Assembly: GCA_017882455.1 (NCBI GenBank) | Contig: JADGPL010000019.1 | Span: 1-59,256 of the forward strand | Direction of reading: 5' to 3' | DNA: 59,256 nucleotides | DNA from: Solirubrobacteraceae bacterium | GTDB lineage: Bacteria; Actinomycetota; Thermoleophilia; Solirubrobacterales; Solirubrobacteraceae | In this document: positions 1-59,256 of the stretch, piece by piece | Numbering within the stretch: the stretch's first letter is position 1 | Layout of the letters: each line of letters starts with the position of its first letter | Translations under genes and position numbers: made by a program | The notes under the pieces: generated by a model | Seen by the model: the letters and a program-made list of their open reading frames with translations, nothing else | Databases searched by the model: none | What the model was told of the DNA's origin: nothing

Positions 1-77
1 AGTCCTGCCCGTTCATCCATCGGCCACCGCTGCCACACTGATGCTTTGACGCCATTGCAAGCGTGCGGGGAGCCTAG

Positions 78-401
78 TGCGAGGCTCTCGCTCGGGACGG
101 CGGAGCGCAGATCGCCGATGCCCACGGCCGGGTGCTGGCTCGCCGCGATGGCTCCGAAGGCTCGGGCTACGTGATCGCCGACGTCGACGCGCAGCGAACG
201 GAGCCGCGCGAGCAGGTGCCCGACCGCTTCTGGCTGCACCGCCGCGGCGCGGTGGGGGCCATCGCGTGGAACACCGAGCGCCTGCTGGGCCGGCGCTGGT
301 ACGCCCGACACGTGCGCGGTCGCCCTCCCCTTACGCTCGACCCTGCACCGCTCCGCGCCGGACGCGGCGACGACTCACTCACCCGCATCCGTAGTCCGTG
401 A
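78..401 (+). pseudogene. C-terminal remnant of a carbon-nitrogen hydrolase (nitrilase fold)
   Basis: The open frame that follows an in-frame stop at 75-77 reads GGAQIADAHGRVLARR, then GYVIADV and PDRFWLHRRG. This resembles the last part of actinobacterial carbon-nitrogen hydrolases, where a ...G..I.D..G.VLAR strand is followed by a conserved GYVIADV. The catalytic Glu, Lys and Cys of the family lie upstream and are not encoded here, because two in-frame stops (39-41 and 75-77) interrupt the frame. It is therefore a decayed tail rather than a working enzyme. Assignment rests on remembered family patterns; a short distinct protein starting at 132 is the alternative. Confidence 0.4.
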
Positions 402-472
402 AGTTTGCGAAGAGCTGGTCCAGTCTCTCTGCGATGCGTCCGGAAGACCTCGTCGAAGGCCGCCGTGGGGAC

Positions 473-1429
473 TCAGGGTGTCAGCGCGGCCACGAGCTCG
501 CCGGCGGGTCGGATGTCGCGGATGCGCGCGACGGTCTGGCCGGCGTAGAGCGCCCCGGCGTCGAGGAGGTGATCGTTTCGGTCGTCGGTGGCCGTGATCG
601 GCGTCAGCAGGCGGCTTCCGGGATGCTGGGCGCGGATCATGCGCTCCTGCATTGCAGCCGGAATGTAGCGCGCGCCGAAGGCCGAGAGGCGGTTGAGCGC
701 GCGGTTTGACGCGGGGCCGCGGGTATCGCTCCTCAGCCAGCGCTCGGTCGCCGCATTGCGCAGCACGCGGTGGGGCGCCGGCCAGCCCAAACCGAACAGC
801 TCCGTGAGGACCGTCTCGTCGGCCTCGACCAGCCGCTGCTTATAGCGTGGGTGCGCTCGGCTCTCGTCAGAGAGCAGGAAGCGCGTGCCTGCCACAGCCG
901 CCACCGCCCCGGCATCGAGGGCGCGTTGAACATCGTCGCGTTCTGCGATCCCGCCCGCGAGCAGCAGCGGGTAGTCGCGCGGCAGCGCAGAGCGGACCTC
1001 CTGGAGCAGGTCGAGTGCCGGCGTGGTGCCCCGAACATGGCCGCCTGCCTCCACGCCCTGGACGATCACTGCGTCGGTGCCCGCGGCGTGAGCGGACCTC
1101 GCCTCCGCGGCGGAGCCGCACTGGTGCAGCCACACTTTCGGCGTGCGTCGCTTCGGCGCGCCCCAGAAGGTTATGACCGCGTCGGCGCTGGCCGCGGCCA
1201 CGAACCAATCGCGCCGCGCGAAGGGAAGCAGCAAGTTCACCGCGATCGGCCGTCCTGTCAGCACCCGCGCCGCCGCGAGCTCGCGCGCTATGTTCGCCGC
1301 CCCGTTGACCGCGATCGTTCCAAGGCCACCGGCGTGCGAGACGGCGGCTGCCAGCTCGTGTCGGCTCAGCCCACCGCCCATCGGGGCTTGCACGATAGGC
1401 GCCACGACCCCGATCCGCTCAAGGATCAC
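473..1429 (-). CDS. nitronate monooxygenase (NMO/2-nitropropane dioxygenase family)
   Basis: The 318-residue protein has the family layout of an FMN-binding TIM barrel. The N-terminal PIVQAPMGGG (11-20) is the first FMN loop, QGVEAGGH (124-131) holds the conserved His, LLLAGGIAERDDV (155-167) binds phosphate, and AAVAGTRFL (177-185) closes the barrel. Members oxidise alkyl nitronates or act as NADH-quinone reductases, and substrate cannot be read from sequence. The length is normal for the family. It stands alone, between a nitrilase-like remnant and a hemerythrin-like remnant. Confidence 0.9.
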   Translation of the reverse strand: MILERIGVVAPIVQAPMGGGLSRHELAAAVSHAGGLGTIAVNGAANIARELAAARVLTGRPIAVNLLLPFARRDWFVAAASADAVITFWGAPKRRTPKVWLHQCGSAAEARSAHAAGTDAVIVQGVEAGGHVRGTTPALDLLQEVRSALPRDYPLLLAGGIAERDDVQRALDAGAVAAVAGTRFLLSDESRAHPRYKQRLVEADETVLTELFGLGWPAPHRVLRNAATERWLRSDTRGPASNRALNRLSAFGARYIPAAMQERMIRAQHPGSRLLTPITATDDRNDHLLDAGALYAGQTVARIRDIRPAGELVAALTP

Positions 1430-1488
1430 ACTTGAAGTCTGCCAAAACCCGTCCCATCACGCTGGGATCCTGGTGCGCTCGCTGGAGG

Positions 1489-1689
1489 TCAATGCGCGGC
1501 ATCGCGTATGCGATCGCCAAGCGTCTGGAGCTCGGTCTCGGGGATCGTCGCCTCGATCAAAGGGAAGACCTCGTGCTCCTCGAGCTGTTCGCTTGGCTGG
1601 CAGCCACACCGGCCGGCGTCTGAACGGGCGCTGACAAGGTGCGTGGTAGGCTTGCGCCCGCTTGCCGCTGCCCCCGTTTCCCATCCCAT
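1489..1689 (-). pseudogene. hemerythrin-like C-terminal remnant
   Basis: The minus-strand frame ends with EQLEEHEVFPLIEATIPE, which matches the helix of hemerythrin/HHE proteins that carries an iron ligand (EEHEVFPLIE). Only about 35 residues look genuine; the residues before them do not resemble a helical bundle and the other HHE motifs are missing. The stretch sits directly before the oppositely oriented methyltransferase and overlaps its first codons, as expected for leftover sequence at a rearrangement point. Probably not functional. Confidence 0.4.
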
Positions 1690-2759
1690 TGCCTCTTGTG
1701 CGCGCTGGGCTTGGATTGCGCCGGCGCGTACTGGATGTCGCCGATCTGGTGTTGCCCGCGGAGGGCGCGTTGTGGGACTTGGTAGCGGGGATGCAGCGCA
1801 CGATGCTCGCGGGAGTGCTCGTCACCTCGGGGCTCGCGGATGCGCTCGGCGAGCGTGCACGGGATCCTGGCGTGCTGGCCAGCGAGCTTGAGCTCGAGAC
1901 TGGCGTGACGATCCGTGTGTTGCGAGCCGCGGCCGCCTCGCGTTTGGTGCGCTTCGACGGCGAGGGTCGTGTGCGGCTCTCGCGGATCGGCGCGCCGTTG
2001 CGCACGGATCATCCGCGTTCGATCGCCTCTTGGGCGGCCTATGTCGCGGCGCCAGCCAACTTCCGGGGGTACGCGGAGCTCGAGGCACAGCTGCGCGAGG
2101 GCGCCGAGCCGTCTGGGCACCGGCGCGCGTTTGGAAACTCGACCTGGGAGTACTTCGGCGAGCATCCCGAGGAGGGCGCTCGCTTCGGGCGCGCGATGCG
2201 CGAGCTGACCGCGATCGACGTCGCGGCGCTCACGCGCAGATACCCGTGGCCGCACCGTGGCGTCATTTGCGATGTCGCGGGCGGTATCGGCACGCTGCTG
2301 GCGGCGATCATGAAGCGACGACCCTCCGCCCGTGGGATCCTCGTCGACTCACCCGATGTGCTCGCCGAGGCTGAGAGCTTCCTGCGCTCGCAGGGACTGG
2401 CGGAGCGGGTCGAGCGGCGTCCCGGCGATCTATTCGGCGAGCTCGATGTGCGCGCCGACGTGTACGTCATGAAGTGGATTCTTCACGATTGGAGCGACGC
2501 TGCGTGCCGCGACATTCTGGCCCGTGTGCGGGCGACGATGCCGGCTGGCGCGAGAGTGCTCACGATCGACCAGCACCAAGAGCCGGACTGGCCGAGCCCG
2601 GTCACTTCGATGGTGGACCTCCACATGCTCATCGACTGTGAGGGTGGCCGTGAGCGTTCGCCCGGTGAGGTTCACGAGCTGATGCGGGACGCCGGACTGC
2701 ACCCGGGACGGGTTCGCCACGCGGGGCTGCACATGCTGGTGGAGGGTGTCGCGAGCTAG
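1662..2759 (+). CDS. SAM-dependent O-methyltransferase (acetylserotonin/hydroxyneurosporene type)
   Basis: The 365-residue protein has an N-terminal winged-helix dimerisation region (about 35-115) and a C-terminal Rossmann methyltransferase domain. DVAGGIGTL (204-212) is the SAM-binding loop, and KWILHDWSD (271-279) contains the His that acts as general base in plant-type and bacterial class I O-methyltransferases. Members methylate hydroxyls of phenolics, polyketides or carotenoids, and the acceptor is unknown here. The start is uncertain: 1662 is TTG and a GTG at 1698 is an alternative, because the first dozen residues are a Pro-rich run. No partner biosynthetic gene is adjacent. Confidence 0.85.
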   Translation: MPLPPFPIPLPLVRAGLGLRRRVLDVADLVLPAEGALWDLVAGMQRTMLAGVLVTSGLADALGERARDPGVLASELELETGVTIRVLRAAAASRLVRFDGEGRVRLSRIGAPLRTDHPRSIASWAAYVAAPANFRGYAELEAQLREGAEPSGHRRAFGNSTWEYFGEHPEEGARFGRAMRELTAIDVAALTRRYPWPHRGVICDVAGGIGTLLAAIMKRRPSARGILVDSPDVLAEAESFLRSQGLAERVERRPGDLFGELDVRADVYVMKWILHDWSDAACRDILARVRATMPAGARVLTIDQHQEPDWPSPVTSMVDLHMLIDCEGGRERSPGEVHELMRDAGLHPGRVRHAGLHMLVEGVAS

Positions 2760-2766
2760 CCCGGGG

Positions 2767-2921
2767 CCTAGTAGTACTTTGTCAACTCGCCTCAATCGGC
2801 CGGATTTGGCTCGACACGACATCGACGGCGAGAATCCTGCATTGGCTTGGTTGAGCGGATCTTCAGGTCCGATATGCCCGGGAATCGGCCCAAAGCACCA
2901 ACCCGACAAAGCACTACTAGG
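2767..2921. mobile_element. MITE-like element with 17-bp terminal inverted repeats
   Basis: CCTAGTAGTACTTTGTC at 2767-2783 is repeated in inverted orientation at 2905-2921 (GACAAAGCACTACTAGG) with one mismatch. The two ends enclose about 120 bp with no convincing coding capacity. Long inverted ends on a short non-coding body are what a miniature inverted-repeat element or a solo insertion-sequence remnant looks like. No clear target duplication flanks it. It lies just after the O-methyltransferase stop. Confidence 0.5.
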
Positions 2922-2924
2922 GGA

Positions 2925-2953
2925 CGGTCTCGTCATCGTCCGTGACGAGACCG
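2925..2953. terminator. strong hairpin, possible terminator
   Basis: CGGTCTCGTCA (2925-2935) and TGACGAGACCG (2943-2953) form a perfect 11-bp stem with a 7-nt loop. There is no U-tract, which is usual in high-GC actinobacteria. It follows the O-methyltransferase and abuts the right end of the short inverted-repeat element. Confidence 0.5.
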
Positions 2954-3050
2954 CTGACACGCCCTCTGGGTTTCCGGTTTCCGGGGCGTCGTCGGCACCA
3001 TAGCGGCACAAGTTGCGCGCGGGGCGGGCGCGGCTTATCCTTTGCCGCCG

Positions 3051-3272
3051 ATGGAGCGTTCCGCCGATTTCAAGCATGTCGTGGAGGCGTTCGCCACGGC
3101 GCTGGCGGAGGCGGTTCCGAATCTGTCCCACGAGGAGCGCGCTGAGGCGACGCGCCATTTCGGAGACTCGCTCGCGGTGATCGCCGAGCACACGCCCGGC
3201 GAGGCGATACCGACCGTGCGGCGAATCGTCGAAGCGACCGCGCGAGCGCTCGGTTCGGACTCCTCCACCTGA
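3051..3272 (+). CDS. small hypothetical protein
   Basis: A 73-residue acidic, mostly helical frame (MERSADFKHVVEAFATALAE...) with high G/C at third positions, consistent with real coding. An ATG at 3051 is preferred over the in-frame codon at 3042. No family is recognised and there is no signal peptide or membrane segment. It is followed by another small gene on the same strand. Confidence 0.5.
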   Translation: MERSADFKHVVEAFATALAEAVPNLSHEERAEATRHFGDSLAVIAEHTPGEAIPTVRRIVEATARALGSDSST

Positions 3273-3395
3273 CTGCCGATCCCTTCTCAGCGGGGATCTG
3301 CCGGTCGAACCGCGCGAGTCGCTTGAGGCGCTCCCGCGGGGGGAGTGATCCGATGACGCAACGGGACCGAAGCGATGTAGGCTAGGCTCGAGGAC

Positions 3396-3551
3396 ATGGG
3401 ACTACTTGAGCTGCTCATAATTATCCTGGTGCTCGCCGCCATCTTCGGCGGCATCGCCGTCAGTCCGCTGCTGTTCGTCCTGCTGATCGTCGTGGTCGTG
3501 ATCCTGTTCACCAGGGGCGGGTTCGGCTATCGCCGAGGGGGGCGCCTGTAG
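3396..3551 (+). CDS. small single-pass membrane protein
   Basis: ATG at 3396 opens a 51-residue protein with two adjoining hydrophobic stretches (LLELLIIILVLAAIFGGIAV and a Leu/Val/Ile-rich run) ending in a Gly/Arg-rich tail. Such short hydrophobic proteins with a basic tail are common in actinobacteria, often near stress genes. Function unknown. It is too short to be called by length alone, but composition and start position support it. Confidence 0.6.
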   Translation: MGLLELLIIILVLAAIFGGIAVSPLLFVLLIVVVVILFTRGGFGYRRGGRL

Positions 3552-3650
3552 GCTGTCTCGGACCACCGGTCGACGAATGCTCCGGTGGCCTGTTGCGGAG
3601 GGCGCCGCAGGAGCAGAAAAGACCTAAGGAAGCGAGCGGATGGAGGCGAC

Positions 3651-3893
3651 ATGACGGACGACGCGAACGCCCCGGGCTACTTCGTGCTCAGGCAGGAAGA
3701 TAACGAGACGTGGAAGCTCATCACCCAGTTGATGGAGCCAGTCGAGGCGGCCAATCGCGAGGAGGCCATCGTCAAGGCCACCGAGGGTCTTGACGCCAAG
3801 GAGCAGAACGGCGCGTTCCTGGTTCTCTCCGAGAACGAGTACGCGCCGATCAACCGCACCGTGCAGCCGACGACGATTGACAAGTTCCAGTGA
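3651..3893 (+). CDS. hypothetical protein, 80 aa
   Basis: The start at 3651 is favoured over an upstream codon at 3585 because GGAGG lies directly before it with normal spacing. The protein is small, acidic and soluble (MTDDANAPGYFVLRQED...), with no recognised domain. Codon use is typical of the chromosome. It shares its strand with the small membrane gene upstream. A hairpin at 3971-3991 may end the unit. Confidence 0.65.
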   Translation: MTDDANAPGYFVLRQEDNETWKLITQLMEPVEAANREEAIVKATEGLDAKEQNGAFLVLSENEYAPINRTVQPTTIDKFQ

Positions 3894-3970
3894 TGGCCCG
3901 GTTGTCCTCGCTCAGGTAAGGCTGGAACGACCGACACCCGCGACGCCCCCCACGCATACTTAGGCGTGCA

Positions 3971-3991
3971 GAGGGCCTAGGAGAGGCCCTC
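3971..3991. terminator. hairpin terminator
   Basis: GAGGGCCT and AGGCCCTC form a perfect 8-bp stem around a 5-nt loop, about 80 bp after the 80-residue protein gene. No U-tract is present. Confidence 0.4.
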
Positions 3992-4191
3992 ACCCGAGCG
4001 TTTCGGCCCGTCTCATCTCCGTAGAATACGTCGACGTCGCCTGGAAACGCGACGGCGGGCAGAGCTCACCGACTGGCGCGGTAGCGGAACACTGCATCGA
4101 TCAGGAGATCGACATGGGCTTTAACCGGTACCGCGAGCAGGCTGGCAGGCTCGCGAGCCTCCGCTCTGGGGGCTGCGGGTAGGCTCTGTGG

Positions 4192-5643
4192 GTGGCGAGA
4201 GGCTTGGTTGAGCGCGTGGATGGGTGGGCAGGTCAGGGGATCGAGGTCGCGATCGGTGGGCATCATCGTCGCAGGCTGCGGCGGGTTGGCCGGATTGATC
4301 AGTTGGATCCCCCACGTGGCTCATCGCTGTGGGCTGCCGGCGATCCGCCGCCGCGCGCGGGGTGCGCGCTTGACGTGTTGGTTGACGGTGGGGAGGCGCT
4401 GCCGCGCATCGCTGAGGCGCTGAGGAGCGCTCGCTCGCATGTGTATATCGCCGGGTGGCACATCACCCCTGATTTTGGGCTTACGCGTGATGATCAGGCG
4501 ACTCGACTGCGCGATCTGCTCGGTGATCTGGCCGAGCGAGTCGAGGTCAGGGTGCTGCTGTGGGGGGGAGCGCCGCTTCCGGTCTTCACGCCGGCTCGCG
4601 CGGCCGTGCGCCACGTGCGCGAGGAGCTCACCCGGGGCACACGCGTTCAATGCGCGCTTGACTTCCACGAGCGGCCGATGCATTGTCACCACGAGAAGCT
4701 CATCATCGTGGACGGCGAGGTCGCGTTCGTTGGCGGAATCGACCTGACCTCTCTCGGCGGCGATCGTTTCGACAGGAGTGATCATTCGATGCGCGGCCGG
4801 CTGGGATGGCACGATGCCTCCAGCCAGGTGCGCGGCCCGGCGGTCGCCGATGTCGCGGCGCACTTCGCGGCCCGTTGGCGCGAGGTGACCGGCGAGCAGG
4901 TGCAGGAGACGCCGTCGCCAGCCGCCGCTGGCGAGGTGGAGCTCCAGGTAGTGCGGACCGTCCCTGAGAAGATCTACGACTTCTTGCCTCGGGGTGATTT
5001 TCGCATCTTGGAGGCTTACACCTGCGCGCTGCGATCGGCGCGTGAGCTTGTCTATCTCGAGAGTCAGTTTCTTTGGTCGGCACAGGTGGTCGAGATCCTC
5101 GCCACTAAGCTTCGCGAGCCGCCGAGCGAGGACTTTCGCGTCGTCGTGTTGCTGCCGGCAAAGCCGAACAACGGCGCGGACACGACACGGGGCCAGCTGG
5201 GGGCCTTGGCTGGCGCCGACAATGGCGCCGGTCGCTTTCTTGCTACGACAATCTCAGCCCGCAGCGGCGGGCTCAGCGGCGCGCTGTACGTTCGCGCCAA
5301 GATCGGGATCGTCGACGATGCCTGGCTGACGGTTGGTTCGGCCAACCTCAACGAGCACTCGTTCTTCAACGACACCGAGATGAACATCGTGACTTGCGAT
5401 TCCACCCTCGCACGCGAGACCCGGCTACGGCTCTGGGCCGAGCATTTGGAGCGCTCGGTCGAGGGAGTCTCCGGCGAGCCGGCTGGAGTCATCGACGAGT
5501 TGTGGCGCCCGATCGCCGGCGAGCAGCTCGAGCGCCGAAAGCGCGGCGAGCCCCTAACCCATCGCCTCCAGGAGCTCCCCGGCGTCTCGCGCCGCTCGAT
5601 GGGACTCCTTGGACCCCTTGACAGCCTGGTTGTTGACGGCTGA
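4192..5643 (+). CDS. phospholipase D/cardiolipin synthase family protein with an altered second HKD motif
   Basis: The 483-residue protein has two phospholipase D repeats. The first catalytic motif is intact: HEKLIIVD, with H167, K169 and D174, followed by GGIDL. The second reads RAKIGIVDD followed by GSANLNEHS, so the expected His is Arg368 (codon CGC at 5293-5295, one base from CAC). In this family both His residues are normally needed, one as nucleophile and one as acid. The protein may therefore be inactive or catalyse something else. Family members act on phosphatidyl head groups or nucleic acids. The GTG start at 4192 and the unconserved first 50 residues are uncertain. Confidence 0.85.
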   Translation: MARGLVERVDGWAGQGIEVAIGGHHRRRLRRVGRIDQLDPPRGSSLWAAGDPPPRAGCALDVLVDGGEALPRIAEALRSARSHVYIAGWHITPDFGLTRDDQATRLRDLLGDLAERVEVRVLLWGGAPLPVFTPARAAVRHVREELTRGTRVQCALDFHERPMHCHHEKLIIVDGEVAFVGGIDLTSLGGDRFDRSDHSMRGRLGWHDASSQVRGPAVADVAAHFAARWREVTGEQVQETPSPAAAGEVELQVVRTVPEKIYDFLPRGDFRILEAYTCALRSARELVYLESQFLWSAQVVEILATKLREPPSEDFRVVVLLPAKPNNGADTTRGQLGALAGADNGAGRFLATTISARSGGLSGALYVRAKIGIVDDAWLTVGSANLNEHSFFNDTEMNIVTCDSTLARETRLRLWAEHLERSVEGVSGEPAGVIDELWRPIAGEQLERRKRGEPLTHRLQELPGVSRRSMGLLGPLDSLVVDG

Positions 5644-5851
5644 ATCTGGCCGGGGCTCGCAATGATCCGCACAAGCGAGTAGAGTCGTTGTTGGACGGTC
5701 GCTGACCAAGCCGACCAGCCGTCGCTGAGCTTTTGCCGTCGCTGCGACTAGCCGATTTCGATTGACCTCCGCCCGCGTGGATCCCTTCGGGGTTCGCGAC
5801 CCGCCGGGCATTGTCCCGGAAGGGATGGAAGACCAACAGGAGGTTCCTCTC

Positions 5852-6247
5852 ATGTTCAGAGCGAGACCAGCAAGCTCTGCTTCGGAAGTCGATCCGGATG
5901 GTCGGCCGGTCGAAGTGCCGCGCCGGCAGCGTAGGCGTGAAGGTGGCGGCGTGGGAGCGCTCGGGCAAGGCGCGGATTTGCTCGTGCGCGTCGTTCAGCT
6001 CGTTGTGAGCATCGTCGTGTTGATCATCGTCGCGGGGATTCTGCTGGTGGTACTCAAGGCCAATCCGGCCAACAGCATCGTCTCGGAAGTCCACAGCTGG
6101 GCACGCTGGCTCGCCGGCCCGTTCGACGGCATGTTCAGCTTCCACAGCGCCAACACCGCTATCGCTGTCAACTGGGGCATCGCAGCGGTCGTCTACCTGC
6201 TCGTGGGCGGACTGATCGCGCGGCTAATCGGCCGCACCCACCGCTAG
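5852..6247 (+). CDS. small integral membrane protein, two predicted TM helices
   Basis: The ATG at 5852 is preferred because CAGGAGG lies 7-8 bases before it. The 131-residue protein has a charged cytoplasmic N-terminus (about 1-35), a long hydrophobic helix (VVQLVVSIVVLIIVAGILLV), a polar loop and a second helix near the C-terminus (WGIAAVVYLLVGGLIARLIG). Function unknown. It lies 42 bases upstream of a CsbD gene on the same strand, so both may belong to a stress-related set. Confidence 0.75.
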   Translation: MFRARPASSASEVDPDGRPVEVPRRQRRREGGGVGALGQGADLLVRVVQLVVSIVVLIIVAGILLVVLKANPANSIVSEVHSWARWLAGPFDGMFSFHSANTAIAVNWGIAAVVYLLVGGLIARLIGRTHR

Positions 6248-6289
6248 CGCCCACCCGGGCGCTCCTCGTCCACTCAACCAGGAGGTTTT

Positions 6290-6472
6290 ATGACCGACAA
6301 GAACATCGATAAGGCGAAGGGTCGCGTGAAGGAGGCTGCCGGCGCGCTGACCGGAGACAGGCGCCTGAAGAACGAAGGGCGCGTCGACCAGGCCAAGGGC
6401 TCTGCCAAGAAAGCCGTGGACAAGGCCGCCGACACCCTCACCGGCCGCAAGAGAAACAAGAAGCAGACCTAG
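6290..6472 (+). CDS. CsbD family stress-response protein
   Basis: The 60-residue Lys/Ala-rich protein matches the CsbD pattern: an N-terminal DKAKGRVKEAAGALTGD repeat, followed by a related GRVDQAKGSAKKAVDKA repeat. In other bacteria CsbD-like proteins are abundant general-stress proteins of unknown mechanism. A GGAGG sits 5 bases before the ATG. A tiny membrane peptide gene follows within 45 bases on the same strand. Confidence 0.9.
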   Translation: MTDKNIDKAKGRVKEAAGALTGDRRLKNEGRVDQAKGSAKKAVDKAADTLTGRKRNKKQT

Positions 6473-6512
6473 ACATGCGCGAGCCAACTCAACCAAGCGT
6501 TGGGAGGTGACC

Positions 6513-6599
6513 ATGCTCACGATCCTCCTCATCGTCATCGTAGTTCTGCTGCTGACCGGCGGAGTCGGCTACAGACGTCGCAGCCGCCGCAGCTTGTAG
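6513..6599 (+). CDS. 28-residue hydrophobic membrane peptide
   Basis: ATG 6513 follows a strong GGGAGGTGA site and opens a 28-residue peptide. It has one hydrophobic helix (MLTILLIVIVVLLL), then GGVGY and an Arg-rich tail. Layout and context (small membrane and CsbD genes just upstream) match the tiny stress-related membrane proteins common in this group, and the overall pattern recalls the 51-residue protein at 3396-3551. The peptide is short, so the call rests on the ribosome site and composition. Confidence 0.6.
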   Translation: MLTILLIVIVVLLLTGGVGYRRRSRRSL

Positions 6600-6833
6600 A
6601 AGCGAGAACGCCAGGATCCCCGGCGGTCACCACGATGATCGTCACGAGGTGGTCTCGCAGCCGACGATGCGTGGGCGTCGCTGCGCGGAGAACATTACGA
6701 AACTCGCGGGCAGCGGACCCTAGGACTCGAAGCGGCATCGAGTCAATCGTCGCGGGCGCGCCGGACGCATGTAAAAGTGCTCCGCGGGCTTCTGGAAACC
6801 GGTTCGCGGCAGGCCCGCCACACGGTCAGCCGG

Positions 6834-7250
6834 CTACGTAGCGCTCTTCTTCATGAAGTGGTCGTGGATCGCTTCGGTCAGCTCAGTGTTCTCCACGACC
6901 AGTCTGTGGGTCGTTACACCTAGATCGTGTAGGTGCTCGACCTGCTTGTCTTGAACGTTCCCCTGCGCGTTCTGCGCGACGAGAATCGCGATCATCGCAA
7001 GCCACTGCATGATGCCGCCGACAGCGAGCAGCATCAGGTTGTATGGGTAGTTGTCGCCCGCGACGGTGACCCCGAGCCCGGCCATCCAGACCGCGAAGCC
7101 GATGATGCTGGCGTAGAACATCCACATCGAGCCCACCGTCGTGGCGATCACGTTCGCGACCTTGTCGTTCAAACCGGTGCGTTCGTTGGCCAACTTGGGC
7201 GGCTTCGGATGCTGGAGCGGCTGCGCCATTCTGGTCTTCTTCGCCGCCAC
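6834..7250 (-). CDS. DUF1003 family membrane protein
   Basis: The 138-residue protein has the DUF1003 hallmarks: two transmembrane helices (SMWMFYASIIGFAVWMAG and a second around LLAVGGIMQWLAMIAI) joined by a short loop with NYPYNLM, then a C-terminal helix rich in N, Q, H and E (AQNAQGNVQDKQVEHLHD). The family is widespread and uncharacterised. It is transcribed away from the gene at 7377, with about 125 bp between them for divergent promoters. Confidence 0.85.
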   Translation of the reverse strand: MAAKKTRMAQPLQHPKPPKLANERTGLNDKVANVIATTVGSMWMFYASIIGFAVWMAGLGVTVAGDNYPYNLMLLAVGGIMQWLAMIAILVAQNAQGNVQDKQVEHLHDLGVTTHRLVVENTELTEAIHDHFMKKSAT

Positions 7251-7376
7251 ACTGTCGGGGTCCTGCCGGCTCTGGCGCAGTCGTGCGATGAACTGCTGCG
7301 GTTGCGCCTGCCACTACGCAACTTGCAGGCACGTCTGCTTCTACGACGAGTGCCAGGCGCGGGCTACGATGGCGTC

Positions 7377-7727
7377 GTGCTCCAGCTAGTACTCAAACGT
7401 TCGTGGGTCAAGCGCTTCGCGCATGGCTTTCCGGTGGTCGGGCTATTTTTGGCCGCCGAGGTCGGCCTGATGGCTAGGGGGCACTTTGCCAAGCTCAACG
7501 GTGCTCAACGTCGCCGGCTCCTCGCCCTCGTGCGCCAGACGCGAGGGCGGCCGAGCTCACTGAGCGAAGCTGAGCGCCAAGAGCTGAGCGCCCTCGTCGC
7601 GACCCTCGAGCCACGCCTGTTCATCGGCTCAGCGGTCACGCGGCTTAGCCCTGTGCCAATGCCGAAGCGACTGCTTTACGGGGCCCGTGGCAGCGCTGCG
7701 AGGATGGCAGCAGCTCGACGTCGTTGA
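7377..7727 (+). CDS. actinobacterial hypothetical protein, 116 aa
   Basis: A GTG at 7377 gives a 116-residue protein with N-terminal KRSWVKRFAHGFPVVGLFLAA, a short hydrophobic segment, then GAQRRRLLALVRQTRGRP and SEAERQELSALVATLEPRLF. The helical Leu/Arg pattern is familiar from conserved actinobacterial proteins of unknown function. Codon use is normal. It is divergent from the DUF1003 gene. Confidence 0.65.
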   Translation: MLQLVLKRSWVKRFAHGFPVVGLFLAAEVGLMARGHFAKLNGAQRRRLLALVRQTRGRPSSLSEAERQELSALVATLEPRLFIGSAVTRLSPVPMPKRLLYGARGSAARMAAARRR

Positions 7728-7794
7728 CGACGCCCCACGCCACTGTTGGGACGAACGTGGTGGTCCCGCTGCTCCGCGCGAGAAGGACTACAGC

Positions 7795-8268
7795 TCAGCT
7801 AATCGCAGCCTCTCTCGAGTTTTCGCCACATCCGTACCGCCGGCCCGAACCGCGGTTGCACATGTTCGCCGGCAACGAACCCCACACCTCGTAGAAGGGG
7901 AAGTTGCGCGGGTGAGCGACGACGGTCACCTGCTGGCCGCCTGTGGCCGTGGCGTGCACCGCGGCGTCCTCGACCAGTACCCGGCCGACGCCCCGGCGCA
8001 ACATCTCCGGATCGACGAAGAGGTCGCCGAGCTCACAGACGCCGCGTCCGCCCTCAGCCGCGACCGAGAACCCGAGCAGCTCCCCGCCGTTGCCGACCGC
8101 GACGCGGACCCCTCTCTGGCGATCGCGTCTGGCGCGACCCCCCAGAGCGTCGGGATGAGCCTCGAGGACGACGCGATCCTCCGCCCACACCCACGAAGAT
8201 CGCCCATGCAACTCGCCCAGGGCGCCCCGCTCGAGGGGCTCCGCGCACCTGATTCCCGCGATCACGGC
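7795..8268 (-). CDS. GNAT family N-acetyltransferase
   Basis: The frame contains the GNAT core: GELLGFSV (strand 4), CELGDLFVDPEMLRRGVG (strand 4 to the acetyl-CoA loop, with R-R-G-V-G as the pyrophosphate-binding motif) and HPRNFPFYE near the end. The ATG at 8268 is preferred because family members start shortly before the first strand; an open frame continues to 8508 but its extra residues look non-coding. The last 25 residues (MCNRGSGRRYG...) do not resemble a normal end, so the tail may be altered. Acceptor unknown. Confidence 0.75.
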   Translation of the reverse strand, partial: AVIAGIRCAEPLERGALGELHGRSSWVWAEDRVVLEAHPDALGGRARRDRQRGVRVAVGNGGELLGFSVAAEGGRGVCELGDLFVDPEMLRRGVGRVLVEDAAVHATATGGQQVTVVAHPRNFPFYEVWGSLPANMCNRGSGRRYGCGENSREAAIS

Positions 8269-8555
8269 CATGTCCGCAGGTTCCCAAAACATCGCGACGG
8301 CGGCCACGCGCCGCGCTTCCGCATTGCGCGGCGAAGCGAAAATCTCCATCGGTGTCCCGCTCACGCCCCAGTTGGACGAGCACCGGGGCTGCCGTCGCGC
8401 GAGGCGAGCGCTTCCGCTTGACCCTGCGCAAGCGGGTATGCACCGATCTTCGGCTGGTGTGCTCGCAAATCGTCCAGGCGTGGGCGGGCTGGCACTCGCG
8501 TATTTCACTCTCCACGGTTGTGTCCACGGTGCCGGCTGGCACGGGATACGGTTGA

Positions 8556-8842
8556 GGTGGGCCGGGCGACGACACGATTACGGTCTGGCAGGAGATCAGG
8601 GCGCGCCGAGCGAGGCCCGTGGGGCTCGCGGCCGACAACGGCGATCGCGCGGCAGTGTTTAGCGCGTCGCTCCGACAGGGCGACGTCTACGTGGAGTCGA
8701 GTGGCGGCGAGGTTGTCGCCCCGAATGTCCCGTGTACGCGCTACGCCACGAGCTTCTGCGTCGATGTAGGAGCGACTAGGACGCCTGTCCGGGTCGCCTA
8801 TGAGCCGCGAGCCAGGACGAGAGTTTCGATCGTTGCCGTGTA
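8556..8842 (+). pseudogene. unassigned open frame, possibly a truncated gene start
   Basis: After an in-frame stop at 8553-8555, a frame with high third-position GC reads GGPGDDTITVWQEIR and then VGLAADNGDRAAVFSASLRQ. It has no clear start codon before a GTG at 8619 and overlaps the end of the recombinase gene on the other strand. The first half looks like protein and the second half does not, which would fit a gene cut by arrival of the island. No family can be named with confidence. Confidence 0.25.
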
Positions 8843-10320
8843 GCTGGATCGATCCCCGGTGTTTGCTCCCGCGCGGTGCGCTCAGTGAGCTCGGCGCGTG
8901 CGGCGCGCCACTCGACGTCAGCAGGTCGCAATGCGTGTTCACGGAGGTCTTCAATGGCGAAGGAGTAGTGGTCGCTGAGCATTTTTAGGCTCGTGCCGCA
9001 CTCGCTGGCGACGATCTGTGGATCCTCGGTACGTAGACGCAGCGAGATCGCGCCTCGGCGCAGGGCGTAGGGTGTCGCGCCGAGGATGTGAGCGAACTTT
9101 TCACGCTCCGCGGCCTTCTTGACCGCTGGCGTGAAGCATCGCCGACCCCAGGTCTTTGCCTGTCGTCCGCTGAGGTGACATGCGCCCGTTGGGATGTCGA
9201 GCTTGCCACGGTCGGCGCCCGCCAGATCTCCCGGGATGATGAAGTCGATGTCCCGCGCTGGATGCCCCCAGCGTCTCAGGGCAGCCCGCCACTCAGATAG
9301 ATCCTCCCGGAGGATGCCCGGTATGGCGGCGCGTCGCTGGGTGCTGTGCTCGGTCTTGCCCCATTCGTCCAGCTGTCCGCAGGAGAGCACCTCGGTGACC
9401 CAGGCGAACTCGCCTGCGAGCGAGGACCAGCGAAGCCCCCATACCTCTTGATTGCGGGTTGCAAGCCCGTACTGCAGGCTCACAATCGTGGCGTCTCGAT
9501 GCGCGAGGATCGGGTCCCGTCGTTCCACCCTGAGCAGGATCTGCTCCCTGATCGCCTCGACTGCCTGAGGCGAGAGCGCCCAACTGGCGAGCGGACCTCG
9601 GGTGTGGGCGGGAGCGTAGCCGGTGCCGCCCTGGCGAGCAGAGCGGCGGCGGCTGATGGAGGGCTCGTTGGCGAGCATGCACCCATTGGTCTGGATCTCG
9701 GGCACCGCTTGCGAGCCGGCGGCCCAGCTCAGTGCGGCCGACAACACACGCCACGCGCGTACTCGGGTCGATTGGGGCACCCCGGCTTCACGCATCTGCT
9801 CACGCCATACTCTCGGCGCCTGCGGCCGGTTGAAGTGCGCGGCGGGCACGGACGCGACCGCCCGCGCATACGGTGCCGGCAGGAGTTTGCGACCGCCGGG
9901 ACCTCGGTGCGGCTTGCCGAGGAGATAGCAATTGACGAGCGACGTGTAGCGCTGATAGGTGGACGGCGCAAGGCCCTCTGGATTGCGAGGGTGCGCATCG
10001 CGCTGTAGGTACAGCTCGAGCACGTCCGCGAGCGTCCGCGCCGCGGCCGCATCGAAGTCATTCTCGTCGAGATCCAGAAGGAAGCGCCGCAGGCTGTTCC
10101 GGCCCCTACGCTCTGCTGTGACGTAGTCGCTCATCCACGCGCGTGCGTGGCGCACTGTGGGAAAGCTGCGAGTGCGCTCGACTTTGTCGTGGTCATAGAA
10201 GCCGACTTGGTACGAGCGCCGGCCGTTCTTGGCGACGCGGGGCCACGCGGAGCGTTTGGGCCATGGCCTAGCCATTCGCCAGCCCTCGCGGACGCTTGGG
10301 GGCATGACCGCTGCCTGCAT
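8776..10320 (-). CDS. tyrosine recombinase (phage-type integrase)
   Basis: The protein of up to 514 residues has an N-terminal arm domain (NGRRSYQVGFYDHDKVERTR), a SAM-like core-binding region and a C-terminal catalytic domain. In the catalytic domain, ATRNQEVWGLRW supplies the first Arg, YALRRGAISL replaces the usual HxLR box, and SDHYSF supplies the nucleophilic Tyr. The change of His to Tyr in the second box is seen in divergent actinobacterial integrases. A start at 10275 (MARPWPKRS) is more likely than 10320. The gene begins about 200 bp from a disrupted tRNA-Thr, the expected place for an integrase. A truncated paralogue lies at 27471-27837. Confidence 0.85.
   Translation of the reverse strand: MQAAVMPPSVREGWRMARPWPKRSAWPRVAKNGRRSYQVGFYDHDKVERTRSFPTVRHARAWMSDYVTAERRGRNSLRRFLLDLDENDFDAAAARTLADVLELYLQRDAHPRNPEGLAPSTYQRYTSLVNCYLLGKPHRGPGGRKLLPAPYARAVASVPAAHFNRPQAPRVWREQMREAGVPQSTRVRAWRVLSAALSWAAGSQAVPEIQTNGCMLANEPSISRRRSARQGGTGYAPAHTRGPLASWALSPQAVEAIREQILLRVERRDPILAHRDATIVSLQYGLATRNQEVWGLRWSSLAGEFAWVTEVLSCGQLDEWGKTEHSTQRRAAIPGILREDLSEWRAALRRWGHPARDIDFIIPGDLAGADRGKLDIPTGACHLSGRQAKTWGRRCFTPAVKKAAEREKFAHILGATPYALRRGAISLRLRTEDPQIVASECGTSLKMLSDHYSFAIEDLREHALRPADVEWRAARAELTERTAREQTPGIDPATRQRSKLSSWLAAHRRPGQAS
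8898..9088. repeat. about 190-bp direct repeat, copy 1 (3' part of integrase)
   Basis: This segment encodes the C-terminal catalytic part of the complete integrase. It recurs in the same orientation at about 27648-27837 with frequent small differences, so it is a diverged paralogue rather than a recent copy. The two copies bracket about 18.5 kb and most of the defence genes. Confidence 0.75.
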
Positions 10321-10468
10321 ACACGCTCAATGTCTCGACCGCTGGCCAGATCAGCCGGTCCGTGGCCGTCCGATCAAAACGAGGGGAGAACCGCGGTGCC
10401 GTTGCGGTGATGGCCGCAACCCACCAACGCAACATGCTGGTTTGCAGGGAGAACGCCCAGGGGGGGAA

Positions 10469-10511
10469 CCTCCTTACCATGGCGGCGCTCTACCATCTGA
10501 GCTACGTCGGC
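10469..10511 (-). tRNA. 5' half of tRNA-Thr(GGU), disrupted after the anticodon arm
   Basis: On the minus strand, from 10511, the sequence gives acceptor strand GCCGACG, then TA, a D arm (GCTC AGATGGTA GAGC), and an anticodon arm with loop ATGGTAA, i.e. anticodon GGT for threonine. After position 43 the sequence runs into a C-rich stretch with no T arm and no matching acceptor strand, so this is a half gene. Matching 3' halves exist at 27906-27947 and 29048-29091. The break inside the anticodon arm next to an integrase marks it as an attachment-site junction. Confidence 0.75.
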
Positions 10512-10561
10512 GTGGCCCCGCATCGTAGCGCCCCATGGTCGCCTCGCGCACGCTGTCAGAC

Positions 10562-10617
10562 TGGCCAGGCATCCGCTGTTACCGGCGGTTGGCCAGGCAT
10601 CCGCTGTTACCGGCGGT
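10562..10617. repeat. two abutting copies of a 28-bp repeat
   Basis: The unit begins TGGCCAGGCATCCGC and ends ACCGGCGGT. It occurs at 10562-10589 and again at 10590-10617 with no difference. It contains a small palindrome (CCGC/GCGG). It sits between the tRNA-Thr half and the MNT/HEPN pair. Two copies with no spacer are not a CRISPR array. Confidence 0.85.
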
Positions 10618-10689
10618 GTCCCCATGAGCCTTGGCAATGATTGTTGCAGATCGGCAAGAATAGTAGCTATGAGTTGTTATGGTCTTCTC

Positions 10690-11319
10690 ATGGACTTTCG
10701 TCGGCCGCTGCAGGTCGTCACTCCGACGCTGGATGGGGACGTGTTGAGCGTACTCGCGCGGGCGGAAGCCGAGATGACCGGTCGCGAGCTGCAACGGGTC
10801 ATCGGCTACGGCTCTCATCAAGGGATACGCAACGCCGCTGATCGCCTGGCTGAGCAAGGTGTCGTCTCGCGCCGGGTGGCCGGCAACGCCAACCTCTACA
10901 AGCTCAACCGCGACCACGTCGCGGCATCCTGGATAGAAGGGCTCGCGAGCCTCCCCGCGCAGGTGCTCGATCGGTTGCGCGATGCAATCCGTCGATGGGA
11001 GCATCCCCCAACGCTCGTCGTGCTGTTCGGCTCGGTCGCCCGCGGTGAGGCCACGCCCGAGAGCGATCTGGACCTGCTCGTCGTGCGCCCCACAAACTGC
11101 GAGGCAGACGAGCCGGCTTGGCAGGACCAGCTCTCAACCCTCCAGATGCTCGCCAGCGCGTGGACAGGAAACGACGCCAGGGTCCTCGAGTTCGGCGAGC
11201 AGGAGCTCACAGACGGCCAGCCCCAGCAGGTCCTCGCAGACGCGGCCCGCGACGGGATCGAGCTCTACGGCACGCTGCGCTTGCTGCGCCGCGGCTCCCG
11301 AGCGCACAGCACACGATGA
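10690..11319 (+). CDS. MNT-type nucleotidyltransferase antitoxin with N-terminal winged helix
   Basis: The 209-residue protein starts at ATG 10690. A winged-helix DNA-binding region (about 1-75: ...MTGRELQRVIG, then IRNAADRLAEQGVVSRR) is followed by a minimal nucleotidyltransferase. The motif GSVARGEATPESDLDLLVV (114-132) contains the GS and the D126/D128 pair that bind metal and nucleotide. In MntA-HepT systems the MNT protein neutralises a HEPN RNase by adding AMP to it. The fused winged helix probably makes it the operon's own repressor. Its stop overlaps the HEPN start (ATGA at 11316-11319). Confidence 0.85.
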   Translation: MDFRRPLQVVTPTLDGDVLSVLARAEAEMTGRELQRVIGYGSHQGIRNAADRLAEQGVVSRRVAGNANLYKLNRDHVAASWIEGLASLPAQVLDRLRDAIRRWEHPPTLVVLFGSVARGEATPESDLDLLVVRPTNCEADEPAWQDQLSTLQMLASAWTGNDARVLEFGEQELTDGQPQQVLADAARDGIELYGTLRLLRRGSRAHSTR

Positions 11320-11729
11320 CGCCGCGCCTGCGCAAATGCGACGAGAGCACGATCGCGGGCAGGCTCGCCAAGGCCGAGCAGTTTCTCGAAGGCGCCGAGA
11401 TCATCCGCGAGTTCGCTGCCGACGAGCAAGACATCGCCGACGCATACGTGACGCTGTGCGTGCACTGCGGCGTGGCAGCCGCGGATGTCATCTGCTGCAT
11501 CGCACTCGGCGGGCACGTTCAAGGCGAAGACCACAACGAAGCCGTCACCCAGCTCTCCAAGGTCCGTCCCGACGGTGCAGCACTCGGCAATGCCCTGCGC
11601 ACGCTTCTCGGCATGAAGACCCGCGCCGGCTACAGCCACGAGCACATCAGCACTGCCGGGTGCAAGCGCGCCCAGCGCGCAGCCGAACGGCTCCTACAAG
11701 CCGCCCGCGAACGGCGTATCAGCCGCTAA
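11316..11729 (+). CDS. HEPN domain RNase toxin partner of the MNT protein
   Basis: The 137-residue all-helical protein overlaps the MNT gene by 4 bases, the standard arrangement of HEPN/MNT pairs. RAGYSH (R103, H108) is the R-x4-H ribonuclease motif; HEPN toxins dimerise so that two such motifs form one active site. The preceding GMKTRAGYSHEHIS resembles the region modified in related toxins, but the exact target residue is not predicted. Likely an abortive-infection or plasmid-stabilising toxin. Known families place the toxin second, as here. Confidence 0.8.
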   Translation: MTPRLRKCDESTIAGRLAKAEQFLEGAEIIREFAADEQDIADAYVTLCVHCGVAAADVICCIALGGHVQGEDHNEAVTQLSKVRPDGAALGNALRTLLGMKTRAGYSHEHISTAGCKRAQRAAERLLQAARERRISR

Positions 11730-12046
11730 CGCCACCCATGCCACGACTCGCCCCCAACGCGACGACGTACTTGATCGCTGACAGCAGCTAACGCAAGCAC
11801 GCAACGGGCCCCGGCCAGTCGCTCAACCGATCTGGGGAGAGGTTTCTGAGTGCGGCGACTGACGAATCGCCTCACGCCCGCTCGCGTGAGGCGAAGCGGA
11901 AGCCCACCCGTCGCCGCGCCTCAGACTCGGTCATCGTCCGCAGCAGCAGTGAGCCGTGTCTGATGCAGACGCCTGCTTCTCGCGCAACGCGAAACGGCGA
12001 TGCTGCCAATCACCAGCCTGTGCGTCGGACGGATAGTTAGACCCGT
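11730..12046. other. intergenic stretch with terminator hairpin
   Basis: About 317 bp between the HEPN gene and the AAA+ gene. The only clear structure is the 10-bp hairpin at 11868-11893. No frame here looks coding. The AAA+ promoter is presumably in the last 100 bases, but no convincing boxes are visible. Confidence 0.5.
11868..11893. terminator. perfect 10-bp hairpin, terminator of the HEPN/MNT operon
   Basis: CGCCTCACGC (11868-11877) pairs perfectly with GCGTGAGGCG (11884-11893) around a 6-nt loop, about 140 bp after the HEPN stop. No U-tract follows, as is common in this GC range. Confidence 0.55.
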
Positions 12047-13264
12047 ATGGACGCCGAGATCGGACCACCTTCGCAGATTGCCCGCGTGCGGGCGATCTCC
12101 GACGACCGCTTGACGATCTTCCTGGAGCTCCGCAGCGGTCTGAACGCGACGGCCAGCGCTACGACGCCCATCGATCTCGCGGTAGGCAACGTCGTGTTGG
12201 TGCGTCCCGACGACGACGAGATGACGCTGGCTCCGGGCACGCTCTGGCCGGAGGAGCCCTGGATCGGCGTCGTCCGCCTGCGCCTGGAGGACATCACCGC
12301 CGTAGAAGTCAACGGCCGACTGCTGCGTCTGTCCACGAACGCGGTTGACTACCAAGTCGGCAATACGGTCGAAGGCCGCGATAGCTGCGGCGTCGAGCGC
12401 GTCTTGTCCGAGAAGCCGATCCGCGTTCTCGACCTGCCCGGCATCGACGATGAGGTGATAGCGCGCTTCCGCCGTCCGCCAGACACTGGCAGCCTGAGCT
12501 TTGACGACTTCGGCGGCCTGCCCGACATCGTCGAGCGCGCCCAGGAGCTGATCGAGCTGCCGCTCGAGAAGCACGAGGCACTCGCGAGGATCGGCGCCCG
12601 CCCGATCAAGGGCGTCCTGTTCACGGGAGACCCCGGCACTGGTAAGACACTGCTGGCACGCATCATCGCCAGTCGTGCTGGCGCTTTCTTCTATGAGATC
12701 AGTGGACCGGAGGTGTTCTCTAAGTGGTACGGCGAGACTGAGGAGCTGCTGCGTCGGATATTCGAAGATGCCGCCGGCCGGCCGCGCTCGATCATCTTCT
12801 TCGACGAGATTGACTCCGTGGCCGCACAGCGAGACGAGAGCCACGAGGTCACGCGGCGCGTCGTGGCGCAGCTACTGACCCTAATGGACGGTTTTCGACC
12901 TGAGCAGAACGTCGTCGTCGTGGCGGCCACAAACCGCCCCCAGGACATAGACCGCGCGCTCCTGCGGCCGGGACGGTTTGATTGGAAGATTCACTTTCCC
13001 CTACCGGGGCACGACGACCGAGAAGCAATCCTCCGCGTCGCCTCGCGGCCACTGGCGTGCCACGGCGAGCTGCCTTTCCGGCAGATAGCCGACCGCACCG
13101 AGGGCTGGTCTGCCGCCGACCTCGCGCTGATACTGAGCGAGGCCGCGCTCTTGGCGGTCGCAGACAGTCGCGACGTGATCATCGCTGAGGACACGCTCGG
13201 CGGACACACGCGCGTAGCTGCCGGACGTGCGCACTATGCCCACCCGACACAGGATGCCGTATGA
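12047..13264 (+). CDS. AAA+ ATPase (classical Cdc48/FtsH-like clade) of a two-gene unit
   Basis: The 405-residue protein has an N-terminal beta-rich region (about 1-125, possibly OB-like), then one AAA module. The module has FDDFGGLPDIVERAQELIELPL (152-173, the classical AAA entry), Walker A GDPGTGKT (194-201), KWYGETEELLR (pore loop region), Walker B IIFFDEID (249-256), and a second region of homology with ATNRPQDIDRALLRPGRFD containing the Arg fingers. It is a remodelling ATPase rather than a helicase. The next gene starts inside its stop codon (13261), so the two are translated as a unit. Similar ATPase/unknown-protein pairs occur in defence islands; the role here is inferred only. Confidence 0.85.
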   Translation: MDAEIGPPSQIARVRAISDDRLTIFLELRSGLNATASATTPIDLAVGNVVLVRPDDDEMTLAPGTLWPEEPWIGVVRLRLEDITAVEVNGRLLRLSTNAVDYQVGNTVEGRDSCGVERVLSEKPIRVLDLPGIDDEVIARFRRPPDTGSLSFDDFGGLPDIVERAQELIELPLEKHEALARIGARPIKGVLFTGDPGTGKTLLARIIASRAGAFFYEISGPEVFSKWYGETEELLRRIFEDAAGRPRSIIFFDEIDSVAAQRDESHEVTRRVVAQLLTLMDGFRPEQNVVVVAATNRPQDIDRALLRPGRFDWKIHFPLPGHDDREAILRVASRPLACHGELPFRQIADRTEGWSAADLALILSEAALLAVADSRDVIIAEDTLGGHTRVAAGRAHYAHPTQDAV

Positions 13265-14633
13265 GGGCGCCGCGCTGGTGGCTGCGCTTGCGCAACCGCG
13301 ATGATCGGCTCTCCGCGCTGACAGGCCCGCTCCGCGAGTTTGTCTACCTCGATGAGGTCAGTGTCTACAGCCTGCTCGCGTCCCGCAGGGGCGCCGTTGT
13401 CTCGGAGCTGACCGAGACCCTGTCGTCGACGACGACCGCAGAGGTCGGGGGCGCGGTCCGCGCCTCCGCAGGAGTACTGGGCTCGGAGGTCCGCTCCAAG
13501 CTGCAGGACAGCCAGACCTCAGGCACACAGGTTGTGCGCAAGGCGATCGTTCAAGCTTCGTTCAAGGAGCTAATCGAGCTACAGCACGGCACGCTTGCAC
13601 TGCGGCCTCACGATGACGACGAGTCGGCAGAGCGACCACGCAATAGCCATGAGCTTGAGGTCGCGGCAGCAGACGGCCGCTGGCGTGACCGCCTGCTTAA
13701 TGACGGTCAGCTGCGGCGGGGCGATCTCATTGAGATGCGCGTCGAGCTCGAGGCGGCTCCGATCTTCCGCTTCGGCGCGACGGTCTCCAGCCTGATCGAC
13801 ATGTTCAAGGACACACCCGAGCTGATCGGTCTGGACGCCCGGGCAGGAATGGCGCAGGGTGTCGCCGTTGGGAAGGTGCTCGACGCGCTGCTCGCCGGCC
13901 TTGTGCCGATCCGCGGACGTTCCGTCGAGTTCCGCCACGTGACCATCGGCGAGCGATCCTGGATCGTTCATAAGGGTCTGCTTGGCGACCTCGTCGCGGA
14001 CGAGACGGTGGAGATCCTGCCGCTCTACGTGGTCGGTGTAGCTGAGGCCGCGCTCTTCTGGAAGGACATCCGGCGACTGCTGTTCTCACATTCTTCCTAT
14101 ACCGTCCTGTGCCGGCTCGGCCGACACGGTACGACCAGCAAATGGACCCCCGTCAAGCTCGTTGACGTCGTTCGCGAGTTCCTCCCAGATGTCGCCCGCC
14201 AGATCGACGACGCGCAGGAGGTCTGCTGTCCCTCGCCGCCTCCGATGCAGCGCAGACCCAGGACGCCTCCACGCGCGCGCTCGCAGAGGCACTCGAACGC
14301 TACGGCGAGCAGCGCCTCCACTACGCCCAGCTGGGAGTCGACGACCACCTCGAAGGGGACGCGGCCGCGATCGCCGCAAGTCTCACCGGCGCCTCCTCCG
14401 TAGAGACGATGCGTCAGGCGTTCGCGGCGATCGATCGGAGACTGAGCAAGCGCCACGACCTCCCCCCGGACGACGCGTTGCGAGCCGCGGAGAGACGAGC
14501 TGAAGCGCTCGCGGCGTCGGGTCTCGAGCCCGACGGCACACTAGTGGCTTCACCCATCCCGTCAGCGGCTCCTGGGCAGCGAGAACTCCGGGAGCGCTAC
14601 CTCGATTCTGAGTTCATTGCGATCTACTGGTAG
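13261..14633 (+). CDS. DUF6414-like protein, reading frame broken near 14220
   Basis: From the overlapping ATG at 13261, the protein has LREFVYLDEVSVYSLLASRR (24-43) followed by ELTETLSSTT, the pattern I associate with DUF6414. The frame runs in good order to about residue 320, then turns into a Pro/Ser/Arg/Thr run typical of out-of-frame translation, ending at 14403. In the -1 frame, coherent helical protein continues from about 14220 (LLSLAASDAAQTQD, then LAEALERYGEQRLHYAQLG) to a stop at 14631-14633, with no start codon of its own. The simplest reading is one gene of about 457 codons with a single frameshift, whether mutation, assembly error or recoding. The AAA+ gene upstream is its likely partner. 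Confidence 0.65.
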
Positions 14634-14842
14634 CGCTCTTTGTTTTCGCTCACCTCCGGACTGCTCCAAAGACTTGCATGGCGCCTGGCCATCTTGGGCT
14701 TGGGGCATACCCTCGTAACGACAATTCAAGACGCGCCGACGCAAGTATGCTCGATCGCAATGGAGACGCGTGCGAGCAAAAGTGCTCTCGCCCATCGGCG
14801 GAGCTATCACAGCACCAACACGGGGGTGTAACGCTCCCAGGT

Positions 14843-16066
14843 CTAGCCGCCGCGATCTGGCGGGGGCGCCGAGATGGATATGACGTTCCTGGCGACCAGC
14901 ATTCGGGTCCCTTCGTGGACTCGATACAGAGCCCCCCTATTGCAGGAGATTGTCGGATTGGGAGGGACCTGGCCGATGCAATCAGGGCGTGTCAGCTCGA
15001 TTTGCGTAGTTGCGTCCACTTGCCGGACCATTGTCGCGCGATCCAATCCGTCTTTAACCCATCGATTACCGTCTAGTCTCCAAACACTAGAATGATGCGC
15101 GAGCACCATCTTTTCGTTCTCGGCGCGCTTGGCCTCATCGCATGTCCACGATGTTATCGTCGCGTAGAGATGCCTATCTGAGCTCCACCATAGATCGTTG
15201 ACCTGGATGCCGCCCGGCACGCCGGACAAGTAGCCCGGCGGCTCAGCGGCCGCCATGTCGGTGCTCATTTGCGACTGTACGGACTGTCCATTCGGTTCAA
15301 AGACAACCACCGGGAACTGCGCTACACATTCACCAGGGTTCGGCCTGAATGCCACCGCAAACCTTGGGCTTTCTCCAGGACCAAGGCTTGAAGGCGCCGC
15401 AGGCATAAATTCGTTGGACGGGAAGCTCCCCAAGCTGACATTCGTGTAGTCAGGCACCTTCGTCATCTCAATCTGCTGCTCAAGTGTCTGGCCCCCTACC
15501 CAGGTTGACTGGGTCGTCAGCACCCAACCAAAGGCGCTCGACAAGAACACCGGAACACCGCCGCCGTATGTCGGCGGATCGAACGGCACTGAGACCGAGT
15601 TTGCCTTCGAGCCAAGATCGAAGGCCGAGTATGCCGCTGCCACATGGGTGCCTTCACCCCACGCGAGGACCAGTATCGTGTGACTTTCAATCGGGGTTAG
15701 ATCCTCGCAGTTTGGGCACGGCAAATGTCTCACCTGTCCAGTCTGAGTATTCACAACGATCAACTGTTCCGAGGATCGCGGTTCTTGACGAAGCGTCGCT
15801 CCCGCCAAGAGCGCCACGTACCGACCGTCGTTGGTCCAAACGACCTTGTTGCTACTCGAGTTGGCAGGATCGAATACGCGCGCCACACGGGCTACGACAC
15901 GATCGTCGCGCATCACGACCAGTTGGCGTTCGGTGATGTACCCATACGCTGAGCCGCGCTGTCCGCTCCCAGCCCCGCACCCGCCCATGCACGCCATGCT
16001 CGTCAAAGTGGCGACTATGCAGGGGCACATGGACATCCATCGATAGTTGGAGCGCATTCGCTTCAA
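14843..16066 (-). CDS. putative lipoprotein with beta-propeller-like domain
   Basis: The 407-residue protein begins with a basic, hydrophobic leader ending MACMGGCGAG, a weak lipobox with the Cys in place. The rest is beta-strand rich with repeated Trp and Gly (VVWTNDGRYVALLAG, NDLWWSSDRHLYATI), which suggests WD40/TolB-like blades. No enzyme motif is seen. Codons are visibly less GC-biased than in the flanking chromosome, suggesting transfer. Its start overlaps the end of the membrane-protein gene by 4 bases, so the two form an operon. Confidence 0.6.
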   Translation of the reverse strand: MKRMRSNYRWMSMCPCIVATLTSMACMGGCGAGSGQRGSAYGYITERQLVVMRDDRVVARVARVFDPANSSSNKVVWTNDGRYVALLAGATLRQEPRSSEQLIVVNTQTGQVRHLPCPNCEDLTPIESHTILVLAWGEGTHVAAAYSAFDLGSKANSVSVPFDPPTYGGGVPVFLSSAFGWVLTTQSTWVGGQTLEQQIEMTKVPDYTNVSLGSFPSNEFMPAAPSSLGPGESPRFAVAFRPNPGECVAQFPVVVFEPNGQSVQSQMSTDMAAAEPPGYLSGVPGGIQVNDLWWSSDRHLYATITSWTCDEAKRAENEKMVLAHHSSVWRLDGNRWVKDGLDRATMVRQVDATTQIELTRPDCIGQVPPNPTISCNRGALYRVHEGTRMLVARNVISISAPPPDRGG

Positions 16067-17058
16067 TGTCCTCTGTATGTGGCGGGATCGACGCGCTCCC
16101 AGCTCGGCGGATCGCCGGTGTGAGGCGTGAGCGCATAGGCAGTGGCGTACCCAGACAAGGGGCGGGCAACACTAGATGGGGGCGTCATTGCCGTGACTTG
16201 GAATGGGCGACCGTTGTCGTTGATCGTCTCGTACATCTCACCGTGCGACGTCGCAACGTACAGCCTGAAGTTGAACCTACAATCATAGAGCTTTGTAAAT
16301 GCTCCGATGCTCAAAGTCTCCGTCTCGCCAGGAGCAAGTTGGACGGTCTTTCCGGCAAAGAAATCTTCCCCCAAAGGGAACAGGCCGCGGGCCGAGGTCA
16401 AAGCCATCGTTTGGGCCCTCGGATTGGCGATGTCAAGATTCAAACCCATCCTCACGGTGTCACCAGACCCTTGCGTGTACCCCACGAAGAACGTTCCTGC
16501 GAGGGGACGGCGACAGCTCTTTTCAGCTCTCAAGTCCGCGATACGCACGGTTTCGTTTGTGTTTCCGCGAAGGGTGATCGTGGTAATCCCGAAGTCTACA
16601 GCCGCACCCTGGTGCTGCATGAACCATGTCGAGTACGCAGTTGAGTTTGCGACTACGCGGCTGTTGAAATTGGCGAGCGCGGGGGCACCCATGACGAGCG
16701 GATCGGGCAGCGCGAGGCTACCGTCTCCGGACTCGCTCTGGATCTCCGTGACGCTCTCGACCAGAACTGGGGGAGATGCGGCGGGAGCACGCTTGGGCCT
16801 GAGATCCGGCTGAGGCTTTCCAACGGCATCGCTGCTCGCTGTCTTAGCCGATACCCGTGCAGCGCCATGACCAGAGCCTCCATCCATGATGATGAGAGAG
16901 ATCACGATGCCAAGGGCGGTAATGACTGCCGTCACCGCGCCGACCATCCAGTTACGACGAGCGTCGTTGTGAGCCAGCCTCGCCTCCCGTCGTTCCTCCT
17001 CCCACCGCGCGTGCTGGTCCTGTTGCTTACTATCTGACTGACTGCGGAAGGGCCACAC
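16063..17058 (-). CDS. single-pass membrane protein with large external domain
   Basis: The 331-residue protein has a charged cytoplasmic N-terminus with a short coiled-coil-like stretch (WEEERREARLAHNDARRN, 19-36), one transmembrane helix (about 39-60), a Pro/Ala-rich linker and a beta-rich external domain of about 220 residues. No family is recognised. It is the first gene of a pair with the lipoprotein. Together they look like a cell-surface unit within the island, with lower-GC codons than the flanks. Function unknown. Confidence 0.6.
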   Translation of the reverse strand: MWPFRSQSDSKQQDQHARWEEERREARLAHNDARRNWMVGAVTAVITALGIVISLIIMDGGSGHGAARVSAKTASSDAVGKPQPDLRPKRAPAASPPVLVESVTEIQSESGDGSLALPDPLVMGAPALANFNSRVVANSTAYSTWFMQHQGAAVDFGITTITLRGNTNETVRIADLRAEKSCRRPLAGTFFVGYTQGSGDTVRMGLNLDIANPRAQTMALTSARGLFPLGEDFFAGKTVQLAPGETETLSIGAFTKLYDCRFNFRLYVATSHGEMYETINDNGRPFQVTAMTPPSSVARPLSGYATAYALTPHTGDPPSWERVDPATYRGH

Positions 17059-17254
17059 AAGGATCCAGCTTACCGAGCAGGCGTCTCGATCAGATCGCCG
17101 CGCACTCCTGGCTTGGACGACCAGGAGGTCTGATGGGCGGCGCCGAACCCGCTGGACTTCGGCGGCATGTCCGGTATTCGGTGGACGCCGTCACCACGCG
17201 GCACCGAGAGTGCGAGCAGCAGCGGCACGGCAAGAGGTATACGGTTGAGCAGCG

Positions 17255-18106
17255 ATGGCGGTTATCGGCGAATCGAGCGCGGTGAGCATTGACGGGCGGC
17301 AGCTCGGACAGCATCAGGCTGCCTTGACTGTCATGCAGCGGCTGCTCTCGGCCCCTGGGATTGGTCGATTCACGTGGCTTGATCTCGCATGTGGGCGTGG
17401 GCAGATCCTCAGTGGACTGGGTAATAGTCTGTCGCGCGACGCCCGTGCGAAGATCGACTTCTTCGCCTACGACGTCAAGCAGGACTACCTACGCGAGACG
17501 AGCAGGGTTGCGTCGGCTCTGGGATTCGGCAGCGTTGCCGGTGAGGTTGGTGACCTCTCGAAGTTTGACGTCCTCCTACCGACTGAGGCGCGCTTCGACT
17601 TCATCACGCTTACGAACACGGTTCACGAGGTCTCGCCGTCACAGCTGGCTGGAGTCCTCGTGGACGCAGTGCTCCGACTCAACGATCAGGGCACCGTCTT
17701 CGTTTACGACATGGAGCGCGTGAAGCCGCCCGAGCTAGGGGCGGTGCCGTTCAGCGCGCATGATTTTCGGGCCGTCTCAGACGCGCTCATCGAGACTCTG
17801 AGTGACAACGACTATCGACCGGAGGTTTCTGGGTGGAAACATTCAACGGTAAATGGGTGGAACGTGCAGATTCAGCGGGAGTACATCTCCGGGACACAAA
17901 ATGAGATCGAGACCAGACGGACAAAGGCAACCGAAGATACGAGGGGTGCGATCTTTGGGGTGCTGGGGCAGCGCCTGGTCGACTGCCGCCGCACCCTAGA
18001 GGTACTGACGACGAATGGAGCGGAGACGGCTGAAGAGCAAGAGGACCGCGAGCATTTGCTACACGAGCTGTGGGCGATCACGCGCGCACTGGAGGCAGAC
18101 GCATGA
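17255..18106 (+). CDS. class I SAM-dependent methyltransferase, first gene of TIR-Mrr operon
   Basis: The 283-residue protein contains WLDLACGRGQIL (41-52), the glycine-rich SAM loop, followed by an acidic strand end (FFAYDV) and FDFITLTNTVHEV, the post-I region of a Rossmann methyltransferase. No NPPY/DPPY motif of an amino-methylating DNA methylase and no PC motif of a cytosine methylase is present. The substrate may therefore be a small molecule, RNA or protein. It ends in an ATGA overlap with the TIR/Mrr fusion gene. The tight coupling implies joint function. Confidence 0.7.
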   Translation: MAVIGESSAVSIDGRQLGQHQAALTVMQRLLSAPGIGRFTWLDLACGRGQILSGLGNSLSRDARAKIDFFAYDVKQDYLRETSRVASALGFGSVAGEVGDLSKFDVLLPTEARFDFITLTNTVHEVSPSQLAGVLVDAVLRLNDQGTVFVYDMERVKPPELGAVPFSAHDFRAVSDALIETLSDNDYRPEVSGWKHSTVNGWNVQIQREYISGTQNEIETRRTKATEDTRGAIFGVLGQRLVDCRRTLEVLTTNGAETAEEQEDREHLLHELWAITRALEADA

Positions 18107-18924
18107 GAGTGTTCATCGCACACGCCTACGCCGACGCTGAGGACCTAGCGGAGGAACTTCGTCGGACGTTGAACGAATCCGGTTATGAGGCATTCAAACC
18201 GGACAGTTCCTACGAGGCTGAGGCGACCACAACGGCCTCGATTTCGGCCGCAATCCGGACGGCTGATGTGGTGATCGCGTTGCTGACGTCGCCGAATCCC
18301 AATGTGTACTTCGAGCTGGGATTGGCTGCGGGCTCGAACGTGCCGATGCTTGTCGCGTCGCGCCATCCTGCAGATATGGCGTTCGATCTTGCGGCGGCCC
18401 CCTACGTCGAGCTAACCGGGAACATTGGGACCGACGCCGCAGCTATCGTCCGGCGTGTTAGGGAGATCGTTCCTGTTCGGGAGGAGTTGGCTGAGCGGCC
18501 GAACCTGACGTTGGCGGACGTCGCGCAGGATCCAGGAGCACTAGAAAGCATAAGCCTCGTCGAGTTCGAGCGACTAGTGGCTCAGGCGTTCGAAGACGTC
18601 GGCTACGAGATACGGACGGCGTCGAGTCGGCCGGATCGGGGGTTTGATCTCGTGATCGAAGGCGACCCGCCCACGATCGTAGTGGTCAAGCGTTATAGAA
18701 GACGGAATCTTGTGAGCGTCGCCAGTGTGCGTGACCTGTTTGGAGTCATGACCGCCGTGGGAGCGGGCAGAGCGATTCTCGTTTCCTCGGGCGGCTTCAC
18801 ACGCTCTGCTGAGGCTGAAGCCGCCGAGCGGCCCATCGATCTGCTGACGCTTGACGACTTGCTTCGGCTGCGGGGTCCGACACGTTCTCCAGCAGATCTA
18901 GGCACCGATCCGGGCACCCCGTGA
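18103..18924 (+). CDS. TIR-like domain fused to Mrr-type restriction endonuclease domain
   Basis: The 273-residue protein has two parts. Residues 1-125 are TIR/deoxyribosyltransferase-like: MRVFIAHAYADAEDLAEEL, then AIRTADVVIALLTS and NPNVYFELGLAAG, where E71 is placed like the catalytic Glu of TIR NADases. Residues about 148-258 are Mrr-like: SLVEFERLVAQAFEDVGYEI, DRGFDLVI (D182), VVVKRYRR (K196) and ILVSSGGFT. The residue two before the Lys, usually Gln or Glu, is Val194, so the nuclease centre may be weakened. An NAD-consuming sensor/effector joined to a DNA-binding nuclease module is unusual. It is coupled to the methyltransferase before it and a small gene after it (GTGA overlap). Confidence 0.7.
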   Translation: MRVFIAHAYADAEDLAEELRRTLNESGYEAFKPDSSYEAEATTTASISAAIRTADVVIALLTSPNPNVYFELGLAAGSNVPMLVASRHPADMAFDLAAAPYVELTGNIGTDAAAIVRRVREIVPVREELAERPNLTLADVAQDPGALESISLVEFERLVAQAFEDVGYEIRTASSRPDRGFDLVIEGDPPTIVVVKRYRRRNLVSVASVRDLFGVMTAVGAGRAILVSSGGFTRSAEAEAAERPIDLLTLDDLLRLRGPTRSPADLGTDPGTP

Positions 18925-19136
18925 GTGAGTTGGCCGTCTCTGTGGAGGCGGGTGATGCTCGGCTACGAAGGGCCTGGCTACTGCGAGCGCTCCGGCCGAG
19001 GACAGACGTACGCCTGGTTCGCCCCGGCGAAAGCGGGCGGGTTCTGATCCTCGGTCGGCGCTATCGAGAATCGTCCGATCCGGTCGTCTGCTCGGCTGGA
19101 GCGTGGGCACTCGCTCAGCTTGCAAAGCGGCGGTGA
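18921..19136 (+). CDS. small protein, third gene of the methyltransferase/TIR-Mrr operon
   Basis: A GTG at 18921 overlaps the stop of the fusion gene (GTGA), giving a 71-residue basic protein (LRRAWLLRALRPRTDVRLVR, then GRVLILGRRYRESSDP). No domain is recognised. The overlap and composition argue for real coding. It may be a small regulator or partner of the operon. Confidence 0.5.
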   Translation: MSELAVSVEAGDARLRRAWLLRALRPRTDVRLVRPGESGRVLILGRRYRESSDPVVCSAGAWALAQLAKRR

Positions 19137-19167
19137 CGGGCGCCCCGTGCAGCCGTAATCTCTCTAC

Positions 19168-19656
19168 ATGGACGCTGAGCGCGAGAATACTTCTCCGCTT
19201 GCAGTGGGCAGGTGGAGACGCTGGGTTACGCGGCCCGTATGGGGTGTGGCGATCTTTTGCGCCCTGTGCGCTGTCGTGGTGATCTGGCACCAGCTGACAT
19301 TCCCGACGGCGGTCGCCAAGCATCCGGTACGCGCCGAGGGAACCGTCACCGCCAGCATCATCAACGGGCTTGGAGGCGACCCAGCTGTGGAATATCGCTA
19401 CACGGTTGCGGGACGCACCTACAACGGCGAAGGCAACGGAGAACTCGGACACCAGAGACCCGAATCTATGCGGCCCGGCGATCCGGTTGCCATTGAGTAC
19501 GCGGCGGATGCACCCTCGGAGTCCTGCACTTGCAACGCAGTTGCGAAGCAGCCGGGATCAACGGCGGCCAATGTCATCATCGCCGTGGTGCTGTGCGCCC
19601 CGCTCGGCATCCTCTTTAGCCGGCGATGGGCGGGGCGGCGCGTTCGCTGGGCCTAG
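19168..19656 (+). CDS. DUF3592-like membrane protein
   Basis: The 162-residue protein has two transmembrane helices (VWGVAIFCALCAVVVIW near 24-40 and NVIIAVVLCAPLGILF near 132-149). They flank an external beta domain with VEYRYTVAGRTYNGEG and RPGDPVAIEYAADAPSESC, the signature of DUF3592 proteins. Function unknown. It lies 31 bases after the TIR/Mrr operon on the same strand and could be co-transcribed. Confidence 0.7.
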   Translation: MDAERENTSPLAVGRWRRWVTRPVWGVAIFCALCAVVVIWHQLTFPTAVAKHPVRAEGTVTASIINGLGGDPAVEYRYTVAGRTYNGEGNGELGHQRPESMRPGDPVAIEYAADAPSESCTCNAVAKQPGSTAANVIIAVVLCAPLGILFSRRWAGRRVRWA

Positions 19657-19692
19657 GCACAAGCGCCGCCGACGTGTCCATCGTCCGAGTCG

Positions 19693-20085
19693 CTACCAGC
19701 CTCGGTCGTGGGAGATGATCCACTCCACCGGACCCACTTCCGTCAGATACTGGAAGCCATGGCCGCCGCCGAGAAGATACGGCTCCAGCAGCCCGCACGC
19801 CCGCTGCCACGTGCCTGGCGTCAGTACACAGCGAAAGCCAAGGCCGGCGCCAGTAGCCGGCTCCACGCCGAGATCTGTCTCGCCGACACTCGCCACAAGC
19901 GAGGACCCGTCAACCGCAGCGACGCCAGGCAAAGCATCCACTCGCAACTCATCGCCGGGCTGCCCCTGACTGAGCCGGTCAATGGCATCCCGCAGCACGC
20001 CCACCTCGTCGGGCACGAGGTCGTAGAGCAAGAGGACGCGCGTATGGAGCTGTGCGTCGGGATCTTCCAGGTACTCCAGCAGCAT
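19693..20085 (-). CDS. hypothetical protein, partner of DUF4279 gene
   Basis: The 130-residue acidic soluble protein (MLLEYLEDPDAQLHTRVLLLYD...) has a short beta-rich end (VEWIISHDRGW). No family is recognised. It starts 11 bases after the DUF4279 gene on the same strand, so the two are probably one operon. Codon use is normal for the region. Confidence 0.6.
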   Translation of the reverse strand: MLLEYLEDPDAQLHTRVLLLYDLVPDEVGVLRDAIDRLSQGQPGDELRVDALPGVAAVDGSSLVASVGETDLGVEPATGAGLGFRCVLTPGTWQRACGLLEPYLLGGGHGFQYLTEVGPVEWIISHDRGW

Positions 20086-20096
20086 CGCGCCCCCCT

Positions 20097-20549
20097 CTAG
20101 CCGTATTCGTCGGCGTCAATCTCCGCGCCAACGTCGTGAAGAAAGGCAAGCGTGTCGCGGTGCAGATGCCACCCAAGCAGCTGGTGCTGCCCGGACAACT
20201 TGACGAGCCCCTCGGGTGTTTCGTCAATGATCTCCTCCTCGCCGTCCTCAGTGCCGAACGTGCGGACGAACTGAAGCCACGCTTGGACCTCGCCCTCGTC
20301 CACGAGAGCGCAGATCGCATCGCGCGCGGGCTCCACCCGGACGAGGACGCGGCTGACGTGATCGGAGATATCGAGGCCAGGCTCATAGCTCCCAAGCTCC
20401 CACTTGTGGCGCCTCGGACGCGGCGGGTCTGCTGTCCGACTGGCCCGCACCATGATCTTGTCGGGCTCCAGTCCGATGCGCCCAGCGATCATCTCGGCGG
20501 TCAGCACCTCGCTAGAGATGCCGAAGTAGACGTACTGCTTGATCTTCAC
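20097..20549 (-). CDS. DUF4279 family protein
   Basis: The 150-residue protein opens with KQYVYFGISSEVLTAEMIAGRIGLEPDKI and RASRTADPPRPRRHKWEL, the pattern of DUF4279: an initial strand, a two-helix segment, a conserved Trp, then a helix and VRTFGTEDGEE. The family is uncharacterised and is often found near toxin immunity genes or in accessory DNA. It heads a two-gene unit with the 130-residue protein. Confidence 0.8.
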   Translation of the reverse strand: MKIKQYVYFGISSEVLTAEMIAGRIGLEPDKIMVRASRTADPPRPRRHKWELGSYEPGLDISDHVSRVLVRVEPARDAICALVDEGEVQAWLQFVRTFGTEDGEEEIIDETPEGLVKLSGQHQLLGWHLHRDTLAFLHDVGAEIDADEYG

Positions 20550-20835
20550 GACCCGGAGACTACGCGGTGGGTCAGTGACCGCGAGGAGGCGTTCCGCGCC
20601 GAGGGCGTTGACAGGTCGGCGAGGCGCTGCGGCCGGCGGGCCTCACAGCGGTGTGATGCTGGTGGTGCGGGGTCCCAGACCGACTGGTTCGCTGGCCCAA
20701 GCGAGCGCCCAAGCCAGAGCCGCGCAGACGATCGGAACGGACGACTGGCGGTGGCCTCCTCGGCGGCGTGCCTCGGTTCGCGGTGGGCGAAGCAGGAGCG
20801 CTGGCAGTGGGCGTTCCTGCTTCGACGTGTGGTTT

Positions 20836-21280
20836 CTAGAGTTGGAGTCCGGCGCTGGCGGGCATCATCGGTGCTCGTCGTGAGTTGACGATGGTGATGA
20901 TCTCCTCGGTGTCGATCCCTTGGAGGTAGATCGAGGTGGTGCCGAGGTTGGCGTGCCCGAGCTGGCGCTGGATCGCGTTCAGCGGCACCCCCTCACGGGC
21001 CAACTCAACGGCATGGGCGTGACGGAGCTGATGCGGCGCGAACCTCCGCCTAACCCCGGCACGCGCCGCATAGCGGCGAAGCTCGCTGCGCACCGCGGCA
21101 CTCGACCACGGCCTACCGCGTATCGGCCCATCGATGACACAGAACAACGGCCCTACGGGTAGCTCGACGCGTGCCGTGAGCCACGGGCGTAGGTGCTCCC
21201 AGCCCCAGGTGTCCATGCCGATTTCGCGGCGACGGCCTCCTCTCCAAATGCCGCGTGCCCCGACTCTGGGGCAGGACGCT
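20836..21280 (-). pseudogene. C-terminal remnant of a XerC/D-like tyrosine recombinase
   Basis: The frame encodes the last part of a catalytic domain: GGRRREIGMD, LFCVIDGPIRGRPW, HQLRHAHAVELAREGVPL and GHANLGTTSIYL, with HxxR, H and the nucleophilic Tyr. The N-terminal domain and the first catalytic Arg are absent and the upstream frame degenerates by about 21280. It is a different lineage from the two large integrases (XerD-like HQLRH rather than YALRR). It shows that the island was built in more than one insertion. Confidence 0.75.
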
Positions 21281-21932
21281 CGCTACTGCCAAAAAGCTTC
21301 TTACTGCCGCTGGCTGCGCTCTAGGCCGAGTCACGATCACCGGCCACAAGACTCCTCGCTTGGTCGTGAGCCAAGAACCACGTGCCGGAAAGAGACTGCC
21401 CAATGGGACCCGAGTGAATCTGCTATTCGAGTGACTAGGCAGCGCCCCGCGTGGCACGGTCGCGTGGTTGCCGGTAGCCATTTCTCCCGCCTCGAACGGA
21501 CTGCTTCTAGTCGTCCCTTGGGAGGTCAGCCACGCTCCAGACGAAGCGTCGGCGAGCAGGACCGAGTGGCTCGCCCGGGACCAGCGATCCGCGCTGCGCG
21601 CAGAGCCCCGCATGGCGAGCTGCGCACCTACGCGGGCGTGGATCACTTCGACAGCTACGTCGGCTTGGCGCTTCGCATCCTAGCGCCGCGGCGCTAGGGT
21701 CGCCACGAGCGCGGAGGAGGGTCGACCTACCGGCACTCAAGCCCCGCGTATCCACCGCAGCGCCGCAGATGCTGATGGCCGCGGCGCCTGCGGGGTCTGG
21801 CTGGCCCGCACGGTGGGTCCAGTCCCTGTGTGGCGCTCTGACAAGTTCTGAGGCCGGTGGCCTGTGGGGCGTCCGTCCGCGAAGTCGGCCGGTGCGTACG
21901 CCTGGTGTGCAGCTACCATCCATGCGGCGAGC
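21281..21932. other. gene-poor stretch with possible decayed remnants
   Basis: About 650 bp without a credible complete gene. Near 21600-21697 a plus-strand frame ends GELRTYAGVDHFDSYVG, which faintly resembles the end of an alpha/beta hydrolase, but nothing upstream supports it. The rest shows no structure beyond the approach to the 22-bp repeats. Confidence 0.35.
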
Positions 21933-21998
21933 TTTCGCCATATGCGCAGCGAGGTTTCGCCATCTGCGCAAAGAGCTTTGACCATATGCGCAGAACTG
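21933..21998. promoter_or_regulatory. three tandem 22-bp repeats before the DUF4143 ATPase gene
   Basis: Copies start at 21933, 21955 and 21977. The core TTTCGCCATATGCGCAG is kept in copy 1, reads CATCTGCGCAA in copy 2, and TTTGACCATATGCGCAG in copy 3. The 22-bp period is two turns of DNA, so a protein would meet all copies on one face. They end 10 bases before the GTG at 22009 and overlap the expected promoter and ribosome site region. A degenerate fourth copy may lie just upstream. Confidence 0.7.
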
Positions 21999-22008
21999 GA
22001 GGCCTGTT

Positions 22009-23247
22009 GTGACCGAGCTGGTGCCCCGCCGGACAAGAAGACTCGTGGTGGAAGCGCTCGCCGACACGCGGGTTGTGTTCGTGACGGGCGCTCGGCAGGT
22101 CGGCAAGAGCACGTTGGTCCGGGAGATCGCCGCAGGCGAGCACCCCGCGCGGGTGGTGAGCTTCGATGACGACGGGCCCCGTGAGGCCGCTCGGCTGGAC
22201 CCGGCGGGGTTCCTGGAGGGGTTTCCCGGCCCGGTTGTGATTGACGAGGTGCAGCGGGTTCCCGGGTTGCTGCTGGCGATCAAGGATCGCGTGGACCGGG
22301 ACACCCGGCCGGGTCGGTTCCTGCTCACTGGCTCGGCCAACGTGTTCGCATCTCGGCGTGTGCACGAGGCGCTCACCGGCCGTATGGAGACGATCGTGTT
22401 GTGGCCGCTCGCGCAGGCCGAGACGAGGGGCTCTGATACGAACATCGTCGATCTGCTGTTCGCCGGTCTCGCTCCCGACGTGGAGGGCGCGCCGGTCGGG
22501 CGTGCGGCGTTCGCGTCGATCATCGCGGCAGGCGGCTACCCGGAGGCCCTACGGCGGCCCGGCGGCAGGCGCCGCGATCGCTGGTTTGCCAACTACATCC
22601 AGGACACGCTGGACACGGACCTGCGGGACATCAGCGACGCCCTGAAGCTGGTGGAGCTGCCGCGGCTGCTGCGGCTGATCGCAGCGCAGGCGGCCAACGA
22701 GCTTGTCTACAGGAACCTCGCCAGAAAGCTTGACCTGACCCACGAGACGGTCAAGAGCTACGTGGAGCTCCTGGAGATCGTGTTCCTCGCCAGGAGGCTC
22801 CCCGCCTGGAGGCCGGGGATCGGGACACGCGAGGTTCGAGCCCCGAAGGGCTACATAGTCGACTCGGGCTTGCTGGCGCACCTGCTCGGCGCCGACGAGC
22901 GACGCATCGGCGAGGACGACCAGATCACGGGCAAGGTGCTGGAGAACTTCGTAGCGATGGAGCTCCTGCGCCTCGCTGACTGGGCGGACACCGACACGCG
23001 CCTGTACCACTACCGGCAGGGACGGGAAGAGATCGACCTGATCCTCGAGAGCCGAGCAGGCGACATCGCCGCGATCGAGGTCAAGGCCACCGCGACCGTG
23101 CGACCCCGAGACTACGCCGCGATCGCCAAGCTACGCGATGCGCGCGGCACCCACTTCAAGGCCGGGATCGTGGTGTACGCCGGCCAGCAGACCGTCCCGC
23201 TCGGCGACAGGATGTGGGCGGTGCCAGTCAGCGGCCTGTGGGAGTAG
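22009..23247 (+). CDS. ATP-binding protein with AAA_14 and DUF4143 domains
   Basis: The 412-residue protein starts at GTG 22009 behind GGAGG. It has Walker A TGARQVGKST (26-35), Walker B VVIDEVQ, GRFLLTGSAN (sensor region) and a middle winged-helix part. The DUF4143 C-terminus carries EEIDLILE and IAAIEVKA, which matches a PD-(D/E)xK nuclease-like core. These proteins are common in accessory DNA across bacteria and archaea, and their function is unsettled. Three 22-bp repeats directly upstream suggest tight control. Confidence 0.9.
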   Translation: MTELVPRRTRRLVVEALADTRVVFVTGARQVGKSTLVREIAAGEHPARVVSFDDDGPREAARLDPAGFLEGFPGPVVIDEVQRVPGLLLAIKDRVDRDTRPGRFLLTGSANVFASRRVHEALTGRMETIVLWPLAQAETRGSDTNIVDLLFAGLAPDVEGAPVGRAAFASIIAAGGYPEALRRPGGRRRDRWFANYIQDTLDTDLRDISDALKLVELPRLLRLIAAQAANELVYRNLARKLDLTHETVKSYVELLEIVFLARRLPAWRPGIGTREVRAPKGYIVDSGLLAHLLGADERRIGEDDQITGKVLENFVAMELLRLADWADTDTRLYHYRQGREEIDLILESRAGDIAAIEVKATATVRPRDYAAIAKLRDARGTHFKAGIVVYAGQQTVPLGDRMWAVPVSGLWE

Positions 23248-23467
23248 GGGCAGCCGGCGGGCGCTAAGCAGACCGCTGCTCTGTTGCTGACGCTCGTCGT
23301 GTCGGCGATCGACACGGTGAGCGTCGCACACGGCTGCGTCGGCGTGCTCGAGGACTCGGGGATCGTCCTCACGTCCGGGGAGCTCGACGCGTTTGGGTTC
23401 ACGCCCGGTGTCGGCGAGTCCAACGGTGGCTGGGCCGACCGGGATACCGCGAACGGCGTCACTCCGT

Positions 23468-23824
23468 CTAGTCATGCAGATGGCGGCGGTAGATCGCCTC
23501 CGCGCGATCGGCCCATTCCCCTGGCAGCTCGCTACGCAACTCTGCAACGAAGGCGTCGCTCTCCTCGGGCTCAGGCGCGGGAAGCGCGGCAAGGAACCGC
23601 TCTGCTTCCGTGGTAACCCATCCTGCAAGCTCCGGCGCTTGCAGCTCGGCCAGCTCGACCAGTCCCCCCGCGACCTCCTCGACAGCATTGCGCCGGGCAT
23701 GGGTGGCAATCAGCAGTACGTCCGGGATCTGCAGGTAGCGCTCGCGCCGGCCCCACTCGACTGGCGTGATCCCCAGATCGCGAACAGCACGAGTAATGAA
23801 CGAAGGATGCACATTCTCGCGCAT
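23468..23824 (-). CDS. hypothetical protein replacing the CD-NTase core position
   Basis: The minus-strand frame from ATG 23824 encodes about 118 residues (HPSFITRAVRDLGITP, LQIPDVLLIATHARRNAVEE, AELQAPELAGWVTTEAERF, ELRSELPGEWADRAEAIYRR) with good third-position GC. It reads as a real helical protein. I do not recognise the family, and it may itself be the tail of a longer gene. Its 5' end overlaps the 5' end of the truncated CD-NTase frame on the other strand. It occupies the space where the cyclase catalytic domain should be. Confidence 0.5.
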   Translation of the reverse strand: MRENVHPSFITRAVRDLGITPVEWGRRERYLQIPDVLLIATHARRNAVEEVAGGLVELAELQAPELAGWVTTEAERFLAALPAPEPEESDAFVAELRSELPGEWADRAEAIYRRHLHD

Positions 23825-24166
23825 CTCCACGCGACGCAGGGCGCACCGCCGACTCTCGAAGAGGGCCTGCATCGGTTTCTGTTGTACGTCGCCCAGACCA
23901 GGCTCCAGGAGCCGATCACCTCCGGCCATGCCAAACCGAGCCTGCCGGCCGATCCGGTCGTCATCATCGGTCCGATCAACCCGCAGAACAACGTCGCGGC
24001 ACAGATGAGTGATGCGGATCGTGAGGCCCTGGTGGCGACGGCCACCACGGCGTGGGAGGCGCTGTTGACCGCCCGCCACAACTCCTACAAAGGCGAGACG
24101 CACGCGCTCTGGCGCGAGGTGTTCGGCTCATCGTTCATCGTCGAGGCGGAGGAGGTCGCAGCATGA
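23807..24166 (+). pseudogene. CBASS CD-NTase, C-terminal fragment only
   Basis: The frame from ATG 23807 reads PPTLEEGLHRFLLYVAQTRL, then DPVVIIGPINPQNNVAAQMS and DADREALV. The DP.(D/N)P.NNVA box followed by a helix is the C-terminal signature of CD-NTase (cGAS/DncV-like) cyclases. The catalytic half with GSxxxGT and DxD is absent, and upstream sequence codes on the other strand. About 119 residues remain of an expected 300 or more. It still ends in an ATGA overlap with the HORMA gene, so it is the true head of this operon. It cannot make a cyclic nucleotide by itself. Confidence 0.7.
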
Positions 24167-24684
24167 GCACCGCCACGACGACCCTAAGCTCGACCTACTC
24201 AACCGTTGATGTGGGCAAGGTGGTCGATCAGTTCACCGCGGACTTCCACATGCTTGGCGCTGCCACCGGCCTTGCCTCCCCCCAGCGGGCAGCCGACGTT
24301 GGTCATGACATCAAGCTGATGGCGAAGCGCGGCTACATCGATCGCGTCGACATCGTGCTGCTAAGCGCTGCTGGCAAGGAAATACGCGCAGCCAAGTACG
24401 CCGTTTCGACCGACGCGGGGCTCTGGAGCGCTCAGCGCCCGGGCAACAACCTGTGGCCGCCCCAGATCGCCGGCAGCTTGAGCGTCGTCGTGTCATACAC
24501 ATCGACGTGGTATGAGCTGAGCGTCGAGGCCCGACGACGATTCCATCATGAGGAGTGTCGCCGCGCCTGGGGGCCCAGCTCGATCGACACGACGTACCCA
24601 GGGTTGGTTGGCCGCTTTGATCGTCGCTACGCGTCGAACGCCTACGGCATGGAGCGGACGCTGTACGGGGAGGCGGGTGAATGA
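24163..24684 (+). CDS. cap7: bacterial HORMA domain protein of type III CBASS
   Basis: The 173-residue protein has the bacterial HORMA layout: YSTVDVGKVVDQFTADFHML, ADVGHDIKLMAKRGYIDRVD, AAKYAVSTDAGLW, and a C-terminal safety-belt-like part ending RRYASNAYGMERTLYG. In type III CBASS, HORMA proteins sense closure peptides, bind the CD-NTase and activate it. It overlaps the CD-NTase fragment at its start and the TRIP13 gene at its end. The symbol follows the CBASS Cap nomenclature and is given by motif and position. Confidence 0.8.
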   Translation: MSTATTTLSSTYSTVDVGKVVDQFTADFHMLGAATGLASPQRAADVGHDIKLMAKRGYIDRVDIVLLSAAGKEIRAAKYAVSTDAGLWSAQRPGNNLWPPQIAGSLSVVVSYTSTWYELSVEARRRFHHEECRRAWGPSSIDTTYPGLVGRFDRRYASNAYGMERTLYGEAGE

Positions 24685-25607
24685 ACCTAAACGCTGACGA
24701 TGGACGCGCCGAGCTCTTCGAGTCCCAGATCGTCCTGCCTGACGCACACATCGCTGAGCGTCGTGGACGGCTGATCGGCTTTCAGGAGCGCTTCTCCCGC
24801 CTCGGTCGTGCGATGGCGATCCTGCTCGACGCCGATAGCCTCGCTGACTGGGCGGCACGCTTCCATGGCGCTGGCCTGCCGCTCGTGGCGGCGATGACCG
24901 ACCGCTACCCGCTGATCGTGCTGCACGGAGACGTGGGCACAGGCAAGACCGTCTTTGCCGAAGCCGCCGCAGACGAGCTCTGCCGTGCAACCCGCCGGGA
25001 TGGGATGCTGCTCAAGCTCTCGACGCGCGTGCGTGGCGTTGGGCAAGTCGGTCAGATGAGTCACCTGATCAACCAGGCGTTCGCTGCCGTGGAGAGCGAG
25101 GCCGGCCGCAAGCGAGCGGCGGTGCTACTCATCGACGAGGCCGATTCGCTAGCCGCGAGCCCTGAGCAGATCCACAGCCATCACGAGGACAAGGTCGCAG
25201 TCAACACCCTGATCCAGAAGATCGACGATGTACGGCGGCTCGGCGGCCGAGTTCTGGTGCTGCTGTGCACCAACCGCCTTGCGGCGCTGGACCCGGCGCT
25301 CCTCCGCCGCGCCGCGCTGCTGGAGCGCTTCGATCGGCCGGGCGACTTGGAGCGTGCTGCGGTGCTTGAAGCCGACACCAAAGGGCTCGGCGTCTCAACG
25401 GGAGCACTCGCCAAGACGGTCGCCCTGACAGGCCCCGAGGCCAACGAAGGGCTCGGGTTCACCTTCTCAGACCTGCGTACGCGCTTGCTGCCCGAGGCTG
25501 TTCTCCGCGCCTACCCAGATCGCCCGCTGGCCGACGACGACCTGGTTGAGACCGCGCGAGCGATGACGCCCTCCCCGTCCCTTGTGACAGAGGACATCGT
25601 GAATTGA
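24681..25607 (+). CDS. cap6: TRIP13/Pch2-like AAA+ ATPase of type III CBASS
   Basis: The 308-residue ATPase has Walker A GDVGTGKT (83-90), Walker B LLIDEADS (149-156), a sensor region with VLLCTNRLAALDPALLRRA, and the short N-terminal part typical of Pch2. In CBASS, TRIP13 opens HORMA proteins and so switches the cyclase off. Start overlaps the HORMA stop (ATGA) and the end overlaps the effector start (TTGA), so the operon is tightly coupled. Confidence 0.85.
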   Translation: MNLNADDGRAELFESQIVLPDAHIAERRGRLIGFQERFSRLGRAMAILLDADSLADWAARFHGAGLPLVAAMTDRYPLIVLHGDVGTGKTVFAEAAADELCRATRRDGMLLKLSTRVRGVGQVGQMSHLINQAFAAVESEAGRKRAAVLLIDEADSLAASPEQIHSHHEDKVAVNTLIQKIDDVRRLGGRVLVLLCTNRLAALDPALLRRAALLERFDRPGDLERAAVLEADTKGLGVSTGALAKTVALTGPEANEGLGFTFSDLRTRLLPEAVLRAYPDRPLADDDLVETARAMTPSPSLVTEDIVN

Positions 25608-26758
25608 TCCGCCGTCTGCACGTCACAGGCAGCGCCGCTCGCGAAGTTGACCCCGGCCTGCTCGGCGACGTGCACACGATCGTCGCCGAGGTCGTCCATG
25701 GGTGGGTAGCACGCGGCGGAGCATTGGTGGGTGGCCTCGGAGCCGAGCCGCTCACGGCCGCTCAGTCGGAGCTCTCGATCATCTTCGACTGGACTGTCGC
25801 CGAGGCAGCGCTCAAGGCGCTCGAATCCGGCAACGCCGCGGCGAGCACCCACGACGGCCAGCTCCTCGCTGTGCGCACATCCCAGCGGGCGCGGACGCAG
25901 ATCCCCGCGCGACGCCGAGCGATCTTCGACCGTCTGCTTGAGCTCGGTGCAATAGACCTCACCTTCCTACCCGACACGTGGCGCTCGGGCGCATTGATCA
26001 GGCGCGCCCAAGCCGAACTCGGGGACGTGCTGCTCATCATCGGCGGTGGAGCGGGTGTCGAGGACCTCGCTAACCTCTACACCGCCGAAGGACGGCCCGT
26101 GATCCCCATCGATGTCGCGCTCGGGTCCTCCAACGAAGATGCTGTTCTCGGCGGGCAGGGACTTGCTCGCCGCGCCATGAGTAACGGCGATGACTTCTTC
26201 CGCCTTGCGGACGGCAGCTCGGCGTCGGCGCGACTCGCAGCGCTCAGCATGGAGGACGCCAGGCCTTCAGCACCGGTGCTCGCCCGGCGGCTGCTCGCAG
26301 TCCTGAGCGACCTCGAGCCGCCACGGGCTTTCTGCGTACGACTGCTCAATCCCGAACATCCAAACTACCTCGAAGTCGAGCGCTTCTTCTGTGACGTGGC
26401 CCAGCCCGTAATCGAGGAGATGGGCCTATGCGTCGTAGACCTTGGCCATGACCGTCAGGAAAAAGCATGGATGAATGCCGAGATCTTCGAGCAACTCCAC
26501 AATGCCGAGCTTGCGTTTGTCGATCTCAGCGGCTCGCGACCCAACTGCCACATCGAGCTCGGCTACGCCCTGGGACGCGGGCACCGCGTGATAATCACCG
26601 CGCGTGAAGAGGAGCCGCCACCGTTTGACGCAGACAGGCTTCCTTGGCACTACTGGGACCCCAACGCTGCCCCGGCAGATGCCCAAGCAGCGCTGCGCGA
26701 GCATATACGCAAGTTTGGCGCTCTCCCACCACTCGTGCAGCCTCGCCGATTCGTTTGA
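25604..26758 (+). CDS. CBASS effector: SLOG/STALD-like domain plus TIR-like domain
   Basis: The 384-residue protein begins at TTG 25604 inside the TRIP13 stop. Residues 1-215 look like a SLOG/STALD nucleotide-binding fold: GGALVGGLG (38-46), VLLIIGGGAGVEDLANLY (142-159), then GRPVIPIDV. Residues 240-370 are TIR/deoxyribosyltransferase-like: WMNAEIFEQLHNAELAFVDLSG and NCHIELGYALGRGH with E318 in the usual catalytic place. STALD-type domains are linked to NAD-consuming effectors in the literature, so this is probably a cyclic-nucleotide-triggered NADase. The order of domains and exact ligand are inference. Confidence 0.7.
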   Translation: MIRRLHVTGSAAREVDPGLLGDVHTIVAEVVHGWVARGGALVGGLGAEPLTAAQSELSIIFDWTVAEAALKALESGNAAASTHDGQLLAVRTSQRARTQIPARRRAIFDRLLELGAIDLTFLPDTWRSGALIRRAQAELGDVLLIIGGGAGVEDLANLYTAEGRPVIPIDVALGSSNEDAVLGGQGLARRAMSNGDDFFRLADGSSASARLAALSMEDARPSAPVLARRLLAVLSDLEPPRAFCVRLLNPEHPNYLEVERFFCDVAQPVIEEMGLCVVDLGHDRQEKAWMNAEIFEQLHNAELAFVDLSGSRPNCHIELGYALGRGHRVIITAREEEPPPFDADRLPWHYWDPNAAPADAQAALREHIRKFGALPPLVQPRRFV

Positions 26759-27330
26759 TGCGCCCTGACCTCTACATATCCGCAGACGTCGAGACCGACG
26801 GGCCAGTTCCCGGTAAGCACTCACTCTTGTCCTTTGGCTTGTCTGTCGCGGCCCGATTCGACGGCCGAAGGATGACGCCCTCAGATCCCGAGACCAAGAC
26901 CTTCTACTGCGAGCTGCGCCCTGTCTTCGACGAGGTCGACCCAGACGCGCTCGCAGTTTCGGGCCTCGACCGCGCCAAGCTGCTAGCCAACGGGACCGCT
27001 CCAGTCGAGGGCATGGGTGCAGCGGCCAGCTGGGTCCTCGACGTGGCCGGCGACGACCGCCCGGTCATGGTGGCGTTTCCGCTTGCATTCGACTGGCTTT
27101 GGCTGCAGTGGTACTTCCTGCGCTTCTCCCCGAGCGGCTCGCCGTTCTCCTTTTCATCCTGCCTTGACATGAAGACCCTCTTCTGGGCGCGCCAGGGCTC
27201 GCCGCTTGACGGCGCCGGCATGGGCGAGCTGCCCCCCGACCTCCGTCCGACCCGTCGGCACACGCACAACGCCCTCGATGACGCCATCGAGCAGGCCGAG
27301 CTTTTCGTGCGTCTGTGGCCTCAACATTGA
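26758..27330 (+). CDS. cap18: DEDDh 3'-5' exonuclease, CBASS ancillary protein
   Basis: The 190-residue protein has DVETDG (D10, E12), FPLAFDWLWLQ (third acidic residue) and HTHNALDDAIEQAE (HxxxD), the complete DEDDh set. This type of exonuclease accompanies type III CBASS operons and was named Cap18. It starts within the effector stop (1-base overlap) and is followed by a strong hairpin, so it closes the operon. The substrate is not known from sequence. Confidence 0.75.
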   Translation: MRPDLYISADVETDGPVPGKHSLLSFGLSVAARFDGRRMTPSDPETKTFYCELRPVFDEVDPDALAVSGLDRAKLLANGTAPVEGMGAAASWVLDVAGDDRPVMVAFPLAFDWLWLQWYFLRFSPSGSPFSFSSCLDMKTLFWARQGSPLDGAGMGELPPDLRPTRRHTHNALDDAIEQAELFVRLWPQH

Positions 27331-27378
27331 ACGCTGGCCTGCTGCGCTCTGCTCCTGTGAGCCCCGGTCATCTCGGAG

Positions 27379-27416
27379 CTAGTGCAGCCAGGACGCGGGC
27401 GCCCTGGCTGCACTAG
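27379..27416. terminator. perfect 14-bp hairpin ending the CBASS operon
   Basis: CTAGTGCAGCCAGG (27379-27392) pairs perfectly with CCTGGCTGCACTAG (27403-27416) around a 10-nt loop, 48 bp after the exonuclease stop. The stem is among the longest hairpins in the window. It probably also isolates the operon from the convergent integrase remnant. Confidence 0.7.
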
Positions 27417-27470
27417 GCGGCGGATACGTCTCAGCCGCTTGGTCTGAAGCTCCCGTGGCTGGCGGGCATA

Positions 27471-27837
27471 TCACCGGGCGTGCCTGGGGCCGCCCGAGCC
27501 GCCCATCGACTGACTCGCGCGTCGCCTGCGCAAGACGAACCACAGCGCGAACCAGTCCAAGGGCTTGCGGGTAGGGCGCGTGCCCTCGCCGCCTTCGACG
27601 GTGCCTGGCGTGTGCTCGTGCGGGTCGTGCTGCGCTTGTGCCACGCGTGCGGCGCGCCACTCGATGTCGGCGGGTCGGGGTTCGTGTTCTCGCAGGTCCT
27701 CTATGGGGAACGAGTAGTGGTCACTGAGCATCTTCAGGCTGGTGCCGCACTCGTTAGCGACGATTTGTGGATCCTCGGTGCGTAGGCGCAGTGAGATGCC
27801 ACCGCGGCGCAGCGCGTACGGGGTGGCGCCGAGGATG
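27471..27837 (-). pseudogene. C-terminal fragment of a second large integrase
   Basis: The frame matches the end of the integrase at 8776-10320 from ILGATPYALRRG to beyond SDHYSF, with scattered substitutions, then has its own tail ending in an Arg-rich stretch. Homology stops abruptly at about 27837 and everything before the second catalytic box is missing. It is a broken paralogue, probably from an earlier insertion at the same kind of target. Confidence 0.8.
27648..27837. repeat. about 190-bp direct repeat, copy 2
   Basis: Same orientation as copy 1 at 8898-9088, covering the integrase catalytic tail. Both copies contain TGTGGATCCTCGGT and GTGCCGCACTCG. The copies are diverged but near enough to be related by descent. 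Confidence 0.75.
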
Positions 27838-27905
27838 CGTGGCTCGCCAGGGAACCCGTGGTCAGCCGCCGCCGATCTGCGGTGACGGTGCGGTAACGGG
27901 AGTAG

Positions 27906-27947
27906 AGCCGACGTCGGGATTCGAACCCGAGACCTCTTGCTTACCAG
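27906..27947 (-). tRNA. 3' half of a tRNA-Thr (attachment-site remnant)
   Basis: On the minus strand, from 27947, CTGGTAA (anticodon loop with GGT) is followed by GCAAG, a variable loop AGGTC, a T arm (TCGGG TTCGAAT CCCGA) and acceptor strand CGTCGGC. The acceptor pairs exactly with the GCCGACG of the 5' half at 10511. The sequence before the anticodon loop is unrelated to a tRNA. The half is next to the broken integrase. Confidence 0.7.
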
Positions 27948-28065
27948 CCTTTCCCGAGACCCAGGGCCTGGCCGGGCAGACGGAACCCGGCGTCGGCTCC
28001 GATCCGATGGCCTCGCGCGAACAAGGGCGTCCAACCACCCCACATTGAGTCGCGGGGCTCACGGC

Positions 28066-28650
28066 CTATCCCGAGTGCGTGACGATCAGGACAACGATCG
28101 CCGCGCCGCACGCTAGGGCCAGGCCGAGCATGATCCCGGCATATGCTGCTCCTAGGTCCTTCTTCTGGGCGAGGTGATGTGCGTCCAGCTGCCGCTCCCG
28201 CCACAGCCTAAGCGTGCGCACGCGGACGGCGATGGCCTCACTCGCCTCGTCTTGGCACACCTCCAGGAGCTTGGCGGCTGTTGCGTTCAAGGCTTCGGCG
28301 ACGTCCCGGTACTGGGTTGACTCCGTGGAAAGAAAGGGTGGCTTGCCCTCGACTTGGTCTTTTCGATCTCGCGGTCCGCGCAGTCCTGCCGCTGATGCCG
28401 CGTATATGGCGGAGATGACGCTCAGCACGAGAAGCACGACCAGAACCACCGCGAGAGCCACATTTACGTGGTTGACCAAACTTGCGGCAGTAGCCGTCAG
28501 TGCGGCAACCGCGACAGCGGCCGTGAGAATGCCAGCGGCCTTCGCCTCGGCGCTGCTCCGCCGCGCGTCGTAGAGCGCGCACAGCCTCTGGTACTGATCT
28601 ATCAGGACGTCGAGCGCGTCCTCTCGCGGGCCATTGACTGAGGTCTCCAC
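28066..28650 (-). CDS. Pycsar-effector-like / SLATT-like membrane protein
   Basis: GTG 28650 is preferred because AAGGAGG lies 5 bases before it; the frame is open further upstream but looks non-coding. The 194-residue protein has a helical N-terminus (DALDVLIDQYQRLCALYDAR), two close transmembrane helices (TAAVAVAALTATAASLV and ALAVVLVVLLVLSVISAIYA), a cytoplasmic helical stretch and a third helix at the end. That order recalls the membrane effector of Pycsar systems and SLATT proteins, which open the membrane on a nucleotide signal. No cyclase is adjacent. It lies between two inverted tRNA-Thr halves. Confidence 0.55.
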   Translation of the reverse strand: METSVNGPREDALDVLIDQYQRLCALYDARRSSAEAKAAGILTAAVAVAALTATAASLVNHVNVALAVVLVVLLVLSVISAIYAASAAGLRGPRDRKDQVEGKPPFLSTESTQYRDVAEALNATAAKLLEVCQDEASEAIAVRVRTLRLWRERQLDAHHLAQKKDLGAAYAGIMLGLALACGAAIVVLIVTHSG

Positions 28651-29047
28651 GGCGCCTCCTTGTCCTCCAGTCGCTGTGCTTGCCGCATCCGCGAGATGCA
28701 CATGGTACACAGCTCGCCAACCATATTGACGTCGACGCGGGATCTCGTCGGGCTCCGCGACCGGCGCGGTGAGGTTCGTCTCGTCGAGGTCGTGCGCGCC
28801 GAACACAAGTCGTCCGTAGCCCTTGCGTGGCGGGGTCGAGTTTATGGCCGGAGCGTGCCCGACGGCGCTTCGGCGACTGTGCTTACCCGGGCAGACTGCG
28901 GACCCGAGAAGACCACAAGCGTCCCGGCTGTTCGTGGGGGCTTCGTGGGGGCAAACCGGCCCTAAGACCTGGTCGGACACAGTCTCCCCGGAGAGCAGAA
29001 ACCCAGACAGGGCGGGACTCCGCGAACCAAGGAGACAGCCTTGCTGA
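28651..29047. other. gene-free stretch next to the tRNA-Thr 3' half
   Basis: About 400 bp with no credible gene. It holds a short repeat (TTCGTGGGGGC twice in a row near 28936) and leads into the tRNA-Thr 3' half. The minus-strand part nearest 28650 contains the ribosome site of the membrane-protein gene. Confidence 0.4.
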
Positions 29048-29091
29048 CCATGGTAAGGATGAGGTCTCGGGTTCGATTCCCGACATCGGCT
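29048..29091 (+). tRNA. 3' half of a tRNA-Thr, right boundary of the island
   Basis: CCATGGTAAGGATG (anticodon loop with GGT and the 3' strand of its stem) is followed by AGGTC, a T arm (TCGGG TTCGATT CCCGA), acceptor strand CATCGGC and T. The 5' half is missing: the bases before the loop do not pair with GGATG. The 12-bp core CCATGGTAAGGA is identical in the 5' half at 10471-10482, which is on the other strand. It ends 10 bases before the WS/DGAT gene, so ordinary chromosome resumes here. Confidence 0.75.
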
Positions 29092-29100
29092 CTCCTCTCG

Positions 29101-30486
29101 CTACGGGCGCAGCTCTGAGAACGAGCGCCTGATGCCCTCCGCGAGCACCTCCAGGTCGGGCGCCGACATGCGGTCGGCATTGAGGCCGAAGACCATCTGG
29201 TCGACGTAGCTGAGCACGGCGATGCCGATCGTGTGTCCGGCGAACAGCGGAACGAGCGGGAGAACCTCGACGAGCGGGGCGCCGAGCGCGAACAACCGCT
29301 GGCGGGGACCCGGGACGTTGGTGATCGTCAGGTTGAACATGCGGGTGCCGCCGAACATCGAGCGCGCGAGCAGAGCGCCGGCGAGCGGCGGCCCCATGTC
29401 GGCCAGCTCGACGATCGCCTTGCCTCCGGCGCGTTGCGAGCCAGCCTTGAGCTGCGCCGCGCGCTCGAGGACGCGACGATGGCGCACGATCGGGTCCGCC
29501 TCGCTCACGGGCAGCTCGACGAACAGCGACGTCAGCTCGTTGCCGAGGGCGTGCTCATGGTCCTCCGAGCGGATGTTCACCGGGACCTGCGCCCGCAGAT
29601 CGCCCTCGGGCAACGCGTCCCCGCGGGAGAGCAGCAGGTGTCGCAGCCCACCGGCGCAGAGCGCGAGCACGAGGTCGTTGATCGTGCCGCCAAGGCGCGC
29701 CTTCGTGGCTTTGACCTCGCCGAGGTCGAGCCGCACGGCGGCGAAGTGGCGCGTGGCGCTCATCGGCCCGTTCAGGCTCGACGTGGGCGCCCCGATCACC
29801 TCCTCGCGCACGATCAGCTCGACGGCCGCCCGCAGGTGGTCGAGGGATTCGCGTGGGTGCAGCGCCGCACCCACGCCGGCCCGAGCCCCGCGCATGACCA
29901 GGCCGGGCGAGAACCAGAACCGACCGTTGCCAGGCTCTCCGCCCTCGCCCTGCTCGCCGAGAGCCGCCGGCGACTGCGATCGCGGTGGCGAAGCGTCCGG
30001 GGAGACGTCCAGCAGTGCATACCCGATGTCCAGCGAGCCGACGCCGTCGACCAGGCAGTGATGCGTCTTGGTCGCAAGCGCCCAGCGCCCTTGCTCGAGC
30101 CCGTCGAGGAGCGCCATCTCCCACAGCGGCCGGTGGCGGTCCAGGCGGTGCGACCAGAAGTCCCCGAGCCACTCCATCAGCTCGGCCTCGCCGCCCGGCG
30201 CGGAAAGCGTCGCGTGATGCACGTGGGCACCGGGGTCGAATGCCCTCGCCGGCTCCCAGGTCAACCACGTGAGAGGACCGGCGTGCGGAGCTGAGAGCTG
30301 CTGGGTGAAGCGCGGTAGGAGCCCAATCCGCCCGCGCAGGTAGTCGCGGAACTCGGCTATGTCCGGCGTCCCGCCCCCGGGAAGCGGATCGAAGATGAGC
30401 GCCGCGCCGATGTGCATGTGCGCCGTCTCCTCGAACTGCTCGAGCTCGAGGAACATCGTGTCCAGCATGCTGAGCCGCTCACCCAT
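29101..30486 (-). CDS. wax ester synthase/diacylglycerol acyltransferase (WS/DGAT)
   Basis: The 461-residue protein has the family's HHxxxDG active-site motif (HHCLVDG, 142-148), the usual start MLDTMFLELE, GTINDLVLALCAGGLRHLL, and the C-terminal NVPGPRQRLFALGAPL. These enzymes join acyl-CoA to long-chain alcohols or diacylglycerol to make storage lipid. The next gene upstream is a paralogue, so the pair may be co-transcribed. Length is normal. Confidence 0.93.
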   Translation of the reverse strand: MGERLSMLDTMFLELEQFEETAHMHIGAALIFDPLPGGGTPDIAEFRDYLRGRIGLLPRFTQQLSAPHAGPLTWLTWEPARAFDPGAHVHHATLSAPGGEAELMEWLGDFWSHRLDRHRPLWEMALLDGLEQGRWALATKTHHCLVDGVGSLDIGYALLDVSPDASPPRSQSPAALGEQGEGGEPGNGRFWFSPGLVMRGARAGVGAALHPRESLDHLRAAVELIVREEVIGAPTSSLNGPMSATRHFAAVRLDLGEVKATKARLGGTINDLVLALCAGGLRHLLLSRGDALPEGDLRAQVPVNIRSEDHEHALGNELTSLFVELPVSEADPIVRHRRVLERAAQLKAGSQRAGGKAIVELADMGPPLAGALLARSMFGGTRMFNLTITNVPGPRQRLFALGAPLVEVLPLVPLFAGHTIGIAVLSYVDQMVFGLNADRMSAPDLEVLAEGIRRSFSELRP

Positions 30487-30589
30487 GGCCCTGACCTCCT
30501 CTCGGCCTGACCCTCGAGGCGGAACCTAACCTGCGAGCCGCCAGGCGGCATCCGAGGCGCCCCGCGTGGCGGGTGCGTACTTCCCCACG

Positions 30590-32104
30590 TCAGCTCCTCG
30601 CGGGAGCTTTGCCACGCGCGCCCCGCTCGCGGGCGGCTCGGACCGGCGCACGCCTGGGCGCGACACGCTCGGCCGCGGCCACGAGCTCGCTCATCGAGTG
30701 CTCGATCCCCCGGCACAGCACGTCGATGTCCGGCGCCTCGTCGTAGTCTCCGGTGACGCCGAAGGCCAACCCGCCGTCGTAGGAGAAGATCGCCACCCCG
30801 ATCCGCACATGCCCCCCGAGCGGCACATAGGGCAGGCACTCGAGCATCCGGCGCCCCGCCGCGTACAGCGGGCGCTGAGGGCCGGGAACGTTGGTCGTCA
30901 CGGTGTTGACGCTGTGCTGTGGCATGCGCGTGGCGGCGCGCAGCCCCAGCGCGAGCAGCATCGCCGGCGCGAACCCGCTGAGGCTCACGAGGACGTCGCC
31001 CGCCACCGCTTCGCCGGAGTGCTTGAGGTGCTCCATCTGCGCTCTCACCGCCGCGAGCCGCTCGACCGGCTGCTCGATCCCCACGGGCAGGTTGGCGAAG
31101 ATCGCAGAGACGCGGTTGTTGTACTCGCCGTGCTCCCCCGCCGAGCGCACCGACACGGGAACGAGCGTGCGCACGTCTCGCTGCGTCGACTCTCCGCGGC
31201 CGGCCAGCAGCTCACGAAAGCCGCCTGCGATGACGCTCAACACCACGTCGTTGACGGTGCCGTCGAACGCGCCGCGCACGCGCTTGACCTCCGACAGCTG
31301 TGATCTGGCCCACGACCAGCGGCGATTGGGGCCGATCGGCCCGTTGAGCGACGACGGCGGTGGCGGCGAGACGACAGCGCTCATGTTCCACAGCCCGCGT
31401 ACGGCCGCGGCCGCCGTGCTCGCGGCGGCGCCCGGCGAGCGCGTCGCGGCGCGCACGGCGCGCACCTGCTCATATGGGCTCACGGCCCTGCGGGCGAGGG
31501 CATGGACGGCCAATTCCACTCCCGAGGGCTGGCGCTCCGGCTGCCAATCGGCGGGCGCTGGAAGCTCGGGTTCGCGCTCGGTGTCGAGCACCGCCGCCAG
31601 CAGCTCCGAACCGGAGACACCGTCGACCATGCAGTGATGTAGCTTCGTGATCAGCCCCCACCGTCCCTCGCTCAGCCCCTCGATCATCCACATCTCCCAC
31701 AGCGGCTTGGCGCGATCGAGCTGGTGGGACATCACACGCCCGACCAGCTCGCGCAGCTGTCCATCGCCGCCAGGCGGCGGCAGGGCGGTACGGCGCATGT
31801 GGTAGCCCAGGTCGAAGTCCGGATCGTCCACCCACACCGGTCGACCCAAAGCCATCGGCACGAAGTGGACCCTCTGCCGGTAGCGCGGAACCCTGGACAG
31901 GTGTGCCCTCACCATTCGCCCAAGCGCCTCATATCCGGGCGGCGGTCCCTCGAGGATCGCCACCGTGCCGATGTGCATATGGCTGACTGCGTCCTCGAGA
32001 TGCAGGAACGCCGCATCCTGGGGGCTGAGGCGCTCCACCACTTCCTCCGCCGGTCGAGGTCTTGAGTGCTTCACAACCGTACCACCGCCTCGCCGCTCCA
32101 ACAC
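30590..32104 (-). CDS. wax ester synthase/diacylglycerol acyltransferase (WS/DGAT), second copy
   Basis: The 504-residue protein shows HHCMVDG (156-162), FLHLEDAVSHMHIG near the start, GTVNDVVLSVIAGGFRELL and NVPGPQRPLYAAGRRM. It is clearly a paralogue of the next gene but only distantly similar, so the pair is old. A GTG at 32074 (VKHSRPRP) is a plausible alternative start. Role in triacylglycerol or wax ester storage is inferred from family. Confidence 0.93.
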   Translation of the reverse strand: MLERRGGGTVVKHSRPRPAEEVVERLSPQDAAFLHLEDAVSHMHIGTVAILEGPPPGYEALGRMVRAHLSRVPRYRQRVHFVPMALGRPVWVDDPDFDLGYHMRRTALPPPGGDGQLRELVGRVMSHQLDRAKPLWEMWMIEGLSEGRWGLITKLHHCMVDGVSGSELLAAVLDTEREPELPAPADWQPERQPSGVELAVHALARRAVSPYEQVRAVRAATRSPGAAASTAAAAVRGLWNMSAVVSPPPPSSLNGPIGPNRRWSWARSQLSEVKRVRGAFDGTVNDVVLSVIAGGFRELLAGRGESTQRDVRTLVPVSVRSAGEHGEYNNRVSAIFANLPVGIEQPVERLAAVRAQMEHLKHSGEAVAGDVLVSLSGFAPAMLLALGLRAATRMPQHSVNTVTTNVPGPQRPLYAAGRRMLECLPYVPLGGHVRIGVAIFSYDGGLAFGVTGDYDEAPDIDVLCRGIEHSMSELVAAAERVAPRRAPVRAARERGARGKAPARS

Positions 32105-32231
32105 CGCCCGGCGACGCGGAACTCGGTTTCTCCGAACCCGGTCTGTGGCTTCCCGCGCCTGTCAGACGGGCTGCGCCGGGGTAGCGTCCTGGGCAGGAGA
32201 GAAGCGGCCAAAAATCTGAAGGAGGTTGACG

Positions 32232-32579
32232 ATGCCCGACACCAAGACCAAGCGCAGCACCGCAACAAAAGCGACCAGGACCCAGCGACCGGCTGTCGCC
32301 AAGCGCAGGAACGGGGTCGAGACCACGACCGAGCTCTCAGAGGAGGTCCTCGACTCGATGGAGGCGGGCCAGCGAGCCGCGATCGACGCGGTGCGCAAGT
32401 TCGTAGACACCGTGGACCAGTCGCTGCCCCTGCACGGGGAGGGCACCTCCAAACGCCAGGACGTCATCGACTCGGCGATGGAGATGGCCGACCGACTGGT
32501 CCACACGCAGTACGACTTCCTCCGCAAGGTCGTCGACAGCGCCGGCAAGGCGCTCAGCAAGCCGGGCGGCTCGAAATAG
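32232..32579 (+). CDS. small helical protein, possibly phasin-like
   Basis: ATG 32232 lies 6 bases after AAGGAGG. The 115-residue protein has a Lys/Thr/Arg-rich N-terminus and then long amphipathic helices (EEVLDSMEAGQRAAIDAVRK, QDVIDSAMEMADRLVHTQYD). The layout and location, divergent from lipid-storage acyltransferases, suggest a granule-associated or phasin-like protein, but no diagnostic motif confirms this. A hairpin at 32594-32619 follows. Confidence 0.6.
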   Translation: MPDTKTKRSTATKATRTQRPAVAKRRNGVETTTELSEEVLDSMEAGQRAAIDAVRKFVDTVDQSLPLHGEGTSKRQDVIDSAMEMADRLVHTQYDFLRKVVDSAGKALSKPGGSK

Positions 32580-32593
32580 CATCCTGACCCGCC

Positions 32594-32619
32594 GGGCGTG
32601 GGCCACTCGGCCCGCGCCC
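32594..32619. terminator. 11-bp hairpin terminator
   Basis: GGGCGTGGGCC and GGCCCGCGCCC pair with one G-T wobble around the loop ACTC, 15 bp after the small helical protein's stop. It probably separates this gene from the CorA gene. Confidence 0.55.
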
Positions 32620-32716
32620 CGGCGAGGTCGGCGACCTCCCTGCTCGGCAACCGGCCGAGAGCGTCGCCGGTCTTGCGCGGGCAGGAACGCGACCCCTGTT
32701 GGGCGAAGCATCACCG

Positions 32717-33727
32717 ATGACCGTCGGCAAGGCCGAAGCCCAGCACCCGGATCGTGCCGCCGAGAGCGGCTTCGACTTCGTGGTTCCCTGCTTCAGCGGC
32801 ATCGACGAGGCCGCCATCAGGGATCACCTCGCCCGCGACCACTTCTTCTGGCTCGACCTCACCGCGCCCAGCGCCGAGGAGGTCGACCAGCTGCGTGAGC
32901 TCTTCGGCTTTCACCCACTGGCTCTCGAGGACACCCTGCACTTCGGGCAGCGGCCCAAGCTCGACCAGTATCAGGACTACATCTTCCTGGTCTTCTACGG
33001 CGCTCACGACACCAACACGCCCGGTGCCGAGGAGCTGCTGCACGAGGTGCAGATGTTCATCTCCGGCAAGTACCTCGTCACCGTCCACAAGGACACCCTG
33101 CCCGCCCTCGACGATCAGCGCACCCGCCTCGATGGCCTCGTGCTGCACAGCGAGCAGTTCCTGCTCTACCGCGTCTTCGACGCGCTCACCGACAGCTTCT
33201 TCCCTCCGCTCGCCCGCATGGACGACGAGATCGACGAGCTCGAGGCGGCCGTGCTGCAAGGGCCCACCGACGCGCAGCTGCAGCGGCTGTTCTCGATGAA
33301 GCGCACGCTCCTGGCCATGCGCAAGGTCGTCACCCCCCAGCGCGACCTCTTCGCCCGCTCGATCGATCAGATCGCCGATCTCTCAGGGCTGCAGCTCGAC
33401 GAGCGCGACTACTTCCGCGACGTCTACGACCACCTGATCCGCATCTCCGACCTGATCGACTCCTATCGCGACCTGCTCTCCAGCACCACCGACCTCTACC
33501 TCTCCACCGTCTCCAACCGCCAGAACGAGGTCATGAAGCAGCTCACCATCGTCGGCACCATCTTCCTGCCGCTGTCCTTCATCACCGGCTTCTTCGGAAT
33601 GAACTTCGGCTGGCTCGTCAACACCGGCATCGCCCCCACCTGGACCTTCTGGGTGATCGGCGTCGGCAGCATGCTCGCCACCTGCCTGGTGCTCCTGCGC
33701 TTCTTCAGGCGCAAGGGCTGGATGTAA
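32717..33727 (+). CDS. corA: CorA-type magnesium/divalent cation transporter
   Basis: From ATG 32717, the protein of about 336 residues has the large cytoplasmic N-terminal domain (FFWLDLTAPSAEEVDQL, HPLALEDTL), a long stalk helix and two C-terminal transmembrane helices. The first ends in FFGMNFG, the GMN selectivity motif. The basic tail RFFRRKGWM is typical. Forms a pentameric Mg2+ channel in the membrane. A TTG at 32699 is a less likely start. Confidence 0.93.
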   Translation: MTVGKAEAQHPDRAAESGFDFVVPCFSGIDEAAIRDHLARDHFFWLDLTAPSAEEVDQLRELFGFHPLALEDTLHFGQRPKLDQYQDYIFLVFYGAHDTNTPGAEELLHEVQMFISGKYLVTVHKDTLPALDDQRTRLDGLVLHSEQFLLYRVFDALTDSFFPPLARMDDEIDELEAAVLQGPTDAQLQRLFSMKRTLLAMRKVVTPQRDLFARSIDQIADLSGLQLDERDYFRDVYDHLIRISDLIDSYRDLLSSTTDLYLSTVSNRQNEVMKQLTIVGTIFLPLSFITGFFGMNFGWLVNTGIAPTWTFWVIGVGSMLATCLVLLRFFRRKGWM

Positions 33728-33761
33728 TCCCCAGCCGCTTGCGCCCGAGGTCGCGGCCGCT

Positions 33762-34049
33762 CTAGGAGCCCGCCGGCGGGTCCGCGGGCGGAGTCGGTGT
33801 CGCCTGCTCGCCGGCTGTCGGGGTCGCGGGCTCGCCGGGCGCCGACGTCGGCGCCTCGCCCTCGAGCGAGTCCACCAGGCCGAGGGCCTTGCTGCCCGCC
33901 TTCTCGATCTTCTCATGGTACTTGCCACCCGTGCGCTGATCGGCCACCTCGCCCGCCTTCTGGACCGCGTCGTGGATCTGGTCTTTGCGCTCCACCACCG
34001 CGTCCTCGGCCTTGCTCCTCAAACCCTTCAGCCTGTCCGTCAGCGCCAT
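33762..34049 (-). CDS. Rv0909/MT0933-like antitoxin family protein
   Basis: ATG 34049 gives a 95-residue protein: ALTDRLKGLRSKAEDAVVERKDQIHDAVQKAGEVADQRTGGKYHEKIEKAG, then an Ala/Pro/Thr-rich tail. The first half matches the small Lys/Glu/Ala proteins annotated as MT0933-like antitoxins in actinobacteria. No toxin gene is adjacent, so the antitoxin label is only a family name. Divergent from the DksA-like gene. Confidence 0.65.
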   Translation of the reverse strand: MALTDRLKGLRSKAEDAVVERKDQIHDAVQKAGEVADQRTGGKYHEKIEKAGSKALGLVDSLEGEAPTSAPGEPATPTAGEQATPTPPADPPAGS

Positions 34050-34114
34050 CGCTCGCCTCCACCTGGTCGTTGTCCCAGGCATGCTACGCCGCCGCAAACG
34101 CTAGGCTCACCTGC

Positions 34115-34450
34115 ATGGACGCCGATCGCGCACGTGAACTGCTCGCCGCCGAGCGCCAGCGGATCGAGCAGGCCATCGCCGTGCTCAGCCAGGACGAGCA
34201 CGAGGCCGACACCGAAGAGAGCGAACCCGGCGAACTGGGCTCCCAGGAGCTCCTTCAGACCGAGCTCGACTCCGGGCTGGCAGAGGACCTCGCCGAGCAG
34301 CTCGCCGCCGTCGAGCGCGCCGAGGCCAGACTCGACGCCGGCACCTACGGCGTCTCCGTCGACAGCGGCAAGCCGATCCCGGACGAGCGCCTCGAGGCGC
34401 TGCCGACCGCCGAGCGCACAGTCGAAGAGCAGGAAGCCCTCAGGCGCTGA
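34115..34450 (+). CDS. DksA/TraR-like protein lacking zinc cysteines
   Basis: The 111-residue protein has a coiled-coil N-terminal half (RARELLAAERQRIEQAIAVL, LAEQLAAVERAEARLDAGTYG) and a C-terminal SGKPIPDERLEALPTAERT, which is the DksA/TraR zinc-finger end. The Cys residues that hold zinc in typical members are absent. Such Cys-free relatives bind RNA polymerase or have lost that role. It ends 15 bases before a convergent gene. Confidence 0.7.
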   Translation: MDADRARELLAAERQRIEQAIAVLSQDEHEADTEESEPGELGSQELLQTELDSGLAEDLAEQLAAVERAEARLDAGTYGVSVDSGKPIPDERLEALPTAERTVEEQEALRR

Positions 34451-34465
34451 CCGGCCCCGCCCCGC

Positions 34466-35524
34466 TCAGGCCGTGGCGGCGCTGATGCGGTAGATCCTCC
34501 CCGTCGTCCAGTCGCCCACGAGCAGCGAGCCGTCGCGCGCCAGGGCCGTTGCCAGCGGGTTTCTGATGCCCGTGAGCAGCGTCGACACCGAGGCCGTGTA
34601 GGTCGAGCCCGTCCGCTCGAGCCTCACCTGCGCCACCTTCGCCGTGGCCCACTCCGCCACCAGCGCCGAGGTGCCCACGCTCGAGCCCAGCTGGCCGGTC
34701 ACGATCGTCACGCCTCCGACGGCCGCGTGCCTGTCGAGCACCGCCGTCGGCTGCGGCACTCCCGCACATACCGCGCCGCCCTGGCCGTAGCAGCCGGGGA
34801 AGCGCCAGTCCTCGCCTTCGCGCACCAGCGCCAGCCAGTCGCCCGGAGTCTTCGCGCCAAGGTCGTCGCGCTGGTTCATGCTCGCAAACAGGTCGCTCGT
34901 GCCCGGGAGGAACGCCAGGCCCACCGGCGCCCTGATGCCGCTCGCGTACAGGCGCAGGTCGCTGCCGTCCCGCTTGAACGACACGATCGACCCCGAGTAC
35001 CTCGACGTCGGGCTGCAGTGGTCACAGCTCGCGGTCACGCCCATCACCAGCCGGCCGTCCGGAGCCACCGCCAGCAGGTTGTTCTCCCCGCCCGCCACCG
35101 GTCCGCTGAGGATCTCGCGGTGCTCGGCGAAACGCCTGCCATCGAAGCCCGCGTACTCGTCCACGCGCCCCACCGACGCCACATACAGCCACCCGTCATC
35201 CCACACGATGCCGAGCGGGTCCTTCAGTCCCGACACCACCTTCAGCGCCCGCCCTCCCGCCGCCGCGACCACGTACACCCCGTCGTGGGCGTGGGCTTCA
35301 AGGCCCGCCGCCGTCAGCCACAGCCGGCCCTCGCCGTCCAGCGCGAACGCCGACGTCGTCGCAGGACCCGTCGCGTACACCCTCGCCTTCAGGCCCGAGG
35401 GCCCCTTCAGGCCCGCCCCGATCGACACCAGCGCCGAAGAGCTCGCCGCCGCGGTGCTCGTCCGCGAGCTCGACGAGGACGAGCCGCCGCAGCCGGTCAG
35501 GGCCGCGAGCGCGCCCGCCAGCAC
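34466..35524 (-). CDS. secreted glucose/sorbosone dehydrogenase-like lipoprotein
   Basis: The 352-residue protein starts with a short leader and lipobox (LAALTGCGGSSSSSS), then six-bladed propeller-like repeats: GRLWLTAAG, LGIVWDDGWLYVA, GGENNLLAVAPDGRLVMG, APVGLAFLPGTSDLFASMNQRDDLG and GSLLVGDWTTGRIYRI. This is the layout of PQQ-dependent aldose dehydrogenase relatives. The GTG at 35524 gives a very short leader; no earlier start is visible in frame. Substrate unknown. Confidence 0.75.
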   Translation of the reverse strand: MLAGALAALTGCGGSSSSSSRTSTAAASSSALVSIGAGLKGPSGLKARVYATGPATTSAFALDGEGRLWLTAAGLEAHAHDGVYVVAAAGGRALKVVSGLKDPLGIVWDDGWLYVASVGRVDEYAGFDGRRFAEHREILSGPVAGGENNLLAVAPDGRLVMGVTASCDHCSPTSRYSGSIVSFKRDGSDLRLYASGIRAPVGLAFLPGTSDLFASMNQRDDLGAKTPGDWLALVREGEDWRFPGCYGQGGAVCAGVPQPTAVLDRHAAVGGVTIVTGQLGSSVGTSALVAEWATAKVAQVRLERTGSTYTASVSTLLTGIRNPLATALARDGSLLVGDWTTGRIYRISAATA

Positions 35525-35665
35525 GAGCAGAATCGCCAGGCCGCGAGCGATCCCTGGCCTGCGAGGAGGTCCTGCCTCCGCGGGCGGGCTGCCGTCGCCG
35601 TCTGGCTGTGGCAGCCCGCCGTGGAGGGAGAGGGTGCTTGCGAGCGCGCTAACCGGCGCGTCCGA

Positions 35666-35959
35666 TCACTGGTAGCTCGCGCCCGGGCCCGGACCCGAGT
35701 AGGCCGAGCCTGAGCTCGAGCCCGATCCCGAGCTTCCGCTCGAGCCGCCCATGTTCGGGCACGGGTGTTTCGACTGCGTGCCCGATGGCGGGGTCGTTTT
35801 CTGCGTCTGCGACGGCGTGCTCGGCGTCGTCGTGGTGCTCGGCGTCGTCGTGGTGCTCGAGCTCGTCGCCGCCGAGGCGCCCGCGATGCCCGCCGCCGCG
35901 CCGCCGGTTGCGAGCGCGCCCGCCACCATCGTCGCCTGGAGCATTCTGGATATGCGCAT
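35666..35959 (-). CDS. secreted Ser/Thr/Gly-rich protein
   Basis: ATG 35959 opens a 97-residue protein with a signal peptide (MRISRMLQATMVAGALATGG, cleaved after an ASA-like site), then low-complexity TTTTPSTTTTPSTP, a KHPCPNMGG segment and a Gly/Ser tail. Small secreted proteins of this type with an N-terminal export signal are common in the group. Function unknown. It is divergent from the glycosidase gene. Confidence 0.65.
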   Translation of the reverse strand: MRISRMLQATMVAGALATGGAAAGIAGASAATSSSTTTTPSTTTTPSTPSQTQKTTPPSGTQSKHPCPNMGGSSGSSGSGSSSGSAYSGPGPGASYQ

Positions 35960-36152
35960 CTGGTGAGACCTCCTTGGGTCGGTGTGATTGCTGCTCCCAC
36001 ACACCTTGCGCTCGCCTGCTAAGGACAGCCGGTGGCCTCCGTAGGGGTTCTGTAAGCGGCTGAAGCGCCTTCTCGCGACCTGGGCGAGCAGCCTAGGCCT
36101 TTCGCCGAGGCGGCCCGCCTGCGTGAGGAGCCGCTGCTACAAGGATGTGCAG

Positions 36153-37208
36153 ATGCGCTTGATCGCACCAGCCCTGAAGCCCGCAGGCGCTGCTGCGCCA
36201 CGGCGCCTGCTCGCCTGCGCGCTGGCAGCGATCGGCTGCTTCGGCTCGGCCGCAGCCGGGGCGCGCGCGCAGGTGCTGCTTCCACCCGGAGGCGGGGTCT
36301 TCACAGGCCTCAGCGGCGGCTCCTACAGCTCCTTCTCGAGCCAGATCGGAAAGCACCCGGCCGTGGACGGTGTGTTCGTCACATGGGGGCGCTCCTTCGC
36401 CTCCGCCTTCGGACAGGCCCGCGCGAACCACGCCCGCCTGATGCTCCACATCTCAACCGCCCAGGGGTACGGGGCCCCCGAGCAGATCACCCCGCTGGGC
36501 ATCGCCCGCGGACAGGGAGACGGCTACCTGCTGAGCCTGAGCCAGGCCATCGCCCAGAGCGGCGAGCCCGTCTACATACGCCTGCTCCCCGAGATGAACC
36601 AGGCCAACAACGCCTACTGCGCCTTCAACAACGATGGCTCCTCGCGCGGCCCCTCCCACTCCCCCGCAAGCTTTCGGGCGGCCTGGCGGAGGAGCGTCCT
36701 GATCCTGCGCGGTGGAAGCGTGGCCGCGATCGACTCCCGGCTGCACACGCTCGGCCTGCCGCCCGTGCGCGGGGCCCAGGCGAGCACGCTGCCGCTGTCG
36801 CCCGTCTCCTTCCTGTGGGTCCCCCAGACCGCCGGCTCGCCCGACACCCAGGCCAACAGCCCCGGCGCCTACTACCCGGGAGACGCCTACGTCGACTGGG
36901 TCGGTACCGACTTCTACAGCCTCTACCCCAACTTCAGCGGACTGCAGCGCTTCTACGCCGAATACCCCCGCAAGCCCTTCGTCTTCGGCGAGTGGGCCCT
37001 GTGGAACGGCGATGACCCCGGCTGGGTCACCCAGCTGTTCTCCTTCATCGCCTCCCACCCGCGTGTGCACATGGCCCTCTACAACCAGGGCGAACGCGAA
37101 GACGGCCCCTTCCGCCTCTCCCGCTATCCCAGCTCGCGCCGCGAGATCAAGCAGCTGATCGCCTCGCCGCGGTTCCTCGCCTACACGCCCGAGTGGCAGG
37201 CACGCTAG
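36153..37208 (+). CDS. secreted glycoside hydrolase, GH26-like
   Basis: ATG 36153 gives a 351-residue protein with a signal peptide (RRLLACALAAIGCFGSAAAG) and a barrel fold. VYIRLLPEMNQANN contains the likely acid/base Glu and KPFVFGEWALWNGD the likely nucleophile Glu, at the ends of strands 4 and 7 as in GH26 mannanase relatives. DWVGTDFYSLYPN lies between. Substrate is uncertain. Similar proteins are linked to extracellular polysaccharide handling. Confidence 0.75.
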   Translation: MRLIAPALKPAGAAAPRRLLACALAAIGCFGSAAAGARAQVLLPPGGGVFTGLSGGSYSSFSSQIGKHPAVDGVFVTWGRSFASAFGQARANHARLMLHISTAQGYGAPEQITPLGIARGQGDGYLLSLSQAIAQSGEPVYIRLLPEMNQANNAYCAFNNDGSSRGPSHSPASFRAAWRRSVLILRGGSVAAIDSRLHTLGLPPVRGAQASTLPLSPVSFLWVPQTAGSPDTQANSPGAYYPGDAYVDWVGTDFYSLYPNFSGLQRFYAEYPRKPFVFGEWALWNGDDPGWVTQLFSFIASHPRVHMALYNQGEREDGPFRLSRYPSSRREIKQLIASPRFLAYTPEWQAR

Positions 37209-37314
37209 CGGGGAAATCATGCGCGCCGTATCAGCGCTCAGCCGGCTCGGGCGCCCGCGCGAGCTACGTACCAAGGTGAGCAGCCGACGACGTTCAGCCC
37301 GCGCCTGGAAGCCA

Positions 37315-38073
37315 TCAAACCTCGAGCTCCCGCTCAGACGCGAGGCTGGCAATCGCCGCAGCGACCCGCTCAACCTGCTGTTGGTCCAAGGTCTCGGGAC
37401 GCTCCCGCAGCCAGCTGGCGAGCCTCGAGCCGTGAACGTAGACGCAGCCGTCATCCTCCACCAGCTGTGCTGGGAAGTCTGACCAGAAGACCACCGTCGG
37501 TTGAACCCATGCCCGGATACCCGACCGGCGTTCAATCTCATCCTTGGTGCGCGCCGCCGCCCCGGCCGCTTGTGGGCGCACACTCCTCAGAGGAGTGGTT
37601 CGATCGGGATCGTGGCGTGGCCGCACGTGCGTTACACCCTTGCGAATCTCGACGCTTCCACGCGGGTTCTTGGTCTCCAGCAAATACACGCCGGCCGGAC
37701 CCACGGCGATGTGATCGATGTTCCCGCCAGGTCCCTGTATGTCATGCGCGAAGCTCCACCCCGCCCTCACGAGCGGTTCGAGCGCGCGCTCGGTCTTGCG
37801 CTCCCCCTCCGCACCGAGATGCCAGTTCTCGACGTACTCCGGCGGACTACCTCGAACCCACGCCCAGATCCCTCCTCCAAACCCCGCGAGGGCTCCGCCA
37901 GCCCATGAAGCCACATGCCCTTCGACGAGCAGGATGGCCATGCTCACGAGGAGCAGCGGACCCACGATAAACGCCATCCCGCGCCGGATCCCACGCTGCC
38001 AGCTGCGCAGGCCGGCCTCGTAACGCCTCTCCGCATATACGCCCGCGGCGGGAGCTCGTCGTGCGAATGCCAT
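37315..38073 (-). CDS. NERD domain protein with membrane anchor
   Basis: The 252-residue protein has two N-terminal transmembrane segments (MAFIVGPLLLVSMAILLVEG and WAGGALAGFGGGIWAWV), then a NERD nuclease-related domain: GAEGERKTERAL, GNIDHIAVGPAGVYLLETKN (D120, E133, K135 in the PD-(D/E)xK pattern), and VQPTVVFWSD. NERD proteins are thought to process nucleic acid, but function is unproven. Confidence 0.8.
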   Translation of the reverse strand: MAFARRAPAAGVYAERRYEAGLRSWQRGIRRGMAFIVGPLLLVSMAILLVEGHVASWAGGALAGFGGGIWAWVRGSPPEYVENWHLGAEGERKTERALEPLVRAGWSFAHDIQGPGGNIDHIAVGPAGVYLLETKNPRGSVEIRKGVTHVRPRHDPDRTTPLRSVRPQAAGAAARTKDEIERRSGIRAWVQPTVVFWSDFPAQLVEDDGCVYVHGSRLASWLRERPETLDQQQVERVAAAIASLASERELEV

Positions 38074-38141
38074 GCGCCGTCATCGGCACCTATGCGGAAC
38101 TGTTTTAGTAAGTGATCTATGCAGTGGACGCGGCGGGCAGC

Positions 38142-39422
38142 TCACTCCTCGACCGAGAACCGCACCCGCGCGTGCGCGAAGCGCGCCACGCAGCCCGTGC
38201 CGAGAGCCACCGCCGGCGTGAGGCAGCCGGCGCCCTCCGGCGTGGCGCCCTGCTCGGCCAGCAGGATCCCCGCCTCTCCCAGCATCCGCGCCGTGGCCAG
38301 GTAGCCGGGGTGCCCCTCCGCCTCGAGGTTCGCCCGCAGCTCGCGCCCCGAAGGCGTGCGCGCCCGCACAGCCATCCGCCAGCGCCAGCCCTCGAGACGC
38401 TCCGCCGCCGGTCCGAAGCCCGAGGAGGGGCCCAGGCGGCCCATCACCGCCGCTATTGGGCGGCGCACCCCCGGCCTCGCCCGGGCCAGGCTGCGCAACC
38501 CGATCTGCATGCCCGACAGCGCGCCCGCCACCGCCCAGCGCGCCGGCAGCGTCGCCGTCCCGCCGCCCAGCGCCATGCCCTCGCGATACACGAACGGCTG
38601 CGGCGGGCGTCCCTGGGCCGCCGCCAGCAGCGTCGCTGTGCGGTGGATCACCGCGGGATTGATGAACGGGGCGGGCGCCATCGGCACGATCACCGCCCCG
38701 CTGAAGCCACGTCGCGGGGCCAGGCCGATCGGGCTCACGCGGCGCACCGCCGCGGCCGCCGCCGGGTCGGTGATCAGCACCGCCGGGTCCTCTATCAGCG
38801 CCGCCTCGTCCGAGCCCGCCACCGTCGCGAGGCTCTGGAAGGTCCCGCCCGACATCCCGTCCGAGAGCCGGGGCAGCCCCGGCGGCGGGGTGAAGGCCAC
38901 CTCGAGATCCGCCTCCGAGAGGCCCTCGCCAAAGCGCTCGCGCGCCCGTTCCTCCGCCAGCGCCACCAGCAGATCGGGTGGCAGAGCCTCGAAGCCACAC
39001 ACCTGCACCACCTTCACCCCCGCCGTCGAGGCCGGCCCGTGGAAGTCCTCGATGATCGAGCGCACGAACGGCATCTCGCCGGTCAGATCCGCGTAGTGGG
39101 AGCCGCCGGCCACGCACGCCTCGATCACCGGACGCCCGTAGAGGGTGTAGGGACCCACCAGGTCCAGGACCACGCGCGTGCGCGCCGCCATCCGCGCCAG
39201 CGACGCCTCATCGGCCACGTCCGCCACGAGCGTCTCCGGGGCGCTCACCCCGAGCGACGCGAGCACGCTCTTCACCTTTCCCGCATCGCGCGCCGCCGCC
39301 GCCCAGCGCAGGCCCGTCTCCTGCGCGCGCCCGGCCAGGTAGGCCGCCACGCGCCGACCCGTCACGCCCGTCGCACCGAAGACCACCACGTCCAGATCGC
39401 GATCGCTCATCGCGCTGAACAT
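38142..39422 (-). CDS. saccharopine dehydrogenase-like/trans-acting enoyl reductase family protein
   Basis: The 426-residue protein begins DLDVVVFGATGVTGRRVAAYLAG, a Rossmann NAD(P) loop, followed by RVVLDLVGPYTLYGRPVIEAC and GSHYADLTGEMPFVR, the pattern of the mycobacterial trans-acting enoyl reductase (Rv2449c-like) and saccharopine-dehydrogenase-like proteins. In mycobacteria such enzymes reduce double bonds during lipid (phthiocerol, phenolphthiocerol) synthesis. Role here is unknown, but a lipid substrate fits the neighbourhood. Confidence 0.85.
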   Translation of the reverse strand: MFSAMSDRDLDVVVFGATGVTGRRVAAYLAGRAQETGLRWAAAARDAGKVKSVLASLGVSAPETLVADVADEASLARMAARTRVVLDLVGPYTLYGRPVIEACVAGGSHYADLTGEMPFVRSIIEDFHGPASTAGVKVVQVCGFEALPPDLLVALAEERARERFGEGLSEADLEVAFTPPPGLPRLSDGMSGGTFQSLATVAGSDEAALIEDPAVLITDPAAAAAVRRVSPIGLAPRRGFSGAVIVPMAPAPFINPAVIHRTATLLAAAQGRPPQPFVYREGMALGGGTATLPARWAVAGALSGMQIGLRSLARARPGVRRPIAAVMGRLGPSSGFGPAAERLEGWRWRMAVRARTPSGRELRANLEAEGHPGYLATARMLGEAGILLAEQGATPEGAGCLTPAVALGTGCVARFAHARVRFSVEE

Positions 39423-39429
39423 ACGCCTC

Positions 39430-40566
39430 TCAGCGGCCGGCCGCCACCCCCGGCGCCCCGCCGCCCGTGAGCCTCGTCAGCTCGCGCAGCAGGCCGTCCA
39501 TCCCGGTGATCTCATATGCCGCGCGCTGGCGTCCCGCCCCGCCGCCGCGCGCCAGCAGCGAGCGAAGGCCCATCAGCTCCTCCTCGCAGTCGAGCTCCGC
39601 CGCGTACGGAGCCGCCAGCGACAGCGCCGCCTCGAGCAGCTCGCTCACCGGGCGCAGCGCCCCGTCCGCGTCCGGCAGGCGCGCGCGCACGCCGTAGCGG
39701 GCCGCCCTGAACGCGCCCTCCTCGAGCACCTCCGCCGGGGAATCCGCGTTCGGGCCGGGCTCCGCTTCGGCCTCGTGCCGGGCCAGGCAGTGCGCCAGCG
39801 CCACCAGGCCCGTTGTGTCCTGCAGCGCCGACTGCACGTCCAGCGCCCTGATCTCCACCGTGCCCAGGCGCGGGTGCGGGCGCATCTTCCACCAGAACCA
39901 TGTGTAGTCGGGCACGTCCGCCGCCCGCGCCAGCAGGCGCGTGGCCTCCTCGAAGTCCGCGAAGTCACGCATCGCCCGCGGCACCCCCGAGCGCGGCCAG
40001 CCGCGGACCGTCACCTCGCGCGCCGAGGCCAGGCCCGTGTCGCGACCGTGACGAAACGGCGAGTTGGCCGCCAGCGCCTGCAGCAGTGGGAGGTGGTGGC
40101 GCATCCCGTTGAAGGCCCTGATCGCCGTCTCCGCGTCCGGCATCCCGATGTGGATGTGGAGGCCGCTCACCGGCGTGGCCACCGCGTCCCCCAGCAGATC
40201 GCGGATGCGCTCGTAGCGCTCCTTGTCCGTGATCTCCGCCTCGCCCTCCCGCGCCGAGGGATGGGCGCCCGATCCGAGCAGCCCGGCCCCCGTCGCGATC
40301 ACCGCCCGGCGCAGGCCGCCCAGCGTCACCGCCGCCTCGCCCGCGCTCGAGCACACGTCCGTGATCAGCTCGACCTGGCAGGCGTGCAGCTCGCTCTCCA
40401 CCGTGCCGTCCACCGGCCCCAGGCGCTCCTGCACGGCAGCCGAGGCGTTCGTCTGGCGCCCCGTGACCGGGTCCACCAGGAACAGCTCCTCCTCCACGCC
40501 CACCGAGAAGGGCCTCTCCGAGCCGAACGCGTTCGGTATGTCCTCGGCCGCACTCATCAACACCAT
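39430..40566 (-). CDS. carboxylate-amine ligase, YbdK/EgtA-like glutamate-cysteine ligase family
   Basis: The 378-residue protein has FSVGVEEELFLVDPVTGR (metal-binding Glu cluster), SGLHIHIGMPD, and TVEIRALDVQSALQDT, all typical of GCS2/YbdK proteins, with the right length. Members form gamma-glutamyl peptide bonds from ATP, Glu and an amine such as Cys. The ATG at codon 5 (MSAAED) is a possible start. It is followed at once by the reductase-like gene, 7 bases away. Confidence 0.9.
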   Translation of the reverse strand: MVLMSAAEDIPNAFGSERPFSVGVEEELFLVDPVTGRQTNASAAVQERLGPVDGTVESELHACQVELITDVCSSAGEAAVTLGGLRRAVIATGAGLLGSGAHPSAREGEAEITDKERYERIRDLLGDAVATPVSGLHIHIGMPDAETAIRAFNGMRHHLPLLQALAANSPFRHGRDTGLASAREVTVRGWPRSGVPRAMRDFADFEEATRLLARAADVPDYTWFWWKMRPHPRLGTVEIRALDVQSALQDTTGLVALAHCLARHEAEAEPGPNADSPAEVLEEGAFRAARYGVRARLPDADGALRPVSELLEAALSLAAPYAAELDCEEELMGLRSLLARGGGAGRQRAAYEITGMDGLLRELTRLTGGGAPGVAAGR

Positions 40567-40601
40567 CTTCCCTCACTGCTCGAAGCCGAACCCGCTCCCC
40601 C

Positions 40602-40919
40602 CTACTCCGGTGCGTCCCCGCTCTCGCTCTGGCCCGACTTCCCCGCCGGTGCGGAGCGATCGCGGCGGTAGCGACCGGGATCGATGCGCACGGCCAGCAC
40701 GAGCATCACCGCGATCGCTCCCACCTCCACCGCGATGAACGCCTGGCTGGAGAAGCCCACGATCGAGCCGAGCACACCCATCGAACCCACCAGGAGCAGG
40801 ATCGCGGCCACCGTCACGCGCCCACGGGCGCGGATGCCCGCTCGCCCGAAGCGCTTCAGCTCGCCAGGGCGCTTCAGCTCGCGCGCAGACACAGACCTTC
40901 CCCCTGACTGGATCGCCAT
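40602..40919 (-). CDS. hypothetical protein with two TM helices
   Basis: A 105-residue protein with basic N-terminus, two transmembrane helices (VTVAAILLLVGSMGVLGSIV and FIAVEVGAIAVMLVLAVRI) and a charged tail. No family recognised. Codon use is normal and an ATG is present at 40919. It lies upstream of the ligase gene on the same strand. Confidence 0.55.
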   Translation of the reverse strand: MAIQSGGRSVSARELKRPGELKRFGRAGIRARGRVTVAAILLLVGSMGVLGSIVGFSSQAFIAVEVGAIAVMLVLAVRIDPGRYRRDRSAPAGKSGQSESGDAPE

Positions 40920-40990
40920 GGATACGTAATCGACCGTTTACGCCGAGACTTGAAAGAGTCCCAGCAACCGGAACATATGTTTAGTACGGC

Positions 40991-42205
40991 TCAGCCGGAC
41001 AGGTTCTCGAAGACCGCCGCCATCCCCTGGCCGCCGCCGATGCACATCGTCTCGAGGCCGTAGCGCCCGCCGCGACGGCGCAGCTCGTGCAGGAGCGTCG
41101 TCATGATCCGCCCGCCCGTCGCGCCGATCGGGTGCCCGAGCGAGATGCCAGAGCCGTGCACGTTCACGCGCTGCAGGCCGTCCGGCAGCTCCCACTCGCG
41201 CAGAACCGCGAGCACCTGTGCCGCAAAGGCCTCGTTCAGCTCGATCAGATCCATGTGCGCCATGCTCAGGCCGGCGCGCTCGAGCGCCCTGCGCGTCGAG
41301 GGCACCGGCCCGATGCCCATCGTCTCCGGCGCCACCCCCGCCACCGCCCAGGAGACCAGGCGCGCGAACGGCTCCAGGCCGAGCTCGGCCGCCTTCTGGG
41401 GGTGCGTCACGATGCACACCGCCGCGCCGTCGTTCTGGCCGCTGGCGTTGCCCGCCGTGACCGTCGCCTCGGGGTCGCTGCCAGACATGATCGGACGGAG
41501 CTTCGCCAGCCGCTCGAGCGATGTGTCCGCACGCGGATGCTCGTCGCGCTCGAGCGTGAGCTCCCCCTCCCTGCGGGTGCTCACAGTGACCGGGACGATC
41601 TCCTGCGCGAAGGTGCCGTCCTGTTGCGCGGCCAGCGCCAGCTCGTGGGAGCGCAGCGCCAGCTCGTCCTGCTCCTCGCGCGAGATCCCGTACCGGCGGC
41701 GCAGGTTCTCGGCCGTTTCGATCATCCCGCCCGGCATCGGGTGGGCGCTGCCGCCGGCCGTCACCCTGCCCCGCGCCAGTCGGTCCTCGAGCGCCACGCT
41801 CGAGCCCTTCACGCCCCAGCGCATGCCCGTGGCATAGAACTCCGCCTGGCTCATGCTCTCGGCGCCCCCCGCCAGCACCACCTCGGCCGCCCCCGTCTGC
41901 ACCTCCATGCAGCCGAGCATGATCGCCTGCAGGCCCGCCCCGCAGCGACGGTCCACCTGCAGCCCCGGCACCTCGATTCCAAGCCCCGCCTCGAGCGCCG
42001 CCACCCGTCCGAGCGCCGGCGCCTCGCCGTTGGGATAGCCCTGGCCGAGCACCACGTCGTCGATCTCCGCCGCCGGCAGCCCGGTGCGGCGCACGAGCTC
42101 CTCGATCACAGCGGCCGCCAGCGTCGTGACGGACACGTCGCGGTACATGCCGCCGAAGCCGCCCACGGCGGTCCTCAACGGCTCACAGATGACGGCGTCG
42201 CGCAC
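40991..42205 (-). CDS. acetyl-CoA C-acetyltransferase (thiolase)
   Basis: The 404-residue protein carries the thiolase active site: VDRRCGAGLQAIMLG (nucleophilic Cys), NEAFAAQVLAV, GSGISLGHPIGATGGRI (His) and ETMCIGGGQGMAA (second Cys). Length is normal for the soluble tetrameric family. It makes or breaks acetoacetyl-CoA or longer beta-ketoacyl-CoA. It starts 11 bases after the PhzF stop on the same strand, so the two are co-transcribed, with an enoyl-CoA hydratase nearby on the opposite strand. Confidence 0.95.
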   Translation of the reverse strand: MRDAVICEPLRTAVGGFGGMYRDVSVTTLAAAVIEELVRRTGLPAAEIDDVVLGQGYPNGEAPALGRVAALEAGLGIEVPGLQVDRRCGAGLQAIMLGCMEVQTGAAEVVLAGGAESMSQAEFYATGMRWGVKGSSVALEDRLARGRVTAGGSAHPMPGGMIETAENLRRRYGISREEQDELALRSHELALAAQQDGTFAQEIVPVTVSTRREGELTLERDEHPRADTSLERLAKLRPIMSGSDPEATVTAGNASGQNDGAAVCIVTHPQKAAELGLEPFARLVSWAVAGVAPETMGIGPVPSTRRALERAGLSMAHMDLIELNEAFAAQVLAVLREWELPDGLQRVNVHGSGISLGHPIGATGGRIMTTLLHELRRRGGRYGLETMCIGGGQGMAAVFENLSG

Positions 42206-42216
42206 GGCCGGAGAGC

Positions 42217-43116
42217 CTATCCGAGCAGGAACTCTCCCCTGGCGACCATCACCGCCGAGCCACCCACCCGCACGCTCTCGATTCGCTCCCCTGAGCCCTC
42301 GGCGAACGCGTAGAGCAGCGAGGGCCGCTCGATCTCGGCGCCCTGGCTGACCTCGATCTCATCGCCGAAGCCGATGCGCCCGTGGCGGGCGAGGTGAACC
42401 GCCAGCGGTCCGGCCGCCGAGCCCGTGGCCGGGTCCTCGGGCACGCCCAGGGCCGGCGCGAACATCCGCGTCTTCCAATGCCGTCCCGAGCCGGCGAAGC
42501 AGTTCACGCACGTCTGGCCGAGCTCGGCCAGGACGCCCAGGTCGGGGCGCAGAGCCGCCACCGCCTCGGCGCTCTCGAGCTCCACGTACAGGTGGTGCGG
42601 GCCGTTGTCATAGACCTCGATCGGCAGGCCCGAGCGTGCCACGCCGAGCGCCGCCAGCAACTCGACCTCGCGCTCGTAGGGTGCCCAGCTGGGCACCGGC
42701 TGGCTCATCCAGCCGGACACCACCACGCCGCCCTCGCGACGAAGTCGAACAGAGACCGCGCCGGCGCCCGTCTCCAGGGTCACCTGCTCGCGCGCGAGCG
42801 CGGTGCCCACGACCACGGCCGTCCCCAGCACCGGGTGCCCGGCGAACGGCAGCTCGGCGGCGGGGGTGAAGATCCGGATCGCCACGTCCCCGCCCGCCCG
42901 CGCCGGGAGCACGAACACGCTCTCCGAGAGCCTCAGCTCCCGCGCCAGGCGCTGCATGTCCTCGGCGGAGATGGAGCGGGCGTCGGTGAACACCGCCAGC
43001 TGGTTGCCCTCGAGCTTGCGGTCCGTGAACACGTCCAGCAGCACGTAGCGCACCGCCCCCGCCGCCCGACCCGGGTCCGGGTCGAAGGCCGCCAGGGTGT
43101 CGATCGGCGCGCTCAC
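42217..43116 (-). CDS. PhzF family isomerase/epimerase-like protein
   Basis: The 299-residue protein shows YVLLDVFTDRKLEGNQLAVFTDA, with the catalytic Glu in EGNQLAV, and LPFAGHPVLGTAVVVG and EDPATGSAAGPLAVHL in the second half, the twin diaminopimelate epimerase-like halves of PhzF. Members isomerise small metabolites, and the reaction here cannot be read. It lies directly upstream of the thiolase. Confidence 0.93.
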   Translation of the reverse strand: MSAPIDTLAAFDPDPGRAAGAVRYVLLDVFTDRKLEGNQLAVFTDARSISAEDMQRLARELRLSESVFVLPARAGGDVAIRIFTPAAELPFAGHPVLGTAVVVGTALAREQVTLETGAGAVSVRLRREGGVVVSGWMSQPVPSWAPYEREVELLAALGVARSGLPIEVYDNGPHHLYVELESAEAVAALRPDLGVLAELGQTCVNCFAGSGRHWKTRMFAPALGVPEDPATGSAAGPLAVHLARHGRIGFGDEIEVSQGAEIERPSLLYAFAEGSGERIESVRVGGSAVMVARGEFLLG

Positions 43117-43189
43117 CCCGGTCAGCCTACGCTACCCCGATAGGCTCGAAGGCAACACCGGTGCGGCGAGATCTGGAGGAGCGAGGGAT

Positions 43190-43981
43190 ATGAGCGAGGT
43201 TGTTCTCAAACAGGTGGACGACGGGGTGGCCGTGCTCACCCTCAACAGGCCCGAGCGCCTCAACGCCTGGACGGCGGAGATGGAGAACGCCTACTTCGGG
43301 ATGCTCGAGGAGTGCGCGGGCTCGCCCGAGGTGCGCGTCATCGTCGTCACCGGCAGCGGTCGCGGCTTCTGCGCGGGCGCCGACATGAAGGACCTGCAGG
43401 CCATCGGCGACGGCAGCCTCGATACCTCCGGGCACGCCGTCGAGCGCCGGCCTCAGACCTTCCCGATGTCCATCCCCAAGCCCATCGTCGCCGCCATCAA
43501 CGGTGCCTGCGCCGGCATCGGCCTCGTGCAGGCCCTGATGTGCGACGTGCGCTTCGCCGCCGAGGGAGCCAAGCTCACGACCGCCTTCGCCCGCCGCGGG
43601 CTGGTCGCCGAGCACGGGATCTCCTGGTTGCTGCCGCGCCTCGTGGGCCCCGCGCGCGCGCTCGACCTGCTGCTCTCCGGCCGGGTCGTGCTCGCCGAGG
43701 AGGCCTTCGGCCTGGGGCTGCTCAACCGCGTGATCGCGCCAGACTCGCTGCTCGAGCAGACCCTCGACTACGCCCGCGAGATCGCCCTCAGCTGCTCGCC
43801 CGCCTCGATGGCCACGATGAAGCGCCAGGTCTACGCCGACCTCCAGCGCACCCTGCCCGAGGCGCTGGGCGAGGCCGACCAGCTGATGCTCGACTCCTTC
43901 ACGGCCCCCGACTTCGTCGAGGGCGTCACCAGCTTCCTCGAGCGCCGCGACCCGCGCTTCGCGGCGATCGGGGCTTCCTAG
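43190..43981 (+). CDS. enoyl-CoA hydratase/isomerase family protein
   Basis: ATG 43190 follows GGAGGAGC and gives 263 residues. LTLNRPERLNAW, SGRGFCAGADMKDLQ (oxyanion-hole loop) and KPIVAAINGACAGIGLVQALMCDVRFA are the crotonase core. The second Glu region reads ARRGLVAEHGISWLLPRLVG, with Glu in place. It adds water across an enoyl-CoA double bond or does a related reaction. Divergent from PhzF. A hairpin follows at 44012. Confidence 0.95.
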   Translation: MSEVVLKQVDDGVAVLTLNRPERLNAWTAEMENAYFGMLEECAGSPEVRVIVVTGSGRGFCAGADMKDLQAIGDGSLDTSGHAVERRPQTFPMSIPKPIVAAINGACAGIGLVQALMCDVRFAAEGAKLTTAFARRGLVAEHGISWLLPRLVGPARALDLLLSGRVVLAEEAFGLGLLNRVIAPDSLLEQTLDYAREIALSCSPASMATMKRQVYADLQRTLPEALGEADQLMLDSFTAPDFVEGVTSFLERRDPRFAAIGAS

Positions 43982-44011
43982 CTCGAGAGCCATCGAAGCA
44001 CTGCCGGGCGA

Positions 44012-44040
44012 CGCCCGGCCCGCTCACTGCGGGCCGGGCG
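44012..44040. terminator. bidirectional 12-bp hairpin terminator
   Basis: CGCCCGGCCCGC (44012-44023) pairs perfectly with GCGGGCCGGGCG (44029-44040) around TCACT. It sits between the convergent hydratase (ends 43981) and lipase (ends 44062) genes and could serve both. Confidence 0.75.
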
Positions 44041-44061
44041 CGTCTCGTCAGGCGGCTGGGC

Positions 44062-45021
44062 TCAGATGCCCTGGCCGTAGTTGCTGCAGGTGGCTTTGAA
44101 TGACGGGTTCGGGCTCGAGCTGAGCTGGTTGAGCACGTTCTGCAGCGCGGGCGAGTCGTCGAACATCCCGATGTGCGCGACACCGTCACTCGGGCACTGG
44201 CTCTGGATCGTGATGTTGGTCACGTTCGACCCGCTCAGGAACGCATGCGTGTACGGGGTTACGACCTCGTCGTGCGTGGTCTGGATCACCACGTAGCGCA
44301 CTCCGGAGACGACCGGATCGCCGCTTCCGAACAGCTTCTTGACGAACGCCGAGGTTTCCTCCTGTTCGGGAAGCGCGGGCGCCCCGAGGAATTCGAGCAG
44401 GCCTCCGACCAGTTCGCTCGCGAACGGGAACACTTCGAGGAGCTTCGTCGCACCGCTGAGAGTGGTGCCGTGGTTGCTCGGCGAGAGCCCGATCAGCTCG
44501 TTCACCTTGGCGGCGCCGCCGAGCAGCTTGATGTAGTAGTTGGGCATCATCCCGCCCTGGGAGTGCCCGACCAGATCGACCTTCGATGCGCCCGATTTGG
44601 AGAGCACCTGGCCGACGAACGTCTTCAGTTCTTCGGCTGACTTTTCGATGTGGCCGAGGCCGTCGATGCGCGGCCCGATGAACGGCCACAGTTCCAGCGA
44701 GGCCAGCGTCGCACCGTAGTTGAACGAGTACACGCAATAGCCTTCGTTTGCCAGCAATGGCGCGAGCGTGACCCAGTTGGAGCCCTCGTCCGCGAGCGTC
44801 GCGTGGACCAGCACGACCGGGTACGGATGCGCCGAGCTCGGCTTGCAGCTGTTGTTGGCCCCTACCACGCTTTCCGGTTCCCACGTCTCATTCCAGATGG
44901 CATCCCCGAGCGCGGTGCCGCCATACGGAACCGAGTACTTCGCGCTCGCCGTGGCCGGCGCCCCGACCGCCATCAGCACAGCGAGCATCGCAACGAACAT
45001 CATCGCCTTGACCTTCAGCAT
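44062..45021 (-). CDS. secreted triacylglycerol lipase/esterase (alpha/beta hydrolase)
   Basis: ATG 45021 (KVKAMMFVAMLAVLMAVGAP) gives a 319-residue protein with a signal peptide cleaved near TASA. PYPVVLVHATLADEGSNW is the oxyanion-hole strand, GHSQGGM the nucleophile elbow and HIGMFDDS near the end holds the likely catalytic His. The layout matches actinobacterial secreted lipases of the Streptomyces/Nocardia type. A longer start at 45048 is possible. Confidence 0.85.
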   Translation of the reverse strand: MLKVKAMMFVAMLAVLMAVGAPATASAKYSVPYGGTALGDAIWNETWEPESVVGANNSCKPSSAHPYPVVLVHATLADEGSNWVTLAPLLANEGYCVYSFNYGATLASLELWPFIGPRIDGLGHIEKSAEELKTFVGQVLSKSGASKVDLVGHSQGGMMPNYYIKLLGGAAKVNELIGLSPSNHGTTLSGATKLLEVFPFASELVGGLLEFLGAPALPEQEETSAFVKKLFGSGDPVVSGVRYVVIQTTHDEVVTPYTHAFLSGSNVTNITIQSQCPSDGVAHIGMFDDSPALQNVLNQLSSSPNPSFKATCSNYGQGI

Positions 45022-45150
45022 CTGACCCTTCCCCCTTGTTGTCCCCATCGGTTCGACCGCTCGAAGCCCGATGACGGCGTCTTGCGGCTACTTCCCCTGT
45101 TCGAGCATTCGCATCATACGGTCGGGCCCGGCTCACGGCGTGCGCGTCGA

Positions 45151-45885
45151 TCAGACCCGCCGCACGCGCACACCGCCGAGCTCGATCAGATCGCGCCCGC
45201 CGGGCAGCTCGGCCGGCGTCTGCACGGCGATCTCGACGATCCCTTCCCCACGCTCGTCGAGCGCCTGCTCGAAGCGGACCTCGCCGCGGTCGAGGGCCAG
45301 TCGCGGGCCGCCGTCCTGCCCGTCCTGCACCCCGACGCCCAGCACCTCGCCCCAGCGCGCCGCCACGCCGGCGGGGTCCCCAACCGCCACCGTGACGCCG
45401 GCCAGGTGCCCCGGGGCCGGCTCCGCGATCAGCCCGGTCCAGGACGGCCCTCCCCAGCGCCAGGCGCCGAAGGGGTTGGAGCGGTCGAGCGAGACGATCG
45501 CCCCGCGCATGTCCGCCGGGTGCAGGTGCGTGCCCGATATGTCCGGTAGATCCAGCTGCCAGACCACGCGTACGCCGAGGGCGGCCGCGCGCTCGCGGGC
45601 ACCCTCGAGATCCTCGATGTCGAAGATCGCCATGTAGCCGCCGTCGCCGCCGTGGCGCTCCAGCCAGCGTCCGACCGCCGTCGGCTCTGTGGTGGGCGAG
45701 ATCACCTCGATGAAGCAGTCGCCGATCGCGAACACCACGTTGGCCAGGCCGAACTCGCCCACGCCGGGATCGCGAAACGGCTCGCCGAGACCGAGCGCCG
45801 AGCGCAGCGCCTCGGCAGCCGGCTCGAGGTCCCTCGCCGCCAGCACCGCCTGGCGCAGGCGCACTCGTGGAGAGGACGGGCTCAT
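45151..45885 (-). CDS. VOC/glyoxalase-like domain protein
   Basis: The 244-residue protein contains two vicinal-oxygen-chelate-like halves: RLRQAVLAARDLEPAAEALRSALG and NVVFAIGDCFIEVISP, then HLAGVTVAVGDPAGVAARWGEVLG in the second half with EVRFEQ. Members bind a metal and small hydroxylated or glyoxal-like substrates. No neighbour hints at the substrate. Confidence 0.8.
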   Translation of the reverse strand: MSPSSPRVRLRQAVLAARDLEPAAEALRSALGLGEPFRDPGVGEFGLANVVFAIGDCFIEVISPTTEPTAVGRWLERHGGDGGYMAIFDIEDLEGARERAAALGVRVVWQLDLPDISGTHLHPADMRGAIVSLDRSNPFGAWRWGGPSWTGLIAEPAPGHLAGVTVAVGDPAGVAARWGEVLGVGVQDGQDGGPRLALDRGEVRFEQALDERGEGIVEIAVQTPAELPGGRDLIELGGVRVRRV

Positions 45886-45970
45886 CTCCGCAAGACTACA
45901 GACAGCTCACAGTGTCGATCGGACCGTGGATCCGTCGTTCACTGGAATGTCTCTCGCGTCTGCCGGTCTC

Positions 45971-46002
45971 CGCATCCGTGTAAGACCGCATCCGCGTAAG
46001 AC
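45971..46002. repeat. two tandem 16-bp repeats upstream of an ECF sigma gene
   Basis: CGCATCCGTGTAAGAC (45971-45986) is followed without spacer by CGCATCCGCGTAAGAC (45987-46002), one base different. They lie about 160-190 bp before the ECF sigma factor start at 46161 in an otherwise non-coding stretch of 275 bp. Confidence 0.7.
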
Positions 46003-46160
46003 GGCGTTTGCTTGCAAGAAGCCGAAGCTTGCGCGTGGTTGGTGGTTCGCGCGGAAAGTGGGCGTTTCTAACAGGATCCAAACTCGCATACAAACAGTCT
46101 CGTAACAGCCACCCGCTTAGCTTCGCCGCTCACCGTCGGATTCCGGACCACGGAGGGGAC

Positions 46161-46775
46161 ATGGAGCAACATGACAGCGGGCAGCACAGGCAGGACGAGC
46201 ACCAGACACGACTGATCTCGCGTGCGGTCAAGCGCGCCCAGGAGGGCGATCGGGAGGCGATCGGCTTCCTCTATGCGCGTTACGCGGACAACGTCTGCGG
46301 CTACGTGCGCAGCATCGTCCGCGATCAGCACGAGGCCGAAGACGTCACCCAGCAGGTCTTCGCGAAGCTGATCCACGTGATCGGCAAGTACCAGGAGCGC
46401 GACGTGCCCTTCTTCGCCTGGATCCTGCGCGTCTCGCGCAACGTGGCCGTCGATCACATGCGCCGCCAGCGAGCGATTCCCGTCGAAGAGGTCAGGACGA
46501 GCGATGAAAGCCAGGACCGGACCGGAGCCGAGCGCATGAGCGATCTCCGCGATGCGCTCGCCACGCTCCCTCGCGACCAGCGCGAGGTGCTGGTGCTGCG
46601 CCATATCGCGGGCCTCTCCCCTGTGGAGATCGCAGAGCGCACGGGACGCTCGGAGGGGTCTGTGCACGGCCTGCACCATCGCGGGCGTCGTGCGCTGAAG
46701 GCCGGCCTCACCAGTCGCGGAGCAATGCCCTCGACGCTGCGCTCGAACGCCGCCCGCAACGAGATCGCGCGCTAG
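46161..46775 (+). CDS. ECF-type RNA polymerase sigma factor
   Basis: ATG 46161 is chosen because GGAGGGG lies directly before it; an upstream in-frame start at 46008 adds unconserved residues. The 204-residue protein has sigma region 2 (FLYARYADNVCGYVRSIVRD, EAEDVTQQVFAKLI, WILRVSRNVAVDHMRRQR) and region 4 (LRDALATLPRDQREVLVLRH, SPVEIAERTGRSEGSVHGLH). No anti-sigma gene follows. Two 16-bp repeats and long upstream DNA suggest regulated expression. Confidence 0.93.
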   Translation: MEQHDSGQHRQDEHQTRLISRAVKRAQEGDREAIGFLYARYADNVCGYVRSIVRDQHEAEDVTQQVFAKLIHVIGKYQERDVPFFAWILRVSRNVAVDHMRRQRAIPVEEVRTSDESQDRTGAERMSDLRDALATLPRDQREVLVLRHIAGLSPVEIAERTGRSEGSVHGLHHRGRRALKAGLTSRGAMPSTLRSNAARNEIAR

Positions 46776-46786
46776 ACGCCGCGCGC

Positions 46787-47014
46787 TCATTCGGTGGGCT
46801 CCGGATAGGAGCTGCGGGTGATGCGGCGGGCGACACGGCCGCTGTCGATGTCCGCGAGGTAGTAGAGGACGGAGAAGGACACGAAGTCCTCGACCGAGAC
46901 TCCCAGCCTCGAGCTTTCCTCCGCGATCGCCTCCCAGGCGAACGTGTCGAGCTGCAGCGTCAGAGACCGCTCCGGCACGGCGTCCCGCGGGCGTCCCGTC
47001 CGGGAGTCGCTCAC
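46787..47014 (-). CDS. small hypothetical protein, possibly ribbon-helix-helix-like
   Basis: The 75-residue protein (VPERSLTLQLDTFAWEAIAEESSRLGVSVEDFVSFSVLYYLADIDSG) has a short strand followed by two helices, which resembles an Arc/CopG-type DNA-binding fold. This is pattern only. It ends 12 bases from the convergent sigma factor and could be its regulator. Confidence 0.55.
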   Translation of the reverse strand: MSDSRTGRPRDAVPERSLTLQLDTFAWEAIAEESSRLGVSVEDFVSFSVLYYLADIDSGRVARRITRSSYPEPTE

Positions 47015-47113
47015 GTTCGCCCTCGTTGGAATGACGACACACTTCTATTCAACGCCCGCCACGCCCCAATGCTCGCACCGCCGGCCCCCGTCACAGGGAC
47101 CAAAAAAGGCTGG

Positions 47114-48346
47114 TTATGCTCGCGCTCTTGGCCCTGAGGAGAACGGCCTCGGGTGGGCGAGGTCGGCTGGAGTGAAGGCAGGGTCATGGCCAAAGGTCCG
47201 CCGCAGCCGCGAGCGCAGCGAGGCGTAGCGCCTCACAGCATCGCTTCTACGTCCCCGCATGATGTCAATTTCCATGAGCCTGCGATGCACGTCTTCGTCG
47301 TATGGCTGGAGCGTCGCCAGACGCTCCAGCGAGCGCGCCGCGCCGTCGATGAGACGCAGCTCCATGCGAATCTCGGCGAGGCGGCTCAACCCCGCGCAGG
47401 CGAGCTCGTGGAGGCGATGGCGCTCGAGCATCGTCCACTCGGCATAGGGAAGCTCCGCCAGGAAATCCCCGCGGTAGATCGCAAGGGCGCGCTCGATCTG
47501 CGCCGCGGCCCGCTTCGGATCGCGCTCGACACAGGCCAGCCCCGCCGTCAGGTGCGCCTCGAACTCGTCGGCGTCGACCACCACGTGCTCGAGGTTGAGG
47601 CGATAGCTGCCGTAGCCCGCCGCGATGAACGCCGACTGCTCGCGCAGGCCGCGCTGGGGCTCGAGCTTGCGACGCAGGGCGTGCACGTAGTAGCGAACGC
47701 TCGCGCCGATCGCATAGTCGGCGCCGGGCCAGATGCTCTCGCCGATCTCGTCGACCGCCACCGAGCGGTGACGCGCCGCCACCAGGTACTTGAAGACCTG
47801 CCCGGTGCGCTGCTCGAGCCAGGCGCCGTCGAGCTCGCCCTCGGCGGACTCCACGACGGTCTTGCCGAGCGTGGCGATCCGCAATCTGGGCTCGGTGCCC
47901 TTCTGGCGACCGGTGCGCTCGCGCCGATCGTTGGGCAGTCCCGGACGCAGATGCACACCGATCCGCTCAGCCCCTGCGCCCGCTGTGCCGATGCGCCCCG
48001 CGGCGATCCACATCGCGCTCGGGCCCTCGGGCGTGGCGATGTCCACGCGCATCTCCGGCAGGGCGCCGTCGTGGGCCAGGGCCAGCTCGGACAGGCAGGC
48101 TGCCGCGAGCACCGTCTCGGGGCGACGGCAGCCGAACAGCGTGCAGCAGCTCAGATCGCCCTCCGTCAGGCCGCGCGCCTGGATCAGACGGGCAGCCTCG
48201 CGGTTGCGGCAGATGATCCGCCCCCGACCGTCCAGGACGAGCATCGCGTAGGGGAACTCCCTGAAGGCCTCCAGCTCCAGCGACGAGCGAACCGGCATCC
48301 GTGCGCGGGTCGACAACTGCTCCATCCCCCCAATCGTCGTTACCAT
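47114..48346 (-). CDS. PAS-containing SARP/BTAD transcriptional activator
   Basis: The 410-residue protein has a PAS-like N-terminus (FREFPYAMLVLDGRGRIICRN), a winged-helix OmpR-type DNA-binding domain around 165-255 (GQVFKYLVAARHRSVAVDEIGESIWPG, VRYYVHALRRKLEP, GYGSYRLNLEHVVVDADEFE) and a BTAD helical domain at 255-390 (YRGDFLAELPYAEWTMLERHRLHELACAGLSRLAE, LQPYDEDVHRRLMEIDIMRGR). This is the SARP arrangement, which activates target genes by binding direct repeats. The 22-bp-spaced repeats at 48444-48509 are likely its site. Confidence 0.88.
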   Translation of the reverse strand: MVTTIGGMEQLSTRARMPVRSSLELEAFREFPYAMLVLDGRGRIICRNREAARLIQARGLTEGDLSCCTLFGCRRPETVLAAACLSELALAHDGALPEMRVDIATPEGPSAMWIAAGRIGTAGAGAERIGVHLRPGLPNDRRERTGRQKGTEPRLRIATLGKTVVESAEGELDGAWLEQRTGQVFKYLVAARHRSVAVDEIGESIWPGADYAIGASVRYYVHALRRKLEPQRGLREQSAFIAAGYGSYRLNLEHVVVDADEFEAHLTAGLACVERDPKRAAAQIERALAIYRGDFLAELPYAEWTMLERHRLHELACAGLSRLAEIRMELRLIDGAARSLERLATLQPYDEDVHRRLMEIDIMRGRRSDAVRRYASLRSRLRRTFGHDPAFTPADLAHPRPFSSGPRARA

Positions 48347-48443
48347 AAAACCTCAATTACATCTCTTCCCGCAGACGGCCTCCCTCAAAGCATGCGGGCA
48401 TATGTCAAAAAGAGATGATCAGAATGTACAGTCAGATCTCCAG

Positions 48444-48509
48444 GATTCGCTCTACAACTGTCCATGATTCGCCCTGCAATTGTCCAAGGTTCGCCCGGCA
48501 GCCAGAATG
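48444..48509. promoter_or_regulatory. three 22-bp-spaced direct repeats, candidate SARP operator
   Basis: GATTCGC at 48444, GATTCGC at 48466 and GGTTCGC at 48488 begin three units exactly 22 bp apart. The first two also share ACTGTCCA/ATTGTCCA near their ends. SARP activators bind direct heptamer repeats 11 or 22 bp apart, and this block lies in the 250-bp space between the SARP gene and the divergent secreted-protein gene. Binding itself is inferred. Confidence 0.7.
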
Positions 48510-48532
48510 AACGTAACCCGCACCACTACATA

Positions 48533-48576
48533 CTGTCGAGTGTGAAATGTCAAGGGCGATTGCCTATCCTCGACAG
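48533..48576. promoter_or_regulatory. 8-bp inverted repeat near the promoter of the 48598 gene
   Basis: CTGTCGAG (48533-48540) and CTCGACAG (48569-48576) are exact inverted copies with 28 bases between, ending about 20 bases before the downstream gene. Could be an operator half-site pair. Confidence 0.4.
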
Positions 48577-48597
48577 CGACATGGGGAGTGAGTGCGC

Positions 48598-48993
48598 ATG
48601 AGACGCCCCCAGCTGATCGTCGCCGCGATCATCCTGGCGGGACTGGCGGGCACGGCGATCGCGCTTGCGAGCCGCGAAGGCAACGCGCAGTTCACCGCGC
48701 GGCAGCAGGGCCTGCTGCCGGTCAGCGCCGCCGCCGTGCAGCGGCTGCTGCTCACCACCAGCGACCCACGCCCCGGCTTCGCCGGGCGCGCACGGGACGC
48801 CAGCTGCCTTTCGGCGGACGATCTCGCCCTCGGCAACCCCTGGACGTGCCTGGTGCGCTATCCGCGGCTCCCGCGCATCCGCTACCGCATGACCGTGTAC
48901 GCCGACCGCTCGATCCAGGGCAGCGGCCTGCCCGAGGGCGCCACCCACGGCACGGCGCTGAGCGTCAGGGGCTGCTGCGTGGGCCTCTCCTAG
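48598..48993 (+). CDS. hypothetical membrane-anchored or secreted protein
   Basis: The 131-residue protein begins with a hydrophobic segment (RRPQLIVAAIILAGLAGTAIALASR), followed by a small external domain with paired Cys (ARDASCLSADDLALGNPWTCL; GCCVGLS at the end). ATG 48598 has GGGGAG about 9 bases before it. No family recognised. It is divergent from the SARP gene and may be a SARP target. Confidence 0.65.
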   Translation: MRRPQLIVAAIILAGLAGTAIALASREGNAQFTARQQGLLPVSAAAVQRLLLTTSDPRPGFAGRARDASCLSADDLALGNPWTCLVRYPRLPRIRYRMTVYADRSIQGSGLPEGATHGTALSVRGCCVGLS

Positions 48994-49002
48994 AGCGCGA
49001 GG

Positions 49003-49596
49003 CTAGAGCGCGACGGGGGACCGGTCGAGCTCGGCGCGCAGCTTGCGCAGCGCGCGGTAGATCCGCCCCTCGACAGCGCTCTCGCCGTCGCCGAGGATCC
49101 GTGCGACGTCGCGCAGCTTGAGATCGGCCCCGAAGCGCAGCGCGAGCGCCTCGCGCTCGTCCTCTCCGAGCGTGGCCAGCGCCCGCTGCAGCTCGTCGCG
49201 GTGCTCGACCGCCGCCATGCCCGCATCGGACTGCTGCGAGGGCGAGTCAGCGGCGACCGTGCGCAGCACGCGCTCCTCGTGGGTCTGGCGGCGGGCATGG
49301 TCGCGCAGCAGGTTCAGGGCGATCGCGAACAGCCAGCGGCGCTCGCTGCCCCGCCGCGGATCGAAGCGCTGGCGGGAGCGCAGCACGCGCTCGAAGGTCT
49401 CCGAGAGCAGGTCCTCGGCGAGCGCGCGGTTGCCCGTGCGGTAGGCGAGGAAGGAGAACAGGCGCTCGGCGTGCTCCTCGAAGAGCCGCTCGAAGGCGTC
49501 GGGGCGCATGCGCCTGGCGGGCTGCGCCGGGACGTGGCGCACGCGCGTGCGCGAGGCCAGGCGAGTCGAGGGGGCGGGTGTCAGTTCGTGGGCCAT
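49003..49596 (-). CDS. ECF-type RNA polymerase sigma factor
   Basis: The 197-residue protein has region 2 (FERLFEEHAERLFSFLAYRTG, ALAEDLLSETFERVL, WLFAIALNLLRDHARR) and region 4 (LQRALATLGEDEREALALRF, KLRDVARILGDGESAVEGRI). The next gene upstream on the same strand encodes an exported Asn/Gly-repeat protein, whose cytoplasmic N-terminus could be a binding partner. A long terminator hairpin separates the two. Confidence 0.92.
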   Translation of the reverse strand: MAHELTPAPSTRLASRTRVRHVPAQPARRMRPDAFERLFEEHAERLFSFLAYRTGNRALAEDLLSETFERVLRSRQRFDPRRGSERRWLFAIALNLLRDHARRQTHEERVLRTVAADSPSQQSDAGMAAVEHRDELQRALATLGEDEREALALRFGADLKLRDVARILGDGESAVEGRIYRALRKLRAELDRSPVAL

Positions 49597-49631
49597 TGAT
49601 CTCCGTGGTCGATGCGCTCGGTGGAAAGACG

Positions 49632-49676
49632 GACGTGACGCCCCGGGAGGAGGACAACATCCCGGGGCGTCACGTC
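49632..49676. terminator. perfect 17-bp hairpin terminator
   Basis: GACGTGACGCCCCGGGA (49632-49648) pairs without mismatch to TCCCGGGGCGTCACGTC (49660-49676) around an 11-nt loop. On the minus strand it follows the Asn/Gly-repeat protein gene by 40 bp, and a T-rich stretch comes after the stem. The longest perfect stem I see in the window. Confidence 0.8.
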
Positions 49677-49716
49677 TTGCTGCGCTACAGAGCCTCGATC
49701 GCGACTCCTCGACCGC

Positions 49717-50607
<891 letters not shown>

Positions 50608-50737
50608 CTCAGTCTCCTTACGTCCTTGTTTGCGGTCGGCCGGGAGGATCTGTGTCCGGCCTCTGCACCCATATACGTTTGGCGGGGGCCTTTTCCGACG
50701 CGGCCCGCGTGAATCAGTTCGACGATCCGAAACCTCC

Positions 50738-52795
50738 TCACAGGCTCGTGAGGGCGAACTTGCCCGAGGCCAGCGCTTCGAAGCGCAGTCGCGGCGCGGC
50801 CGCTTCCCAGCTGCGCGGGTCGCTCGAGGCCAGGCGGCGGGCCGCGTTTCGCAACCCCTCCTCCAGCGGGTCCAGCGCGATCGCGCGGGCGATGGCCGCG
50901 CGCGGATCGATCCCGGCGGCGGCGCGGGCGACCCCCAGCCAGAAGGCGTCTTCCCAGCTGTGGGGCTCGAGCCTCGCGGCGCTGGCCATCGCGGGCACGG
51001 CCGCCTGGGCAAAGCCCTGGCGCAGATCGCAGACCCCGACGATCACGTAGGCCTGCGGACGCTTGGCGGAGAGCGAAAGCGATGAGAGCGCCTCGCGCTT
51101 GGCGGCCACGCAGTCGCCCCGCCGGAGATCCTGAGCGCTCGAGTGCAGGCGCGCGTAGGAGGTGGCGATCAGCAGCGGCGCCACCGCGAGCGCCAGCCAC
51201 CCGAGCGCCACGAACGTCCTGGGAGCGGGCAGCCCGCGCGGCCCGCTGCCGCCGCGACCGCGGCGGGCGAGCGCGAGCCCCGCGAGCATCGGCACGGCGA
51301 GCGTGACCGCCGGCATCTGCCAGTCCCAGTCGAAGGCCTGGTGGATCGACCAGGCGAGCGTGGCTGCGAAGAGGGCCGCGTAGAGCCCTCGATCCGGACC
51401 CCTGACACGAGCCAAGAGGCCAGCGAGGATCCCGAGGACGACGAGCGCGATCAGGGCGAAGCCCACCAGCCCGAGCTCGGCCAGGGCCTGCAGGTAGAGG
51501 GAGTGGGCGTCGGCCACGTACAGCGGTTCGCTGCGGTAGCGGGGGTAGTAGAGCTGGTAGGTGCCGGCGCCGGTCCCGCGCAGCTTCTGCGTGTCGTAGA
51601 TGTGGAGGGCGGCCTTCCACAGGGACAGGCGCCCGTTGTTGGTCACCTCCGAGAGGCGGTCGCGCGTTTGCACGGTCTGCCCGGCGGTGTTGGTGTGCAC
51701 GAAGCGCTCGTACTGACGGTGGGCGAAGCCGAAGCCGCCCAGGGCCAGGACGAGCGCCAGCACGAGCGCGCCACAGCCCGCCGCGAGCCCCAGGCGCACG
51801 CGGCGGGGCGGCGGCGAGCGCACGAGCCGCAGCGTCGCCAGGCGGCCGTCCAGCAGCAGCGTGAGGCCGCGCAGGGCGCCCGCGGCGAGCATGCAGGCGC
51901 CGACCACGATCGCCACGTGGCGGCCCTGGGCCACGGCCGCGGGGCTGGTCGCCTTCGTGGTCGCCAAGAGCGTTGCGTCCCAGGCGGAGCGCAGGGCGAT
52001 GGCCGTCGGCGGGACGACCGCGATCAGGGCGCCCGGCAGGGTGTGAAGGCGCGTGAGCAGGCAGTAGGCGAGCAGGCCCACGGCCGTGACGCCGAGCGCT
52101 CCGCGCGAGAAGGTCAACAGCAGCGTGGCTGCCACACCGGGAAGGACCGCGGCCGCGAGTATCCGCACGCTCCAGTGCCCGGCGCGATCGGCGCTCAGAT
52201 GGAAGGCGAGGATCAGCGCGATCGCCGCCATCATCCCCTCTGCGTTCCAGTAGGTGAGCGGGTAGTTGAGGCGTTCGTCGTAGAAGCTGCTCGCGGTCGG
52301 CCACAGATGCGGGAGCACGCGTGAGACCAGGCCGATCAGGCAGACGGCGACCAGCCCTGCGACGAGGCAGCGCAGGACCCAGTCGACGTGGCGGCGGGTG
52401 TAGCGCAGCGAGCCGAACAGGGCCAACGCGAGCAGGTAGAGCAGGGTGCGGTCATAGCTGTCGAGCGTGCGCGCGGTGGCGTGCGACCACAGCGTCGAGG
52501 TCAGCTGCCAGGCGGCGTAGAGGGCCAGCCCCCCGAGCGGCACGGCGAGCGCGCGGCTGAAGCCCTCGAAGGGACGCGCGGCGAGCGTCGTTCGCAGCAC
52601 CAGCGCCTGGGCGAGGAGGATCGTGGCGAAGCCGCTCGCGCTGGGGAAGTAGCCGCCGGCGTTGAAGGACAGGTAGACCAGGACACCGGGAGGCAGGAGC
52701 GCAAGGCCGATCCAGCCGAGAGCCTCGATCAGGCGCCCTTCGCGCTCGACCGCGAGCTCGTGCTGGGCCACGAGCGGCACGGCCTCAGCGGACAC
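50738..52795 (-). CDS. O-antigen ligase/polymerase-like membrane protein with TPR-like C-terminus
   Basis: The 685-residue protein has about a dozen transmembrane helices and the large external loop of Wzy_C proteins (GRLSLWKAALHIYDTQKLRGTGAGTYQLYYPRYR, then AHSLYLQALAELGLVGF). The last 120 residues are helical repeats (RRGDCVAAKREALSSLSLSA, DPRAAIARAIALDPLEEGLR). It joins or polymerises surface glycans. The CpsB-like phosphatase gene is just upstream on the same strand, supporting exopolysaccharide synthesis. Confidence 0.88.
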   Translation of the reverse strand: MSAEAVPLVAQHELAVEREGRLIEALGWIGLALLPPGVLVYLSFNAGGYFPSASGFATILLAQALVLRTTLAARPFEGFSRALAVPLGGLALYAAWQLTSTLWSHATARTLDSYDRTLLYLLALALFGSLRYTRRHVDWVLRCLVAGLVAVCLIGLVSRVLPHLWPTASSFYDERLNYPLTYWNAEGMMAAIALILAFHLSADRAGHWSVRILAAAVLPGVAATLLLTFSRGALGVTAVGLLAYCLLTRLHTLPGALIAVVPPTAIALRSAWDATLLATTKATSPAAVAQGRHVAIVVGACMLAAGALRGLTLLLDGRLATLRLVRSPPPRRVRLGLAAGCGALVLALVLALGGFGFAHRQYERFVHTNTAGQTVQTRDRLSEVTNNGRLSLWKAALHIYDTQKLRGTGAGTYQLYYPRYRSEPLYVADAHSLYLQALAELGLVGFALIALVVLGILAGLLARVRGPDRGLYAALFAATLAWSIHQAFDWDWQMPAVTLAVPMLAGLALARRGRGGSGPRGLPAPRTFVALGWLALAVAPLLIATSYARLHSSAQDLRRGDCVAAKREALSSLSLSAKRPQAYVIVGVCDLRQGFAQAAVPAMASAARLEPHSWEDAFWLGVARAAAGIDPRAAIARAIALDPLEEGLRNAARRLASSDPRSWEAAAPRLRFEALASGKFALTSL

Positions 52796-52911
52796 CTCGG
52801 CCCCCTCCTACCCGGTGCCTGGGCGGGAATCCGTCCACAACAGTCAAACGTTGCGGCGAGGGCGGTTTTTGCGCTCGGGGACGCCAGAGGCGCCACGGCC
52901 CGGCGGGTGGC

Positions 52912-53682
52912 TCAGCGGCGCTGCCAGGGCCAGGATCGTCGCGGGCGCAGCGCCTCGATCGCGCCGCGGGGAGGCGGCGGGACCTCACCGCCGTCCAGCA
53001 CCGCGGCGGGGACCTCCTCGGTCAGCCAGGCGGCGAGCGGGCGCAGTCCGGCCTCGCCGAGCTCCTCGGCCATCCCGGGAGCGCGCTTGGTGGCGCCGTG
53101 GGCGTCTGAGGCGACGTTGTGGACGAGGCCGTCCCGCACGAGCGCGAGCGCGAAGCGGCGGACCTCGCCGCCGAAGCGCCCCACGAGCGAGCCCGCGGTT
53201 ATCGAGGTCAGCATGCCGGCGCGCACGAGGAACTCGAGCACGGTGCGGTCGCGGTGAAAGGCCGGGCAGCGCTCGGGATGGGCGATCACGACGCCATGCC
53301 CGCCGCGGGCGATGTCGACCAGCATCGCGTCGATGCCGCTGGCGGTGGGAGTGAAGGGGGGCTCGATCAAGAGCCAGCGCCCGCCGCCGAGCGTGAGGCG
53401 GGCGAGCTGCTCGGCCGGGAGCTCGAGGGCGCTCGTGAGCGCGATCTCGGCGCCGGCGCGCACCTCCACGGCGATCCCCTCGGCCACGAGGCGCTCGTTG
53501 AGCTCGGCCACGAGGCGCGCGATCGTGTCGGGGTCGTTGGGATAGTGCGCGCTCACGTGCGGCGTGGCCACGATCGTGTGAGTGCCGGCGGCGCTCGCGA
53601 CGCGAGCGAGCGCGAGCGAGCCCTCGATCGTCTCGGGCCCGTCGTCGATGCCGGGCAGCACGTGGCAGTGCAGGTCGATCAC
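52912..53682 (-). CDS. CpsB/CapC-type PHP tyrosine-protein phosphatase
   Basis: The 256-residue protein starts MIDLHCHVLPGIDDGP (metal-binding HxH and D), with TIVATPHVSAHYPN, VIAHPERCPAFHRD and NVASDAHG giving the other ligands of a PHP metallophosphatase. In capsule operons CpsB removes phosphate from the tyrosine kinase that controls chain length. No kinase gene is in the window. Confidence 0.9.
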   Translation of the reverse strand: MIDLHCHVLPGIDDGPETIEGSLALARVASAAGTHTIVATPHVSAHYPNDPDTIARLVAELNERLVAEGIAVEVRAGAEIALTSALELPAEQLARLTLGGGRWLLIEPPFTPTASGIDAMLVDIARGGHGVVIAHPERCPAFHRDRTVLEFLVRAGMLTSITAGSLVGRFGGEVRRFALALVRDGLVHNVASDAHGATKRAPGMAEELGEAGLRPLAAWLTEEVPAAVLDGGEVPPPPRGAIEALRPRRSWPWQRR

Positions 53683-53760
53683 GGCTCTACCTTAGGGCGG
53701 GCCATGGATGGGGGCCCCGGTAGCCTCTGGCCCTTGGATCGACGGGCGCCCGCGAACGCG

Positions 53761-55254
53761 ATGGATGCCGGCGAGAGGAGGCGTCGAGCGAGCTCGCTCG
53801 CACTCGCTCTCCTCCTCGTCACGACCTGCCTCGCGGGCCTCGGCGCGGGCGCCGGCGCCGAGGCGGCCGTCGCGCCCCCGACGGTCACGCAGATCGCGCC
53901 GAACAACGGAGCGGAACGGGGCCAGACGCGGGTGAGCGTGACCGGCACGGGGCTCCTCGCGGGCGCCACCGTGAGGTTCGGCGCCGAGCCCGCAACGGGC
54001 GTGGAGGTGGAATCGGCGACCCAGCTCAGCGCACAGAGCCCGGCGGGCGCCGGGCTGCAGGCGGTGTCCGTCACGGATGCAAACGGCACCTCGCCCGCGA
54101 GCACGGCCGATCAGTACGCCTATGACCCACCGCCCAACCCGCGCTGGCTGGGGCTCAACAACGCCACGGCCAAATACCTCGGCTGGGTCGGGCAGTTCGC
54201 GCTGCACGGGATCGTCTATGACCGCAGCTTCGAGATCGAAGCGGGCAGGCTTCCGAGCGAGGATGAACGAGGCACGGAAACGGCCGAATTCGAAAGACGC
54301 CTGCGGGAAGACCACGAATACGGCATGACCCCGGTGGTCACGATCGAGTACCGCGGCTACTCGCGCCAGGGCTACGCCTTCGCGTCGGACCCGGAATTCC
54401 CCCAAGCGCGCAGCGCCCGCGAAGAAGCCGCCGGCAAGAACACGATCGGGGGCTATGTCGAGGGCTTCGTGCGAACGGCATCCGCGGTCCTGTCGCTGGT
54501 GAGCGAGCGCTACCCCGGGATGCGGGTGCTGCTCGAACCGATGAACGAGCCCTGGGGCTACACCACCCCGCAGTTCAACGGCGGCGAGTACGCGGATGTG
54601 ATCGCGGCGCTCCTGCCCGCGGCCGCCGCCGCGCAGATTCCCGCCGGAGATATCTACGTGGCGGCCACCGGCAAGGGCTGGGTGCCCGCGATGTACGGGG
54701 CGCAACCGAGGCTGGGCAGCGAAATCCAAGGTTGGTACCTGCACCCCTACGGCCCACCGTCGGGCGTCGAGGACCAGGACAGCGAAGGCATCCAGTCGCT
54801 GCCCCTGATCCAGGCCGCGATGACCTCTGGCCAGAACAACATCATCGTCTCGGAGGTCGGCTATTGCGCCGAAGAGGTCAACAACCCGACGGGCATCGAA
54901 GGGGGGGTCGGCTGCCATGGCTTCAGCGTGAAGGACAGCACGGTCGCGGCCAGCGATCTCAGCAGGATGCTGGGCAACAGCCGCCCCTATCAGGAAGCTG
55001 GCTGGCTGAGGGCCCTGATCGTCTACTCCCGCAACGACGGCGGCTGGGCGATGCAGAGCTACCCCGAGCTCACGCTGACGAAGTCCGGCGAGGCACTCGA
55101 GGCCTTCGCGGACGTGGAGAGCCGCGGGCGCTCCACCCAGGCGCCGCTCGAAGCAGCGCAAGCAGCCCCGCGGAGCGGCCGGGAACTCTTCGAGAGCGGT
55201 ATCCCCGAACCGGTCTATGCGACCTGGGTACGGCGGCGCTCAGCGCCTTCGTAG
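53761..55254 (+). CDS. secreted IPT/TIG-domain glycoside hydrolase
   Basis: ATG 53761 (DAGERRRRASSLALALLLVT) gives a 497-residue secreted protein; ATG 53704 would add 19 residues before the signal. An IPT/TIG domain (PPTVTQIAPNNGAERGQTRV, about 40-120) is followed by a barrel with LLEPMNEPWGY (acid/base Glu in NEP) and IIVSEVGYC (nucleophile Glu), the clan A pattern of GH5-like enzymes. Probably acts on the cell's own polysaccharide. Divergent from the CpsB gene. Confidence 0.78.
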   Translation: MDAGERRRRASSLALALLLVTTCLAGLGAGAGAEAAVAPPTVTQIAPNNGAERGQTRVSVTGTGLLAGATVRFGAEPATGVEVESATQLSAQSPAGAGLQAVSVTDANGTSPASTADQYAYDPPPNPRWLGLNNATAKYLGWVGQFALHGIVYDRSFEIEAGRLPSEDERGTETAEFERRLREDHEYGMTPVVTIEYRGYSRQGYAFASDPEFPQARSAREEAAGKNTIGGYVEGFVRTASAVLSLVSERYPGMRVLLEPMNEPWGYTTPQFNGGEYADVIAALLPAAAAAQIPAGDIYVAATGKGWVPAMYGAQPRLGSEIQGWYLHPYGPPSGVEDQDSEGIQSLPLIQAAMTSGQNNIIVSEVGYCAEEVNNPTGIEGGVGCHGFSVKDSTVAASDLSRMLGNSRPYQEAGWLRALIVYSRNDGGWAMQSYPELTLTKSGEALEAFADVESRGRSTQAPLEAAQAAPRSGRELFESGIPEPVYATWVRRRSAPS

Positions 55255-55421
55255 CGTCCCCGGCGACGGCCTCTGCGGTCGGGCCGCAGCACCGGACCGG
55301 CACGGTTGCCGATCCCGCGCAGCACGAACGCGTCGCGGGTGAGGCTGAAGCGCAGCAGCGGCCGCAGGATCACCAGCCAGTGCCTGGCGATGTAGCGGCG
55401 GGGGCGTACTTTCGAGCGCAT
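55215..55421 (-). CDS. small basic conserved protein
   Basis: ATG 55421 opens a 68-residue Arg-rich protein: RPRRYIARHWLVILRPLLRF and SLTRDAFVLRGIGNRAGPVLR. The Trp/Leu/Arg pattern is one I associate with small proteins of this bacterial order. The last 13 codons overlap the end of the convergent glycosidase gene. Function unknown. Confidence 0.55.
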   Translation of the reverse strand: MRSKVRPRRYIARHWLVILRPLLRFSLTRDAFVLRGIGNRAGPVLRPDRRGRRRGRYEGAERRRTQVA

Positions 55422-55509
55422 ACCCCTAATACGAACGCGGGCGTGACTTTCCGACACACTCCCTGCGTTTATCGCCCATCGGCATGATTCCCGATAGTCG
55501 TCTCCTGCC

Positions 55510-55540
55510 TTCCGAGTTAGCAGGCATCCTTTTCCGAGTT
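55510..55540. promoter_or_regulatory. pair of TTCCGAGTT repeats 22 bp apart
   Basis: TTCCGAGTT occurs at 55510-55518 and 55532-55540, exactly 22 bp apart, with AGCAGGCA/GGCAGCCA following. It lies between the Fn3-type gene and the small basic gene, about 90 bp upstream of the latter's start. The spacing equals that of the candidate SARP site at 48444. Confidence 0.45.
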
Positions 55541-55552
55541 GGCAGCCAGTGC

Positions 55553-56554
55553 TCAGCGAACGAGTATCGGCTCGCTGTAGCTGGAGACGTGGGCGCCGTC
55601 GTTGACCTTGACGAGCGCCCGATAGAGACCGGGGTGGCGGACGCGCACGACGCGGCCAAAGCGCGAGACGGTGGGGGTGGCGGCTTTGACGACGGTCCCC
55701 CCCTCGTTGACCGAGCGCCCTGGCTGGAGCAGCTGGAAGCCGACCAGCGCGCCGGCCTCGGCGGGGGCGACGGTGCCATACAGATAGGCATAGCCGCGCC
55801 GGCGGGCATGACGCGCGTGGAAGCTCACGCGCACGGCCACGCTCTCGACGACGACGGGGCTCGCGACTTCGGGCTTGCCGACGGTGACGACGCGCAGCTG
55901 GGCGTTTTCGAGCAGGCCCACGTAGGGGAAGGAGAAGCCACCGGAGGAGTTGGTGACCTCGGGGTTGCCGACGTCCTTGAGGCCACCGAGATACGGATAG
56001 GGGTTGGCCTGGAGCACGACCTCGTGGTTGGCTGCGCCGGTTCCCGACAGGTGGCCCTCGACGACGAAGGGGTTGCCGAAGGCGACCGGGTTGGGCACGC
56101 CGGCGATCTGCACGGAGAGGGGAACGGCGGCCGTATTGAAGGTGCGGTCGTTGCCGTTGGCGGTGCCGGCGGAGTTGACGGCCACGATCCGGTAGTGGTA
56201 GGTGGTGCCGGGCTGCAGCCCGGAGACGCTCTGGCTGAGCTTGATCGAGATCGTTCCGTTGCCGGCGGGAGCGAGCGGCGTCTGACCGCCGTAGCCGCTG
56301 GTGGTGCCGTACTGGAAGACGTAGTTGGTGGCCAGCCCGCGGGCGTTGACGTTGCCGTAGAGGATCACCGATGAGTAGGTGACGTTGGAGGAGCCCGAGG
56401 TGCTGACGGCCGGGACCGAGGTGGCTGCGAGGGCGCTCAGCGCGGGCAGCGCGAGGACGGTGGCGAGCAGGCTCAGCAGCAGCGCCAAGCACCCGCCGAT
56501 CGCGGCGTGGCCGGACTTGGAGAAAGGATTGGCGTGCATTGGACCTATGTGCAT
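55553..56554 (-). CDS. secreted Fn3-like surface protein
   Basis: The 333-residue protein has a signal peptide (CLALLLSLLATVLALPALSALA) and a fibronectin-like domain with NVTYSSVILYGNVNARGLATN, VFQYGTTSGYG and TTYHYRIVAVNSAGTANG. Two further beta domains follow. These features are typical of Gram-positive surface proteins. The start could also be at 56539. The close location to polysaccharide genes suggests an envelope role. Confidence 0.78.
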   Translation of the reverse strand: MHIGPMHANPFSKSGHAAIGGCLALLLSLLATVLALPALSALAATSVPAVSTSGSSNVTYSSVILYGNVNARGLATNYVFQYGTTSGYGGQTPLAPAGNGTISIKLSQSVSGLQPGTTYHYRIVAVNSAGTANGNDRTFNTAAVPLSVQIAGVPNPVAFGNPFVVEGHLSGTGAANHEVVLQANPYPYLGGLKDVGNPEVTNSSGGFSFPYVGLLENAQLRVVTVGKPEVASPVVVESVAVRVSFHARHARRRGYAYLYGTVAPAEAGALVGFQLLQPGRSVNEGGTVVKAATPTVSRFGRVVRVRHPGLYRALVKVNDGAHVSSYSEPILVR

Positions 56555-56627
56555 GGACCTGTGGACCTATATACCAGTGGGCCGAGCAAAGTAGCGCCCG
56601 TCGCCCTCGGACGGATCGGTGTCCGGC

Positions 56628-57071
56628 TCATCCGAGTTGGGGAGGTGGCACGGCGACGATGTCAAGGAGGTTCTCGAGACCAGCGAAGTCGCTGAGATCA
56701 TGCGTGTAGAGGGGCAGCTCTTCAGATAGCGCGGTAGCGGCGATCAGCAGGTCGATGGCTCGGCGGCCCCGTGCCTTGCGACCAGCGGCAATCACAGCCG
56801 CGTAGATACGTCCATGGACGCGTGCCGCCTCAGCGTCGAATGGGAGTTGCTCGAATGTCGCCTCGGCATGCTGGAGAAGCCCTATGCGACGAGCCCGCTC
56901 CTCCGGGTTGGTGGCGGCCTGTGGACCGGTGGCCAACTCGGCCATGGTGAGCGCGGATACGGCAATCTCGATTGGGAGATCGTCAGCGCTGAGCAGCGCG
57001 AGATCGATCACCACGGAGGTGTCGAGCAAGCCGCGAGGCGCCCTCTCGATGCGCGCGACTCCCTCAGGCAC
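56628..57071 (-). CDS. vapC: PIN domain toxin (VapC-like)
   Basis: The 147-residue protein has LLDTSVVIDL (first Asp), TMAELATGP (Glu), RAIDLLIAATAL and LPLYTHDLSDF (further Asp residues), the full PIN RNase set. It overlaps the antitoxin gene by 8 bases and follows it, as in VapBC pairs. The target RNA is not predictable. Length is normal. Confidence 0.88.
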   Translation of the reverse strand: MPEGVARIERAPRGLLDTSVVIDLALLSADDLPIEIAVSALTMAELATGPQAATNPEERARRIGLLQHAEATFEQLPFDAEAARVHGRIYAAVIAAGRKARGRRAIDLLIAATALSEELPLYTHDLSDFAGLENLLDIVAVPPPQLG

Positions 57072-57315
57072 GCGGCGTTGGGTCCTGATCTACGAAACGA
57101 TCGACGTCGGCGCGGAACTGCTTGTAGTCGATATTGCCCACGCCGGAAAATGCCGCGATGGCCACCTCAGCCGGCACGAATCGGCGTCGGCGGATTGGCG
57201 AGAGCTCGCCCACGGGCGTGCCGTTGCGAGTCACGAGGAACGACTCACCTCGATCGAGCTCGCGCATGATCTCGCCACTCTCGTTGCGCAACTGTCGCTG
57301 TGTGATCTCGCGCAT
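57064..57315 (-). CDS. vapB: Phd/YefM-type antitoxin (VapB-like)
   Basis: ATG 57315 opens an 83-residue protein: MREITQRQLRNESGEIMREL, then RGESFLVTRNGTPVGELSPI, which is the Phd/YefM DNA-binding fold. The C-terminal DVDRFVDQDP is the usual toxin-binding tail. The frame is open upstream to 57669, but only this start fits the family. Autoregulation by the pair is expected. Confidence 0.88.
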   Translation of the reverse strand: MREITQRQLRNESGEIMRELDRGESFLVTRNGTPVGELSPIRRRRFVPAEVAIAAFSGVGNIDYKQFRADVDRFVDQDPTPRA

Positions 57316-57438
57316 TGCAAGCTCAGCGTAGCACAGGTGCGACAAGCGGCAGCGCCGCTTTGGGCGATAGGCCCGCCTACCGGGGGCTGCCCTTGCTCCT
57401 CGGCCGTTCCATTCCTTCGGATCCATTAGGCTCGCCCG

Positions 57439-58494
57439 GTGCAGGTCACGGACTGCATCGCCCCCAGCTATGCGGAGCTCAGGCCGTTCAAGCGTGAGCG
57501 GACGGAGACCTTCCCGGTCTACCCCAACCTCGTCGAGGAACTCGTCTCTGTCGAGACCTACCCAGACGAGACGCTCGCACACGTCATGGCGGTGTGCTCG
57601 GCCTACGCCTATTCCGGGGTCGAGACGGTCGCGATGATGATGGCGCGCATGGGACTCGAGGAGAACCACTGCGTGATGATCGAGGAGTACGTCGACGCCG
57701 TGTTCATCACCTCGACGTCATTTCTGGTCCAGAGCAGGGACGGCCGCGCGGTGGTCCTCTGCTATCGGGGGACGCCGCCCACGAGCCTCATCACCTGGCT
57801 CACGGACGCGAACATCGATCCGACGCACATCGACGTCCCGTCCCCAAGCGGCTCCGGCGATGGCTACGTGCACAGCGGCTTCTACCGTAACGTGCGCTCG
57901 ACGCGCTACGAGATCCTCAAAGCCCTCAAACGCGCCGTCGAGGGCCACTCGATCAGGCCGAGCGCCGAGAAGCTCGAGAGCAAGCTGCAGGCGCTCTACA
58001 TCACCGGTCACAGCCTCGGCGGGGCGAGCGCGGCGATGCTCGCGCTGATGCTCGTGGTCGAGCCGGACTATCGGCAACCGATCCTCAGCAGGCTGAAGGC
58101 GGTCTACACCTTCGGCGCGCCGATGATCGCCAGCCCCGAGCTCGCCGAGGACTGCGATCGGCACGACTTCCTGCGCGAGCGGGTGATCCGCTACGTGTAC
58201 GCCAACGACATCGTCCCGCAGCTGCCGCCGGCGGAGTCGGATCGGTTCAAGCACTTCGGGACCGGCTACCAGTACAAGCCCAAGGGAGACAAGGGGGAAT
58301 GGGATCCGAACAACGCGCCGCTCAAGCAGCTGCGCAACCCGCTGGCCGTCGCCGACTCGCTGCTGTCGGTCTTCGCGGCGGACTTCAAGGTGACGCGACG
58401 CCTCCAGTTCCACGCCTCGCTCAGAGATCACATGCCGCAGTACTACATCGCCGCGCTGACCCCGCCGGGGGTACGCAGCGAGTTCGGCGACTGA
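57439..58494 (+). CDS. class 3 lipase family protein
   Basis: The 351-residue protein starts at GTG 57439. It has VLCYRGTPPTSLITWLTDA (oxyanion-hole region), ITGHSLGGASAAMLAL (catalytic Ser), VYTFGAPMIASPELA and VYANDIVPQLPP (catalytic Asp), the Lipase_3 pattern. A His near the end (LRDHMPQYY) would complete the triad. No signal peptide is visible, so it may act inside the cell. Confidence 0.85.
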   Translation: MQVTDCIAPSYAELRPFKRERTETFPVYPNLVEELVSVETYPDETLAHVMAVCSAYAYSGVETVAMMMARMGLEENHCVMIEEYVDAVFITSTSFLVQSRDGRAVVLCYRGTPPTSLITWLTDANIDPTHIDVPSPSGSGDGYVHSGFYRNVRSTRYEILKALKRAVEGHSIRPSAEKLESKLQALYITGHSLGGASAAMLALMLVVEPDYRQPILSRLKAVYTFGAPMIASPELAEDCDRHDFLRERVIRYVYANDIVPQLPPAESDRFKHFGTGYQYKPKGDKGEWDPNNAPLKQLRNPLAVADSLLSVFAADFKVTRRLQFHASLRDHMPQYYIAALTPPGVRSEFGD

Positions 58495-58524
58495 GCTCCA
58501 GGAGCGTGCGCCGGGAACCAAGAG

Positions 58525-59211
58525 ATGACCGACACGACATGGCTATTCATTGTGTGCTGCTGGATAGCTTGGGTGCTCTATTGGCTGATCATGGCCTTCC
58601 CGACCAAGCGCACGGTCGAGCGAGGAGGATTGATCGGCTATCGCGTGGTGACGGTCGTCCTCGTCATTGGACTGATCGCTGCCGGGCGGCTCTTGCACGT
58701 GTCCTCGCACTCACATCTTTGGAGGACAACGCTCGCCTTGGGAGCGTTGACGGACTGCGTGGTTGCCGCGGGAGCCGCCTTCACGGTCTGGGCGAGGATC
58801 ACGCTGGGTCGCAACTGGAGCGCAGAGGTGACGTTCAAGCAAGATCATGAGCTGATCGAGTCTGGTCCCTACGCGCTGGCGCGCCATCCGATCTACACCG
58901 GCCTGATCGCCATGGCGCTCGGTATCACGCCGCAGGCGGTCTCAAAGCGCGTGGCATCCGGCGGACTCCTCGCCCTGCGCCGCGGCCGGGTCAACCGGCT
59001 GCCGGCCTGGCAATTCTACGAGGACACGGTCCTACCGGGTCTGAAGCAGCTGATCTCCACCTACCCAGGCGGCGCACTGTCCCTCACGATCTGGGCCACC
59101 TCCCCCTCGCCAGATCTCGACGGGACCACGCCAGCTCAGGTGCTGGCCCGCCGCGGTGGCCCCTCGCGCGTGCTCGAGGCCGCCCGCGCGCTCACGCCGG
59201 CGGCGTGGTAG
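58525..59211 (+). CDS. chimeric protein: ICMT-like methyltransferase N-terminus joined to HTH protein C-terminus
   Basis: Residues 1-133 are the membrane part of an isoprenylcysteine carboxyl methyltransferase-like protein: VWARITLGRNWSAEV, HELIESGPYALARHPIYTGL. Then, near residue 133 (about 58921), the text changes to GITPQAVSKRVASGGLLALR, RLPAWQFYEDTVLPGLKQLI, PDLDGTTPAQVL, a helix-turn-helix/antitoxin-like C-terminus. The usual last helices and EERFL motif of ICMT are missing. The frame stays open, so this looks like an in-frame deletion between two genes. It may not work as either. Confidence 0.65.
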   Translation: MTDTTWLFIVCCWIAWVLYWLIMAFPTKRTVERGGLIGYRVVTVVLVIGLIAAGRLLHVSSHSHLWRTTLALGALTDCVVAAGAAFTVWARITLGRNWSAEVTFKQDHELIESGPYALARHPIYTGLIAMALGITPQAVSKRVASGGLLALRRGRVNRLPAWQFYEDTVLPGLKQLISTYPGGALSLTIWATSPSPDLDGTTPAQVLARRGGPSRVLEAARALTPAAW

Positions 59212-59256
59212 CGAAACTCCGCGATCCCCCGGCCAAGAAGCGCCACGCGCCTATCC

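Follow-up and report, generated by a model that had tools for sequence, protein, structure and literature searches.

A classical AAA ATPase and an adjoining DUF6414 protein form an obligate gene pair that probably works like the Dodola phage defence system

Dodola is a two-gene defence system that protects against phages (PMC11514479, PMC12322248); it is broadly protective in Streptococcus thermophilus, and its mechanism is listed as 'Unknown' (PMC12322248). Its ATPase, DolB, is a ClpB-type AAA protein with the domains PF07724 and PF10431 (PMC10924106). On plasmids of Lactobacillales and Bacillales, we find relatives of DolB preceded by genes that are annotated by NCBI as DUF6414 family protein, and the four plasmid DolA proteins that we tested match both the DolA model of PADLOC (174-292 bits) and the DUF6414 family of Pfam (PF19952) over its cut-off. 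A DUF6414 protein together with an AAA+ ATPase is thus a known kind of system. Our literature search on DUF6414 or PF19952 returned nothing. A true DolB (315 bits) also occurs in a genome of the same phylum as the one studied here, with a DUF6414 gene as its neighbour (30.8 bits, cut-off 25).

The locus lies in a window of 59,256 nucleotides, the whole stretch of DNA analysed, from a Solirubrobacteraceae bacterium whose genome assembly comprises 3.3 Mb in 51 contigs and is 95% complete. The original prediction, a classical AAA remodeller joined by an ATGA overlap to a DUF6414-like protein, is borne out for both the ATPase and the overlap (Table 1). The product of the first gene matches the AAA domain PF00004 (5.5e-42) and the AAA lid PF17862 (1.2e-9), and PF07724 stays below its cut-off. 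In the AlphaFold2 model of this protein (pLDDT 90.6), the strands of the N-terminal domain fall into two groups of five, at residues 10-62 and 72-121, which may represent tandem OB-like folds. Besides Walker A, the motor carries the Walker B DEID, the aromatic pore loop KWYG, two arginine fingers and sensor 1. By motif counts over 51 relatives, Walker A, Walker B, sensor 1 and the arginine fingers are conserved, and aromatic pore loop 1, a trait of substrate-threading AAA motors, is present in 49. Judged by these motifs, the motor is intact and of the substrate-threading type. The closest folds to the motor in structure comparison are those of PAN, the 26S Rpt subunits, FtsH and p97 D1, with Z about 30, and the best Foldseek match is an Rpt subunit (E 6e-30). 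The ATPase stands apart from other AAA proteins of the source genome, as they match it over the motor only, at 36-39% identity.

Table 1. Features of the AAA-DUF6414 locus and of defence-type genes in the window. Positions are nucleotides of the window unless residues are given.
Feature	Position	Strand	Remarks
AAA ATPase gene	12047-13264	+	405 aa; ORF calling and Pfam
AAA ATPase N-domain	residues 10-121		ten strands
AAA ATPase classical AAA motor	residues 137-400
Walker A GDPGTGKT	12626-12649	+	residues 194-201; position computed from ORF start
Walker B IIFFDEID	12791-12814	+	residues 249-256; position computed from ORF start
ATGA overlap	13261-13264	+	DUF6414 start codon inside AAA stop codon; translational coupling
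DUF6414 gene, first part (frame 1)	13261-14214	+	basic N-terminal extension, FVYLDEVSVYSLL motif, core up to WTPVKL
Frameshift zone	14208-14220	+	conserved coding passes from frame 1 to frame 3 (tblastn, 55 relatives)
DUF6414 C-terminal part, out of frame (frame 3)	14220-14633	+	helical region and closing strand
TIR-Mrr single protein	18070-18924		TIR_2 1.1e-7, N-terminal; Mrr-type nuclease 6e-22
AAA_14/DUF4143 ATPase	22009-23247		518 bits to PADLOC candidate PDC-S01
HORMA protein	24052-24684
TRIP13	24681-25607		365 bits
Cap17/TIR-type effector	25604-26758

The second gene does belong to DUF6414 (149 bits, E 2.7e-43, over residues 24-318 of the gene starting at 13261), but the single open frame to 14633 ascribed to it does not hold. 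The ORF from 13261 closes at 14403, past the frame change, and its stretch after about 14214 is meaningless. The frame 3 tail ends LDSEFIAIYW, with the stop at 14631-14633. Comparison by tblastn puts the break at 14208/14220 with one relative (L049) and at 14214/14220 with another (L077), and the relatives on genome contigs cross this point in one frame. The family profile picks up both halves separately in the source genome; the frame 3 part scores 50 bits against it, and 54.8 bits in the genome scan. All 28 of the 28 near-invariant family positions before the break are present, and the tail after it displays no added decay. Given this preservation, the frameshift is either a very recent mutation or an assembly error, and unless it is the latter, the window copy of the pair is probably inactive. 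Intact DUF6414 copies exist among the relatives, for example in the pair on a Rubrobacter marinus plasmid (locus L038, DUF6414 at 8094-9488). We do not find support for a programmed frameshift, as the relatives stay in a single frame across this region and no slippery heptamer is visible by eye. Other broken copies, with an internal stop or split frames, occur in G625 (contig 39, 8900-9729), L032 (1218-2567) and L035 (5800-7731), two of the three adjoining an intact AAA gene.

Searching about 85,000 species genomes with the DUF6414 alignment, we obtained 55 loci, spread over Actinomycetota, Alphaproteobacteria, Chloroflexota, Acidobacteriota and haloarchaea; in every one, the gene immediately upstream of DUF6414 encodes a member of the same AAA subfamily. 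The DUF6414 start falls between -16 and +48 bases from the end of the AAA gene, with -3, seen in about half of the 55 relatives, as the commonest spacing. Since all 55 keep the same neighbour, the pairing is not accidental; the AAA and DUF6414 genes are an obligate unit. On plasmids, 12 of the 12 best AAA matches that cover most of the query have DUF6414 downstream. They come from Rubrobacter, Streptomyces, Tsukamurella, Novosphingobium and haloarchaea; for one of them, the Halorussus record H11, we used locus L087 to read the neighbour. Among 399 genomes of the class, the AAA subfamily is found at E<=1e-60 in 3, with DUF6414 adjoining in each. The full-length protein is present in 3 of 396 genomes of the phylum (534-574 bits, all other matches being <=333), and these three are the ones whose DUF6414 is unbroken by stops. 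The pair is sporadic and often plasmid-borne. We saw no carrier of the AAA subfamily among viral contigs, where 18 pattern matches proved not to be relatives, and no alternative partner, as every AAA protein checked that has an N-domain of this kind adjoins DUF6414. The protein trees of the two partners agree, with a Mantel r of 0.94, where the best of 2000 permutations reached 0.39; the trees have 26 of 48 splits in common.

Neither a loose pairing nor a housekeeping ATPase is what we observe: the genes always adjoin, and the ATPase is sporadic and scores far below the family cut-offs of CDC48 (237 bits, cut-off 803), PAN (235, cut-off 500), FtsH (210, cut-off 600) and Mpa (134, cut-off 505). 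On these scores, and on its rarity in the class and phylum samples, we rejected these housekeeping families as its identity.

The fold of DUF6414 was modelled on an intact Rubrobacter relative. The model (mean pLDDT 84.7) has a strand core with a helical insert and a final strand that closes the protein, in agreement with the orderly but unassigned fold that had been predicted. Foldseek returned nothing at E<=0.001 from the PDB or viral models, and VIA-align gave matches with Z<=6 only. Among the latter are the OB-folds of PriB and SSB, which extend over model residues 157-464 at Z 4.4-4.6 and give no more than a weak hint of an OB-like core. DUF6414 has no catalytic motif that we could recognise, and none of its fold matches is enzyme-like. 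In bacterial members, an extension of about 28 residues before the core is basic, with a mean net charge of +5.6 compared with -8.9 for the whole protein; the N-terminal extension of haloarchaeal members is not basic. At the other end, Tyr-Trp are the last two residues in 55 of 55 AAA-paired relatives, and we can imagine them as a docking tail for the motor. We put this forward as a hypothesis, because DolA, and also DUF6414 proteins that lack an AAA partner, stop no more than a few residues away from this strand. The closing strand is itself found in DUF6414 proteins that have no AAA partner, so its role may lie in the structure of the protein and not in contact with the motor. In six genomes of the class, DUF6414 is solitary, with no such AAA gene in its vicinity. 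Among the solitary members from the class (L021, L022, L023, L024, L025 and L026), several stop one residue past the A-I-Y that is conserved in the closing strand, and a hydrophobic segment lies ahead of the domain in L026. Searches with solitary members gave no plasmid and no phage relatives.

The defence-type genes said to flank the pair are present in the window (TIR-Mrr, the PDC-S01 ATPase, HORMA, TRIP13 and the Cap17/TIR effector). Genes adjoining the relatives include GajA/PtuA/OLD-type (Gabija-like) ATPases, integrases, resolvases and Mrr, together with one type III and one type IV restriction enzyme; on annotated plasmids, SIR2, DUF262/HNH, SNF2, HEPN and McrC genes lie near the pair. 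Matches to PADLOC models number 341 in the neighbours and 42 in class controls, a difference that overstates the enrichment, as one protein can match 59 models and, of 10 large neighbours scanned singly, 7 had no PADLOC match. The controls also come from few genomes. The proposed enrichment in defence islands is therefore suggestive only.

The set of genes at 23393-26758 resembles CBASS type III, and its cyclase ORF (23393-24166) matches the model of the CBASS cyclase over just its C-terminal third; the nucleotidyltransferase half was not seen by eye in any of the six frames, so the set looks decayed, like the frameshifted DUF6414. Upstream of the pair, at 10624-11729, a winged-helix-like N terminus is joined in one protein to a minimal nucleotidyltransferase (MntA-like, below cut-off). 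The small ORF that comes next is perhaps HEPN-like, which would make the two a possible MNT/HEPN toxin-antitoxin pair. On the minus strand at 8776-10320, a protein of 514 aa looks like a tyrosine recombinase by eye, although Pfam returns nothing for it up to E 1, and is a candidate integrase of the island.

We favour the reading that the two genes form an immune module that works like Dodola and travels on a mobile island, and give it a probability of roughly 55%, with lower confidence in each mechanistic detail than in the module as a whole. The AAA protein would be a hexameric, ATP-driven remodeller, a motor like the proteasomal ATPases that lacks a protease, and would act directly on its obligate partner, holding or reshaping it. 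The translational coupling, the congruent trees, the threading-type motor and the association of two AAA+ clades with DUF6414 all point to the partner as what the motor acts on. DUF6414 would be the sensing or effector half, and the basic N-terminal extension of its bacterial members could bind membrane or nucleic acid. Infection would change the contact between motor and partner so that DUF6414 is released or activated. By analogy with Dodola, we infer a defensive role, with a presumed effect on phages.

Several of the same observations can be read otherwise. Strict pairing with coupled translation, frequent location on plasmids and DUF6414 frames that are broken in some genomes (G625, L032 and L035) would also suit a maintenance function for plasmids or islands, in the manner of a toxin-antitoxin system, where a toxic DUF6414 is kept harmless by an AAA chaperone, loss of the element kills and defence is secondary. 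However, the six genomes of the class in which DUF6414 is solitary argue that DUF6414 is not inherently lethal, and the related Dodola protects from phages; we regard this explanation as unlikely. To a similar degree, we doubt that DUF6414 is a substrate receptor for an AAA hexamer that unfolds or extracts phage proteins or complexes. The likeness of the motor to PAN/Rpt and p97, its aromatic pore loops and the lack of a recognisable catalytic motif or enzyme-like fold match in DUF6414 speak for such an adaptor and unfoldase, but there is no protease partner and no known client, and remodelling of DUF6414 itself fits the present data equally. Some loci sit on large plasmids beside the replication genes DnaE, LexA and MCM, as they might if the pair served a mobile element in protein quality control or in plasmid or island replication; the sporadic distribution, the defence and integrase neighbours and the kinship to Dodola speak against a role outside defence, which seems to us quite improbable.

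More tentatively, the pair could be an immune system in its own right, common to bacteria and archaea, in which the protease-less, proteasome-ATPase-like motor controls DUF6414 through the invariant Tyr-Trp C terminus and which arose independently of Dodola by joining a different AAA+ clade to DUF6414. Were this doubtful reading correct, two or more distinct clades of AAA+ motors would drive DUF6414, which would serve them as a platform for sensing or for effector action. The exceptionless linkage of a second AAA+ clade to the DUF6414 family hints that this family forms the core of the system and is what the motor acts on; the more than 50 pairs, haloarchaeal ones included, give material for comparative tests. 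The whole branch is missed by our defence library, PADLOC-DB 2.0.0 of 2023.

Among the other ATPase systems described, the CBASS type III TRIP13 is likewise an AAA remodeller with one protein partner; the window ATPase reaches only 53.7 bits against it and has no HORMA or cyclase partner. IetAS is a defence operon of two genes and, like our pair, has a classical AAA ATPase; IetA is the best PADLOC match of the ATPase, at 117 bits over the motor only (residues 161-380 of 405, the full length being unmatched); the NCBIfam model IteA gives 105 bits against a cut-off of 510. The partner in IetAS, however, is the protease IetS, whereas that of the window ATPase, whose N-domain is unmatched, is DUF6414, and IetS does not adjoin: DUF6414 lies downstream, and the nearest upstream genes are the nucleotidyltransferase and the small ORF, which has no Pfam match. 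With PAN/Rpt and CDC48, the ATPase shares the motor fold and, in its second N-terminal barrel, an alignment with the Rpt N-domains; it differs from them in its sporadic occurrence and in that we see no coiled coil or HbYX tail.

The comparison with Dodola is the closest. Both consist of two adjacent, often overlapping genes, one for a DUF6414 protein and the other for a single-ring AAA+ ATPase that has an N-domain of its own, and both are found on plasmids. The original description of the locus as an uncharacterised two-gene system thus keeps its two-gene unit, but the make-up is already that of Dodola. The differences are nevertheless marked. DolB is ClpB-type (PF07724/PF10431), whereas the window pair has a classical AAA (PF00004/PF17862); dolA precedes dolB (L133-L138), whereas the AAA gene comes first in 55 of 55 pairs of the window type; and DolA has about 240-280 aa, whereas AAA-paired DUF6414 proteins have about 400-520 aa, a helical insert and the YW terminus. 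The PADLOC DolA model (PDLC03837) gave 0 matches at E<=10 among three DUF6414 proteins (L038, L080 and L081) and four solitary ones, and 0 at E<=0.01 among the window proteins, while recovering 4 of 4 DolA proteins as a positive control at the scores given above. The PADLOC DolB model did not match the window ATPase at E<=0.01, and one archaeal AAA relative matches it weakly (23.9 bits). Profile comparison aligned 28 N-terminal columns of DUF6414 and DolA at 15% probability, so that homology rests on the common Pfam model, and gave a generic P-loop match between AAA and DolB. Given the differing AAA clade, gene order and length and the missed PADLOC models, we do not file the pair as a member of Dodola; we describe it as a Dodola-like variant that, by analogy, probably works in the same way.

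What the first reader, a model, noticed from the sequence alone, without database searches (positions are those of the whole stretch)
21933..22008. Three tandem 22-bp repeats at the promoter of the DUF4143 ATPase gene
TTTCGCCATATGCGCAG-type units at exact 22-bp period (two helical turns) end 10 bases before the start codon. Regular operators are rare for this family and hint at the family's control.
Basis: seen in the sequence. Interest (0 to 1): 0.5.

Follow-up and report, generated by a model that had tools for sequence, protein, structure and literature searches.

The report
Private tandem operators of defence ATPases
A very common but uncharacterised bacterial defence-type ATPase gene carries, just before its start, a short array of repeats whose spacing is typical of its protein family and whose letters are private to each gene, which suggests that the protein reads, and probably switches off, its own promoter.

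Summary
The repeats are real: three 22-bp units (plus a decayed fourth) end 15 bp before the GTG of an AAA_14-DUF4143 gene (PADLOC candidate PDC-S01). They are not a local oddity. Of 192 non-redundant homologues, 66 have significant tandem repeats at 22-24 bp upstream, against 0 of 153 neighbouring genes; 45 others have an inverted repeat. Letters differ from gene to gene but follow protein relatedness and, with the other domains held constant, follow only the winged-helix domain strongly (partial r 0.24, 0 of 1000 permutations; peak at the recognition helix). The sister family PDC-S27 has arrays with another period, 15-16 bp. In the three genomes searched the repeat occurs only at its own gene, and array plus gene is exactly the block shared with an 87%-identical relative. 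Best reading: each STAND-like ATPase-nuclease binds its own operator array through its winged helix and represses itself. Binding and repression are inferred, not shown. Tandem operators are a known kind (RptR, SARP); self-addressed arrays throughout two large defence-candidate families were not found described in the papers searched.

The parts
21913..21929 (+). decayed fourth (5'-most) repeat unit
   Evidence: aligns with the intact fourth unit of L014; extends the array to 21916 with indels
21933..21948 (+). repeat unit 1, TTTCGCCATATGCGCA
21955..21970 (+). repeat unit 2, TTTCGCCATCTGCGCA
21977..21992 (+). repeat unit 3, TTTGACCATATGCGCA
21998..22002 (+). ribosome-binding site GGAGG, left free by the array
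   Evidence: read; conserved in L014
22009..23247 (+). AAA_14-DUF4143 ATPase gene, 412 aa, GTG start; PADLOC PDC-S01
22033..22488 (+). STAND-like AAA ATPase core (residues 9-160): Walker A G27..K33, Walker B D79 E80, S109, R125 invariant in 66 sequences
22648..22857 (+). winged helix (residues 214-283; recognition helix 245-257): proposed reader of the repeats
   Evidence: model; co-variation with repeat letters
22897..23226 (+). PD-(D/E)XK-type nuclease domain (residues 297-406): D343 and E357 invariant, K359 and E312 in 90% or more

Best explanation
The repeats are an operator array read by the product of the gene behind it. Each unit is a site for the winged helix of one DUF4143 ATPase protomer. 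Units 22-23 bp apart (about two helical turns) put protomers on one face of the DNA, so that they bind side by side. The array lies over or beside the promoter and upstream of the ribosome-binding site, so binding represses the gene (autorepression). The ATPase fold is that of STAND switches, in which nucleotide exchange swings the winged helix (from memory); I propose that a trigger, perhaps phage infection, moves the protein from its DNA-bound, ADP-like state to an active state, which at once frees the nuclease and lifts repression. Shown: the arrays, their fixed period, their place, their private letters, and their co-variation with the winged helix. Inferred: binding, repression, and the link to activation.
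For: Survey: 66 of 192 non-redundant homologues have tandem repeats at lag 22-24 (23 in 52, 22 in 11, 24 in 3) with p<=0.02, against 0 of 153 neighbouring-gene upstreams; at p<=0.05, 0 of 125, 1 of 125 and 0 of 118 in three in-locus controls. Of the 120 homologues without a significant tandem repeat, 34 still have their best lag at 22-23, against 6 of 153 controls. Found in plasmids of Bacteroides, Collinsella, Ruminococcus, Rhizobium, Tateyamaria and Sulfitobacter. Repeat letters: similarity 0.51-0.54 below 50% protein identity, 0.68 above; partial Mantel for the winged helix r 0.244, 0 of 1000 permutations, nuclease -0.039, AAA 0.039; sliding peak at residues 241-260; it holds with GC held constant and among pairs under 50% identity. 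Sister family PDC-S27: period 15-16 in 10 of 13 significant arrays among 38 genes, none at 22-24. Arrays are private. Homology with L014 spans array plus gene and nothing else. Fold: closest chains 2qen and 2fna, then NLR, CED-4 and Apaf-1. Promoter-like sites overlap the element in 27 of 32 genes (permuted mean 21.7; 19 of 2000 reach it).
Against: No binding was measured. No sigma-70-like promoter was found at the window's own array, so overlap with its promoter is not shown; the -10 overlap in the survey (20 of 32) is not clearly above permutation (159 of 2000). 76 of 192 homologues show neither a 22-24 or 31-34-bp tandem repeat nor an inverted one at p<=0.02. The co-variation is modest in size, and residues 1-20 also show some (0.133); with GC held constant the AAA domain shows a weak signal too (r 0.06-0.08). 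The window's leader folds better as RNA than its shuffles (z -2.5), so an RNA role is not excluded for this one gene. Activation by phage is by analogy only; PDC-S01 is an unvalidated defence candidate (PMC12988326, passages).
Confidence: 0.72

Rival explanations
1. The array is bound by a different, separately encoded regulator (as RptR represses a defence island through three direct repeats), not by the ATPase itself.
For: RptR shows that defence genes can be repressed through three direct repeats (PMC12255303, passages). The present evidence is correlative.
Against: The letters follow the ATPase's own winged helix and are private to each gene; the array travels with this gene alone; in two further genomes the repeat occurs only at the ATPase gene. 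A third party would need a matching regulator for every array.
Confidence: 0.12
2. The array is a launch pad or sensor, not mainly an operator: the ATPase is parked on it in an inactive state and set free, or assembled into an active nuclease, when a phage disturbs the site.
For: The STAND-like fold and intact PD-(D/E)XK residues make the protein a likely effector; arrays of up to 4.8 units could seed an assembly.
Against: The array sits at the gene's own start (3' end median -24), as an operator would; no extra copies downstream (core match 9.40 against 9.42 for shuffled cores, 65 genes) or elsewhere in three genomes.
Confidence: 0.15
3. The repeats act in the mRNA leader (translational control).
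For: Window leader RNA folds better than shuffles, z -2.5; many relatives have inverted repeats near the start (51 of 192).
Against: Stem mismatches in the inverted repeats show no G-U excess (35 of 178, 19.7%, near the 2 of 12 expected by chance); a fixed 22-23-bp period of direct repeats suits DNA helical phase, not RNA; the ribosome-binding site lies outside the array.
Confidence: 0.06
4. The repeats are ends or target marks of a mobile element, or iterons of a replicon, that carries the ATPase gene.
For: Array plus gene is exactly the block shared with L014; many paralogues in a genome and many copies on plasmids.
Against: No matching copy in the 3' flank; the letters follow the winged helix; chromosome-sized contigs also carry such genes (for example L107).
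Confidence: 0.05

Closest known systems
PDC-S01 (PADLOC phage defence candidate; AAA_14 + DUF4143)
   Same: The window gene is a full-length member (E 3e-156, residues 1-412).
   Different: The two papers read in passages speak of abundance, domains and phylogeny; no operator or cis-element is mentioned in those passages.
RptR repressor of defence islands (PMC12255303, passages)
   Same: Represses a defence promoter through three direct repeats overlapping the -10 box.
   Different: 9-bp repeats with one conserved palindrome, read by a separate 9-kDa repressor; here the period is 22-23 bp, the letters are private to each gene, and the proposed reader is the ATPase-nuclease itself.
SARP regulators such as PimR (PMC5930380, passages)
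   Same: Monomers bind tandem heptamers in helical phase, cooperatively; binding boxes of 22 nt.
   Different: Transcription activators with heptamers at 11 bp; no nuclease domain. MalT, a STAND activator on direct repeats, is a further likeness from memory.
Archaeal STAND-like ATPases 2qen and 2fna; NLR, CED-4, Apaf-1 switches
   Same: Same ATPase plus winged-helix arrangement (2qen: Z 15.9, rmsd 5.0, 253 residues aligned; NLR and CED-4 at Z 13-14.5).
   Different: In NLR and Apaf-1 the winged helix helps to hold ADP (from memory) and is not known to read DNA.
PDC-S27 (ATPase_2 + DUF234)
   Same: ATPase with PD-(D/E)XK-type domain; upstream tandem repeats.
   Different: Period 15-16 bp instead of 22-23.

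Membership tests
PDC-S01 / DUF4143 ATPases | AAA_14 and DUF4143 domains over the Pfam cut-offs, full-length PADLOC match | tested here: met
   DUF4143 140 bits, AAA_14 90.7 bits; PDLC04790 518 bits, 1-412
PDC-S01 / DUF4143 ATPases | anti-phage activity | not testable with these tools
   described as unvalidated in PMC12988326
PD-(D/E)XK nucleases | conserved D...(D/E)xK residues on the expected strands | tested here: met
   D343, E357 invariant, K359 in 90% or more of 66 sequences; strands and helices in the expected order (order recalled). The domain was not searched alone against PDB, and catalysis was not tested
STAND NTPases | NOD ATPase followed by helical and winged-helix domains | tested here: met
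   2qen Z 15.9, 2fna Z 14.8, NLR and CED-4 Z 13-14.5 over about residues 1-295
STAND NTPases | ADP-to-ATP switch with oligomerisation | not testable with these tools
   needs biochemistry
autorepressor with tandem operator | tandem sites at the own promoter with letters matched to the own DNA-binding domain | tested here: met
   (statistical, over the family)
autorepressor with tandem operator | binding and repression | not testable with these tools
   needs EMSA and reporter assays
RptR-type control | TAGCTA palindrome repeats and a small separate repressor gene | tested here: not met
   no such palindrome in 21913-21992; repeats are 22 bp; the homology block with L014 holds no second gene
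plasmid iterons / transposon ends | matching repeats at the other end, or origin activity | tested here: inconclusive
   no copy in 3' flanks; origin activity not testable
toxin-antitoxin pair | a conserved partner gene next to it | tested here: not met
   blastn block with L014 covers array plus one gene only; plasmid copies have different neighbours. Only pairs with a conserved adjacent gene are addressed

The most novel reading that the evidence does not exclude
PDC-S01 and PDC-S27 proteins are self-addressed immune switches: a STAND ATPase-nuclease is held inactive on a private array at its own promoter, so that one winged helix serves as repressor, as off-switch and, when displaced by infection, as trigger; the fast change of array letters keeps paralogues in one cell from cross-talk and keeps phages from using a single decoy.
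Probability: 0.2. Interest if true: 0.9.

Novelty: new variant of a known kind. Interest (0 to 1): 0.74.

Why it matters
PDC-S01 is reported as the fourth most common defence system of prokaryotes and as unvalidated (PMC12988326, passages). A private operator array at each gene gives it a first testable molecular activity (sequence-specific DNA binding by a named helix), a way to predict the target of a member from its own upstream sequence, and a natural set of possibly orthogonal protein-operator pairs. It also warns that heterologous tests with foreign promoters may misbehave: the array may be part of the system.

Tried and rejected
Promoter scan at the window array: no sigma-70-like site. 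Search for the repeat core in 3' flanks as element ends: nothing above shuffled cores (one gene of 65, L147, with 13 of 14). Viral contigs: 5 pattern hits, none a relative. phmmer against PDB sequences: nothing for the single protein; the profile reaches 2fna and 2qen weakly among many P-loop hits. NCBIfam: no model. DUF234 in the phylum of G296: 1 weak hit in 200 genomes, so the sister-family survey rests on one phylum. A literature search by Pfam names drowned in unrelated AAA14 text strings. Nearest protein neighbours share the 22-, 23- or 24-bp period only slightly more than chance (0.76 against 0.64; 48 of 2000). A parsimony count of repeat type on the tree (61 changes) was not interpreted.

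Rows dropped: L018 (no upstream); twelve loci (L018 L036 L094 L020 L119 L128 L131 L155 L161 L164 L169 L198; truncated, or no P-loop or too little upstream) and six as redundant (95% identity or more). L130 gave no ORF. In one search L160 gave no start codon and L166 gave no row, so neither entered the survey. In the PF01637 set L251 and L253-L256 were not tested; six of 30 loci (L270 L274 L277 L278 L279 L284) were not usable, and 11 of the pooled set were redundant.

Full report
Observation. Window 21933-21992 holds three units, TTTCGCCATATGCGCA, TTTCGCCATCTGCGCA and TTTGACCATATGCGCA, at an exact 22-bp period, before a 412-aa gene at 22009-23247. The distance to the start codon is 15-16 bp rather than 10. 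The score at lag 22 is the highest of all 200-bp stretches of the window at lags 22-23, and no shuffle of 100 reached it. In the genome (3.31 Mb, 51 contigs) only these three places match without mismatch. An alignment with the relative L014 shows a decayed fourth unit at about 21913-21929.

The gene. Pfam AAA_14 and DUF4143; PADLOC candidate PDC-S01, 518 bits over 1-412. Walker A and B, S109, R125 and the nuclease residues D343 and E357 are invariant in 66 aligned sequences. The AlphaFold2 model is confident (pLDDT 95, pTM 0.94): ATPase core, helical stretch, winged helix 214-283 with recognition helix 245-257, and a PD-(D/E)XK-type domain (domain names are my reading of model and motif). Nearest solved folds are the archaeal ATPases 2qen (Z 15.9) and 2fna (Z 14.8), then NLR, CED-4 and Apaf-1 proteins: a STAND-like switch. 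Around the gene lie further defence-type genes: a TRIP13-like ATPase and a Cap17-type effector (24681-26758), and a TIR-Mrr protein (18070-18924).

Survey. Homologues were taken from 296 genomes of the own phylum (108 with a match), 200 genomes of another phylum (31 with a match), three genomes searched with the Pfam model, genome contigs (7 loci) and plasmids (389 records with a match, of which 17 regions were read). Not all listed matches were fetched: beside the loci given by the searches, 100 regions were taken. Of 210 placed genes 198 were usable and 192 non-redundant. For each, the best self-match over lags 14-40 in the 200 bp before the start was compared with 200 dinucleotide shuffles. 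72 of 192 are significant at p<=0.02: lag 23 in 52, lag 22 in 11, lag 24 in 3, lags 32-33 in 5, lag 36 in 1. In 153 upstreams of neighbouring ORFs in the same loci 2 are significant and none at 22-24. Stretches inside the genes or 300-500 bp upstream give 0 of 125, 1 of 125 and 0 of 118 at lags 22-24 (p<=0.05). Of the 120 not significant, 34 still have their best lag at 22 or 23, against 6 of 153 controls. Inverted repeats are significant in 51 of 192 against 8 of 153. In all 66 genes carry 22-24-bp tandem repeats, 5 carry 31-34-bp ones, 45 an inverted repeat only, and 76 none of these. In some genes one half-site occurs in both orientations (L027, L211). Arrays hold 2.7 units at the median, up to 4.8, with the 3' end at -24 at the median.

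Letters. Below 50% protein identity the units of two genes are hardly more alike than the baseline (0.51-0.54), above it they are (0.68). In a partial Mantel test with the other domains held constant, the winged helix alone explains repeat similarity strongly (r 0.244, 0 of 1000 permutations; helical stretch 0.074, 32 of 1000; AAA 0.039, 179 of 1000; nuclease -0.039, 829 of 1000), with the sliding peak at residues 241-260 (0.175) and a second rise at residues 1-20 (0.133). It holds for other motif widths, with GC held constant, and among pairs under 50% identity (r 0.12-0.14, 0 of 300). There the AAA domain also has a weak signal (r 0.06-0.08), which I tell against too clean a reading.

Privacy. 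The repeat of L107 occurs only in its array in a 4.6-Mb genome, and that of L059 only in its array (up to 3 mismatches). The window genome's second copy (L002, 43% identity) has its own, different array at lag 23. blastn of 9 kb of the window against L014 gives one block, 21911-23252: array plus gene, nothing else.

Sister family. ATPase_2/DUF234 proteins, one of which was checked and matches PADLOC PDC-S27, were tested in the same way: 13 of 38 non-redundant genes have significant tandem repeats, 6 at lag 15, 4 at 16, 2 at 30, 1 at 18, none at 22-24; the best lag is 15 or 16 in 22 of 38. So the period goes with the protein family and the letters with the individual protein. This is what self-binding predicts; a period of 15-16 bp puts neighbouring units on roughly opposite faces of the helix.

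DNA or RNA. Mismatches inside the inverted repeats show no excess of G-T (35 of 178). The window's leader does fold better than its shuffles (z -2.5). Promoter-like sites overlap the element in 27 of 32 genes that have one (permuted mean 21.7; 19 of 2000 permutations reach it), the -10 alone in 20 of 32 (159 of 2000). None was found in the window itself.

Mechanism. I commit to autorepression by binding of the own winged helix to the array (0.72 for the whole statement). Shown are anatomy and co-variation; binding, repression, and a link of release to activation are inferred. The STAND fold suggests a way: the winged helix moves on nucleotide exchange (from memory of that class).

Known or new. 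RptR (PMC12255303, passages) represses a defence island through three 9-bp direct repeats, and SARP proteins bind heptamers in phase (PMC5930380, passages); tandem operators are thus a known kind. In the library DUF4143 is named in one paper only (PMC4406477, listing only), and with direct repeats and promoter in none; PDC-S01 in three, two of which I read in passages; PDC-S27 in two. Searches found no description of such arrays in their listings. The library lacks most subscription papers, so this is not proof of novelty.

Noticed in passing
48439-48496: A second array of three 22-bp units (TTCGCYC cores) upstream of a minus-strand regulator with BTAD and Trans_reg_C domains (47114-48346). 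It looks like an operator of the SARP type, possibly self-regulating.
   Followed up: partly
L227-L287: The sister family ATPase_2/DUF234 (PDC-S27) has upstream tandem repeats with a 15-16-bp period.
   Followed up: partly
L159, L157, L206, L222, L129: In a subfamily of about 385-410 aa the array is replaced by a 37-39-bp dyad CCTTGCAA...TTGCAAGG close to the start codon.
   Followed up: partly
L215, L224: The two archaeal plasmid members have 32-33-bp tandem repeats, about three helical turns.
   Followed up: no
18070-18924 and 24681-26758: Defence-island neighbours: TIR-Mrr protein, TRIP13-like ATPase and Cap17-type effector.
   Followed up: no
20836-21216: A 126-aa piece of a tyrosine recombinase (profile positions 100-167 of 172), probably a remnant of an integrated element.
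   Followed up: no
10562-10617: Perfect tandem duplication of a 28-bp unit.
   Followed up: no
22009-22068: The N-terminal tail (residues 1-20) of the ATPase also co-varies with the repeat letters (partial r 0.133); it may add DNA contacts.
   Followed up: no
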